In this document: positions 1 through 64,000 of the stretch, piece after piece
Layout: each line of letters opens with the position of its first letter
How positions within the stretch are numbered: position 1 is the first letter of the stretch
Assembly (NCBI GenBank): GCA_947172415.1
Contig: OX359198.1
Span: forward strand, 465,401 to 529,400
Direction: 5' to 3'
From: Chondrosia reniformis
Lineage: Eukaryota > Porifera > Demospongiae > Chondrillida > Chondrillidae
Length of the DNA: 64,000 bases
The notes under the pieces: model-generated
The model's database searches: none
Told to the model about the DNA's origin: nothing
What the model saw: only the letters and a program-made list of their open reading frames with translations
Program-made: the position numbers and the translations under genes

Positions 1-1
1 A

Positions 2-3000
2 GACAACAGTGAATTTGAATTGAAAGAAGGTCAAAATTTGGGAATTTCAATGGACAGTACAGGAGACAGATTTATAGTGAGTGCAGGTAGTGTTTTAATG
101 TACAAGACTAACATACTGTACCAAGTAATAAAAATCATGAAGGAGACAAAGATTGACTGATGAGAAGGGTGGAATTCACAAAAACAGCTGTCTGACCCAG
201 TGGAGAACGAGAAGGAGAAAACTCTTGTATTCTCATCCAAAGCTCTCACTAGGTTTAGTTCCCCATAGGCCTTCTACTCTAATGTAGATGTAGCACATTG
301 AAAAGTGTGTTAGATTATTCATGTACAGTTTCCCTACATATTTCATCATATTAAACTTCTGTATACCAAAATTTTATTTATTTGTTCTGTGAAAATGTCT
401 TTTAAAACAGAATCTATATTGTTGCATAACATTACCAAATACTGTATGTGTCCATATATAGGTGTGTGCTCATAGGCACAGGGTGATAATAGAAGACAGT
501 CGAGACTTCAGAGCAGTTGGAGGCATATGCTATGAATCTGGAAGAGGTCTGACTGGATTCACAAGACTGGAGCCTTGTATTGACAGTAGGTCCAATGGGG
601 TATACGAATATAATACGTATGTGAAAGGGATAGGATGAAACATATACGTTATCCAAATAGTCTAAAACTCATTGAATGTATGGCCAACACTAGAACCAAC
701 AATCAGTCACTGAAAAAGATCCACGGGATTGAAACATTTGACCATGAACTCAACAAGAAGAACCAACTGCATCTCCAAATGCTCTTCAAGCCTAGGGTCC
801 AGCCCTTATCATAATGTATATGCTTGTATACATCTATGAGAGGTATCAAGTATTATATCACTATACTTTATCACAGTTTGTGAGACAAGGTGTCCCTCAA
901 ATGCTTGGCTGTAAAATATAATGTGTGATGAAAAATAGGGTAATTATCCAAGAATCTGAAATTCATATATTTATCTATTCACCAGAGCTTGAGGGAGTGA
1001 ATTCTAGTATACTTGGACTAGAATTTGAATGAATTCTATTATTACTAATAATTGGGTCACTGGAACATATATTACAATTGGCATATGTCATCTGTTGCTA
1101 GGTGATCAAAACCAACAGTTGCCCTATCGTGCTCCATCTGAACAATGTGCTGCGGGATCCTCCGTCACTCTTTTAGTGAGTTATTTAAAAGTCATATTGT
1201 ATAAATGTGTCATATATTATATGGACTAATTATAGCATTGCATTGAATAATATCTTTTGGTGCTTAATTGTATGAGTGCACTAGCTTATATATGTACATA
1301 TACGTACATATATTTTAGCTAATCTGCTATCTTAATGTAGAAGCTCCAGATGGTTACATAAATAGCATTATCCATTGCTCAATTGTATATATACGTATAC
1401 TATATATAGCCTGTTTCTACAGCGCTACATGTACGTATATATATAATATGGTATTACATAATTATGATAATGATTGCAGAGAAATAGAAATGTTGCTTTT
1501 GGTGCTCCGGCTGCAGGGTTCAGATATAGAAACTTTAGAGGTGAATATAATATAAGTATATACATTATATTCAAAGTTATTTGACATTCTTTTGTACTGT
1601 CATTACACATTCTTTATACATTAATATACCTTCATATACGTACGTATACATATAATTCATCCATAAATAGTACATATAGTACGTGTTCATGATCTTGTCT
1701 TGTGTACGCAGGAGCTGATATTATCTATGATGCCAGTGCTGATGTGTACAGGTACAGCCAGCCCTTTGATCCGGAGGGACATCCCATAACTGACGAGGAC
1801 TCTGACAACCCTGCAAGTTACTCTGACTACCACAGAGGTTACGCAATAGCCCGGGGGCGGATATTTACCCGTGTCCGTGAAAGTGAAGGTGAGGGTGTAG
1901 GCACACATACACAGCAAGTGAAAGTGTTTATACATTATTTGCTGTACGTACATTACGTTTATTATATATACGTATCTCTCACCATACATTAACTTTGTGT
2001 TGGAGATTTTAGTGTGCATTAAGGGTCGTCACTCCATCAAACAGTAATATGTGAAGCTAATACTTGATGTCAGCATTCACAGACATGTATGAAACATTTG
2101 CAAAGAGTTTTAGAAATTTCAATTTTTGTTCATATTTGCCCTATCTCTCACCATACATTAACTTTGTGTTGGAGATTTTAATGTACATTAAGGGTCGTCA
2201 CTCCATCAAACAGCAATTAAGATGTGAAGCAAATACTTGATGTCAGCATTCAGAGACATGTATGAATCATTTGCAAAGAGTTTTAGAAGTTTCAATTTTT
2301 GTTCATATTTGCCCTATCTCTCACCATACATTAACTTTGTGTTGGAGATTTTAATGTACATTAAGGGTCGTCACTCCATCAAACAGCAAGATGTGAAGCC
2401 AATACTTGATGTCAGCATTCACAGACATGTATGAAACATTTGCAAAGAGTTTTAGAAGTTTCAATTTTTGTTCATATTTGCCCTATCTCTCACCATACAT
2501 TAACTTTGTGTTGGAGATTTTAATGTACATTAAGGGTCGTGACTCCATCAAACAGCAATTAAGATGTGAAGCTAATACTTGTTGTTAGCATTCACAGACA
2601 TGTATGAAACATTTGCAAAGAATTTTAGAAGTTTCATTTTTTGTTCATTTTGCCCTATCTCTCACCATACATTAACTTTGTGTTGGAGATTTTAATGTAC
2701 ATTAAGGGTCGTCACTCCATCAAACAGCAAGATGTGAAGCCAATACTTGATGTCAGCATTCACAGACATGTATGAAACATTTGCAAAGAGTTTTAGAAGT
2801 TTCAATTTTTGTTCATATTTGCCCTATCTCTCACCATACATTAACTTTGTGTTGGAGATTTTAATGTACATTAAGGGTCGTGACTCCATCAAACAGCAAT
2901 TAAGATGTGAAGCTAATACTTGATGTCAGCATTCACAGACATGTATGAAACATTTGCAAAGAGTTTTAGAAATTTCAATTTTTGTTCATATTTGCCCTAT

Positions 3001-6000
3001 CTCTCACCATACATTAACTTTGTGTTGGAGATTTTAATGTACATTAAGGGTCGTCACTCCATCAAACAGCAAGATGTGAAGCCAATACTTTATGTCAGCA
3101 TTCACAGACATGTATGAATCATTTGCAAAGAGTTTTAGAAGTTTCAATTTTTGTTCATATTTGCCCTATCTCTCACCATACATTAACTTTGTGTTGGAGA
3201 TTTTAATGTACATTAAGGGTCGTCACTCCATCAAACAGCAAGATGTGAAGCCAATATTTGATGTCAGCATTCACAGACATGTATGAAACATTTGCAAAGA
3301 GTTTTAGAAGTTTCAATTTTTGTTCATATTTGCCCTATCTCTCACCATACATTAACTTTGTGTTGGAGATTTTAATGTACATTAAGGGTCGTGACTCCAT
3401 CAAACAGCAATTAAGATGTGAAGCAAATACTTGATGTCAGCATTCACAGACATGTATGAAACATTTGCAAAGAGTTTTAGAAATTTCAATTTTTGTTCAT
3501 ATTTGCCCTATCTCTCACCATACATTAACTTTGTGTTGGAGATTTTAATGTACATTAAGGGTCGTCACTCCATCAAACAGTAATATGTGAAGCTATATAA
3601 TACTTGATGTCAGCATTCACAGACATGTATGAATCATTTCCAAAGAGTTTTAGAAATTTCAATTTTTGTTCATATTTGCCCTATCTCTCACCATACATTA
3701 ACTTTGTGTTGGAGATTTTAATGTACATTAAGGGTCGTCACTCCATCAAACAGCAAGATGTGAAGCCAATACTTGATGTCAGCATTCACAGACATGTATG
3801 AAACATTTGCAAAGAGTTTTAGAAGTTTCAATTTTTGTTCATATTTGCCCTATCTCTCACCATACATTAACTTTGTGTTGGAGATTTTAATGTACATTAA
3901 GGGTCGTCACTCCATCAAACAGCAAGATGTGAAGCCAATACTTGATGTCAGCATTCACAGACATGTATGAAACATTTGCAAAGAGTTTTAGAAGTTTCAA
4001 TTTTTGTTCATATTTGCCCTATCTCTCACCATACATTAACTTTGTGTTGGAGATTTTAATGTACATTAAGGGTCGTCACTCCATCAAACAGTAATATGTG
4101 AAGCTAATACTTTATGTCAGCATTCACAGACATGTATGAAACATTTGCAAAGAGTTTTAGAAGTTTCAATTTTTGTTCATATTTGCCCTATCTCTCACCA
4201 TACATTAACTTTGTGTTGGAGATTTTAATGTACATTAAGGGTCGTGACTCCATCAAACAGCAATTAAGATGTGAAGCAAATACTTGATGTCAGCATTCAC
4301 AGACATGTATGAAACATTTGCAAAGAGTTTTAGAAATTTCAATTTTTGTTCATATTTGCCCTATCTCTCACCATACGTACATAACACTTGTATGGTAGAT
4401 TTTTAAAGTACATTAAGGGCCGTAACTCCAACAAACAGCAAGATGTGAAGCTAATACTTGTTGTTAGCATTCACAGACATGTATGAAACATTTCCAAAGA
4501 ATTTTAGAAGTTTCATTTTTTGTTCATTTTGCCCTATCTCTCACCATACATTAACTTTGTGTTGGAAATTTTAAATGTACATTAAGGGTCGTCACTCCAT
4601 CAAACAGCAAGATGTGAAGCCAATACTTGATGTCAGCATTCACAGACATGTATGAATCATTTCCAAAGAGTTTTAGAAATTTCAATTTTTGTTCATATTT
4701 GCCCTATCTCTCACCATACATTAACTTTGTGTTGGAGATTTTAATGTACATTAAGGGTCGTAACTCCATCAAGCAGCAAGATGTGAAGCCAATACTTGAT
4801 GTCAGCATTCACAGACATGTATGAAACATTTGCAAAGAGTTTTAGAAATTTCAATTTTTGTTCATATTTGCCCTATCTCTCACCATACATTAACTTTGTG
4901 TTGGAGATTTTAATGTACATTAAGGGTCGTCACTCCATCAAATAGTAATATGTGAAGCTAATACTTGATGTCAGCATTCACAGACATGTATGAAACATTT
5001 GCAAATAGTTTTAGAAATTTCAATTTTTGTTCATATTTGCCCTATCTCTCACCATACGTACCTAACACTTGTATGGTAGATTTTTAAAGTACATTAAGGG
5101 CCGTAACTCCAACAAACAGCAAGATGTGAAGCTAATACTTGTTGTTAGCATTCACAGACATGTATGAAACATTTCCAAAGAATTTTAGAAGTTTCATTTT
5201 TTGTTCATTTTGCCCTATCTCTCACCATACATTAACTTTGTGTTGGAAATTTTAATGTACATTAAGGGTCGTCACTCCATCAAACAGCAAGATGTGAAGC
5301 CAATACTTGATGTCAGCATTCACAGACATGTATGAATCATTTCCAAAGAGTTTTAGAAATTTCAATTTTTGTTCATATTTGCCCTATCTCTCACCATACA
5401 TTAACTTTGTGTTGGAGATTTTAATGTACATTAAGGGTCGTAACTCCATCAAGCAGCAAGATGTGAAGCCAATACTTGATGTCAGCATTCACAGACATGT
5501 ATGAAACATTTCCAAAGAGTTTTAGAAATTTCAATTTTTGTTCATATTTGCCCTATCTCTCACCATACATTAACTTTGTGTTGGAGATTTTAATGTACAT
5601 TAAGGGTCGTCACTCCATCAAACAGTAATATGTGAAGCTAATACTTGATGTCAGCATTCACAGACATGTATGAAACATTTGCAAAGAGTTTTAGAAGTTT
5701 CAATTTTTGTTCATATTTGCCCTATCTCTCACCATACATTAACTTTGTGTTGGAGTTTTAATGTACATTAAGGGTCGTCACTCCATCAAACAGTAATATG
5801 TGAAGCTAATACTTGATGTCAGCATTCACAGACATGTATGAATCATTTGCAAAGAGTTTTAGAAGTTTCAATTTTTGTTCATATTTGCCCTATCTCTCAC
5901 CATACATTAACTTTGTGTTTGAAATTTTAATGTACATTAAGGGTCGTCACTCCATCAAGCAGCAAGATGTGAAGCCAATACTTTATGTCAGCATTCACAG

Positions 6001-9000
6001 ACATGTATGAAACATTTGCAAAGAGTTTTAGAAGTTTCAATTTTTGTTCATATTTGCCCTATCTGTCACCATACATTAACTTTGTATGTTAGATTTTAAT
6101 GTACATTAAGGGTCGTAACTCCATCAAACAGTAAGATGTAAAGCTAATACTTGATGTCAGCATTCACAGACATGTATGAAACATTTCCAAAGAGTTTCAG
6201 AAATTTCAATTTTTGTTCATATTTGCCCTATCTCTCACCATACGTACATAACACTTGTATGGTAGATTTTTAAAGTACATTAAGGGCCGTAACTCCAACA
6301 AACAGCAAGATGTGAAGCTAATACTTGTTGTTAGCATTCACAGACATGTATGAAACATTTCCAAAGAATTTTAGAAGTTTCATTTTTTGTTCATTTTGCC
6401 CTATCTCTCACCATACATTAACTTTGTGTTGGAAATTTTAATGTACATTAAGGGTCGTCACTCCATCAAACAGCAAGATGTGAAGCCAATACTTGATGTC
6501 AGCATTCACAGACATGTATGAATCATTTCCAAAGAGTTTTAGAAATTTCAATTTTTGTTCATATTTGCCCTATCTCTCACCATACATTAACTTTGTGTTG
6601 GAGATTTTAATGTACATTAAGGGTCGTAACTCCATCAAGCAGCAAGATGTGAAGCCAATACTTGATGTCAGCATTCACAGACATGTATGAAACATTTCCA
6701 AAGAGTTTTAGAAATTTCAATTTTTGTTCATATTTGCCCTATCTCTCACCATACATTAACTTTGTGTTGGAGATTTTAATGTACATTAAGGGTCGTAACT
6801 CCATCAAACAGTAAGATGTAAAGCTAATACTTGATGTCAGCATTCACAGACATGTATGAAACATTTCCAAAGAGTTTCAGAAGTTTCAATTTTTGTTCAT
6901 ATTTGCCCTATCTCTCACCATACATTAACTTTGTGTTGGAGATTTTAATGTACATTAAGGGTCGTCACTCCATCAAACAGTAATATGTGAAGCTAATACT
7001 TTATGTCAGCATTCACAGACATGTATGAAACATTTGCAAAGAGTTTTAGAAGTTTCAATTTTTGTTCATATTTGCCCTATCTCTCACCATACATTAACTT
7101 TGTGTTGGAGATTTTAATGTACATTAAGGGTCGTGACTCCATCAAACAGCAATTAAGATGTGAAGCAAATACTTGATGTCAGCATTCACAGACATGTATG
7201 AAACATTTGCAAAGAGTTTTAGAAATTTCAATTTTTGTTCATATTTGCCCTATCTCTCACCATACGTACATAACACTTGTATGGTAGATTTTTAAAGTAC
7301 ATTAAGGGCCGTAACTCCAACAAACAGCAAGATGTGAAGCTAATACTTGTTGTTAGCATTCACAGACATGTATGAAACATTTCCAAAGAATTTTAGAAGT
7401 TTCATTTTTTGTTCATTTTGCCCTATCTCTCACCATACATTAACTTTGTGTTGGAAATTTTAATGTACATTAAGGGTCGTCACTCCATCAAACAGCAAGA
7501 TGTGAAGCCAATACTTGATGTCAGCATTCACAGACATGTATGAATCATTTCCAAAGAGTTTTAGAAATTTCAATTTTTGTTCATATTTGCCCTATCTCTC
7601 ACCATACATTAACTTTGTGTTGGAGATTTTAATGTACATTAAGGGTCGTAACTCCATCAAGCAGCAAGATGTGAAGCCAATACTTGATGTCAGCATTCAC
7701 AGACATGTATGAAACATTTGCAAAGAGTTTTAGAAATTTCAATTTTTGTTCATATTTGCCCTATCTCTCACCATACATTAACTTTGTGTTGGAGATTTTA
7801 ATGTACATTAAGGGTCGTCACTCCATCAAATAGTAATATGTGAAGCTAATACTTGATGTCAGCATTCACAGACATGTATGAAACATTTGCAAATAGTTTT
7901 AGAAATTTCAATTTTTGTTCATATTTGCCCTATCTCTCACCATACGTACATAACACTTGTATGGTAGATTTTTAAAGTACATTAAGGGCCGTAACTCCAA
8001 CAAACAGCAAGATGTGAAGCTAATACTTGTTGTTAGCATTCACAGACATGTATGAAACATTTCCAAAGAATTTTAGAAGTTTCATTTTTTGTTCATTTTG
8101 CCCTATCTCTCACCATACATTAACTTTGTGTTGGAAATTTTAATGTACATTAAGGGTCGTCACTCCATCAAACAGCAAGATGTGAAGCCAATACTTGATG
8201 TCAGCATTCACAGACATGTATGAATCATTTCCAAAGAGTTTTAGAAATTTCAATTTTTGTTCATATTTGCCCTATCTCTCACCATACATTAACTTTGTGT
8301 TGGAGATTTTAATGTACATTAAGGGTCGTAACTCCATCAAGCAGCAAGATGTGAAGCCAATACTTGATGTCAGCATTCACAGACATGTATGAAACATTTC
8401 CAAAGAGTTTTAGAAGTTTCAATTTTTGTTCATATTTGCCCTATCTCTCACCATACATTAACTTTGTGTTGGAGATTTTAATGTACATTAAGGGTCGTCA
8501 CTCCATCAAACAGTAATATGTGAAGCTAATACTTGATGTCAGCATTCACAGACATGTATGAAACATTTGCAAAGAGTTTTAGAAGTTTCAATTTTTGTTC
8601 ATATTTGCCCTATCTCTCACCATACATTAACTTTGTGTTGGAGTTTTAATGTACATTAAGGGTCGTCACTCCATCAAACAGTAATATGTGAAGCTAATAC
8701 TTTATGTCAGCATTCACAGACATGTATGAAACATTTGCAAAGAGTTTTAGAAGTTTCAATTTTTGTTCATATTTGCCCTATCTCTCACCATACATTAACT
8801 TTGTGTTGGAGATTTTAATGTACATTAAGGGTCGTCACTCCATCAAACAGTAATATGTGAAGCTAATACTTGATGTCAGCATTCAGAGACATGTATGAAA
8901 CATTTCCAAAGAGTTTTAGAAGTTTCAATTTTTGTTCATATTTGCCCTATCTCTCACCATACATTAACTTTGTGTTGGAGATTTTAATGTACATTAAGGG

Positions 9001-12000
9001 TCGTCACTCCATCAAACAGTAATATGTGAAGCTAATACTTGATGTCAGCATTCACAGACATGTATGAATCATTTGCAAAGAGTTTTAGAAGTTTCAATTT
9101 TTGTTCATATTTGCCCTATCTCTCACCATACATTAACTTTGTGTTGGAGATTTTAATGTACATTAAGGGTCGTAACTCCATCAAGCAGCAAGATGTGAAG
9201 CCAATACTTGATGTCAGCATTCACAGACATGTATGAAACATTTCCAAAGAGTTTTAGAAGTTTCAATTTTTGTTCATATTTGCCCTATCTCTCACCATAC
9301 ATTAACTTTGTGTTGGAGATTTTAATGTACATTAAGGGTCGTCACTCCATCAAACAGTAATATGTGAAGCTAATACTTGATGTCAGCATTCACAGACATG
9401 TATGAAACATTTGCAAAGAGTTTTAGAAGTTTCAATTTTTGTTCATATTTGCCCTATCTCTCACCATACATTAACTTTGTGTTGGAGTTTTAATGTACAT
9501 TAAGGGTCGTCACTCCATCAAACAGTAATATGTGAAGCTAATACTTTATGTCAGCATTCACAGACATGTATGAAACATTTGCAAAGAGTTTTAGAAGTTT
9601 CAATTTTTGTTCATATTTGCCCTATCTCTCACCATACATTAACTTTGTGTTGGAGATTTTAATGTACATTAAGGGTCGTCACTCCATCAAACAGTAATAT
9701 GTGAAGCTAATACTTGATGTCAGCATTCAGAGACATGTATGAAACATTTCCAAAGAGTTTTAGAAGTTTCAATTTTTGTTCATATTTGCCCTATCTCTCA
9801 CCATACATTAACTTTGTGTTGGAGATTTTAATGTACATTAAGGGTCGTCACTCCATCAAACAGTAATATGTGAAGCTAATACTTGATGTCAGCATTCACA
9901 GACATGTATGAATCATTTGCAAAGAGTTTTAGAAGTTTCAATTTTTGTTCATATTTGCCCTATCTCTCACCATACATTAACTTTGTGTTGGAAATTTTAA
10001 TGTACATTAAGGGTCGTCACTCCATCAAGCAGCAAGATGTGAAGCCAATACTTTATGTCAGCATTCACAGACATGTATGAAACATTTGCAAAGAGTTTTA
10101 GAAGTTTCAATTTTTGTTCATATTTGCCCTATCTGTCACCATACATTAACTTTGTATGTTAGATTTTAATGTACATTAAGGGTCGTAACTCCATCAAACA
10201 GTAAGATGTAAAGCTAATACTTGATGTCAGCATTCACAGACATGTATGAAACATTTCCAAAGAGTTTCAGAAATTTCAATTTTTGTTCATATTTGCCCTA
10301 TCTCTCACCATACGTACATAACACTTGTATGGTAGATTTTTAAAGTACATTAAGGGCCGTAACTCCAACAAACAGCAAGATGTGAAGCTAATACTTGTTG
10401 TTAGCATTCACAGACATGTATGAAACATTTCCAAAGAATTTTAGAAGTTTCATTTTTTGTTCATTTTGCCCTATCTCTCACCATACATTAACTTTGTGTT
10501 GGAAATTTTAATGTACATTAAGGGTTGTCACTCCATCAAACAGCAAGATGTGAAGCCAATACTTGATGTCAGCATTCACAGACATGTATGAATCATTTCC
10601 AAAGAGTTTTAGAAATTTCAATTTTTGTTCATATTTGCCCTATCTCTCACCATACATTAACTTTGTGTTGGAGATTTTAATGTACATTAAGGGTCGTAAC
10701 TCCATCAAGCAGCAAGATGTGAAGCCAATACTTGATGTCAGCATTCACAGACATGTATGAAACATTTCCAAAGAGTTTTAGAAATTTCAATTTTTGTTCA
10801 TATTTGCCCTATCTCTCACCATACGTACATTAACTTTGTGTTGGAGATTTTAATGTACATTAAGGGTCGTAACTCCATCAAACAGTAAGATGTAAAGCTA
10901 ATACTTGATGTCAGCATTCACAGACATGTATGAAACATTTCCAAAGAGTTTCAGAAATTTCAATTTTTGTTCATATTTGCCCTATCTCTCACCATACGTA
11001 CATAACACTTGTATGGTAGATTTTTAAAGTACATTAAGGGCCGTAACTCCAACAAACAGCAAGATGTGAAGCCAATACTTGTTGTTAGCATTCACAGACA
11101 TGTATGAAACATTTCCAAAGAATTTTAGAAGTTTCAATTTTTGTTCATATTTGCCCTATCTCTCACCATACATTACGTATGGTGAGAGATAGGGCAAATT
11201 AGAATAGATATCAAAATTTGCAAAACTCAATGAAAACCTTACATACATCTCTGTGAATACTGAGATAGAGTTTCAGATTCATATCTTTTCATTTGGAAGA
11301 GTTACAGCACCATAATGTACATTAAATTTCTACTATACGACCTTTAATGGTGTAGCATTTATATCGTGCGATACTATTATGGAAATTATCGGCATACCAA
11401 GTTTAAATGATTTGACATGAATGGGACAACCAGAAACACGCAGGGACAGTCCAGAACGCAGCTATCTGAAGGCCTTTACATAGAGGCCGGTAGCCATTAT
11501 ACTATTACAGCAATTGAGATTGAGTGTGGCTGGTTATACTAGTTTACCTTCATATCGGAACACCTCTCGCAAAAATCGTTTCTACATGGGACCAGAAAAG
11601 TAGTTCTCCTCCGCCAATCTAGACACTTACAGGATTCTATCCATTTTTCCCAGTTTCTAGATGAACCACAAATACTGGATATACCTTTAAAATGGCTTGG
11701 AACGATGCACTGATCCCGAATTAACTTGATATAATTTGACTACATTTTTCTCGCAAATACCCTATTCTTAAGTATGGAATAGCGCCAACCACAATCGTTT
11801 ACTTTTGAAATTTTGTTGTTTAAATAGAAGCGCAAAACCTTATAAAGTAGGCCTACCTGGACACATCTCTATGGTGGTTGCGGTTCCCATAGAGGTTGGT
11901 AGCGCTTAGACTCTGAAGCTGTCTCCTAATCGGTTGGTGCCATAGAGACGTGACCTATTGCTCACCAATAATCCGGATTTCGGGGGGGTTCCACGTAATG

Positions 12001-15000
12001 TGGGATTGGCATCTGATATCTTAGGATTCATATGAGTCGGCCATATCGAGAAGAACTGGTTCTTCTCACGCAAGTGACACCCAAAGCTCAACTCGGCAGA
12101 GCGTTACCACCGATCCCGGCCTCTGAGCGTCGTGGATGGTAGCGTTCGGTATGGTCCAACTGTTTTTCTTTGGAGTTTCGTTGGCCGTCGATCGGCAAAA
12201 TTTCACTTTAACGACATCCATATAATGTATGTGGATAAATACTGCTTCAACAACAATCAAGTACTATACAGTGCATATCCATGTGTATAAGAAATCTTTG
12301 GAAGCGCTCTAGTTATTCGGATATACATATATTATAGTATCGCATTTGGTACCTACTCACGGTCGGCCATTTATAGTATTGTACAATTATCGTATATATA
12401 AATTTAATACACATTTATTGCTGTAACTCTTTCAAACACCAACATATGAAGCTAATACTTGATGTCAGCATTCACAGACATGTATGAAACATTTGCAAAG
12501 AGTTTTAGAAGTTTCAATTTTTGTTCATATTTGCCCTACGTACTGTGTACATTTAGTGTAATCTGTATATACTATTGTATATATACTGTGTACATTTGTA
12601 CATTTGTACTATTGTATATATACTGTGTACATTTAGTGTAATCTGTACTATTGTATATATACTGTATACATTTGTACTATTGTATATATACTGTATACAT
12701 TTGTACTATTGTGTATATACTGTATACATTTGTACTATTGTGTATATACTGTGTACATTTAGTGTAATCTGTATATACTATTGTATATATACTGCACAAA
12801 ATATAATATACTATACCTACGTATACTGTTGTTAAGCTCTATATCTCCTATATTAGATATAATTGTAGGAATGCCTCGAGGTCTACGTGGGAGCTATTTA
12901 GGAGCGGTAAGTTTCACACCGTGCTGATCCATCTATACATCTAAAACATCACTATTTCCTTGGCAGGTGGGAATACATAGCTATACCGTTGAGACTAGAA
13001 CTTTAACAATTGTTAATGATTTTCGACGACGTGCAACATACATATCCAGATTGACATTTATTGCTGAAGGCGAGCAGGTGGGTGATTAACACATGGACTC
13101 AGTTGCTATAGCAACTCCCTTTGATATGTACATAGAGCACTGTTGGGGGATTAGCTCTAATTTCCAATTTTATTCATTTTGTTTATTGTGACAGCTGGCC
13201 AGTTATTTTGGCGGGAGTGTGGCGGCAGTGGACCTGAACAACGATGGGTTTGATGAAGTGTTGGTGGGCGCACCGCTGTACACATTTGATCACAGGGGAT
13301 CACCTGAAGCCGGGAAAGTGACAGTCTACCTGAACCAACAAGGCTCCCTGAATGAACAGAACAAGATTGATATAAATGGGCCGATGAAGGCCTATGCTCG
13401 ATTTGGACACGCTATGACTGGAATAGGAGATGTAAATGGGGATCAATTCAATGGTAATCATTTCTTATCCATCCGCCCACCCATCCACTTATCCACCCAT
13501 CCACCCACCCATCCATCCACCCATCCACCACTCTGTCCATTAAATCCAGATGTTGCTATCAGTGCTCCGTTCAAGTTTGGTGCTGACCAGATGGATAACT
13601 TTGCTGGTGCTGTTTACATATATTTGGGATCAGTAGCAGGCATCCAGACCACTCCTGGTCAAGTTATCATGGGGAATTCCCTTAATCTGCAACCAAGTAT
13701 CCTGTCTGGACTGGTAGGGTTTGGGGCTCATCTTTTTTCTGCTGATGTTGATAACAATGGTTTCCAAGGTAACCAGATTTAGTACAAGATTGTTCCTAAC
13801 TCAATCAATGCTATATTGTAACTGTATTTATACAGACTTGTTAATTGGTGCTTTTCAGTCAAGGAAAGTGGTTGTCTTAAGGTACATTTCATTACTCAAC
13901 CAATAGACTGACCAGTCCTGCATGTGTTAAAGTATTTAGCTGTTTCTTCTTGAAACCATTAGAACGAGACCCATCCTTAATATTGAGACTTCTTTGACAT
14001 CTAATGTGACCTCCGTGTCAGAGAAGGACAGTTGCTTAATCAGTGGCATGGCAACCACATGGTAGGGACACTCCCTGTGATGTACCTTTAGACATACATT
14101 CTATCGTATACCATACTTGTATTCTTTAATCAATATATCTGTCATCTATATTTTGTAGTTTTGCAGTTGAAGTGTGTTTTAGTCTTAGCGGTAGAGGATT
14201 CAGGAATAACCAACTATTTGGTAAGCATTCTGTGAACCGTCTTCACATTCCTAGAAAGGTCTTTATATCTTACATGTATATATAATATATGTATGTATAC
14301 TTTTTGACTGCAGATGTTAAGTATAATCTCACGGCTGATGCTCGACTAACTTTTCCTGAAACTGGAGGATCATTTCTTCAAAACACAATTCCGAATCAAG
14401 TTGGTAATGCTCCAACTTGTGAAAGTCATCTGGTGCTTCTGAATGTAAGTAAGGCATGTGACCTACATGTGACAATCATGTGACTAACTGTACATTTTAT
14501 GCTTCTCTTTATAGATTAATGTGATTGACTTGGATGGTCCCATCACAGTGAGCACATCTCCTTTCCTGACAGATGATGCAGTCCAGCTTTCAGCTTCAAA
14601 TGGGAATGAGGATCCGGCAGATCTAGCAGACAGACCTGCTCGTCAGGTATCAGGTCAGAGACTAGTTACAGTGAGTAATTGTTTGTGTATATTCTGTTAT
14701 AAGGTATAAGGATAAGGATATAAGGTATAAGGATAAGGATATAAGGTATAAGGATAAGGATATAAGGTATAAGGTATAAGGATATAAGGTATAAGGATAA
14801 GGTATAAGGATAAGGATATAAGGTATAAGGTATAAGGATAAGGATATAAGGTATAAGGATAAGGTATAAGGATAAGGTATAAGGATAAGGATATAAGGTA
14901 TAAGGATAAGGTATAAGGATAAGGTATAAGGATAAGGATATAAGGTATAAGGATAAGGTATAAGGATAAGGTATAAGGATAAGGATATAAGGTATAAGGA

Positions 15001-18000
15001 TAAGGATAAGGATAAGGATATAAGGTATAAGGATATAAGGTATAAGGATAAGGTATAAGGATATTTTGATCAGTTGTATGCACACTTTCCATGACTTGAT
15101 ATTTACAATACTTAATAAAAACTTGATTATTTTAATTTTTCCCCATTTTGCATTTCCTTTAATTTGTGTATGTTTATGTGTTTCATTCTGTACAATTTCT
15201 TTACACAGTTATGCAGTTTCTTGTATATGACTTATATAAACATTTTCAAATCACCCCTTTCACATTGTACGTATGTACTTCTTAGCTCAGTTATTTTTCA
15301 TATTTGTTGCTAGGTAACTAGGATAGTAGCCAATGGCTAAAGGTTTTAGCTGTTAAAATACGATTTGAATTTGAAGATATAACATATGTGAATGCCTCCT
15401 TCTTCTTCCCCTCAGATCCTTCCAAACCTTGATTGTGGAGATGATGCGCTATGTCAGAGTGACCTTTCATTCCGTAATGCAGCTGTTACTCCAATGTAAG
15501 CCACCAGAGGAATGTTCCACTTATAATTAAGCTATTCTCAATGGTCTTTGATATTTTTATTATTTAGATCTCGTCTTAACATGGCCACATCATTCAGTGA
15601 AATTATCATTGGACAAGTTACTGATGTTGTGGTGTCTTTTAGATTGGTCAATAGTGGAATAGAGAATGCGTACAGACCTGTAACAGTTATTTCTTATTCC
15701 AGGGCCTTTTCCTTTTCAAGAATTGAGGTGATGACACATGTTCCCTTCCATCCTTCCTCAACCAGCTATCTTCCCTGGACACAATTACCTCTCTATTAAC
15801 GGCCATCTTTGTTTTACTGAATAATTTGTTTTTGTTCCTAGGGTAACAATGCAATCAGTTGCACACAGAACTCACAGAATGAAAACTTGAACACACTCTC
15901 ATGTACGATAACGGATAGACTGGCCAGCAGTGCTGATGTAAGGCAGCAAACAGTATACCATCTTCTCTCACTCCCCTCCTGTGACTTATGGCCATACAAC
16001 TGCCTCCCTCCTCCTTATATCTGACTTAGAGGTGTTGGTAATGTGATGTAGGAGTGTTGGTAATGTGATGTAGGGGTGTTGGTAATGTGATGTAGGGGTG
16101 TTGGTAATGTGATGTAGGGGTGTTGGTAATGTGATGTAGGGGTGTTGGTAATGTGATGTAGGGGTGTTGGTAATGTGATGTAGGGGTGTTGGTAATGTGA
16201 TGTAGGGGTGTTGGTAATGTGATGTAGAGGTATTGGTAATGTGATGTAGGGGTGTTGGTAATGTGATGTAGGAGTGTTGGTAATGTGATGTAGGGGTATT
16301 GGTAATGTGATGTAGGGGTGTTGGTAATGTGATGTAGGGGTGTTGGTAATGTGATGTAGAGGTGTTGGTAATGTGATGTAGAGGTATTGGTAATGTGATG
16401 TAGGGGTATTGGTAATGTGATGTAGAGGTGTTGGTAATGTGATGTAGGGGTATTGGTAATGTGATGTAGAGGTGTTGGTAATGTGATGTAGGGGTATTGG
16501 TAATGTGATGTAGGGGTGTTGGTAATGTGATGTAGAGGTATTGGTAATGTGATGTAGAGGTGTTGGTAATGTGATGTAGGAGTGTTGGTAATGTGATGTA
16601 GGGGTATTGGTAATCTAGGATGTACCCTGTCTAAGATTACGTTACAACTTATGGCCATACAACCGCCTCCTTCCTCCTTATCTGCCATTTTGTCTCAAAC
16701 CTACCTCTTGTCAATTTATCCTCCTTCTTCCTTGGAATATTAGGTAATGGTTAATATCAGACTCGTAGTTTTGGATGGAAGACTTACCGGTCAAGAAGGA
16801 ACTGTAACATTCTCACTAAACGTCTCAAGGTACTACATGTAGTATATATTATACTTACATATGCATAGGTACTCGATTTGTGTATATATTATAGCATACG
16901 TTTATATTACGTATGTGGGTCTTAGGAAATCATAGCCACTGTACTCTCTCTTTCATATTGATAACATGAGTATATTTTTGACCATGCTCTTTACTTACTA
17001 TATATAGCAACAGCATAGAAGTGAATGCTGCAGACAATATTGCAACACTAAGTGCTTCTGTAATCTCATTGGCTGATGCTCAGTCTACTATGTAAGTAAT
17101 TTCTGTCAATTGCATAATATCTATATAGCGATTGCGCAATACATATGACATCATCACTTGATTGCTCAATATTACACTATGGCTTACATCATGTAGGTCC
17201 ACTTCATCAAGTCAGTTTGTAAGCCAGTCTGGTCCTGGTGGACAACTCAACAACATTAATAATGTCACTGATATCGGGAGAAGAATTATAGTAAATGTGA
17301 CTGCAATCAACCATGGACCTTCTGTTGTAAGGAATGGTCGTCTGGATGCCTATTGGCCAATCGCCCACAGGTGCTCAGGAAGAACAAATTTTCTATTTTA
17401 TCTAACAAGCATTAATGTAAGTGGATTTACTACCTTAAATAAGACATATATATTTATATAAGTGGATTTACTAACTTAAATAAGACAGGGTTGAACATAC
17501 TATCATGGAATCCTTTTTCAAGTGTGCTGTAATCTTTTCCTGTATGATATCTAGAGGCTGGCTGAGTTGTGTATTGCATGGTTACTGGTCTATTTATTTC
17601 ATCATTTGCATATATAAAAATATGTTGTAGTTGATTGGATTACAAGGAAGATGTGAAGTGTTTCCACCTGAAGCTCTTGACTACTTCCAACTTGCCACCT
17701 CCCAATCAGGGGATGGTGACATTGAAGTGTCGGTGAGCGGAGCTGGAAAACTACTGAGCAACTTAACTCATCCTTTTACCTCAAACATGGTTACCATGGA
17801 AACGGGGACAGGGAGTATTGATTGTGGCTCATCTGATGTTACCTTTATATCTGTTGTAAGTTGTGAATTTATACATGTATCTGGAAGTAGTGTAGCATGT
17901 GCATGAGTCAAAGGATTAAGAAGAAGACCTTCCTGAAAGATTACCAGGGTCACTGATGAAGGATGGAATTCCCAGAAACACAGCTGTCATGCCCAGTGGA

Positions 18001-19380
18001 GCTGAAGAAGAAAGAAAAGAAGAAAAGATTCTTGTATCCTCATCCAAATCTCTCACTAGGCTTAGTTCCCTATATGCCTTTTATTGTAGAATATAGTAAG
18101 TAGGAAAATGATGTTTTACATATATTACTTCTAGTGCACTCCTGCTTTGTTAACCTTTTTGTAATTTTAGGATTGCAGAAATCAGGACGACTATTGCGTA
18201 AGGATATCATGTGACATTACATCACATCAGCCCAACACTCAGGGAGCCCTCAGTATCACTGGCAACATTGATGATTCCTTCTTTGCAGTAAGCAGGTGTC
18301 ACATGCACATGCAGTAAACTTACACATTGTCTTAAAAATTATTTCAGGATGCATATTGTTAATACTGTATCTATATACAGTGAGCCAACACTGAATATTC
18401 TTGTATGTTTACATTTAGTCTCAGCAGCGTGATTGGAGGCTGCTATTACGTTCCAACTATACCATCACTGACACAGCAGTTAGTGAAGTTACAGGAGCTG
18501 GATCTAGAGGCAACGAAGGAGAGGTGAGGAAAGATGATCTTTGCAACTCTAAAAATTTGCCATAAATATCATCGATTAACACATACAAACTGTTTTCTGA
18601 TCTTTGTATATGTATATATATACCTCTTCAGTTCCTATAGATATATATTAAAAAAATTATACTTAAGACAAAGGGAAGGCTTCAGCATCATTGTTATGCA
18701 AGTGACTAACCTTGGTTCACAAGATGATTAAGGATTATATTAGATATATACAGTGCCAGTTACAAACTACCATAGTAATCTAATCTAATCTAATTAATTC
18801 ATATGGCTCCAAGAAAGGACCTAGAAACAAAATGGGCACATTAGCATAAAATTCAGGGTATAAAACTCATTTTAAATAAGGGATTTTATAGATATATATA
18901 TACAGGGCTGGCGGAATCAATTTGATGATGTCACAGGTCTGCCGGACCTACCCTGCCACCCCTGATCTACATCTCCTTTCTCCTCTTAGGTGGTCATCAG
19001 ATTGATAAGCAGGGAGCTACCAACCATTAATAGCAGTGTGCCCATATGGGTAATCATCTTACCCATAGTCCTTGCTCTTGTTGCTATAGTAACTACTGTT
19101 GTCATCCTCTATTGTGTGAGTTAGGGAAAGGCTGCACTTTTATTGTAATAGTTTTATTGTAAATTTGTTTGTAAAGGATTGCTTTAGAATACACTATAGT
19201 ATGTCTTTTGTTTGCTGTAAAAAGCGTCAGTAGATTAACTGATCCGTTCTGTAGTGTGGCTTTTTTAAGCGAAAACATTGGAAGAAGTTACAAGAAGAAA
19301 AGACTGGAGAATTAAATACAGAATATCAAAATGGAGAGAGTACCGTTGAAGAACAAAAACCAGGCGACAACGAAGCCTAA
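2..19380 (+). CDS. Integrin alpha chain, 25 exons in view, 5' end missing
   Basis: Cell-surface adhesion receptor subunit that pairs with an integrin beta chain to bind matrix ligands. Exons: 2-76, 462-585, 1102-1175, 1480-1540, 1712-1888, 12869-12906, 12967-13077, 13195-13453, 13550-13768, 13836-13881, 13963-14061, 14159-14220, 14314-14444, 14515-14670, 15416-15495, 15568-15727, 15842-15937, 16744-16829, 17008-17091, 17197-17416, 17631-17855, 18171-18287, 18419-18523, 18990-19115, 19255-19380. All junctions are GT-AG and keep frame, giving 1018 residues. Seen: FG-GAP propeller blades with calcium loops (DLNNDGFDEVLVG, DVNGDQFND, DVDNNGFQDLLIG), the CGDDALCQSDL thigh-type motif, the GPSVV/YWP calf region, one membrane helix (WVIILPIVLALVAIVTTVVI) and the cytoplasmic signature GFFKR. 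No inserted I domain is visible. The signal peptide and first blades lie upstream of the window. The exon joined across the 11 kb intron is short (38 nt), so an extra undetected exon there is possible. Confidence 0.93.
138..290 (+). repeat. Dispersed repeat family R1, copy 1
   Basis: This copy contains gactgatgagaaggg, aacagctgtctgacccagtgg, tctcatccaaagctctcac and ggtttagttcccc, and ends at aggccttctactctaatg. The same ordered blocks recur at 17915-18095 and 52470-52590. 3' parts lie at 25385-25445 and 49675-49745, and inverted parts near 23985-24055, 35838 and 36645. No open frame; a SINE or MITE is likely. Confidence 0.6.
1971..11171 (+). repeat. Satellite array, about 170 bp monomer, about 54 copies, with higher-order structure
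   Basis: Head-to-tail monomers of mostly 169-174 bp, each containing tttgccctatctctcacc, catacattaactttgtgttgg and cattcacagacatgtatga. Length varies mainly by the insertion caattaagatg versus caagatg. A diverged monomer type (ccatacgtacataacacttg, then gttgttagc) recurs near 4371, 5051, 6238, 7260, 7940, 10308 and 10992. The intervals are about 680, 1190, 1020, 680, 2370 and 680 bp, so four-, six- and seven-monomer blocks were copied as units. Neighbouring blocks are nearly identical, indicating recent amplification. A 65-codon open frame repeats in many monomers but is a by-product of the period. Confidence 0.95.
11149..11199. repeat. Perfect palindrome at the array-transposon junction
   Basis: A 23 bp arm (11149-11171) and its exact reverse complement (11177-11199) are separated by attac. 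This is where the forward satellite monomers meet the inverted monomer of the transposon end. Confidence 0.9.
11172..12537. mobile_element. Non-autonomous DNA transposon-like element with long terminal inverted repeats
   Basis: From 11177 a diverged satellite monomer runs in reverse orientation (agagatagggcaaat, then ctctgtgaatactgag, then gagttacagc, to about 11320). A monomer in forward orientation ends the stretch at about 12400-12537 (gctgtaactctttcaaac, cattcacagacatgtatga, tttgccct). When one end is reverse-complemented the two align for about 150 bp. Weaker similarity continues inward to a shared gcgatactat. The 1.0 kb interior is more GC-rich than its surroundings and has no transposase-like frame. 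The two ends are thus inverted copies of the satellite unit. A target-site duplication is not clear; tacgta-type bases lie at both ends. Confidence 0.7.
12540..12800 (+). repeat. AT-rich minisatellite (ctattgtatatatactgt units)
   Basis: Degenerate units of about 28-35 bp containing tgtactattgtatatatac and tgtgtacatt follow the transposon end inside the integrin intron. Confidence 0.85.
13462..13532 (+). repeat. Intronic (CCATCCAC)n microsatellite
   Basis: ccacccatccatcc-type repeats fill most of the short integrin intron 13454-13549. Confidence 0.9.
14698..15063 (+). repeat. (ATAAGG/TATAAGG)n minisatellite in an integrin intron
   Basis: About 365 bp of ataaggtataaggataagg-type units lie in the intron 14671-15415. 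Long reverse-strand frames (Tyr-Thr-Leu-Ile-Pro repeats) are artefacts of the period. Confidence 0.95.
16023..16612 (+). repeat. 22 bp minisatellite in an integrin intron
   Basis: About 27 units of tgttggtaatgtgatgtagg plus gg, with tgttgg/tattgg and gggg/gagg variants, lie in the intron 15938-16743. A 220-codon reverse-strand frame over it is a periodicity artefact. Confidence 0.95.
17915..18095 (+). repeat. Dispersed repeat family R1, copy in an integrin intron
   Basis: Longest copy in the window, in the intron 17856-18170. Its blocks ggtcactgatgaagg, cccagaaacacagctgtc, tcctcatccaaatctctcac and ggcttagttccctat match copy 1 in order. Confidence 0.65.
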
Positions 19381-19959
19381 CGATAGCCTTAAACTATTCT
19401 TCTGCATCCCTTACCCCATTGCTTGCGATTTGTACAGTTAATATTTAAGAATTAAACGATATTTTGAATTTAAACTAGTAATTATAAACTTCTTTGCATC
19501 CATACAACTTGACTAAGTCGCGCTGATCATAATCGAATTAAGCCGGAAGTATGATCACTTCAAAGCGTAATGTATATGGTTCCTATAATAGATACTCTCA
19601 TTTCCGGATAGGAGGCGTGCGCGCATCGCAGGCCGTTTCGTACAATGGCTAGCGGAAGTGTGTTGTGATTACGGGAAGGTTAGCAATTGCAGTCCATTGC
19701 GGCACCGCTGACCAGCTGCAGGGAGGATATTGCTGGCTTTTAACAGTTTTGAAATAGAAACTATTTCCTCTCATCGATCGTAAGCCATCTTAGTATCTGT
19801 GTTAGTAATATTATGAGTACAAGCGGTCTATAATACGCCTATGGCGCTATAAATCGCGATTCTTCCTAGTTCATGAAAGACTTGTTCCTGTATTGAGATA
19901 AGGGTCGTATTGAGTATAGATCCGCCAAATTGAATGCATATACTGTATGATACAATCTC

Positions 19960-19990
<31 letters not shown>

Positions 19991-20201
19991 CGTATGTGTA
20001 TGTGTGTGTATATATATATTGTAACTTGTACTGTATGTGTATTGTTGCATAGTACATTCAGTGTCAAATTATTACTGTTGTCTCAATTCATTTAATACAC
20101 TCAGTATTACAAATATTTACAATACATTCTTTGTATATTAGTCACTGCATTAAGCAGATAAGGTATGGGTTTAATATAAAAGTGATTCCTCTTTGTAGAC
20201 G
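19381..20201. other. Intergenic region between the integrin and Noggin-like genes
   Basis: Begins with integrin 3' flank; attaaa at about 19450 is a candidate poly(A) signal. A moderately GC-rich stretch (about 19540-19700) follows, then a gtgtgtatgtgta microsatellite near 19958-20022. No gene seen. Confidence 0.6.
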
Positions 20202-21702
20202 ATGAGACTGCTGATAGCTGCAATACTGGCATTTGTTGCTCTGAATGAGCTAAATGCTCATGATCCCGTAGGCTATCGGGAACCAGATAGTATTTTCCAG
20301 ACTATTGTTTGCAACATCCCTGATCCGGATCAACAATATGTAAACGAAACAGAGGAAATTAGACCGGTCATCCATCTTATTCCCGGTATGTATACTTACA
20401 TAGAAATACACTCTTTCTATATGCAGTAGGCATTATCCAAATGAGTATGGGAGAGCTAGTAGAGTGTTTTACCATTGCACAGTGAAATTTGAAGCAGTAA
20501 AAGAACGTTTTGGTCCGTAGATGCATGTTCTTTAGCCATTAATTATTAAATGATGTTACCATAGAGAACACGGGGTATTGTGAAACGCAGTGATGTGTGA
20601 ATGTATACAATTAGGAGATGTTGGGTACATCAGATGAATTGCTTCAAATGGTCACTCAGGATTAGACCGTTGCCCGGATCCTCCTCCATTGTCATGCATG
20701 GGACACACAACACCGAATAGACTGTGAAGTGTCTCAGTTTTGTCTAGGGAGACCCACCAATGGAGGAGGAAGGTTCTAGAGGCAATTCACATACAGAGAT
20801 TCCCCTCAAAGACTACAAACCTCTGGTCTCAGTGATCTTTGGAAGTAATTTCAACATCTCCTAATTGTATATATTCACACATCACTACATGTCACAATAC
20901 CCCGTGTTATAAGTGTTATTCTCAAGTCATTTAAAAAAGGACAGATCTAAACGTTCTAACCTCTACTCTATCATTATCATTCATGTTGTTTCACCCCCAT
21001 AGCGGCGCAGGGAGATTATTGGCGTCCTCCACCGTCACAAGTTCCGTTATATGTTGAGAATTCTACACTGCTGGAAACGGATACTGAATTACAGCGAACA
21101 CTAATTGACCATCTTATTAGGTCGGAATTTAACACGTATGATGGAAAATTATTCAATCTTGGTCCCAAACCTGATGTAGAACAAGACGAGTTTCTACCTC
21201 CAGGATGTCAGCGTGACACTATACCTGCAGATGTAATCAGCAATGCCCCTAACATGTTTGTAATGGAGTACCTTCGACTTTTGGCATGTTCTACAATCCA
21301 TAATTTTGTAGAAGTTTCTCCATATTATTTCCCACCATATTTTGCCCTGACAACATGCAGCAACAACATCGTGGCACCAACGCAAGTTTGAATGTTGAAA
21401 TTGCTAGTGGAGTAATTATATTCTAATAGTTTAAGAGGCCAACTCCTTATATGACTAGGGGAAAGCATATACCACCTTAGTCTAGTTCTAAATTTCAGGA
21501 TGTCCCATTTTTGTATAACTGTCATCAAATCAAAGTCAATATGCATGTGGGTATGTGTAATATGTTGTATTGTATAAGGTAGTTCTGAAGCAAATTTTGT
21601 GTAATTATGGTTAAATTGTTTGCTAATGCTCACTTTCAATTCCAAGTTAAGGTCCCCTGTTTATACCAGCCATGGCTGATGGGGACGTACCTATTGTAAA
21701 CC

Positions 21703-21791
<89 letters not shown>

Positions 21792-22027
21792 TAAAAATAA
21801 GGAGATAAAATACATAGATAACAGATTTCAAGTATTTGTTACTCATTTTCAGGTGTTCCGTTCCTCCGGGTGCTTCCTGTGCTATTAATGTGACCTGTAA
21901 TGTTAATGTGCCCATGCTGCATTGGGACTGCTGCTGGTCCTGGTCCAGCGATGCTGGTTATCAGTATGAATGTGGATGGAGGAGGGTGTTAGTACCATTC
22001 CCAACTGAATGCCTCTGTACCTGTTAA
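20202..22027 (+). CDS. Noggin-like secreted cystine-knot protein
   Basis: Probable secreted BMP antagonist. Exons 20202-20385, 21003-21381 and 21853-22027 encode 245 residues. Residues 1-19 (MRLLIAAILAFVALNELNA) form a signal peptide. The C-terminal third carries the Noggin arrangement of nine cysteines: LACSTI, YYFPPYFALTTC, TCSVPPGASC, HWDCC, YECGWRRV, FPTECLCTC. Vertebrate Noggin has FWPRYVKVGSC, CSVPEGMVC, RWRC, RCGWI and ECKCSC in the same order and is about 232 residues long. Two extra cysteines and three potential N-glycosylation sites (NET, NST, NVT) are visible. Exon 2 must end in phase 2. No GT donor supplies that, but a GC donor (AAC|gcaagt) at 21382 joins perfectly to exon 3, giving VAPTCSVPPG. 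Intron 1 carries a foldback repeat and intron 2 a (TAA)n tract. Noggin versus a related knot protein needs a phylogeny. Confidence 0.82.
20565..20917. mobile_element. Foldback/MITE element in intron 1 of the Noggin-like gene
   Basis: Left end aacacggggtattgtga and right end tcacaataccccgtgtt are inverted copies. The match continues about 60 bp inward (gtgatgtgtgaat, tacaattaggagatgttg). Inner arms also pair (ggatcctcctccattg with caatggaggaggaa), so almost the whole 350 bp folds into a hairpin. No open frame and no clear target duplication. Confidence 0.85.
21707..21790 (+). repeat. (TAA)n microsatellite
   Basis: About 28 perfect taa units, just upstream of the acceptor of exon 3 of the Noggin-like gene. 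Confidence 0.98.
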
Positions 22028-23010
22028 AGTTTCAGCTAACATAACAAGTATTCTATGTAGGTCCAACTCCTTTATTCATCATACAGATAATTATCATTTT
22101 TGTTTCTTTTTCGCTTTGTGAAGTGGAACATATATCTGAATGCACTACCATGTAACTAAATGATTCTGGCTTCAAAGTCCTCAATGTTCACTGTTGGCTG
22201 GGGTACACCCGTCTAGGAATCCCTTATGCATGCAGTTTTCGTAAAATGGAGAGATACGTAGGATTGGAAGAGGAATCTAAATTGCCAGTGAAGTCTGGCA
22301 TACGCTATATTACTCATTCAGTATACATATATTAGTCTTGTGTAGCCCAGACCGCTATTTCGCATCCATATTTCTTGATGACGTCACACGGTCGGCGACA
22401 TAGGCTACGCGAGACTATATAGTATGCATGTAATTTACCCATACACATATAGTCTGATGTATAGCAAATATTATAATGAATACATAATAATAAAGAATAA
22501 TTTTAATTATAGAATATTGTGAGTCATTATATTTAATGTCATGAGTGATCTAAGGGTTTACATACTAAAGAAAAAGAATTGAACCACAATTGAAATAGGA
22601 GCACTTGGACACTATGCCGGAGACCTCGTCTCACTGCTCTCTACGTACATCCTTCCCAGAACTAAACAAAAAGCAATGGAGACATATTCTTGATGAAGCT
22701 GCAAAAATTTCCATCGATTGCTCCCAGACCATTTATCTTAGACGGAATCTCCCTCACTGGTCTTTATGAATAACTATCTTTGAATCAAGCAACACTCTTG
22801 CCAGACAGGAATAAAATTTTATTGACATATTAGTGTAGTTCTAATAAATTTTTTTATCCTGTCTGTGTGTGTCTGTGTCCGAGATTCATTTATTATTATT
22901 AAGAACTCTCACATTTCATCAACCATATAACACTTGTATTGGAAATTTATAATGAAATGTGGTCTTTCAAAAAAATCGTCGTCGTGATTTGGTTACGCAA
23001 GTTCAAAAAC
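22028..23010. other. Intergenic region with one small MITE
   Basis: 3' flank of the Noggin-like gene, then the element at 22334-22422, then AT-rich DNA with no supported gene. Confidence 0.6.
22334..22422. mobile_element. Small MITE of the agtctagcccagac family (copy 1)
   Basis: Starts agtcttgtgtagcccagac and ends ggctacgcgagact, its near inverse. The interior holds gcatccatatttcttgatgacgtcac, so it carries a TGACGTCA palindrome. Related copies lie at 60061-60172 and 60208-60312. Confidence 0.7.
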
Positions 23011-23682
23011 ATGGAGGCTACAGCAGGTGGGTAATTAAATGCTTACTCTACTTAGGGATAGTATTAGAAGTTACAAATCATGTAGGTTCGAATGCTAATT
23101 TGCTACATCCCTATAATACATTGTAATATATTTGAGAATGAAATGAAAACAAAATAGAGAAATAATTGAGAGGAGAATTGAGTTCAAAATATAGTTTAAT
23201 GGAGTTATATATTAAATAGTTAAAAGCTCTTGAATATATATACTGGGCAGTTATTCCATAGAATTGGCATCACTTAATGTCTTTTTATCCTGAACACACA
23301 CTTAGTCAATGCTGCAGTGTCAGCTATTGTTGAAGCTTCAAAGGCATGCCCTGAAGTACACAACACTGTCAAGAAGTCCCTTACCGGAGGGCTCATAGCT
23401 GGTGTACCAACTGTGGTGGGTGGACTGGTGGCTGGTCCAGTAGGGATGGCAGTCGGTGCTACAATAGGGGTCACTGGTACTTTGTACTATGCTGGTCAAG
23501 TGGAGTTCAAATCTCTACCAGAAGTGTTTGAGAATATGACAAATGAAGAGAAAGAGAATGTCTTGGGACATGTGATCAGAGCACTTGGTCTAAGTAGTCT
23601 GAAGGAGTTGGTAGCTTTTGTGGCTACCGGAGAGAATGTGAAACTTGTGGGAGAAAAGATTGCAGAATATCTGAAGAAGTAA
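23011..23682 (+). CDS. C19orf12-like membrane protein
   Basis: Two exons, 23011-23026 and 23306-23682, encode 130 residues starting MEATAVNAAVSAIVEAS. The donor gtgggt after 23026 leaves one base, which fits the acceptor cttag at 23305. A glycine-rich hydrophobic hairpin (GGLIAGVPTVVGGLVAGPVG, then MAVGATIGVTGTLYYAG) is followed by SLPEVFENMTNEEKENV and an amphipathic C-terminus. This matches human C19orf12 in order: [29 protein letters not shown], then [20 protein letters not shown]. The human protein is associated with mitochondria and endoplasmic reticulum and is mutated in MPAN neurodegeneration; its biochemical role is unsettled. The match is from recalled sequence, so it is strong but not computed. 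Confidence 0.8.
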
Positions 23683-25163
23683 TTTGTTTTTTGACTTGGG
23701 TCAGTCTCTCGAGTCTGTATGCACAAAAGTTAATTTTTAAAGTAAATTTACCAACTGAGAGTCATACTTCAGTTCATTTATATCATGATCATACTGACTG
23801 GTGCATCCCTTAACAATTTTTTCTTTCTTATCAATCATCCTTTTTAAAATACCTGATATAAAAGCCGGCAATAAGATGAAGCACTTTTTTATCAGCTTTG
23901 TTGTTGTTGCATTCATGAATAATCTAATACACCATTTTCCTACATGCTATGCCTACTCTGTAATAAATTAAAAAGGCTATATATATATAGGGAACTAAAC
24001 CTGGAGAGAGCTTTGGATGAAGATATAGGAGTCTTCTCTTTCTTCATGGGTTGAGTTTTATAGTCTATGCATATACGTATATTGTATATTAGTTCATTCA
24101 TTCATAATACACTTAAAGTGAGAATAGTTTAAGGTTATTCTATATCCTCAAATTAGTTTGTATGTAGTTGAGTAGGGGATAAAAAGTGGTCACCTGTGGT
24201 CACCTGTGGTCAATTGTGGTCACCTGTCTTGTGCTAAATTACCAACAATTGTATCTTCTTGCTTGGACACTCTGACTTGCATTGCAGTCAATGAATATAC
24301 ATACAGATAAACCGGAAAAACCGAGGTCGGATATACGAGGGCCTAAAGTATTACGGGGAATACGATGTACAGATTGGTTTCAGAAGATTCATTTGGTTAA
24401 ATAAGGTTGTCAGTTAACTCAAGGTCGGTTAAACCAGGGCCCACTGTATATAAGTGCATATAATGTACATATAAATAGACCAGTGGTCAATGAATATTTT
24501 AAGTGAATATTAATGTACATATTATACATAAACCAGTGGTCATATAATGTACACATACATAAACCATGGCCAGTTGGGAAACTTCAGAAGCCATGCAGTT
24601 ACTTCTGTTCATGTATGCTCAGACAAAACACAAGGTCAGGTTACAATCTGGTGGTAGTTAATAAACTCTGCAATTAAAGGACTGCAATCATGAAATTATC
24701 TAGCTATTTTTAGTAACAGGCAGGATGCCATATATGGTATAAACAGGCAGTACAAATATATGGGCTGTGGTTGTTGCCTTAATTGTAGAATAGAGTTCAT
24801 AATGGCAGTGATGCAGAGGACCCGTGGTCAGGAACTGGAGACCATATCAGATGAATCTGATTCTGTAGCTAATGACTCAACTAACTTTGGAATTCACCAA
24901 TGGTCTACTAGTAGGCTTTTACAACGTATATGCACAACTTAATATCTTACAACTTCACAGCTATATATATCACTATTTTAATTGTTACTGTCAAAGCTTG
25001 AAATTTGCCTTAAAATTAGCCAGAGAATAAATTAGCTATACCCTAACATGCCATATATATATATATACCATATACTTATATGCACTGTATATATATTTCT
25101 TATAGTATTAAATTTTGTATAAATAATAGAAGAAATCCTTATTCTATTATTAATATAGGGGGT
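23683..25163. other. Intergenic, repeat-rich, with one weak candidate small gene
   Basis: An inverted R1 fragment lies near 23985-24055 and a gtggtcacct repeat at 24186-24232. A gggcccactgtata motif near 24440 recurs inverted at 57300. A possible exon at 24566-24634 (ATG, 23 codons, donor gtcagg) could join an acceptor at 24789, giving about 44 residues; I cannot confirm that it is coding. Confidence 0.4.
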
Positions 25164-26522
25164 ATGGCAGACATATTCTCTGATGAACAAAGTGATGCTG
25201 CAAGCCTTATAGAAAAGCAATCTTTAATATCAGCATACCATATTGATATTACCAAACATTGTAGAGAACTTTTGGGAGCAGATCTGCCAAAGAATGGGAA
25301 AAAGGCAATACAGAAATTCCTCACAGAGTAAGCTTACAAATGTAACTGTTAATATGCATGGAATGTATAATACACAGAACCATGTGCAGGAGAAAAATCT
25401 TGTATCCTCATCCAAAGTTCTCACTAGGTTTAGTTCCCTATTATAGTATATATAGATTTTTTACTTTAAACTAGATGTACGTATGTATATATAGCATGTA
25501 TATTAATATTACAGTCAGATTAAGCTTATAGATAGACTATGATTGGTACATATGTGTATACTGTATAACTGTATGTCATAATTTGAATTACTTACTTCTT
25601 TCATCTTTCAAGATATCTTGTAGAAATGGACATGATCAAATTACAGGAATTTGTGAGGATGATTAATTTTGATGTCAGTAACTTATTAGAAGACAAACAA
25701 CTTCTAAGGGAAACTCTAAAGGAATTGGCTGACAATGCAAAGGAAAGACAGACATCTTCCTCCCATGTTAGGAAGATGCTGAGAAAGATTGCAAATGAGC
25801 TAAGCAGTGTGGAAAGTACGTTAAGAAAGCGGCTGCAGCTGCAAGAAAAATGTGAAGACGCTGATGGAAAAGAAAAAAAGATTTCTACAGAAGGGAAGAG
25901 AAGAATCCGTCAGGTTTCATGTGTGATTGGATTGATTATTTTGGCTGTTGTTATTGGCACTGGGATTGGTGCAGGGATTGGTGCTGCTGGAGCTGCAATA
26001 GTTGCCAGCGGTGGAATGGCATCTATCCCTATAGGTGCAGGCATTGGGGCTGGAGCTGGGGCACTCGCTGGTGTACTATGTGGTGTAAGTGGAAGTGTCT
26101 GTTACTGTGTCTTGAGCAAGAAAGATTTGAAGCAGACAGTTGATGAATTAAAAACTCTCATTGGCAAGCTGCAAAAAGTCCAAGAGCAGCTGACAGAAAT
26201 AGAGGGAGAGTGGATCCGTATTGTGACACTAGTTGAGGATATTAAAAATAAAGCGAAAGGAATCAAACAGAAATCCCATCCCACAATTGTAAAACGGAAA
26301 CTGGAATTATTGCAAGGAATTGTATTGAGTAATTTGAAGGAAAAAGTTTCACTCATGGCAGAAGCTCAAAAAAACATAAATCCTAAAGAAACTCGTGTTA
26401 CACGATTAAAAGTGCCCGTACAGGAGAGTATATCAAATCAAGTACTCACTTATAACAGACAGACTGAGGAAGTTACAGTCTCTCGTCCGACATCTACATC
26501 TTCACAATCATCAATTGCATGA
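25164..26522 (+). CDS. Coiled-coil / glycine-zipper membrane protein A
   Basis: Function not recognised. Exons 25164-25327 and 25613-26522 encode 357 residues; the junction gives LTE|YLVEMDM in frame. Residues 1-150 look helical and charged. A strongly hydrophobic stretch with GxxxG-type spacing follows at about 152-215 (VIGLIILAVVIGTGIGAG, then AGAAIVASGGMASIPIGAG, then GALAGVLCGVSGSVCYCV), long enough for a helical hairpin. A long coiled coil follows (KKDLKQTVDELKTLIGKLQ onwards), then a Ser/Thr-rich tail. There is no signal peptide. The helix, glycine-rich hairpin, helix layout resembles apolipoprotein L-type or other pore-forming helical proteins; that is structural analogy only. Protein B at 39450-40742 has the same layout and the same two-exon structure. 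Confidence 0.85.
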
Positions 26523-26781
26523 CAATCTATCTTCTTATTTCTAACAAATAAGGTTTTGTTTAATATAACATGGCATCACTTCTGTAACCCAGCTGCTTTA
26601 TTGTACGTATATTTATCATGTTTTGATTGTAATTGAAGCCTAAATCTCCAGTTTAACATAACATGGCATATTAACATGCACAATATATATGTAGATATAC
26701 GTACAGTCTTCATGCATTCCTTTTATTTGTATAACAGCAAACTTATTTGGCTTAACAACTGAAACTTATAAAAACACTAAT
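26523..26781. other. Converging 3' ends of protein A and SART3
   Basis: A short tail-to-tail interval holding the 3' untranslated regions of both genes; nothing else seen. Confidence 0.6.
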
Positions 26782-29700
26782 TCAGTTCTTCATGAAAAGC
26801 TTTTTAAAATCGTCATTTGACATTCCTGCTTGTACAGGTGCAGTATCTTTGTCTTCCTCAGCTGCTGGAGAGGAGGAGGAGGGCTTGACACTGCCCACCT
26901 GGACCTTAGTGTGACGGCGGGACCTATAGAGTGCAAATAATTTTTCTTCATTCCTTCACTATACAACTCCACGCATGCGTAAACATGACAATACCATATA
27001 TGGAAACATTTTCTACTTACACTGCAGTTGGAATCAGTCTCGGTGGGGGCATTTCCTTCCTGCCTGCACCTGATGTTTCCATGGCAACAGTACTCCTCCC
27101 CTTCTTGGGAGGGTTAGATATGGCCACTGATATAGTCCTTCCCTCCAGGAGTGATTCATTCAACTTGAGGACAGCACCTGAGGCAGCAGTCTGGAACAAT
27201 GAGATATGATTGGACAGTATACAATACAGTATACTCACAACTGTACACTGTATTGAATATGTAGTATATACACAAATTGAACATGATAACACACAAACTA
27301 CAGACATAATCCTATATTCAGTCCATGTTCGTTATCAGTAATTGATGAGCATGCAAAGTTACGTACAACGTAAGCGTAACTACATACAGTAGAGGAAGAA
27401 AGTCTGGATCAATCAGACATCTAATGGTTATTAGAGTTCTACCTTACTCTATTACATGCAGATTATCATGGAGACAGTCTACTTCACTGCCTTACTTGAG
27501 TCCATGTCCAATAACAAGAAAAGATTAATGAACGCAAGAACATGCTTAATTGTGTTTATAAGACATTAGAAGACCTTGATCTACCTATCCTAGTACACAA
27601 ATACAACTCAATTAGGGGTAGCCATAGATTGTCAGAGCTCTTACAAGTACTTATAAGTTGGGAATGTCCCTTGGGAACCACCAGTGGAATGTAAACAAAC
27701 TATCTAGTCACGTTTGTTAATTATGATAGGAACAGGGCTACTACAGCACAATCTGTAATACAATTCACTACCTCACCTCCTCCTCAAATTCCACGTAAGC
27801 AATTCCCTTTCTCCTCCCCTTGCTGTGAGTGACCATTCTCACCTGTTTTACTGTTCCTACCTGTATGACAGATGACACAGTGACTGATCTGTATGACAGA
27901 TGACACAGTGACTGATCTGTATGACAGATGACACAGTGACTGATCTGTATGACAGATGACACAGTGACTGATACGCACAGTCAGTATATTCACTTGACTG
28001 ACACAGTATGACCATCAATAAATGATATTACTTATGTACAAATACGTAGTATAAAATATAATCTATTTTATTGGACAATCTAGCACACTATCACGTATAG
28101 ATCAAACTTCCAATTATTGCAACGTTTCGCCCATCTCGGAACACTCAGCATGCCTAACAATTGTCATAATAAATAGTGTAAAACTTGAGAAGTGAAACTC
28201 TAAACAGAGTCTCGACTACGTAGTTGCAGAGGAGGAGAATCAGATATGAATGTATTAACAATAACTGATAATTATTTAGAGCATCAGCAACACTTATTGA
28301 ACACGTTTGAATGTTTCGACCCTTGGGTCTTTATCAGCAGAAGTCAAACAACTACATATTCAAAATCTTTGTAAGCGATCAGCTTTACTAGTCGCAGCTA
28401 TGAGGTTGACAACAAAACCATAAACAAATACACTTGCACTTGCATGAGATCAAGATGTTGTTACAAAACTACTTGTTGTAACTATATAAACTTTGAAAGT
28501 CAAAAGATCTCTCAATTACCTCATTGACAAAGATTGCAAAGTAATTGTGTTAGGACAATTTAATTATATTGAGTGAATACCTGTTGGAACAGATCCTTCA
28601 CTTTATCTTCGTCTTGTGAAAATGGTAAGTTGGACACAAACACTGTATTCTTGTCAATTCCACTTGGAAACTAAATATATGAAATAGAAATGGCAGCCAG
28701 AACTGGTCAATGTATAGTGAGTGTGCTCTACAACAATCTAAAATAACAGATGTTGATACTTGTATAGATACTACGGTTCCTAATTAAAGGGGCTTACCCT
28801 AGGGGCAGGTTTCTCCACCTTTTCCTTCTTCTGGCTGTCACATGGGGACACGTACACTTGACGACCATAAAAGGAAGTTCTATCCATTAACAAAGCACTC
28901 TCTACTGCTGCCTGTAATAAGATATAATAAATTGCAGACACATGTAGTTGTTACCATGGCAACTGTAGTGCCCCCGCAAACTTTTATCGGGTTACATTTC
29001 AAATATGGAAATCCAGATTGGGAATGCTCACTTTATTAGAAAACTGAACATAAGCATAGGCAAAAGGTTTTGGGGATTTTCCCTTTTTAGACTTGACCAC
29101 CCTGACGTCCTCAATATCTCCGCAGTTGCCAAATATGGTCTGTACTTCACTGCTCTTTGTAACAAACGGCAGGTTGCTTACAAATACCGTTCGTACATCA
29201 TCAGCTACTGTTGGAGGGCGTGTCTCAGAAAGAGGTGTGGCTTTATCAGCCATAGCCTCAGACTCTGGCACTGAAGCTGTATAATACATTCATAGATGAG
29301 ATAATTATATTCATAGATGAGATAATTATATTCATATACCTTTACTTCTCTTTGCTGATGGTACACCATCATCTTTACCAGAAGTGGGTGTGGCATTATT
29401 GGAGCCAGAAAGAGGCGTGTCATCATCACACTGAGTGGATGCATATAGTGAAATATTAGTACATTCATAGCATGACATGGATACCATATCAGGATGGCAG
29501 AGGTGAATTAATAAAGAAATGTTCACTTTAATAAAGTCTTTGAACTGTCGTTTCCTTCCTAGTCTTTCAGTCTTATTCTCTTCACTTCTTCCATCCTTGA
29601 TCTTTCTCCTCCTCTGCAAAGTGAAAACACAACATATATGCAATACACTATAAGGTATATGTAATACATAATATATAGATACATACATAAATACATTTAG

Positions 29701-32700
29701 AGGCCAATCAATATGTAGAATCTAATAAACACCACCAGTTTACCATTTCCTTCTCTCTAGGTTCGGCCATCTTTTCCTTCTTCCTTTCCAGTTTCTCTCT
29801 TTTTGCACAGATCCTTTCCTCAGCCGTCACAACACTGTCAAGACTTCCCTCCAACCTCTCAAAACTCAGAAAGGACTCAAACACCTTTTCTGCATCATCG
29901 TATACTCTATCAACAGCACGTTTGTACAAGGAGAGACACTTTGTCTTGTCACCATGGTACCTGATGGTGAGAGAAAGATTAGGAAAGATTAAGAGTAGAG
30001 AATTCATCTTTTCAAAAGAAGTGATTCATCTTAATAAATCTCTATCATAAGGTATGCTCTACTAGACCTGACTTGGCTAGTACAATTGTACAATCACCTT
30101 TCTAGATTGACGTACTCCAGCCACATTTCAGCTCTGGAAGAATTACTCTTGAGAATCTCCTCATACAATTCTCTGCTCCTATCCAGGTTGCCAAGGTAAC
30201 GAGCCTCAATCTGTGCCTCATACCTATGTAGGGTCCACTTGGGATCCCCTTCAGCTCCAAATTCTGAAATAAATACACATATTGATATATAGGTAGTACT
30301 AATGTTGCACAACATTGCGTAACTTTTACAAGTATGGCAGTTCTGTAAAAAGTGACTGACTGTCAAAGAGACTCTTTTTTGCTCTTTTAAAGATCTTTCT
30401 CAGTTTCTTTACATCTAGTGACTCCTTTGCATTCCAGTCTACCACTGCTCTCTGTTTATACTCACAGTAACACATCCACATCCGGAGATGGTCCCCGGGG
30501 GTCGAAAAGTTACCAGATAAAGCTTTCTCGAAATTTACTAAACAATTGAATTTAAAAATGAGAGTAATGTAGACATGACCATATTTAGCTGACCAATCAC
30601 TTCATCCCTCTCAGATCCCATTCTCTCGATGGCCCTCACAAGACTGATCCACAACTCAGCAGACCAGGGACAGTTTCTGACCGATCGGTGATGAGCAGAC
30701 AGAACTATCTCCTTAACTTTCAAAGAGGAGTCCTACGAGCAATGAGACACAGAGTGTTACAAAAACAATAGACAATAGGAGATCACATGCAGGGTAATAA
30801 TAATGAATAATAAAGGAGACTACAGAAGACTATACACGTGCTTATACAATCAATACGTAGGTAATGCAGTTTGTCAAATAATATAAAACATGGACAGACT
30901 TGCTCTACATCTGCTATATTCTCTGAAATCAAACTGAACAATCTAATTTATAGTAGGGAAATACATTGCCTATATTAGTTGTAGGAAGTACTATATAGAT
31001 GTCACTACACACAGTATTCAATGGGAGACTAGTACATAACATACGTATGACTTCTCCCGGACATGATCAGTGATTACCATACCATGCCATACATAATTAT
31101 TTAACAGGATGCACTATATGTATGTACATATATGTAGTTCTGATTACCAGATGCTTGAGATATTCCAACCAGAGATCGTCCTTCAGACAATGAACTGATA
31201 GTGCCCTCTCGTAGAGACAAGAGATTCTTGCTAAATCTTTACACTTCAGCTCATACAAAATGTACTCTCTAAATGTCTCCAATGATGGCACCTCTGACAT
31301 GCTCTAATTGGACAGAGGGAGGGCAGTGGAGGGGCAAGAGAAAGGGGGAGGGGCAAGAGAAAGGGGGAGGGGCAGGAGAAAGGGGGAGGGGCAGGAGAAA
31401 GGGGAGGGGCAAGAGAAGGGGGAGGGGCAGGAGAAAGGGGAGGGGCAAGAGAAGGGGGATGGGCAAGAGAAAGGGGAGGGGCAAGAGAAGGGGGAGGGGC
31501 AAGAGAAAGGGGAGGGGCAAGAGAAAGAGGGAGGGGCAAGAGAAAGGGGGGAGCAAGAGAAGGGGGATGGGCAAGAGAAAGGGGGAGGGGCAAGAGAAAG
31601 GGGGGAGCAAGAGAAAGAGGGAGGGGCAAGAGAAAGGGGGGAGCAAGAGAAAGGGGATGGGCAAGAGAAAGAGGGAGGGGCAAGAGAAAGGGGGGAGCAA
31701 GAGAAGGGGGATGGGCAAGAGAAAGAGGGAGGGGCAGGAGAAAGGGGGAGGGGGAGGGGCAGGAGAAAGGGGGGGAGCAAGAGAAGGGGGATGGGCAAGA
31801 GAAAGGGGGGAGCAAGAGAAGGGGGATGGGCAAGAGAAAGAGGGAGGGGCAGGAGAAAGGGGGGGGAGCAAGAGAAAGGGGATGGGCAAGAGAAAGGGGA
31901 GGAGCAAGAGAAGGGGGATGGGCAAGAGAAAGGGGAGGGGCAGGAGAAAGGGGAGGGGCAAGAGAAGGGGGATGGGCAAGAGAAAGGGGAGGGGCAGGAG
32001 AAAGGGGAGGGGCAGAAAGAAGGGAGAGGGGCAGGAGAAAGGGGAGGGGCAGGAGAAAGGGGAGGGGCAGGAAGAAGGGAGAGGGGCAAGAGAAAGGGGG
32101 AGGGGCAGGAGAAAGGGGGGGAGCAAGAGAAAGGGGAGGGGAAGGAGAAAAGGGGAGGAGCAAAAAGATGGATAAACTGACCAACTCTTTTTCAAAAGGT
32201 TCAATTTCCTTTAATTTCTTCAAAGCCATTCCGTAAGTCTGTAATTTATTTTCATCCATCACTTCACTGCCAAATTCATTGTACTCTACCAGTGTAGATT
32301 CCATGCCTAGCAAATTAATATAAATACAAGAGAGGGGTATCACTTACCTAGGAGGGGTATCACTTACCTAGGAGGGGTATCACTTACCTAGGAGGGGTAT
32401 CACTTACCTAGGAGGGGTATCACTTACCTAGGAGGGGTATCACTTACCTAGGAGGGGTATCACTTACCTAGGAGGGGTATCACTTACCTAGGAGGGGTAT
32501 CACTTACCTAGGAGGGGTATCACTTACCTAGGAGGGGTATCGCCAACTGTCTCTTGAACAACTTATCTACTCTGTCATACTGAGCTTTTCTGTTGGAAAT
32601 ATCACAATTCATGTTAAACAGTATAATGTACTGTACCAGGATTTAAATACTTACATGCTTTTAACTAGCTCTTCATCACTCTCTTCCTCCTGCTGCATGC

Positions 32701-34245
32701 CTTGCATTGAAGAGAGAATGACCATCTCAAAGGCACGATAAGAGTCCCAAATAAGAGACCCCTGGATACAAATAAGAGGGTCTTAATTCTATCTAAATAA
32801 GAGGTCCATTGTACTATTAAGAGACCCCTGGATACAAATAAGATACCTTTAGATGGACATACATCATGCCAAAATAAGAGCCCTTTGTATACATATTAAA
32901 GAAGGTTCTAACCTTGGTCACATGATGACCACATGACAATATCGCTCTTTCAAACACTTTTCTTGGAAATTCAGTCCCTTCTTCAAATTCATACATTTTA
33001 TCAACTGCAAACTGACCAAACAACACCCAAACACCAGGAGCTGCAGGAAGAGAGAGAAGAAGAGAAAAGGAATTACACAAAGAGAAACTATTGACAAAAT
33101 CTACAAAAATTTGGAAAGAGGTAAATTTGTTTCTTTTTCATTTATAATCTTGTTACAGTTCTATAATACTGTAAAATCCTTAATATTAGCACGCCATTAA
33201 TATTAGTGAAAGTAGCAATTTTTATCATTCTCCAACATTTATGGTTGCTAAAATGTTCATTATTATGCATCCACAGTAGTGTGGAGCAAGTATTTACAAC
33301 AAAACAAATTTAATGGACACTAATAAGTCATATACGGTAAAACATTAAATGCTCAGTACTATTGGATGCTAATATTAAGGGTTTTACAGCATGTGTTGCG
33401 GTATAGATCTGGTATATACCTATGTAGTCGTCCACAGCCTTCTCAAAGAGTGCTCTGATGTCTGAGAGAGCTTCTGGTAAGTCAGCCAATGGGAGCTCAT
33501 CTTGTAACCATGACAACCACATCTCTACAGATGAATGAAAACATAAAACAGTCAACCAATGGTTGCCTTGGTTACCACATAGTGTAGTAGATTCTATTAC
33601 TATTATCATTAAAGGTATATATCTATAACAGAATAAGGATTCCTTATAACTGCGCTGCATCCCAAAGGTATATATCTCTTCAGCATACTGATTCATATAA
33701 ATGGAAAATTAATATATACCTGTATATTCACCACCTGTGGAACTCAGCCAGATGGTCTTAATATACAGGTGGTCGTTAGCACTGGTTACACTGTATACAT
33801 ACATGTGTGTACAAAGTTTAGAATGAGTGAATATTTGTATAATCCATGATACCTATATATGAATACAGTACATCAGCTACCTCATTAGCAAACTATCGAT
33901 ACATGTGTGTTTAAGATAAAAATGGAGTCCAACATGATTGACCTTCTGTAAAGGGAAATATTTCATGCATCGCCTCTCTCGCCTTTCTCACCGCATCCAG
34001 ATCGCCAGTAGTACGAAGGAGAGAGATCAGCTCTTTATGGCTGTCGTAATGATAAGGGTTTGCCTCAATCTGCAGCAATAGCGGAATTACACAACATCGC
34101 ATGGCCTAAGATTAGACAAGAAACATACCTTCCACTTAAGTTCTTGAATTTTCTGCAACAGTTCCTCAGTGTTTTCGTCACTTTCCTCTGAACTGTCCGA
34201 GTCCATCACTTTTGTGTCCATCTCCGCATCATCGTCCTCAGCCAT
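26782..34245 (-). CDS. SART3: SART3, U4/U6 snRNP recycling factor, complete, 20 exons
   Basis: Nuclear RNA-binding protein that helps U4/U6 snRNP reassembly (Prp24-like role). Minus-strand exons in order: 34129-34245, 33943-34069, 33420-33524, 32913-33040, 32655-32761, 32528-32589, 32182-32306, 31148-31303, 30594-30732, 30361-30537, 30098-30263, 29744-29960, 29527-29613, 29340-29430, 29032-29276, 28798-28911, 28581-28670, 27777-27860, 27021-27190, 26782-26923. All are GT-AG and in frame, giving 882 residues (human 963). Seen: acidic N-terminus; HAT helical repeats (NPYHYDSHKELISLLR, EMWLSWLQDELP, LWLEYLKHL, RAEMWLEYVNLER); a basic stretch RRRKIKDGR; RRM1 (TVFVSNLPFV, FAYAYVQF); RRM2 (TVFVSNLPFS, GIAYVEF); and the conserved C-terminus MSNDDFKKLFMKN, matching the human MSNADFAKLFLRK. 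Introns carry several minisatellites, three of which include splice junctions. Confidence 0.95.
27861..27972 (-). repeat. 28 bp x 4 repeat containing the exon 18 splice acceptor of SART3
   Basis: Plus-strand unit ctgtatgacagatgacacag plus tgactgat. In transcript sense each unit ends in gtcatacag, the acceptor used by exon 18 (27777-27860), so four equivalent 3' splice sites lie in tandem. Confidence 0.9.
31311..32160 (+). repeat. Purine-rich minisatellite in SART3 intron 7
   Basis: About 850 bp of aggggcaagagaaaggggg-type units (17-20 bp), almost pure purine on the plus strand. The SART3 pre-mRNA is therefore a long C/T tract here. All six frames look open for hundreds of codons; none is a gene. 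Confidence 0.97.
32341..32540 (-). repeat. 20 bp x 10 tandem array of 5' splice sites in SART3
   Basis: Ten essentially perfect units cacttacctaggaggggtat. In transcript sense the unit is atacccctcctaggtaagtg, that is, the last exon 6 bases ATACCCCTCCTAG plus a consensus donor gtaagtg. The first unit in transcript order (32521-32540) is the real boundary of exon 6. Use of any later donor would read GGT AAG TGA and stop at once. Confidence 0.95.
32753..32843 (-). repeat. Duplicated splice acceptor of SART3 exon 5
   Basis: A 25 bp segment (aagagacccctggatacaaa plus taaga) at 32753-32777 contains the exon 5 acceptor and recurs exactly at 32819-32843, 66 bp upstream in transcript sense. Confidence 0.85.
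33169..33389. mobile_element. MITE-like element in SART3 intron 3
   Basis: Left end ctgtaaaatccttaatatta and right end taatattaagggttttacag are inverted repeats of about 22 bp around a 180 bp AT-rich interior. No open frame. Confidence 0.7.
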
Positions 34246-34635
34246 TTTATGTAGCAGGAGAAAGTATCACGGCCCCGCACCCTCGTGTATCATTTGCAAA
34301 TGCATAATTTACTATGTCTGCCTCGTTAAACCTCAAACTAGTTTCCAACTAAAACAGGAAACTGCATTCTCAGGTCATCATATCATGTACTAGTAACACT
34401 TGAAGCAATCATTAATTTCAGTATTCAAATGAATCAAACTTGTTATATATGCAAAGTGACCTGTTATATACTGTATATGTAATGTATAGTACAGTTCATG
34501 ATTTTTGATTATCATATGAACATATATCCTGCCTGTTGTTCCTTCATGTCACATATATATAGTGATCTAACTACAAACTGTACATTAGCATTGAATACGT
34601 ACAAGTCAATGCAATAATTAGGCAAGACATGTTTG

Positions 34636-34657
34636 GTTAGGGTTAGGGTTAGGGTTA
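34636..34657 (+). repeat. Short interstitial telomere-type repeat
   Basis: ggttagggttagggttaggg: three consecutive ttaggg units with partial flanks, in intergenic DNA. Confidence 0.9.
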
Positions 34658-34781
34658 TTCTGTATCTACACTAGCTGAGATTCAAATAGGACCAATGTTA
34701 GGGGTCAGAATTCAGACATTTCAGCCCTATCCAGAGCATTCTTCAGTGAATTAATAATCTACAATCAATAAATGTAAAATA

Positions 34782-35425
34782 TCATGCAGTGGAATTAGCA
34801 AACTAATAATAAAAAGTAATAGGAGGGGGGAAATGGGGGAGTCTACACAGATACATGTCATTGAAGAAAATTAGGCAAGCCATTTTGCAATTTCATCATG
34901 GGAATAAGTGTCTTTAGTGAAGAAACTGTTCAGGAGGTACTTTCAAAGGGAAGACTATACTAATTTGATTGGAGGTGGTGGCATGTAAACAGTGTATTGG
35001 AAGAACAGCCACCCCACCATCACCTTATGGACTGGAATCCACTTTTAGGATTACTGAGACATATTTGAATAAGCTATGAATAAAGTTAACAAAACAGAGC
35101 TAATGGTATATACCTGTATAAAATATAATACATATATATACCTGGTATATATGTACGAATACATTAAAAATGATGTTATATAGAATTGAAGTAACACATG
35201 TACAGGATCTAGATCTGATGAGAATGTGGAAGTATGTATAATATATGATTGGGGGTAACTGTATTTCTTGTAATCATTTGGGTACCTACATATCTTCCCA
35301 AACTAACACTTTAACTGTTTTGTTTAATTATATTCATTGCTTATAAATTCCCTTACTCCTACAGCATCCTACCTTTTTGGGAATGTACGTAATATGTAGT
35401 ACCATCCCTACTTCAACTATCATAC
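34782..35425 (+). repeat. Dispersed repeat R2, copy 1
   Basis: Nearly identical to 37751-38140 (atcatgcagtggaattagc onward) and, further on, to 38850-39015 (cttcccaaactaacacttta onward). Inverted, more diverged pieces lie at about 41745-42200 and 43140-43260. No open frame; family unknown. Confidence 0.8.
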
Positions 35426-35837
35426 AAGGTGCGCTGAAGCAATCTGTCCGTCAATGACCACATTTGGAAAGACATATCTTATTATTAACACTTCAATTAT
35501 TTGATCTACGTAGATGCATTTTTATCCTCATTTTTTATTTGACGCCCTAAAAACATCATACCATAACTCATTACATGTCACCTCTTCTATTTAAACTGGT
35601 TGTTTATTCATTTTCATCTTCATTTATTGCTGAAGAAGACCTATGGGTCGAAATGTCCTAATACTTTGATTAATAACAAGTGTTGGTGATGCTCAAATTA
35701 TAGCCAATTCATTATGAACACAACAAGTACAGTATAATGAATATAATCTAGTGTATGCATTTGTAACAACAAATAAATTCTAAATTTCTGGTTCTTGTTC
35801 ACAAATAACCTTTTCTACCTACTCTGTAATAAATAGA

Positions 35838-36920
35838 AATCCTATAGGAAACTAAACCAGGTGAGAGTGAGAACCATGCACGTACATGCAGTAACTACAG
35901 TATGGTAGTCAGTACAGTTTCATGAATATATATGGCTCTGTAAGAATTGAGTGTACTTGGACATGTTTATAAGAGTATGTAAGTAAGTAAAGGAACAGTT
36001 TTCCAGAACTCTTAACTCAATTCCTAATAGTCTGTGATCTAAGGGACCTGAAATAATGTTTTGTTAAATCAAATTCATGATTGCCATAACTCAGCTACTT
36101 TATGACTATTTGGGGTGTGAACAGGAGACAAGTTCCTTGGGGTTGTATAAACTGTATAAATAATTGTTATTCAGGTAAACATACTGTACTATACCAGTAC
36201 ATGTTCATGTACATATACCAGTGCATGGTCAATGTGATAGAAATCCTCATGCTCACTGTAATATATATTGTTACAATGGGCATGTTTGTATATAATATGT
36301 AGGTGATAGGTAAGAGTAGTGAGGTGGTGGGGGAGGGAGGAGATGAGGAGAAGTACCTCATCGCTACCAGTGAGCAGCCGATAGCTGCCTTCCACTGCGG
36401 GGACTGGATGGACCCCTCTGAGCTACCAAAGAGATACGCTGGCTTCTCCACCTGCTTCAGACAAGAGATGGGAGCACACGGCAGAGACACAAGAGGAATA
36501 TTCAGAGTCCACCAGTTTGAAAAGGTTGGCTAACAGATCTGAACTATATAGTTCATATATATATTTACCTCTGAAGAGTTGTGCATAAGAATATTTACAT
36601 ATACACATGATACATACATATTAAAAATAACATTAAAATTAAAAGCCTATAGAAAACTAAACCTGAAAACCAAGGATGGATACAGCAGGTGCACTTCATG
36701 AATATATACAGTATGGTCTGGGAAGAGTTGATATACTGTGTAAGTAAGTAAGCTTTCCTGAACTCTGAACTCAATTCCTAATAGACTGTGATCTAAGGGA
36801 CCTAAAATAATATTTTGTTAAATCAAATTCATGATTGGCATAACTCAGCTATTTGGGGTGTGAACATGGAGACAAATTGCTTGGGAGTATATAAACTGTA
36901 TAAGTAATTGTTTTGGGTAT
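35838..36920 (+). repeat. Direct duplication flanking the SerRS exon
   Basis: Left copy (35838-36180) and right copy (36645-36920) share, in order, actaaacc, catgaatatatat, aactcaattcctaatag, tgtgatctaagggacct, ttgttaaatcaaattcatga and ataaactgtataa. Divergence is about 10-15 percent with indels. Confidence 0.8.
36303..36524 (+). pseudogene. Orphan exon of cytosolic seryl-tRNA synthetase
   Basis: A 74-codon open stretch between a good acceptor (atatgtag) and a weak donor (gttggc). It reads [20 protein letters not shown], then [18 protein letters not shown], then the class II motif 2 region [20 protein letters not shown] and VHQFEK. This matches one internal segment of SerRS closely. I find no other SerRS exon within 2 kb on either side, so it cannot make a whole enzyme here. 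It may be a copied gene fragment or an assembly join. Near-identical intergenic sequence flanks it (about 35838-36180 and 36645-36920). The reading frame is intact. Confidence 0.8.
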
Positions 36921-36959
36921 AGTAGTAATAGATCAGTTTATTGGAGCTATCTGTAACGA

Positions 36960-37480
36960 AAATCGAACTAGATTGAACGTTTCAACCCATCTTCATCAGC
37001 AATAATGAGAAAAGCAAAATTAATAAAAAAAGCGACAGGAGTTGAAAATTGAATAAAATGTCAAAATGAAAGAAAACATTCTAGTATTAATTGATGGTAT
37101 GATGTCATTTGACATGCCTTGGTCCATATTAATGCATCTGCTGGTCTGGATGCACATAGCTTCTTGATCTTTCTTCTTATCTTGTGTTGTTCTCTCTGGA
37201 TTACTTCAGCATCTTCCCATTTGATGATGTGATCTGTTGTTTGCACACGTACAGCTATTGAGTTGTTTGTGTCACCTCTCCTGACTGATCTCCTATGCTC
37301 TGCTATTCTTTAATGAATGCTTTTTGGGGCGCTGTAGGCTTTTTTTAGTTTCTTCAATATATATACTCTTGGCCACATTAATTCACACGGGATCCTGTAA
37401 ATGACTCCCTTGGCTTGGTCTCTCATAGTAGTTGACAATGATATACATAGACATACATAGACATGCTTGTTCAATTTCAT
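36960..37480 (-). mobile_element. 3' fragment of a Penelope-like retroelement (GIY-YIG domain)
   Basis: Minus-strand translation contains GVIYRIPCEL near 37384-37409, then HRRSVRRGDTNNSIAVRV and IIKWEDAEVIQRE. This is the pattern of the GIY-YIG endonuclease end of Penelope-like elements. It is followed by gatgaagatgggttgaaacg near the 3' end, a sequence also seen in diverged form near 28310 and 35633. The fragment is broken and lacks the reverse transcriptase part. Confidence 0.65.
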
Positions 37481-37750
37481 ATAAATAAACAATCAATGCA
37501 CTCAGGTGTGCCTTATAGATTATATAAGCTTAATATATATCAACCTAGCATATACTCCATATGGATTGAAAGGTCATTTCTGTATGGACTAGTACTTTTT
37601 AAGTAGAATGTCAGATCATGTGATCTATGACTAATATGACAACTTTATATAATCTACAATACAAGGCAAGGTGACTTTATACAGGTACAGTGGCAGGGAA
37701 AAAATGACAATGGAGGTGATGATGTAAAGCAAATATAAAAATAGAAAAAA

Positions 37751-39018
37751 ATCATGCAGTGGAATTAGCAAACTAATAATAAAGAGTAATAGGAGGGGGG
37801 AAATGGGGGAGTCTACACAGATACATGTCATTGAAGAAAATTAGGCAAGCCATTTTGCAATTTCATCATGGGAATAAGTGTCTTTAGTGAAGAAACTGTT
37901 CAGGAGGTACTTTCAAAGGGAAGACTATACTAATTTGATTGGAGGTGGTGGCATGTAAACAGTGTATTGGAAGAACAGCCACCCCACCATCACCTTATGG
38001 ACTGGAATCCACTTTCAGGATTACTGAGACATATTTGAATAAGCTATGAATAAAATTTAACAAAACAGAGCTAATGGTATATACTACATGTATAAAATAT
38101 TAAATATATATTCCTTATATATATATATGTATACATTTAAAAATGATGTTAGAAGTAACACAGGATGGGTGTCAAAGTGTAGATGAGCTAAAAGCAAGTA
38201 CATACAGCCGTCTTCTACGTACAGTACCTTCAGTAAAGAGAACATACGAAAATAAATGGTAGACCAGTATGAAATTGCCAGAAATACCAGTCGTAGTGGT
38301 CTCAGCTTATGTTATACTGTTAAAACATCCATTCTCATAGTTAATCTTCGCGCAGAGTAGCTAAAGGCTCTAGATCACCTGTTTAACTTTTACATGAAAA
38401 ATAATCTTCAGGTGTGTATATACTTACCCTAGCTATTCCTTTTGTACAAATTAAAATTGTATGTTCACCCAGTTTGCATATGCATGCTGACTCAGTCACA
38501 TTTAAATTACAGTAGAGCCAAATTATATTATCTCATTGCAATATTCTCCTTGGTAGCCATTGGTCCACACCACCTAGACAAAGTGCAACCACAACTTCAT
38601 GATCATGTCTCCTTGACAAATGTAGAGTAGATATTTGCTGGTTGCTCTAGATTTGATGAGAATGTGGAAGTACATATTTGACATGAACACTAGCCGGATA
38701 TATAGTATGTAGTATAATCCTTCAAGAGGTTCAGTATATGTTGGAGATTGTGTAGGTACAAGTGTACTCACTTGTCTGAAGCTTGGGTGGGCTTCAGGTG
38801 GAGTGTTAAAAATTATATTGTCACAACAGTATATATTTGGTACTCTATTTCTTGGAATCATTTGGGTATCTACATACATATCTTCCCAAACTAACACTTT
38901 AACTGTTTTGTTTAATTATATTCATTGTTTATACTCCTACAGCATCCTACCTTTTTTGGGAACATATATGTAATATGTAGTACCATCCCTACTTCAACTA
39001 TCATACAAGGTGCGCTCA
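37751..39018 (+). repeat. Dispersed repeat R2, copy 2, with internal insertion
   Basis: Matches copy 1 at 37751-38140 and 38850-39018. About 480 bp (38165-38640) plus a shorter piece near 38690-38830 are present here but absent from copy 1. Confidence 0.75.
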
Positions 39019-39449
39019 AGCATAGAAGTGATTGATGTATATGGTTTAGTCAGTTACATTTCTGTATACCACTTCTGTGTGGTTAGCCTTATATACTATC
39101 ACATGATCTTGTTTGTTACTTTTTCTATGCTAGTCACTAGCTGTTGCAACACAGCTATTCCTACTTTATTTTTTAAATGTTTTATTTTACTTACATGCAT
39201 ATCTACACAACAGAATATAATTTTTGGGTTATATACGTATCATTAGTGAGCCTAACTGTAATATTCTTTTAAGAAAAGGAATAAAATTCCAATCATATTT
39301 GTCAATGATAAGGTTATATTTTAATGTGTGGCCTAAAGGAATGCCAGGTCATGTGATCTATGACTAATTCTGACAACTTGAGGAATATATACTTATATAA
39401 GTCCACAGTTTTTGTGAGTATAGTCACTTTTCCACGCAATTTTGTGAGT

Positions 39450-40742
39450 ATGGCAGCTCAATCACCATGGGAGCAAAATATGAAAGCAATCAAGGATTTA
39501 TATGACTCAATATCAACACTAAAAAGGCATAAGGATTTCCTAAGGTGTAGCAAACATGTAAGAGCAGTCGCGATTTTTGACGAAAGGTAAGAGTTAAAAA
39601 GTATATATAAACCACTTTTGGATGGAACATGCAAGAATCATAATGTTTAACAGTTCCTCTTATTTTTATTCCCTTGCAGGTTAATGCCAGAAAACTATCA
39701 ACTTTCTTTTAATCTAGGAAGATTGGTAGATTTTATAACCGAAGAGAGAAAGATTAGGTCCAAGTTTACTCCAGGACGAGTTAAACCCTTGAATCGTATA
39801 ATTGAGGCCCTAATAAAAAATTTAAAGAACGGCCGTGATCATTGTATTAACATTGGAATTCTGTTGGGAGATGATTTGATGTCTGTTAGTGAAGTTGATG
39901 ACTCTTGTGGTTTGCTATCTAGACTAAATCCAAAACCAACTGCAGTTCGGTATATTGGCATAGGTGCTGGCGTAGGTGCTTTAATAGGTACTATTATAGG
40001 TGTTGTTACCTCAGCTCCAGCAGCTCCAGTAACTGGAGGAGGTAGTGTAGTGGTTGGTGGAACAATTGGTGGAAGCAGTGGTGCAAAAGTTGGTATAAAC
40101 GTTGGTGGTGTAGTTGGTGGATTAATAGGTGCTGCTTTAGGTGGTGGTATAGGATATATGAGCTATTCCTCTATCAAAGAGGATGTTAAAGCTAAAGTCA
40201 AGGCACTTCAACTAGAAATGGGCAAAGTAAAAGGACTGCTGATACACATACAGTTACAATTAAAGTCATGCATAGCAGAAATAAAAGCTGCCCTGAATGA
40301 AGAAGATAACTATGAAATCGATAAGGCACTTCAACAATATGATAGGGTAATGGTAGACCTTAACAACATTGCCAAATTTTTAGCTAGCCTACCAAGAGGT
40401 CAACAATCCATTCAGTGCCAAATTCCAAATAATACAGAAAATCCCAATACAGCTTCTGCTACAGCTACTGCTACAGCTACTGCTACTGCTACAGCTACTG
40501 CTACAGCTACTGCTACAGCTACTGCTACAGCTACTGCTACAGCTACTGCTACAGCTACACAATCTACTCCTGATTCAGAAGATATTATCTCTATTCCTGA
40601 TACAGAAGATATTATCTCTATTCCTGATACAGAAGATATTATCTCTATTCCTGATACAGAAGATTCTGAAGATAGTCACAATACAGAAAATTCTGAAGAA
40701 TTTTTCATTGAAGAACAAATCGCACCCATTTATGATGACTAG
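39450..40742 (+). CDS. Coiled-coil / glycine-zipper membrane protein B with C-terminal repeats
   Basis: Function not recognised. Exons 39450-39586 and 39680-40742 encode 399 residues; the junction gives DER|LMPENYQ. Residues 1-130 are a charged helical region. A glycine-rich hydrophobic stretch follows at about 138-210 (YIGIGAGVGALIGTIIGVV, then GGSVVVGGTIGGSSGAKVG, then VGGVVGGLIGAALGGGIGYM). Next comes a coiled coil (IKEDVKAKVKALQLEMGKVK onward), about 18 Ala-Thr dipeptides, three copies of the nine-residue unit DTEDIISIP, and an acidic tail ending IAPIYDD. There is no signal peptide. It shares domain order, a two-exon structure and glycine spacing with protein A (25164-26522), suggesting one family. 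A pore- or membrane-inserting role is a guess from layout. Confidence 0.85.
40455..40667 (+). repeat. Coding microsatellite and 27 bp repeat in protein B
   Basis: An (acagctactgct) tract encodes poly(Ala-Thr). Three 27 bp units follow (gatacagaagatattatctc plus tattcct). Both periods are multiples of three, so length change would keep the frame. Confidence 0.95.
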
Positions 40743-43700
40743 TATTCAAAAATACATACACATAAACACATTCACACATAACTATCAGCCCAATTAGTTT
40801 CACATGTAACCTGTTACTTTTGACTCTACTTGCAATTGTACGTATTGAATGTATCAATTATTTACTCTGTTTGTATTCTGTAAAAGCAATAAATATTGCA
40901 AGATTGATTTGCTTGCTTGATCTAATTATGATGATAAAGAGCAACCTATCTGATCTAGAAAGTTAAAGATTTCAAGGCTAAGAATGGTGATATAATAAAA
41001 AGACAAGGCTTAATTATAATGTCCCAAAGATCCTTAACAGAGTTAACTAGCAGCTATGACAAATTATGTATAACAATACAATCATTGTCCAATGTACAGT
41101 CAGTCCAATACAACAATGTACACTTACATTAAAGTCATGTTCTGTGAGACATACTTAACTGCGTGATAATCTCAATGTCAAGTTTGCTGGAAGTCAAATA
41201 CGTCAGATTTCATTACATTCACACAAACATACATGCATGGCTACTATGGTTGGTTATGGACCATTTTGAAACTTGCACACATGAAAGGATGAAGTCTATA
41301 ATACAAAGCATTGGAAACCACAAAATGTCCTTGCGACCAGAACCACAAATCAATCAAATCAACAGAGTTACACATGTAATACATGGTGTTAGGATAGGAA
41401 AAGCATAATTATAGAATAATAAGAAAAATAGTACTGCTACAGGTTACCTATTACTTTGGTTTAAAAATTGGATTCACAATACTGCTTATGACACAATGGG
41501 ACCTCCAGTACACATACGTATAGTGACTTGTTATATACATACATACAAAATGGAGTCCCCTATTGATGTACTTGATTCATTCAAAGTGAATTTAATATAC
41601 TGTATCATGCAAGCAGTATTCATTGGTTATTAAAAACCACATCCTCTAAGTTCCCTCATTGAGAGATGATGTAAATAACTATATATATATAGGCCCCCAA
41701 TAGGTATTTCCTGGGACTATATAGTAGGTGGAGTAGGAGTATCAAACTATATAAGCAATGAATATAATTTAACAAAACAATAAAGTGTTACCTAGAGAAG
41801 TGACTAGTAATAGAACCAAATAGAGTATACTCAATGATTACAAGAAATTACCTGGTAGTCACATGTAAACTGTTTGTTATTACAAAAATAACATTCCATG
41901 GACCACCCAAGCTTTCAGACAAGTGACTACACTTGTACAAACAGTGTCTATATGGTATAATAGCAAGAAAATATTTCAATTAGCTTCTTTGATGTACCTA
42001 TATATAAACAAGCAGAATAAAAACATTAAAAAAATGAAATTAGAAGTAGGGATGGCCCATGCAACAAATGGAAAAAGTAGCAAAACAAGACAGTGACCAT
42101 GTGATAAGGCACACTGAAATTTAAGTGACTTAACCATACACATAACATACATACCATGGAACTGGTTGCTATGGTAACACTTCATTTGATTTTGTTAGGG
42201 ATGAAACTGGTCTGTGGAAAGAGAAAGTAAATGTACATTTTTACAAATATATAGTTATACTCCGCATGGATATAAGGCTTACAGATCCTAGGGACATTGT
42301 GGACAGAGGAATCTATTCAAAATGTGTGGTAATATGGACAGGAATATGAGAACAATCTCAACCAAACAAAGAGGACTGCAGAGCTTAGGAAGGAAACTGG
42401 CTTACATAGAAGACAAACATGAAAAAGAACAATCAAATAATCTATAACTTACTGTACTGTAGGTACACATTTGCTTTAGACACCAGAATTACAGATCTAT
42501 ATCATAGAAAGGCTGCACATCAATTTGTTTGATCTATATATTTCACTAACTCAAACTTAAACTAAACATTTACTTGTAACAAGAGAAACATGAACAATGT
42601 CTACATGCAGATAAGGCAAAGTGGCAAGTTGGATGGAGAATTACGTAAGTATTCATCCATTATAATCAGTAAATTTATACTTGTACATACACTGTCTCCT
42701 GATCTTCAAACACTCTATAATTGGCTACTCCTATAACTTAATTTTGGTACCATTCCTAATTTGGTAATAGGCTATTACCATCATAATAGTTTAGAAACTT
42801 GATTTGTAAGTTATTTTAAAAACATCAATTATTCTACAGATGTAAGTTGACAGCCATTGAGAGGAATTAGATAATAGGCAACATGAACCCATGTACTATA
42901 CACAACCTAATAGCAATAACAACAACATCTAGAAAAATGGGAGTTAATTGCACTAAGCAAAGGTAATAACGGAAAATAGATAATCACTGGAAAAATCACA
43001 CATGTACATGCACATGCATGAAGAGGAATATCCTCCTAAAGTCAGTTGCTACTGTTAACATGTACAGATACACAGTCATAGAAGTTACATTATCTATTTA
43101 CATTTGAAAAGATATAGTCTATTGTATACGTAAGTTAAATGAAACATTCAATTCAAAAAATGAAGTTAGATGTAGGGATGGCAGTGCTGGAACAGTGACT
43201 AGCACATCTTGAAAAAGAAACAAAACAAGGTTATGCAATAGGGTGCTGACCATATACAGAAAGTAAGTGATTTATATAACTATACTCATCACTTCTCTAG
43301 TAGTTCTAGTCTGACACAATTACCATAGCAACACCTAAAAACAACATTGTCATAGTAACAGCTGTAATGGCTAGTTTTTGAATCATTGTGATAACTTAGT
43401 AATTAGCTGGGCAGGACTTGTTATATACACAATTGCAATACACAGACACTCAGAAATTCAAATGTGTATTCTTACTCAATATTTGTGCTTTATAAAGTGT
43501 CTACAGTACATAAAGATTAATTTATAAAGTGAATATGTTTAGTTAAGACATTGGTTGCCATATAGCTCAAAACTCACTCTCATAACATAGCATATAACAG
43601 CATCTTCATCCACCGTTATATAATCCAACAGTTATATTTCTGAAAAGACAAGGGAAAAAGGGGAAAACATTTCACATATCAAATAGAAACATTGTCAATA

Positions 43701-45380
43701 TTTAAAGGCAAATACAAGTTGCAAGTGTGAGACAATTGCAAGTACATATATGTAGAAGGAAATGAAACAATCCTTGTTATAATTTCCTGATCATGATGGC
43801 TGCCATTTTAATCAATCTACAAACTTACATAATGTAGATGCATATAGCTCTCTTTTTCAATTGTCGTGCCAATTCACATTAGATTGATGTACATGTGATC
43901 TTGCTCATTTGCACGATTATGAAAAATCTAAATGTTTAGGTAACAGACAGTGATGACTGATGTAAGCCAATTCATGAGCTTGTGCTAACTGGTCCCTATG
44001 GATACTTTAGAAGAGTAAAAACAACATTGTCATAGTAACAGCTGTAATGGCTAGTTTTTGAATCAGAGTGATAACTTAGTAAATAGCTGGGCAGGACTTG
44101 TCATAGACACTCATCTAAGTAGCTACAGAAATAAGTAAATTTCTGAACTAGTTTTACAATTTACCTACTGACTAATATCAAAGGCAATAAATTTAATAAT
44201 CTTATTCAAAGGGATTATACAGCAAACTGATCTATAGGATACAGAGAACCTGGTAAGCATGTACTACACACCTACTCCAACAGAACGATGGAAGCTGGGA
44301 GTTACTAGTTACTAGGGACTGGTAGACATGCTAAATATGGTAGTCCCATTGAAGAGATGTAGTTTACAGTTGTTATACTCACTTCTCATTCCATCCAAAT
44401 GATCTGATACTTTCTTTCCCACCTGAATGGGTTAAGCCATTAATTGCAGATAAAAATTTTAGTATATGATCCCATTCCACCAAGTCCTTTTTACTTAATT
44501 GGACATGTTGCTAGGTAACAAGTACTGACATTTCCATTTCCATATTCTTCTGCAAATAGATACAGTAAATAAAGTATAGGCTGCACAATAATCCATACTA
44601 CTTGTGTTAGCTTTACAACACACATTTTAAAAAGTCTCACAAGTAAGTATTCTTACATGAGGTAAAGATGCTGATTAATATGTTAATCATAACATTGTAG
44701 ATTTCATTTAAAGCGGCTATATAGTTTGTCTGATTCTCTAAACAAGATAACCTACCAATCAGTGTCATGTACAACGCCAAACTATGCAATTGAGCGCTTC
44801 CAGATCAGTAGCAACGGCCATTTTTGGTATAAAAATTTGATTGAGCAACAAAACAGGGTAAAAACAGTGAGTTATAAGCACCATTTGTTGGAGTACGTAT
44901 AGCTAAAGGTGCAAAATCGGATACGTTTGTGCACATAATAAAGATATACGCGAAGTACAATCACTCGAAGTCTTTCATTGTTTAATAGTACCTTTAGAGG
45001 AATTTGTGATTCTTTTAAAGAAATTTATTTGTATCCTTGATTCTCAATGTCATGTGTTGTACATGAAACATGCCGCTTGACATATGTCAATTAATGAGCT
45101 TCTGCATATGTTTAAAATTAATGATTACTGCTGAAACAATTAGCGGTTCATTAAGATATCGATAGCTTGCTTATTAATTAAACACTGGACATGCTATAAT
45201 TGTTTTCAAGTCCGAGGCTCAATAGCAATAATAATTTGCTAAATAGGCCGGGTCATGTACTACATGTCATCTATTGTTCTCGTACATGTTGTCTATTGTT
45301 TCCGAACATGATCTCGAAAACAAACAACAAAATTTTGGTTCAACAATTTTCCGCCAAGTTCACGATGCTTCCCGCCGACA
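40743..45380. other. Long AT-rich region without a confident gene
   Basis: Holds inverted R2 pieces (about 41745-42200 and 43140-43260). A 90 bp segment (acaacattgtcatagtaacag onward) occurs twice, at 43343-43425 and 44020-44105. On the minus strand some splice-like segments occur: ATG near 44811, a 40 nt segment at 44391-44428 reading VGKKVSDHLDGMR between a good acceptor and donor, and one near 43560-43640. They do not assemble into a long frame. A non-coding or very short-frame spliced transcript is possible. Confidence 0.4.
41745..42200 (-). repeat. Dispersed repeat R2, inverted copy 3
   Basis: The reverse complement contains atctcttgtaatcatt-like, aacactttattgttttgtt and attatattcattgctt blocks, and the acttgtctgaaagcttgggtgg block that matches 38760-38800. 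Confidence 0.55.
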
Positions 45381-46257
45381 ATTTCTTATAAATAGTTGAG
45401 AAATTTTTCAGTCTTTGGCCTCCGGGCTATCAACTCTGGAGGTCTACTTTGGTGTGGATCGATGCGAAAACCATGATTGGAGCACGAGTCATGGTACATG
45501 CCTATCCGAAGGGTCATCGGTGTTCGTATAGTGGGGTGGTCTCTCTATCATGGGTTAGTGCCTGGAGATGTATCTCACTATTAATCTTGCTTGTGTGTTT
45601 AAATTGGCACTTGCGGATTCTTGCTATACGACCCGTACCTGGAGGTTGGTGTGGTCCAGTGCCACTACGTAGTCGGTCAGGAAGCTATTGTAGGCTGCCA
45701 CATCAGGTTGGTTTGGAAGACATTTGCATTTGCATTTGGAATTTTACATGCGCATGTGCTCAATGTTTATGTCCATATGCTGGTAATTATATATTCTCTA
45801 ATTCTTTTCTCATAGTTCATCGATGGGTCCCTACTCTAAAGCAACCTGGCCGATCCCAATGAGCTAAAGTCTGTGTACAGTGCTCTCAAGCTGCGTTGTG
45901 TGCACATGATGATTCTCATTGGTGGGAGTTTGTGGTCCGCCAGGGTCGGGCTTGTTCTGTCCGTAGCGTGAGGCAGTGCAAGACTAGTAACTGGTCACAG
46001 GTCGGTCAGGTACGCCGGACCGTTCCCGAGCAACTTCTCTTACGACGCCAGTAGTGGAAGTGTCAAACAGAGTTGAGAAACCGGAGGCCTTTTGGGGCAC
46101 GAAGTACTTCCACCTCCTCGTGGTGTGTCCTGGGGTCACCTTTACTACACTCAGTAAAGTGATGCGAAGCGAAGTACAACAGCAACAATCCAGTAACCAC
46201 TCAAACAAAGCCAAGATGAAGAACTACTTTGAAAACCTATTTGAACATTTTTTTTAA
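45381..46257 (+). other. GC-richer island with possible but unrecognised coding sequence
   Basis: Base composition is near 50 percent GC, against about one-third in its surroundings. Open frames cover 45449-45862 (137 codons) and 46054-46257 (67 codons), the second ending FENLFEHFF. A cysteine/histidine-rich stretch (VQCSQAALCAHDDSHWW) lies at about 45878-45930. I cannot link these into one credible model or name a family. A decayed mobile element or horizontally acquired piece is possible. Confidence 0.35.
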
Positions 46258-47325
46258 AATTATTATAAGTATTGTATATTTTAGAATTGTCAAACATAAC
46301 TGATTTTGTCCAATTGGTGCATGAATTCATAATGCCTAGCTATCAACACATTCAGTATACTCTTGTAAATCATTGCATAACGCTTACTCTGATGTAAGAA
46401 GTATTGCGTAACATATGTTGTGCATATACAAAATGACTCCTGGGAGGCCCACAATCAAGATAGTAAAGTTTGCAATTTTTATGTGATAATCTCAATGTCT
46501 CACTGTCAAGTGTTTGCTGGTAGCAGAAGTGCATTTGATGATGTCCATCTTTATACAGTGCAGTTACTAAAATTTGCAATATTTGTTATTTTAATCTGAT
46601 TATAATTGCCTCTGGAATCAGAGCATTTTATAACTTGCCTGTGTATATATGGTACTTGATTTACATGTGGTACATAAGACCCCTAGATTTGGCATCAAAC
46701 CTATCATCTATAGAGCTTGCTATATAGAGTAAAGAATTTGTATTATACGTATGTATGATAATCACTATTGGTGACCATGTACGTGTGACTATGGCAGGTG
46801 TTACCAGTCAATATTTTCCTATTAAGTCTTCTATAATTTGGTGAATGACCCTAATTTAGTGGCTTATTAACCTGTGATTAATGATGCACCTTTCACAACC
46901 TTGTATTTCCCTCTCAATCAAGAGGGTAGAATGACACAAGTGGTTTTATATATTATATTATATGATATGGAATAATAAACTTGTACATGTACATGTATAT
47001 ATATGGTTTTCTCTTTTAATATTTATTGGTCTATTGGCCTAAAATAGAAGGTGTTCCTATGTGTACATTAGTACACAATTTAAAGTATGTATATTAGATA
47101 TCTATAACACTCGAGTTCTTTCAATTAGTCTTTCCGAGTGTGAAAGGACCAATTGCAGGTTAATTAATAAACATCTACATATATTTCCTAACCACAAGTA
47201 CATGTACAAAGGGCAATCTTTGGCTATAAATACACTTCTGCTGGCCATCCTTATTACCTCTGCTGCGAACAGAAACAATACAGTTCCTATTGAAGCAACC
47301 GGATATCAAAAAAGATTATTTGAAG
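46258..47325. other. AT-rich intergenic region
   Basis: A segment near 46480-46520 (gtgataatctcaatgtc) recurs near 41163; otherwise no feature recognised. Confidence 0.5.
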
Positions 47326-49909
47326 ATGTTGGCTCTAATGCTCCTGCTCTGTTTCCATGGTTTAGATACAAGTATTGGCGCTCAGTGTAATGTCATTCCT
47401 TCACTGATGTTTGCTAACTATCATGTCGATGCTGCAAAATGGAATGTTACTATTGTTTGGAGTGAGATGGAACGCAAGTGTGACAGTGTTGTCATGAAAT
47501 CTGCAATCAATAAAGGCCTTGAAGACATGAAGACGGTTGATGTTCAAATTTGTGAGACCTTTAATACTATAGCTTGCATGTATACATACATATATGTGTG
47601 TGTGTGTGTGCGTGTGCTATATATATATATATCTCTATATCTCTATATGTATGTGTATACATATACGTAGTACCTACATTCTTTGATCATCAGCTTGACT
47701 TGGTGCCTTGAATCACCATCAGTAATATAGTTATACTCATTTCATGTTTATTCAAAAAGGAATTGTGATAAATCTTTGTAGCTCAGTTATATTCAGCTCT
47801 CCCGGTCCCAGGTTCCATTTCCAGATATTCACTTTTTTGTTTTTTCCTCTTTTATGATGTTTGAGAATGTCTACTTGTGGTTTGATTATCACCTCAATTG
47901 TACATGTACTGCATGTATTATGACTATATGTACACACTATATATATATATATATATATATACTTAATAGGTGATGGAATCTTCTGCACTTTTGAAGCTCT
48001 CAATTCATATTGTCCTGAAGATCGTCAGACATATCTAAAGTTCCATTCGATTGATCCATGTTACAAAGATGGCTGCAAATTTACTACAGAAGTTGTATCA
48101 TGTGAGTTGTATGTATAATTATTATATATATAATTGCTCCTTAATTTTAAAAATACATATACTCATGATCAGCCATGCATGATTGTATGTACTAAATACA
48201 ATATTTATTAACTTGCTATTTATGCAGTGCAATATTTAACTGAACTGTATTCAAATCCTTGTGATGAAGTTTGGCAGAATGGAAGCTTGGTGTCTGGTAA
48301 AGATAGAGAATATAATCCATGTGGACAGACAGAGGTTTGCTTATCTGACTTCACCAGAATACTCAAACCAGACACAAAAACATCAGGTTGCTTCTGTAAA
48401 TCAGGGATTGAAAACCAGTTTGGTTACTGTGTTGATGAGTGCTTGGGAGGATGGCCTCCATATCCATTAAATATTGGTAATTAAGCTTGTAGAATATTAT
48501 GCACATACATATACATTGCATTCTTTATTATATTTATATTTTTAGCTTTGCAAAACTGATAGTCTATATATTAGCTATATATAGGTTGAGTTAACACAAA
48601 ATATTCAACTGAACTATATGCATATACATATACATGCAGTACATAATTTCTTCCATCAGCATGCATACATGTGTTTGCTCTTAAGCTTCTTAATCATTTA
48701 TGTGCATATATTTCAATAATACAAAATTTTACAGTTGCAACATCAGATTGTGAAAGTGAAGAAGTAATTGTTGCATTTCTGGCTGAAAAACAGAGAAAAT
48801 ATTCATATTCAATATTTCATGGTGGAAAATCTATTGAAAGTAGGCAGGCATAAGTTTTATATAACCATACTAAATTTATAATGTTCCATTTGAATGCATA
48901 TATATATACAATACAAGTTACTGTGGTAATCTATATATTTATATGTATGTACATGTAGATAAAAATCTTCACATTGATGTCGACAGCACTAGTCCGAGAG
49001 TATATGTAAGGTCACCTTTCAGAAAATCTCATCTTGGAGTTGGAATATATAACACTTCAATTACTGATATCTCTGCCAACCATTCAGAAATGGCTCCATT
49101 TGCCGTGACCTATGGTATTATGATATATATTGTAGTGTGTTTGCTAAATGATATTTAAATTTTTGATTATAGGCTACATTAGATGTGTTAATAATATCAA
49201 TATATATAGTTGTTGATTTTTCTCCTTTCATGGCTATAAAATGTAGAAGAGAAAGCATCATTTTCTGAAGGAGATGGAACACTATATGTATATGCCTATC
49301 CTCTAGAAGATGCAGCTATAATCATGTTTTCCGTTGATGCAAATGTCACTTATAGCTGCAAGCTTGAAAGTGATCCGAGCTTTTTGCCATGTAAGCAATT
49401 CCTTTTCAATAACTGTTTCTATATACAGGGACGAGAGAGGCATGTTTTGCTTCGAGTGGTTTATATCAAGTAGCCACTATATGTGATCATCTTCCTGTTT
49501 TCAAGCCTTTTTGTGATTTATTATCTCCAGCTAGCATGCAGTACCTTTCTCATGCACTATGTGTAGTACTTTTTAGTGCTTTTATAATATATACATTTAT
49601 AGACAGAAGCAAACAACTACTTGATGTATATGTTAACTGGGTTACTTTGTAAATTTACAGTACATTTCCTGTATTTTCATCTAAAACTCTCTTTAGGTTT
49701 AGTTCCCCTATAGGCTCTTTTTACAGAATAGGCATATAGCATGTAGGAAAATGGTATCTTAGATTTTTCATTTGATTCCTCCAGGTTCTAGTCCATACAT
49801 TGTGAGAAAAGGTGATGGAGTAGATGGACTTTTGGAATTTACCATCCTTGCATACAAAGATGGTATCCCGTATCCCGTGGGAGACGACAGTTTCAATATC
49901 AGAGTATAA
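47326..49909 (+). CDS. Secreted cysteine-rich protein, seven exons, all introns phase 1
   Basis: Family not recognised. Exons 47326-47551, 47970-48101, 48228-48476, 48735-48839, 48959-49114, 49247-49390 and 49785-49909 encode 378 residues. A signal peptide (MLALMLLLCFHGLDTSIGA) precedes QCNVIPSLMF. Exon 3 encodes a cysteine-rich domain (NPCDEVW, NPCGQTEVC, GCFCKSGIENQFGYCVDEC) with the spacing of a trypsin-inhibitor-like (TIL) or EGF-like module. Exons 4-7 look beta-rich and carry N-glycosylation sites (NTS, NHS, NVT). All six introns interrupt codons after base one, so every internal exon is symmetric and could be skipped or shuffled in frame. The start is chosen for its signal peptide; an upstream non-coding exon is possible. 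A role in defence, matrix or protease inhibition would be inference. Confidence 0.82.
47941..47962 (+). repeat. (TA)n directly before exon 2 of the secreted gene
   Basis: Twenty-two bases of alternating at end just before the acceptor acttaatag. Confidence 0.9.
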
Positions 49910-50313
49910 GGAGAAACATTTAAATTTCAGGAACTCAGATAACTATAAACATATTATATTCATTAGACTTACATATACGTAGGTGCAGCAATACCTACAT
50001 ATTGCTGAAATCTTAGCATGTATAGTACATTATACTCAAAAAATCAGTTTAAATTCCTGTAATAATTATAAAGCTTAATTTGTTATCTGCTTTGCTTATA
50101 AGCTAATATGCATGGTCTACTGACCTCGTGTGTACTTGTACAGTACATACGTATGTACTTAGTAAACATTGAACATTTCAAAAATGAAGTTATAATACTA
50201 TTATATTGGAATATGGCAGTACTTGCAACGTTCAATAGTGATTATTTTCGAAACTAATTCTACTGTCGAGTCTGGATGATAAAGATTAAAATTTATAGCT
50301 CAGTAGAAAACTT
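49910..50313. other. Converging 3' flanks of the secreted gene and BOLA1
   Basis: AT-rich DNA with no gene; the two genes are tail to tail. Confidence 0.6.
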
Positions 50314-53300
50314 TCACCTTCCACTCCCTCCCATACAGGGTGGGGACGTCCCTATAACCTTACTGGACTCCTCCCATTGTTTAGTAGTTTTAGCTTGAAT
50401 TGATAGAGCATGAATTCCATTCTTCAATTCAAAATCCAAAGTTTCCATTACCATTCTGTGACGCTGGAATGGGAACAAAAAGTGATTACATTGGAACCAA
50501 TTTAGTAATTAGAACCAATGTATATATACCTAGTCCAACTATATGTACGTATATATTATACATCTTCCTTCAATGACAATAATTGCATTAATATCATAAA
50601 AGAGACAATCAAATAATTTCAATATATATATGGCCTGCAAAATTTAAAGTACATTTTTGATGTTCACAAGTGACATCATTTGAGGCATCTGAGGTTGGAT
50701 TAATGGAAGGTTCTACTATATTAGAGCAATTATTAAGAGGTTCGGAACAAGAGAACTCCTGGCATTTACCTTAATCAGAGGCAAGCCATCAAATATGTCT
50801 GATACAACTACCACTTTGAAATGAGTTTCAGAACCTAAAACAGAAATGGAAAGAATACAACCACATCAACCATATGAGCTTAATATATATATATATACAC
50901 AGATGTACGTACATATGTACATATGTACAGATCATGTAGTTATATGCTGGCCTTGGCAAATGAGTGAAGTGGGAAAAGGAAAAAAATAAAAAATGGCTGT
51001 ACATTATTACATGAAATTTGCAGACCAAGTTAATAAACGAATTTCATCAAGTTATTATTGTAAAAATTAAAATGTAACTAGTGCTATGCTGTACATGACA
51101 TTTATATCAGCTTAGATGGGTGGATGGGTGGATGGATGGATGGGTGGATGGATGGATGGGTGGATGGGCGGATGGATGGATGGGTGGATGGATGGATGGG
51201 TGGATGGGCGGATGGGCGGATGGATGGATGGGTGGATGGATACAGGGATTATACACTATACCACATAGGAATGTGGCAAAAACAATAACTACGTAGGCAG
51301 GGACTGATTTGAAAGGATTGCCAAAGAGACCTTCCCATATATGTACCAAAATGCACTTGTGTCACTTCCAATGAATGTACCACAATAGTGCAGTCATATA
51401 TAATAGCTGAGCAGTGAATTGATATTTATATTGACATACATAATATGTCTATTGAGAAAGACGGTTAGCACAGTTACGTATATCAGAAGAGAGACAGGTG
51501 TCTGGTGGAGGCACTCTTAATTAATAGAAGGAAGGGACACTTTTGATTGGTCAAACAACTTTATAGGTGTTGTCTAATATCTTGAGAATGTTGCCTAATT
51601 AGGTTAAGAATTCCTTTGAAGTTCTTGTAAATCACATTTTCACTTCAGTAGTAACAAATGTTTCAGGCCATAACGGGATACATATCTCTGGAATATATAA
51701 CAAACAGACTATATATACGCATTAGAAAATATTATTGCAAACACTATACGTACATGCATACGTATAACGTTTCCTTAGCTTCAACTATAGTTTTTGGAAT
51801 ATGGTGTTGTATACGAAGATATAATTCCCACATACGTATATGCTTTAGTGAACATAATAATTCACATCCAATAAACTAAAAAGAGTTAAATGTAAAAAAA
51901 CTTACGTAGGATTATATACATCTTACACAGAAGATCACTTGTAAATGCTATTTATACAAGACCATATACTATACTATCATACTATTATCTATTATAGAGA
52001 AGATGCTGGGTCTCCATCATGTATATACGTAACACTACCAGTTCTTTAATTAATATATTAATGATCTCTTTAATAAAATAAAACTTAGTCAAAATAAATC
52101 CAAGTTGGTTCCTCTTATATTTTCACTTTTAGAGAATAAACATGATGTGCAAACATACCTGAGCTGTAACTAGACTCAGTTCAATTATATAGACACTTAT
52201 TGTACTTTTCAAAGTCCAAAGTCACGTTTGTATAAAGCTAAAATGGTGAAAACATTATTAACATTATTGCTCCTATGAGTACATCCCCGTAATCATTACA
52301 AATTAGTCATTCAAAAGCATATATCAATTCAGACTACATTTAAACATATATGGTGTAAGTTCAATACATGAAGTGTATCAATAGTTCCTATAACAATCAT
52401 CATATGTACGTATATGTTTGTGCATGTGCATGTGGCTCAGATAAAGTATGTAGTACATATCTGAAGACTAACAAGAAGACAGATTCCCAGGGTGACTGAT
52501 GAAGAAATCCTAGAAACAGCTGTCTGGTCTAATTGAGGAAGAAAGAGAAGAAGCCCAAATACATCCTCATCCAAGGCTCTCTTAAGTTTGCACATTCATG
52601 AATGAAGTATTTTAGTACTTAAAATTTTTGGTATATGCACTCATTTGAAATAATTTTCCGTAAAAATGCAGTCTAATATTATGTAGTTAGCTAGTATTAA
52701 CATATTGCTTGTGTACACAAATTTCTCCCATACTAACAGCTACAAATATTTGAAGGACACCTCATAATTATACACACTTCTTTAATATGGTAATGTTTAA
52801 AGAGTCATGGATGAAAGGATTTACTAAGTGCTTCAATTGTCCTAAACTGTTAGTGGTAAATGTCATTACAGTCTCAAGGATAACGATGCCTTCATTATAA
52901 TCCTCACTGTAAGCCATCATTATGCACCAAGGGAAAGGACATTTGAGTAAAATTAGTTCTTGCACTTATAACCAACTATGGGATACAGTTCATCTCCACT
53001 AATGTTGACCAATCAGATTAGAGGAAGATTATTTAAAACCTTTGAAGATATGTTAAACACCAAAAGGACTGTTTGATCAGCTGATAAAGGAGCAATTACT
53101 GGAATGAGATCATCTTTACTTTGGAATACTGATATCTTTAACTTATAGTTTACTAGACTGTCAGCCCCTCTAAACACTCATCTTCACTACCTCTTATACA
53201 TGTTAATATCAGATTCTTATAACCTAATCCTTTACATATCTTTCAAGGTAAGGAATACACTTGATATACTTATTTGTCTTTTCGTCATTAGATTTTAAAC

Positions 53301-56300
53301 CTTTCTTTGATGGAAAAAAAATCGTTGAAGAACCAGAGACAGTTAGACAGAGGCAGATGTTTCTCCCTCATTTGGGCCGATCAGTGTGGTACACTTCACA
53401 ATAATGGTAATGAATGCCTTCAATTGTTAATTCATCACAAGTGAAACACTTGTGGTTTCATAATAAGTGAAGGTGGAGGCTACAGTCTAAGCCAGACAGA
53501 CTGAGCACTCACAAGAGAAGGGAGTACATTACCATAGGAACTGCACAGACCAGTGTAGTCAACTCCTGTCACACAATATCCTTATGTTGAGCAATATATC
53601 TTACAAGTGCTATCCCATCCACAGCTCCACTGTCTGGAGGACACACTTTCCACTTTGAAGTATCTTCAAAGTAAACTCCACACAATGAAAGACTAGTGGG
53701 AGAGTTAAATGTACAATTACTGTTGCATCACTACAACAAAATGGTTGCAGCCAATGACTTACCTGGGCTGCTGGGGGTAAAGTGTCACTTGCATTAATCA
53801 ACACAGCATCTAAAACTGCATTGTCTATCTTTGTTTGTTAAGCATTATATAACATAACTGCATTGTCTTGTTAGGCATTATAATATTATAAGGGCAAACA
53901 TTTAAGTGTTAATATCGGATGAAACCAAAATATTATAATAGTAAACTACCAAATAGCAACCACAGCCTTGACACCTATCATCAAAGGTTAGTTGCCATGG
54001 TAACACCAGTAAGACCGTACTATCATTTTCTGGGAAACTTCCATCACAGGACACAGTCATTGTGTAAACAAATGTGGATAAGGTGCCAAAGGTTAAGCGG
54101 CTAATTACATTCATAGCTGATAAGAAAATTCATAACTCCCTAATGATATTCATTAATAAGTAACAATGGCCATATCATAGCGAGGACTGCAGTGAATTTC
54201 AATGTGTTTCAGTTTCACGTATGTTCACGAGCTATGAAGCAGAAGGATAGCGATCAAGCCAAAACACACTCGATTTGGCTGTCCTGTATTTGGCAAAGCG
54301 CTAATTCAACCTACCCGGGTGGAAAATGCCTTTCTCTTTTCGTCGGCGCCATGGTAGGGTGTCTACTGACTTCTTTCATGTTAACTATTCGTCTTTGTGA
54401 AGAAAATAATTTCCATTCGCTCGAAATAAGTAGAAAGATTGAAGGTTATAACTTTTTTATCGAAGGGAAGGTGTTTTTAAGGAACAACAGAGCAGAGACA
54501 ACTGAGGCAGCTTGTGTGAAGGAGAAAAAGAAACTAGAAGAGCTCAAAAGAACATCAGCAATGACTCCAGACCAACTGTGGAAGAAGGATTTTCAAGTTC
54601 CCGCTAAATTAACACAGCCTAGGTTAATCAGTGACGAGTATAACATTAGGAGGAAGTTACTAGTAGGAATCATTTGTAGAGGTTCCCAACCAACCAACAA
54701 GGCAAAGATGATTTATTACACTTGGGGGCTGGATGCTCTTAAGAGGAATGTATCCTTTCTCTTCTTTGTTACCGGAGAAGATGATTTCTCAGATTTTACA
54801 TTCTTCCCTCATCACCGACTGTCAGACGGTGCAGCTGTGTCTAAAACTGCTGCCCTATTTGAGGCTTTAGATGTTGTGTATTCAAAGTACAGCGGTGATT
54901 TTGATTGGTTCTTTATGGCTCATGATGACGTGTACCTGCGGACAGATCTGTTGTTGTTGTCGTTGAAGCCAATTGACCCCAAGGGACTTGTATACATGGG
55001 ACACTCGGGTTAGTATACTAGTGCGATGCACACATCTCAGGTGTTGGGTAATCTAGGAAAACTTTGGATATTATCATCTTACTGTTCAGATCCTCATCGC
55101 TTGCCAAAGTGATGTTCTGATGCGATAGTTGATAATGCACATTACAAATAGATACATACGTATGCATATAGTGTGGAGTTAATCTCTTTTACTGATCAGA
55201 AGAGCACATTTTAAATTTGTATTTACAAGGCAAATGTGATTGTACGTATACTGTTCACACTAGAGAGGTGGTCACATTAGAGAGGTGGTCACATTAGAGA
55301 GGTGGTCACATTAGAGAGGTGGTCACACTAGAGAGGCGGTCACACTAGTGAGGTGGTCACACTAGAGAGGCGGTCACATTAGAGAGGCAGTCACATTAGA
55401 GAGGCAGTCACATTAGAGAGGCGGTCACATTAGAGAGGTGGTCACATTAGAGAGGCGGTCACATTAGAGAGGTGGTCACATTAGAGAGGTGGTCACATTA
55501 GAGAGGTGGTCGCACTAGAGAGGCGGTCGCACTAGAGAGGTGGTAACTTAACATTCTCTTCACTGTGTAGGGCGTGGTCGAGAGGCGGATCAGGTTTGGC
55601 TGAGGCTCCTCCCACATGAGACGTACTGTATGGGTGGTCCTGGGTTTGTCCTGAGCTTTGCCACCCTCAAGTTGCTCCACCCTTTCCTCGGGTTCTGTCT
55701 AGATGCAGTGGAGAGAAACAACATGTTGAATAGTGACACTCCGTGGACTGCAGAGGACATAGAACTCGGAAGGTGCATCAGTAGGACTGTTGGGATCCAG
55801 TGCTCCGCATCACACCAGGTGAGCCAGAGTGGACCACTGGGATGGGGTGGGGTGGGCGTATCTCTACATCTGTACCACTGGGGTGGGGTGGGGTGGGCGT
55901 ATCTCTACATCTGTACCACTGGGGTGGGGTGGGCGTATCTCTACATCTGTACCACTGGGATGGGGTGGGGTGGGCATATCTCTACATCTGTACCACTGGG
56001 GTGGGGTGGGGTGGGCGTATCTCTACATCTGTACCACTGGGATGGGGTGGGGTGGGCGTATCTCTACATCTGTACCACTGGGATGGGGTGGGGTGGGCGT
56101 ATCTCTACATATGTGTGTATAATACATACCATATTAGGAAAACGTGCTATAATTCCATAAAAAATGAAAAATATATTTTCAGTATTGTACTGTAAGTCAG
56201 TCTTCAGTGAGGGATGGTGTCAGGAGTACAGTTCATCCCATAATTCAATAAGGGTTGGTACATATAGTAAGTATTGAAGTGATAGATAAGAGTTTCAACT

Positions 56301-59300
56301 TATAGTGCTTGGAGACAGATTGCACAATGGGATTTGTTTCCCATGGCAACACAGAATCCTGCCCTATGATTGCAGCTGTCCAGCCAATGAATGTCTATAT
56401 TGTAGAATAACTTAGTGTTTCTGGTTAAAATTGTTGAGTGTGAGATTAACAGGTCAGAAAAGTGCACAATGAGCATAGGAAATGCTTCCTTTAGCCTTTG
56501 CCTTGTAAACAGTCTCAGTGTACAGCCTTTGCCTTGTAAACAGTCTCAGTGTACAGCCTTTGCCTTGTAAACAGTCTCAGTGTACAGCCTTTGCCTTGTA
56601 AACAGTCTCAGTGTACAGCCTTTGCCTTGTAAACAGTCTCAGTGTACAGCCTTTGCCTTGTAAACAGTCTCAGTGTACAGCCTTTGCCTTGTAAACAGTC
56701 TCAGTGTACAGCCTTTGCCTTGTAAACAGTCTCAGTGTACAGCCTTTGCCTTGTAAACAGTCTCAGTGTACAGCCTTTGCCTTGTAAACAGTCTCAGTGT
56801 ACAGCCTTTGCCTTGTAAACAGTCTCAGTGTACAGCCTTTGCCTTGTAAACAGTCTCAGTGTACAGCCTTTGGTCACATGAGAACACTCACAAAAGTGCT
56901 CTGTGGTTACGCTTTTGTTTGGGAACTACCACTAGTAATGGGATTAGGGTGATGTACACAGTGTATTGTATGAGGGTCCCCTAGGGAAGTAGACTTCACA
57001 AGTGTCTTTAGAAGACAAAGAGTGTTTACATTTGGAGAGTGTTTGTCTAACCAAATGCAAACTGGGAAGAGCAACTAACAATATACTGTACCTGTATATA
57101 GCACAATGGATAATTATATTCATAGCATTATCCCTTTTAATGAAATTCATTATCTACCTAAGTGTGTCCAGTCTACCTCCTATTGATTATGTAGACAGTA
57201 GGTAGATCCATTTAAACTAGTTATCTTTGCCTACCCCACTCTGATTAATCTGTAGGGAAGTGTCTACTTCCTAGAAACAGTAAATGAAACACCATATACA
57301 GTGGGCCCTGCTAAACACATACCCTATTATTTCCGGGATATTTAATTATCCAATTTGTGGCATACTAGCCTGCCTTTTTGTATAGATACTTTTGCCATTA
57401 ATATGTTGGGAAATGCTTAATTTGGGAAATGCTGTATTTCCAGATTATTATGTACATACATACGTATGTAGGGGAAAACCCATGAGGTTTTGGATAAGAT
57501 GTATATGTAATGGAAAAATATATGTAGCTAAGAATATAAGAATATACATACCTTTATAGGCATGTTAGGATGTTTTAAATTTGTAGTTTGTATGCATAGT
57601 GTTTGATTGGTATAATGTCTGTATATAGGCTAACAAAGCATTCCTCACCGATTGGGACAAGACAATGGAGGACCCGTCCCGCTTGTGGAAGAGTCCGCGG
57701 TTTAAGAATGCCATTGTGGTCTATCCTGTCCACACCTTTGCAGTCATGCGCGGCCTACATCACTACTACATGCACCACAAGGTTCAAATGATTCAGAGCG
57801 TCATTAAAGAACACTACCACGGACCCATGGTGGACACTTGTCAGCTGACGCCTCAGAAACTGCTTCCAAAAGGTATGACATCATCGCCCAGCTACTGCAA
57901 CGAGCAAGCCCAGTCCTGCTACCCTCTGCAGTATCACTACTACACACGACCCTACCCTGATATGGATCCTTACAAACCAGACAGTCGACATGATCTCTCT
58001 GAATGGATGTTTTTCGATGAAAATAAAATCTACCTCAATGATAATGATCACCCTGTAGTTGGAAAGACTGGAGAGTTTAACGAGAAGCTGAGAAACCTTA
58101 TTCACGATATTAAGGGCGTTCTCAATGCAAAGGATAAGAACCCCATTACTGGTCTAAAGATATTGAGTGGATTTTTTCGTGAAGACAGTCACAGAGGAAG
58201 AGAGATATTAGTTGACATTGAAATGACAAATTACACTGTTAGTAAAGGCGGCTCAATGACCAAAGCAAAGATCCAACAGCGTGTGGAACTGATTCAACCA
58301 GTCTCGCGCCAACTGAACATTGAACTGGAAAATGTCTTTATCACTCAAACCCTCAATGTGATTCTACCTCTAGTAAAGGGAAATCAGGTTCGTGAGCGAT
58401 TTAGCTTCTTTATGAAACAGTACAGTGAGTCTATTCTGGCAAAGAATGGTGATGCTCGATTGATTGTGGTTGTGTATGGTACGGAGGCCTTATCTGCAGC
58501 CAATGACCTCATCCAACCTTACCTAGAGAAATATTCCATGGCTAAAGCTGTCATAGTCCCAGCCGATGATCAGTACTCTTACACTTCTGCTGTGAATTCG
58601 GCACTGAAAGAAGTCCCCCCTAAGGAGCTAATTTACATTGCCGATGTGGACACTTCAATTAGAAGTGATTTTGTGATGCGATGTAGAAAGACTAGCATTC
58701 AAGGCAAAAGGGTCTATGTTCCAGTCCCATTCCAACTTTACAATGACTCTTACACTTATAAAATGAAAGTCAGACCGGCAGTAACTTTCATCTCCCGTGA
58801 TGCAGGTTTTTGGGACGAGGATAATCTAGACCACATGTGTATCTACAAGACGGATCTGGTGGTGGCCCAAACTGCCGCAAAGTATGTCGATAGCAGACCT
58901 CCACAGGGGAGTTCGGGGTACATACTGGCAGGAGCCATGAAGCAAGGTCTCCAGATCCTGAGGGCCCCAGATCCAGGTTTAATGAGGTTGCATCAACCAA
59001 AAATATGTTCGTCCTGGATGGATCCACCAACTGCAAAAGCTTGCAAAAAGTGGTCAAACCAGAACCTCGCTGACCGAAGAGATTTAGCAGTATATTTACA
59101 AAAATTGGAAGATCATTTTGAAAGCAACAGTTGGAGTATACGACACATAGACAGACGAAAGAAGTAGTGATAATTACACAACAAATACACTTCATTGTTG
59201 ACGAGAGGATATTATATTCAATTCTTTATTTTTAAACTAACAAATTATTAATTGTAGACGTTGACCTTTTTTATCTGAACACTTAACAATGTTTATCAGG

Positions 59301-60608
59301 GACAGACGGGTATCAAAACATTATTTATTTGGCATTATTATTATTTTTGATAATTTGCAGAATATTTCAACTAATTGGAGTATGCTGAGTGTGCGAAATA
59401 TACCTAAGAGGTTGCTATGGGAACCACCAACTGTATGCTAAATGACATTGAAATGACGGGGCTTTTCTGTATTCATTAGGATAAATTTGACTTGTAGAAC
59501 AAAGGATTCTAATAGGCTTTTAAACAGTTCTATAATTAGGGTAGATTTATGATATCTCTAATATGTTACCAGGATGCATCAGCAACACTAACTGAATCAA
59601 TGTTCTGCAAAGGTCTTCATCAACAGTAAATAATGAACAAGGAGGAAGTGCTGATGAATAATAAGTTATCACTGACTTAAATTGTACATATGTAATGCAC
59701 AGGAATGAAGCTTATTATATTGATCAATCACTTGTACAATAGAGCTACAGGGGCATATACTATACAGTATATCTAATACATAAAGGGGGCCATTGGTTTA
59801 TACAGATTATACTAGTATAAGAATGCATAATAATGTACAAGTCACTGTATAATTAAATCATTGACTGACAACAATAGTCACACCTCAATTAAAATATTAC
59901 ACTTCAAGTGATAATCATTAATAATTAGTGTGTGAGAAGGTCACCTTTCTCCTTCCTTGTGGTAAACTAACCTTTTGGAACGTTGTGCATGTTGCTTTCA
60001 TTTAGTACTTCCAAATGTGTGGGCTACAGTGAATATGCAACACATGTATATAAGGAAGGCTAGTCTAGCCCAGACTATCTTGCATCCATATTTACTTGAT
60101 GACATCATAATTGAACACGTGACGTCATCAAGTAAATATGGAGGCCAGAGAGGGTCTGGGAAAGGTGAGACTATTTGTACATAAGGCAACAGTTTCTAGT
60201 ATATCTCAAGTAGCCCAAACTATTATATTTCAATCCATGTTTACTATTTAATATTACGGTCAGCCAGCCCTACATATAAAATGGCCGAAAGGGTCTGGGC
60301 TATGCAGACAGTATTTACAATATAATATTGTTGCAAGACATCTTACTCTACCCTCCATGGAATGGTATGGAATACACTGTTTTTGGGCACATCCAGCGAC
60401 ATGCAGTTGTCCAACAAGAGGATTAGATAAGTGATGCAAAGTGCTTTCTTAAACTCAAAACCGGAGTTCTCCGCCTAACCTTAAACTCTTCTTGTAACTT
60501 CTCCTCAACATTTCGCTGTACAGACATCACCGATCCTGTGTACTTTAATAAAGGACTTAAAACTCTTGGAAATGAAACGCGCCGCACACAGGATCTCAAA
60601 GAGAACAT
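50314..60608 (-). CDS. BOLA1: BOLA1, mitochondrial BolA protein, hosting a nested gene
   Basis: BolA proteins work with monothiol glutaredoxins in iron-sulfur and redox homeostasis; BOLA1 is mitochondrial in mammals. Minus-strand exons 60480-60608, 59972-60023, 50770-50834 and 50314-50463 encode 131 residues in frame. An N-terminal basic presequence ([17 protein letters not shown]) suits mitochondrial import. Then come [77 protein letters not shown] and SPPCMGG. The [21 protein letters not shown] and RHR motifs and the SPPC(L/M)GG tail are hallmarks of the BOLA1 subgroup. Intron 2 (50835-59971, 9.1 kb) contains the complete CHSY-like gene on the other strand. The start codon is 68 bp from that of the divergent CARD gene. 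Confidence 0.93.
51114..51240 (+). repeat. (GGATGGGT/GGATGGAT)n microsatellite
   Basis: About 125 bp of ggatgggtggatggatggat units in BOLA1 intron 2. Confidence 0.95.
52470..52590 (+). repeat. Dispersed repeat family R1, copy in BOLA1 intron 2
   Basis: Shares cagggtgactgatgaagaa, cctagaaacagctgtctgg and atcctcatccaaggctctc with the copies at 138 and 17915. Confidence 0.6.
54192..59167 (+). CDS. Chondroitin synthase-like bifunctional glycosyltransferase (CHSY/CHPF family)
   Basis: Type II Golgi enzyme family that extends chondroitin chains. Exons 54192-55008, 55571-55818 and 57629-59167 encode 867 residues (human CHSY1 802). A membrane anchor lies at about 46-66 ([20 protein letters not shown]). 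The N-terminal beta-3 glycosyltransferase half has [12 protein letters not shown], the metal-binding DDV in [22 protein letters not shown] and EDIELGRCI. The C-terminal GalNAc-transferase half has a DVD motif in [10 protein letters not shown] (near residue 697) and [10 protein letters not shown]. The conserved WGxEDVD acidic motif that normally follows is not seen; [14 protein letters not shown] stands in that position. The N-terminal half therefore looks complete while the second active site looks altered, as in CHPF-type partners. The start could instead be the Met at 54234. Both introns hold minisatellites. The whole gene lies inside BOLA1 intron 2. Confidence 0.88.
55255..55545 (+). repeat. 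17 bp minisatellite in CHSY-like intron 1
   Basis: About 17 units of tcacattagagaggtgg with g/c and t/c variants, ending just before exon 2. Confidence 0.93.
55840..56108 (+). repeat. G-rich minisatellite immediately after CHSY-like exon 2
   Basis: About eight units of roughly 31-36 bp (gggtggggtgggcgtatctc then tacatctgtaccact), starting 22 bp after the donor at 55819. Open frames over it are read-through artefacts. Confidence 0.93.
56488..56871 (+). repeat. 31 bp x 12 perfect minisatellite in CHSY-like intron 2
   Basis: Unit cagcctttgccttgtaaaca plus gtctcagtgta repeated about 12 times with virtually no differences, so recent amplification. Confidence 0.97.
59168..59971. other. 3' flank of the CHSY-like gene, still within BOLA1 intron 2
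   Basis: AT-rich, no gene seen. tcagcaacactaactgaatc and gtcttcatcaacag near 59578-59625 resemble the repeat tails near 28290-28340. Confidence 0.55.
60061..60172. mobile_element. Small MITE (copy 2) with CRE and E-box motifs
   Basis: Left end agtctagcccagac and right end gtctgggaaaggtgagact are near inverses. Inner arms pair (tccatatttacttgatgac with gtcatcaagtaaatatgga). The centre reads cacgtgacgtcat, joining CACGTG to TGACGTCA. It lies in BOLA1 intron 1. Confidence 0.75.
60208..60312. mobile_element. Small MITE (copy 3) of the same family
   Basis: Starts agtagcccaaac and ends gggtctgggctatgcagac. The interior is diverged from copy 2 (ggtcagccagccc, atggccgaaagg). Confidence 0.65.
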
Positions 60609-60676
60609 TGACTTAGTAGCTAAACAAACCGGCGACCATTGCTTGTTAAAAGGGAAATTCCCTAGTCTCAACAGAA
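60609..60676. promoter_or_regulatory. 68 bp divergent promoter between BOLA1 and the CARD gene
   Basis: This is all the DNA between the BOLA1 start codon (60606-60608, minus) and the CARD start codon (60677, plus). It has a small GC-richer core (accggcgaccattgc) and no TATA box. The 5' untranslated regions must be very short or overlap. Confidence 0.65.
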
Positions 60677-61979
60677 ATGGCTGCAGGTATCCAAAAACAA
60701 CTCGCAATTGTATATAATCTCCATTGTCCATTGTTAGATATTTCAAGGCTGTGTCTGTACTTTGATAACCTCCATCACGTGGGCAGATAATAATTTTCCG
60801 TACTTTCCTACAGAAACGCAGGATTTCCTGAAAAGAGTAGAACCTCACTTAACCTCGTACTGTGACGTGCGCCGAATCGGAGGAGCGCTACACTCGAAAC
60901 ATGTGATCGACGACGACCAATTTGAGGAGATATCTCCCTCCAGAAGCACCAAGAAGGCCGCCAATACCGCCTTCTACAAAGCTTTACAGTCGGATCCGTC
61001 GGAGGAGAAACTCCGACAGCTGGTGGTCATACTGAGGAATGACAAAACGCATGCGAATCATCAACATCTTGCTGATATGATTGTGGATCATTTGCAGCGT
61101 TAGTATGGGGAGTGGTCTGTAGCTGGAGACACCCCCCACCTTATGTAGTTAGTGTTACCCTCTTATTGATTTTCCAGAATGCTGCTTTTAACTTCATTTT
61201 TATTTAATTCTATCTCATAATTAAAAATGGCGGCTAAGAAACAGCTTAGGTCTATAACTAGGAGACTTGACAGGGGCAGGTCTAGAGATTTGTAAAGTGT
61301 AATAAGTGATATAGGAATGTGGGATTAAATCAGAAAGAATATTGCTCAATCCTAGGGGGTGGGGCTTCACTCCCATTATCAGACCCTAAATCAGCCACTG
61401 TTTGAAGTACTAGTCTTGATTGACCTCTAGAAATTGAGTAAAGTCAGTTTTTATTTAAAAATGGTGAATCTATTCAGTTTGTATCTGTAATCTCTGATCC
61501 TCTATATCTTAGAAGTACCGCCAATGGTTCCAATACAGGCTAAGGATGGTAAGGACTCATTTAAACCAGTAACTTTACCATGCCAACTGTTTTCTCAGTA
61601 CCATATATATTATGGTGATCATGTGATCACTATTAAATCTCATTCCGTTTGTCTGTATATTCATTCTCTGCTTTGCAATACCGATCACATGCTAATCATG
61701 TGACAATCACATCACTGGTATTGTTTCTTAATCATTTCATGTAGTTTTATGTAATGTCCATGTTATTCTTGTGTAGATCATGGAGAAGATAGAAGTATGA
61801 TTTTTCCTGAACCTGAGAAGGGGTCCTTAGGATTTGGTCATCAACAGGGTCTGTCAGGCAATGACAGATCTCTGGAGAACAATGGCCGATCCTCCAGCAG
61901 CCAGAGCCAGACAGCTCAAGCTAGTAATGATGGGGGATCATTAGCAGGATTGCCAAACACACTGTTTTCCAAAAAGTGA
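60677..61979 (+). CDS. CARD/death-fold protein with Ser/Gln-rich tail
   Basis: Probable adaptor in death or innate-immune signalling. Exons 60677-60686, 60814-61098, 61513-61548 and 61777-61979 encode 177 residues. The 10 nt first exon gives MAA, then E across the junction. Residues 4-95 form a six-helix CARD-like pattern: ETQDFLKRVEPHLTSYCDV, RRIGGALHSKHVIDDDQFEE, KKAANTAFYKALQSDP, EEKLRQLVVILRND, HQHLADMIVDHL. The tail is low-complexity (RSSSSQSQTAQASNDGGS) and ends LFSKK. Exon 2 could also be read to a stop at 61101-61103; the donor gttagt at 61099 joins exons 3 and 4 in frame, which I prefer. CARD versus another death-fold class is from helix pattern only. Confidence 0.75.
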
Positions 61980-62689
61980 ATGAAAATTGTAAGTTTAAAC
62001 TTCACTCTAATCCTTAATTCATGTGAATCTTTTATAACTATTAATGTTATTATTATTATTATAATATTTGAAATCTTTTCTTTTGTCTCATAAAGTTGAG
62101 TCACTTGGCAACCAGTTATAAAGACATCTAATATCTAATATTGATATTTCTAGATATATGTATGTACATTCTCTAGATAAATTTTCTATGTTTATTTGCA
62201 TGTATTTCTTGATTGAGTGTTGAAACATATTTTGTTCCTTAATTTTACATGAATCATACAATTATTTCATTAAAATTAGTAATGTATATATTGTGTAATA
62301 TTACAACCAAGACATGCTATAAGATTTAAATGTTTATATACGTATAGATTACCTTAGTATATTGTAACTTGCACTGTATATAGTAAAAATTGAGTCATTT
62401 AAATAATATTTTTGACTGTTTAATGGTAAGCTGGAAATTAAAATGGCAACGAGAGATTATCCATACCATTCTTTACATCGGCTTTGTGCAATCAGCTTTC
62501 ATGTGCATATATATACAATTTATGTGCTAACCTTACACCGTGACACATTTGGTATGCTACTCACATCATGTGACTGCTTAGTATTGCGACAACGTACTGT
62601 ATGTATATACTCTACAGAGTTAAGGACCTTACCACTGACAGATTGTCTCTACGACTGCTTACGATTGAGCTAAATTAGCGGCCGTCAAC
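61980..62689. other. AT-rich intergenic region
   Basis: 3' flank of the CARD gene and promoter side of the ankyrin-Roc gene; nothing recognised. Confidence 0.6.
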
Positions 62690-64000
62690 ATGCCAGTGGT
62701 GTTTAGACGAACCTTCAGCCATCAACAGTTCCAACCCGAGCGAATATTCAAACAAGCCTCTAGTCGAACGCCATCCGATGAATGGCACGATTCTTGGGAA
62801 TTTGCCGCTGATATGACTACCGCATTCAATAAAGATCTTCCAAGCAGTGACTTAGTAAAACTTGCTAAAGCTTGCCGGGAGCGAACAAGTCGCTACAAAA
62901 TTATTTTTGACATGACAGACGACCTTACTGATGAAGCCCTCCAGATGGATGTTGGTGCAGCATTAGTCATAGCAGCGGCTCTTGGTGGAGGTGATGTGAA
63001 CTACACTAGCGGGGAAACTGGTCCAACAGCTCTACACTATGCTGTAGGCTTTGCCAAATTCGAGATAATCAAAGAGCTAGTTAAGAGAGGTGCTAATTTA
63101 AATAAAGGGAGATTTCCAAGTAATATACGTCCTTTTGACATGGCGTTTGTCATTGAAGGCTGTGAGTATAGTGGCATAGAATTTGATGAGATTCATAGGC
63201 AATGTGTTTTGGGCAATGATGATGCTGTTGTTGATCATATAAAACAAGAGAATTTCGATAGTGTTGAAAGGTGTACCGATTTGTTAGTCAAGAGAGAGAT
63301 GACACTGTATATTGCAGCATTTATGGGGAATGAGCGATTAGTTGCAACTCTCTTGTTAGCTGGTGTGTTTCCATTCACTTCTCCATCTGGCAAATATCCA
63401 AAAATTTATGGAAAAATTAAGCCGCTGGGTGAATTTCAACATGAGAAATGTAATGATCTTCTCAAGAAGAGTGGTCATCCAATAGATATCAAGTCAAATA
63501 CTGCTTTCGGTGTGACCGCCTCAACTGCTACCATATTATTAAATGCTGTTGCAGGACCTGGTACTACTTTACTGATCCCTGTAGCTGCTGCAATGCTTGT
63601 AACTGTAGCTATTCCATTGCTTTCATCTTATGCTCTTGGAGTTGTTAATAATCATGCTGTCATGTACAAAGTACCCGTAACACCTCATGGTACTGTTCTT
63701 GTTGTTGGGCAAAAAGAAAATGGGAAAACCACTCTTATCAAAGCCCTTCAAAGAAGTACCGATTTCTTCCAAATCAGTAAGTGGTTTAAGATTAGAAATA
63801 CAGATGTGTATGACCGCACTGCTGGCATAGAAATATCTTTACTGAAGTGTGGTGACAGAACTATCAACTTTTTTGATTTTGCTGGCCACTCTGAATATTA
63901 CGTATCCCATTTGGCCTTCCTAGAAAGCATTTCTTATTCTAAGTTATCTCCTCCAGTTGTCCTTCTAGTCATCCGACTCAACAAATCTCTAGTAGAAACT
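62690..64000 (+). CDS. Ankyrin-repeat Roc GTPase, 3' part outside the window
   Basis: 437 codons are open from the ATG at 62690 to the window end, with no intron. Ankyrin-type helices appear at about 75-145 (GPTALHYAVGFAKFEIIKEL, VKRGANLN) and again near 205-230 (TLYIAAFMGNERLVATLLLA). A hydrophobic stretch follows at about 265-320 (VTASTATILLNAVAGPGTT, then LLIPVAAAMLVTVAIPLLSS), enough for two membrane helices. Next comes a Roc/Ras-like GTPase: P-loop GQKENGKTT (about 340), TAGIEIS switch, and the DxxG motif in DFAGHSEYY. Roc with an ankyrin front suggests a ROCO or DAPK-like protein; the COR or later domains would lie beyond 64000. A membrane segment between ankyrin and Roc is unusual for these families. 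The ATG is the first in frame, close after stops. Confidence 0.85.
   Translation, partial: MPVVFRRTFSHQQFQPERIFKQASSRTPSDEWHDSWEFAADMTTAFNKDLPSSDLVKLAKACRERTSRYKIIFDMTDDLTDEALQMDVGAALVIAAALGGGDVNYTSGETGPTALHYAVGFAKFEIIKELVKRGANLNKGRFPSNIRPFDMAFVIEGCEYSGIEFDEIHRQCVLGNDDAVVDHIKQENFDSVERCTDLLVKREMTLYIAAFMGNERLVATLLLAGVFPFTSPSGKYPKIYGKIKPLGEFQHEKCNDLLKKSGHPIDIKSNTAFGVTASTATILLNAVAGPGTTLLIPVAAAMLVTVAIPLLSSYALGVVNNHAVMYKVPVTPHGTVLVVGQKENGKTTLIKALQRSTDFFQISKWFKIRNTDVYDRTAGIEISLLKCGDRTINFFDFAGHSEYYVSHLAFLESISYSKLSPPVVLLVIRLNKSLVET

Follow-up and report, generated by a model that had tools for sequence, protein, structure and literature searches.

Does a transposable element that lies next to a satellite array, and whose ends resemble the array monomer, have to be the source of that array? 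The question is raised by a locus of the demosponge Chondrosia reniformis, for which a stretch of 64,000 nucleotides (hereafter the window) was analyzed. The window spans 465401-529400 of contig C10 in an assembly of 117,379,552 bp and contains a tandem array of 9 kb that is abutted by an element of 1.37 kb. An earlier note on this DNA had proposed that the terminal inverted repeat (TIR) of the element seeded the array.

Architecture of the locus

The array was detected by TRF at 1973-11175 with a period of 169, 54.1 copies and 93% matches. The mean identity among its 54 monomers is 94.7% and the minimum 86.9%, and it is thus a long, homogenized head-to-tail array of the kind that defines satellite DNA. 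The adjoining element consists of a left terminal repeat (LT), a core and a right terminal repeat (RT) (Table 1). Its inverted-repeat ends were found close to where the earlier note had placed them: the segments 11190-11309 and 12419-12538 form a repeat of 120 nt with 75% complementarity around the core, which is flanked by a second pair at 11314-11332 and 12397-12415 (19 nt, 84%) and contains a short inverted repeat at 11367-11380 and 12331-12344. Local alignment of the reversed LT with RT gave a score of 112, and the highest score of 500 shuffles was 27.

Table 1. Features of the array and the adjoining element (positions in the window)
Feature	Position	Strand	Basis
Family-A satellite array, 54 monomers of ~169 bp	1973..11174	+	TRF and monomer families
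Head-to-head junction of last array monomer and left element end	11157..11193	.	
Left terminal repeat (LT), inverted family-B monomer	11175..11339	-	
Core, ~1.05 kb	11340..12390	+	
Core tract of apparent exchange	11840..12189	.	50-bp identity windows
Broken remnant of a 129-codon frame that is intact in some other copies	11856..12221	-	
Inner part of the right terminal repeat (RT), dissimilar to the array	12391..12450	+	40/60 to family A, 47/60 to LT
RT, outer part, equal to the family A consensus at 87/88 sites	12451..12538	+	

The array had also been described as intronic. This position is plausible, since the frame 13192-13779 matches FG-GAP (Pfam), a domain of the integrin-alpha type; the frame 1693-1989 on the other side of the array gave no Pfam match, so that intron status is supported from one side only. 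The window also contains three minisatellites with units that are 100% identical, at 27861-27972 (28 bp x 4), 32332-32541 (20 bp x 10.5) and 56493-56872 (31 bp x 12.3).

Affinities of the two element ends

LT and RT share 71.6% and 84.2% identity, respectively, with the array monomers. The monomer is thus homologous to both terminal repeats, as is expected of TIR-derived satellite DNA, and the two forms adjoin, as had been noticed earlier; the statement that they are the same sequence goes too far, as the ends are not copies of the monomer. It also holds that divergence is larger for the ends than among the monomers, and this difference reflects a mixture of families and not an older status as source.

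RT is a mosaic. Its outer 88 nt correspond to family A (87/88), and its inner 60 nt are different (40/60) and nearer to LT (47/60). In a tree of the outer columns RT and the A monomers of the array are intermingled, and in a tree of the inner columns they form separate groups, each with an SH-aLRT support of 100. Because the outer 88 nt match and the inner 60 nt fail to do so, the A monomers are not copies of the RT in the window. LT belongs to family B, where it forms a clade with most of the monomers located left of B-type cores (25 rows, support 92/98) in a tree that sampled 10 of the 23 A-type left ends. Its identity to B monomers away from cores is on average 88.4% and at best 92.7%. The A-type copies are uniform in this respect: the left ends that could be labelled, 23 in number, were all assigned to family B, and the 20 right ends with a label all belong to the RT group. 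The grouping of LT and RT in a single clade was rejected (p-AU 0.006), in a test that is weakened because RT is recombinant and whose groups had been defined with knowledge of an earlier tree. The trees were built without an outgroup. LT and RT are not a matched pair, the two ends being derived from two satellite families, and the A monomers of the window array do not appear to have descended from the ends of the element next to them.

Monomer families and core copies in the genome

A total of 768 monomers, taken from 804 profile matches, was grouped at 17% distance. Family A is the largest with 443 members (mean identity 91.8%), followed by B (173), D (50), E (31), an RT-like group (23), F (20) and C (17), plus small groups. 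The consensus sequences of families A, B, C, D, E and F are 74-84% identical to each other, and family B forms arrays elsewhere in the genome. Array matches of equal score were found 3,070 bp apart on C3, which we count in favor of local duplication.

Long matches to the core number at least 40 in the genome, as determined from 40 of 977 first-look candidates that were scored. The close ones fall into class A, with 97-100%, and class B, with about 94-95%, and more distant cores (76-89%) are found beside or beyond copies of these classes. The loci examined were selected by core or array matches and contain 60 core segments of at least 200 bp, in which a monomer adjoins 45 of the 52 assessable left ends and 52 of the 55 assessable right ends. 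All 57 assessable copies carry a monomer at one end at least, and core copies lacking it, which the earlier note had named as an observation that would speak against its idea, were not found among them.

Core-bearing loci lie toward the chromosome ends: of 91 loci, 61 are in the outer 40% of their chromosome and 11 in the central 40%. This count considered loci at least 100 kb apart, derived from 108 positions that are a subset of the best matches in lists of limited length, and used rounded lengths for chromosomes 4, 5 and 8.

Junctions and orientation of the flanking monomers

Of the left junctions of 24 A-type copies, 22 are of one kind: 15 are identical, 6 carry a duplication of GTAC and 1 a substitution. 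C10b_7964 and C3a_15925 have different left junctions. The right junction is common to 22 of 23 A-type copies, and the exception, C7_25632, is interrupted by an insertion. These common junctions suggest a shared founding event and subsequent spread together with the flanking monomers. The right junction CGTATATA into A arrays was also found at 3 of 32 non-A right ends, namely, in C3a_3852, C3c_13583 and L044_1301. In these three copies more of the right monomer is A-like than in A-type copies, and in the latter two the rest of the core is distant (80% to the window core). Either A has been a long-standing right neighbor, or right ends have been exchanged. Another arrangement is that of L029, in which B monomers, core, RT and A monomers follow each other and both ends of which are placed beside the A elements in the tree; it is plausible that L029 is an intermediate.

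In B-type units, TATGG is preceded by close variants of GGGTTAGCTAATG, regardless of whether the following monomer is of family B, C or F. That these variants are kept while the neighboring family varies by locus suggests, from the comparison of sequences, that LT and core may move between arrays in phase, as inter-array recombination would do. Many B-type cores end in TTAGGGTTAGC at the right, for example L034 near 2760; this motif resembles the animal telomere repeat, possibly by chance.

The inner cut points of the two terminal repeats are at mirror positions, LT being cut at TATACG and RT at CGTATA. Among the copies labelled on both sides, the flank order is LT-RT in the A-type, L029 and C3a_3852 and LT-LT in the B-type and C7_4247; as judged by eye, it is LT-RT in L045 and RT-RT in L040, L041 and L044. 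In the A-type, L029, C3a_3852 and L045, a middle domain lies between long inverted terminal repeats, and flanks are direct in the B-type copies, L040, L041, L043 and L044. The inward order RT-LT was seen neither among the copies labelled on both sides nor among those judged by eye. A TIR ancestor would explain that this order is missing from what are few independent arrangements.

A core segment shared between distant copies

In 50-bp windows, the core tract listed in Table 1 is 95-99% identical to up to eight distant cores, as compared to 51-89% for the remaining windows of the core. The segment of ~350 bp is ~97% identical between families, and the rest of the core 77-80%. The corresponding counts for segment and rest of the window core are 344/352 and 323/402 with respect to L044, 343/352 and 306/395 with respect to L045, and 341/351 and 489/621 with respect to L040. 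Synonymous sites were found to vary no more than other sites.

The trees of the segment and of the rest of the core are incongruent, which suggests exchange, and several individual copies appear as chimeras. C3a_3852 combines a rest of the A lineage with an L044-type segment (380/381), C3c_13583 a rest resembling L044 with a segment that matches its neighbors (351/352), and L029_4347 a distant rest with a segment near that of the neighboring core (349/352). C7_4247 has a distant rest and a B-type segment (348/352 to C6_L006), and its segment matches that of L042, to which the rest of its core is related, at 339/345. These calls combine alignment, trees and pairwise counts with a string test for a 28-bp stretch, which wrongly scores the spanning copies L041, L043 and likely L046 as lacking it. 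Ectopic exchange of the segment among families is the simplest reading of these alignments, and the segment may be under a constraint that acts on the DNA or RNA itself.

Candidate functions of the core

The window core contains no stop-to-stop frame of more than 70 aa. A 129-codon minus-strand frame is open in some distant cores, for example at L044:683-1069, and is broken in the aligned A- and B-type copies. Pairwise comparison of its four intact versions revealed 0-1 synonymous and 1-13 non-synonymous changes, and neither Pfam nor PDB gave a match up to E=1, so that constraint on a protein is unsupported and a protein-coding core was rejected.

Fold z-scores on the two strands were -3.7 and -3.0 for the conserved segment of L044 and -1.6 and +0.3 for most of the window core. 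No Rfam family reached its gathering score in the window, and L044 gave no match at a cutoff of E=1. In 10900-12600 there are 17 weak matches, each of which overlaps the palindromic junction of array and element and falls far short of its gathering score. The conserved segment may contain a structured RNA. Most likely, the composite of array and element is selfish satellite DNA.

Block ends and insertions

By eye, TACGTA is common to both edges of the block in the window, and no target-site duplication (TSD) was seen at the C3b and L045 blocks. With calibrated extension, 19 of 42 block ends lie near the monomer terminus as compared to 6.0 expected, where the null was based on 36 flanks with a maximum of 82.5, presumably due to one flank containing a monomer, and where the left edges of C3a and C3b are counted as terminal despite extra terminal nucleotides beyond. 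Loose extension reduced the number to 9 of 42. A linear profile placed 25 of 45 block ends at the TIR terminus when blocks with at least two features were considered, and 29 of 59 overall, counts that are inflated because short partial monomers are missed. The clustering of block ends at the TIR terminus is suggestive only.

Several other structures were observed in these arrays. L017-L018 (C10:579058-589642) is a near-symmetric inverted block of 10.6 kb that is composed of arrays and cores and stops at both outer ends at the same place of RT, monomer column 106-107. The array edges at L027 near 1138 (C3:147138) and from L035:4418 onward adjoin, by eye, the same foreign sequence CGGTACAAATCATAATAAAGTAAACG, which meets the arrays at a TA of the monomer junction and is perhaps another mobile repeat that targets the satellite. 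In L011-L012 (C7, about 6913620-6923846) an A array is interrupted by roughly 10.2 kb with inverted ends CACTGCAAGAA...GGGCA (by eye), which looks like a separate DNA transposon. At L022:1633-3906 (C13:5679632-5681905) a core copy is interrupted by an insertion of 2.27 kb, which by eye has the ends TGTCACAG and CTGTGACA, is bordered by CCGG on either side and resembles a clean transposon insertion.

Origin of the composite

We consider it fairly probable that a unit of LT and core became linked by recombination to an A satellite that was already present, with which it then spread, and that the window element was not the seed of the window array. Array and element would then be parts of one composite satellite system: the LT and core of the window element would come from the B lineage, the array to which they are joined from family A, and the right end would be a chimera with an A monomer. 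The A satellite would be older than this joining, which would have taken place on one or a few occasions. The composite may have multiplied locally by segmental duplication inside arrays and may have spread between loci with neighboring monomers, either by ectopic recombination or by reinsertion of array pieces, and ectopic gene conversion may have kept the core segment uniform across families. Against this explanation we count the CGTATATA junction in three non-A cores, the inner part of RT that is nearer to LT, the inverted flanks of the distant L045 copy, the clustering of block ends, and the differing left junctions of C10b_7964 and C3a_15925.

Most of these observations agree with a history to which we assign somewhat less than an even chance. 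A foldback-like transposon with TIRs of ~170 bp would have spread first, its arms would have grown into tandem arrays that diverged into distinct satellite families, the right arm into A and the left arm into B, and the window would be a late recombinant. The monomer length is near that of the terminal repeats, the flanks are inverted and outward in the A-type, L029, C3a_3852 and L045, the inward order is missing from the copies labelled on both sides, and LT and RT are cut at mirror positions. The right junction shared by three non-A cores is predicted by such TIR arms, the affinity of the RT inner part to LT is expected of a TIR pair, and the inverted repeat inside the core and the 19 of 42 block ends near a monomer terminus point in the same direction. 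However, neither a standalone TIR element nor a convincing TSD was seen in the examined loci, the clustering of block ends depends on the method, and many copies have direct rather than inverted flanks. An ancient TIR origin of the whole monomer superfamily is possible and is favored by some junction evidence. It appears rather unlikely that six or more satellite families all go back to one ancient element with long TIRs, with each arm becoming a satellite of its own, the core segment staying near-identical through exchange and the end repeats being continually replaced from the satellites.

A possible but doubtful alternative is that the 170-bp satellite is older and that the core was inserted or captured, in which case the TIR appearance would be a by-product of inverted arrays. 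This agrees with the presence of the core among monomers in all 57 assessable copies, with the nesting of the LT clade in B array monomers in the midpoint-rooted tree and with B-type units being in phase with the arrays. However, the rooting is by midpoint only, the loci were chosen via core or array matches, and it would have to be by coincidence that LT and RT are mirror images at their inner ends.

The seeding of the window array by the TIR of the window element, as proposed in the earlier note on the basis of homology and adjacency of monomer and ends, is improbable: RT is a mosaic whose inner part is absent from the A monomers, LT belongs to another family, a clade of LT and RT was rejected, and the junctions are common to most A-type copies. 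It could be salvaged if the inner part of RT had been overwritten after seeding, for example from LT-like sequence. A rolling-circle (Helitron/Helentron-like) element with internal tandem repeats is very improbable, since arrays lie on both sides of the core, even though such elements carry satellite-like arrays, such as Cg170/HindIII (PMC12628747), and the window block, by eye, starts and ends in nearly complementary monomer parts.

Relation to known systems

Open-access full text yielded no paper on satellite DNA of Chondrosia or of demosponges. Foldback (FB) elements have ends that contain tandem sub-repeats, and the likeness of the sponge element to FB and Galileo is one of structure. As outlined in PMC4079207, both have long inverted ends around a middle domain, like the sponge element. 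The closest precedent is Tetris of Drosophila virilis, a non-coding element with ~220-bp tandem repeats (TIR-220) in its inverted ends, which also form long arrays; the repeats within complete elements are 87% alike and the rest 94% (PMC4079207). End repeats that also occur as arrays, and a larger divergence of the repeats within elements, are thus common to Tetris and the sponge. Tetris differs by an extra outer domain, TSDs of 8-10 bp and a single repeat family (PMC4079207), whereas in the sponge the monomer extends to the terminus, one core is common to several families and the two ends are from different families. It had been claimed that both forms are rarely caught side by side; they do adjoin here, but Tetris provides a precedent.

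Two further systems are covered in the accessible portion of the review PMC12628747. In the Xstir MITE of Xenopus, element, array and composite forms coexist as in the sponge, but its repeat is derived from the MITE interior, whereas the sponge repeat is an element end. The oyster Cg170/HindIII occurs in element-linked, standalone and one-sided satellite forms, also as in the sponge, but is linked to Helitron components, and inverted terminal monomers are not described for it in that portion.

Since TIRs have already been described as a source of satellite DNA, for Tetris (PMC4079207) and in a review (PMC12628747), what is of interest in the sponge system is that several families make up its architecture and that the element ends come from two of them. 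An element with inverted satellite copies on both sides need not be the parent of the satellite, and its ends can stem from two families. With its many sister arrays, traceable junctions and chimeras, this sponge allows the exchange between satellite and element to be followed event by event.
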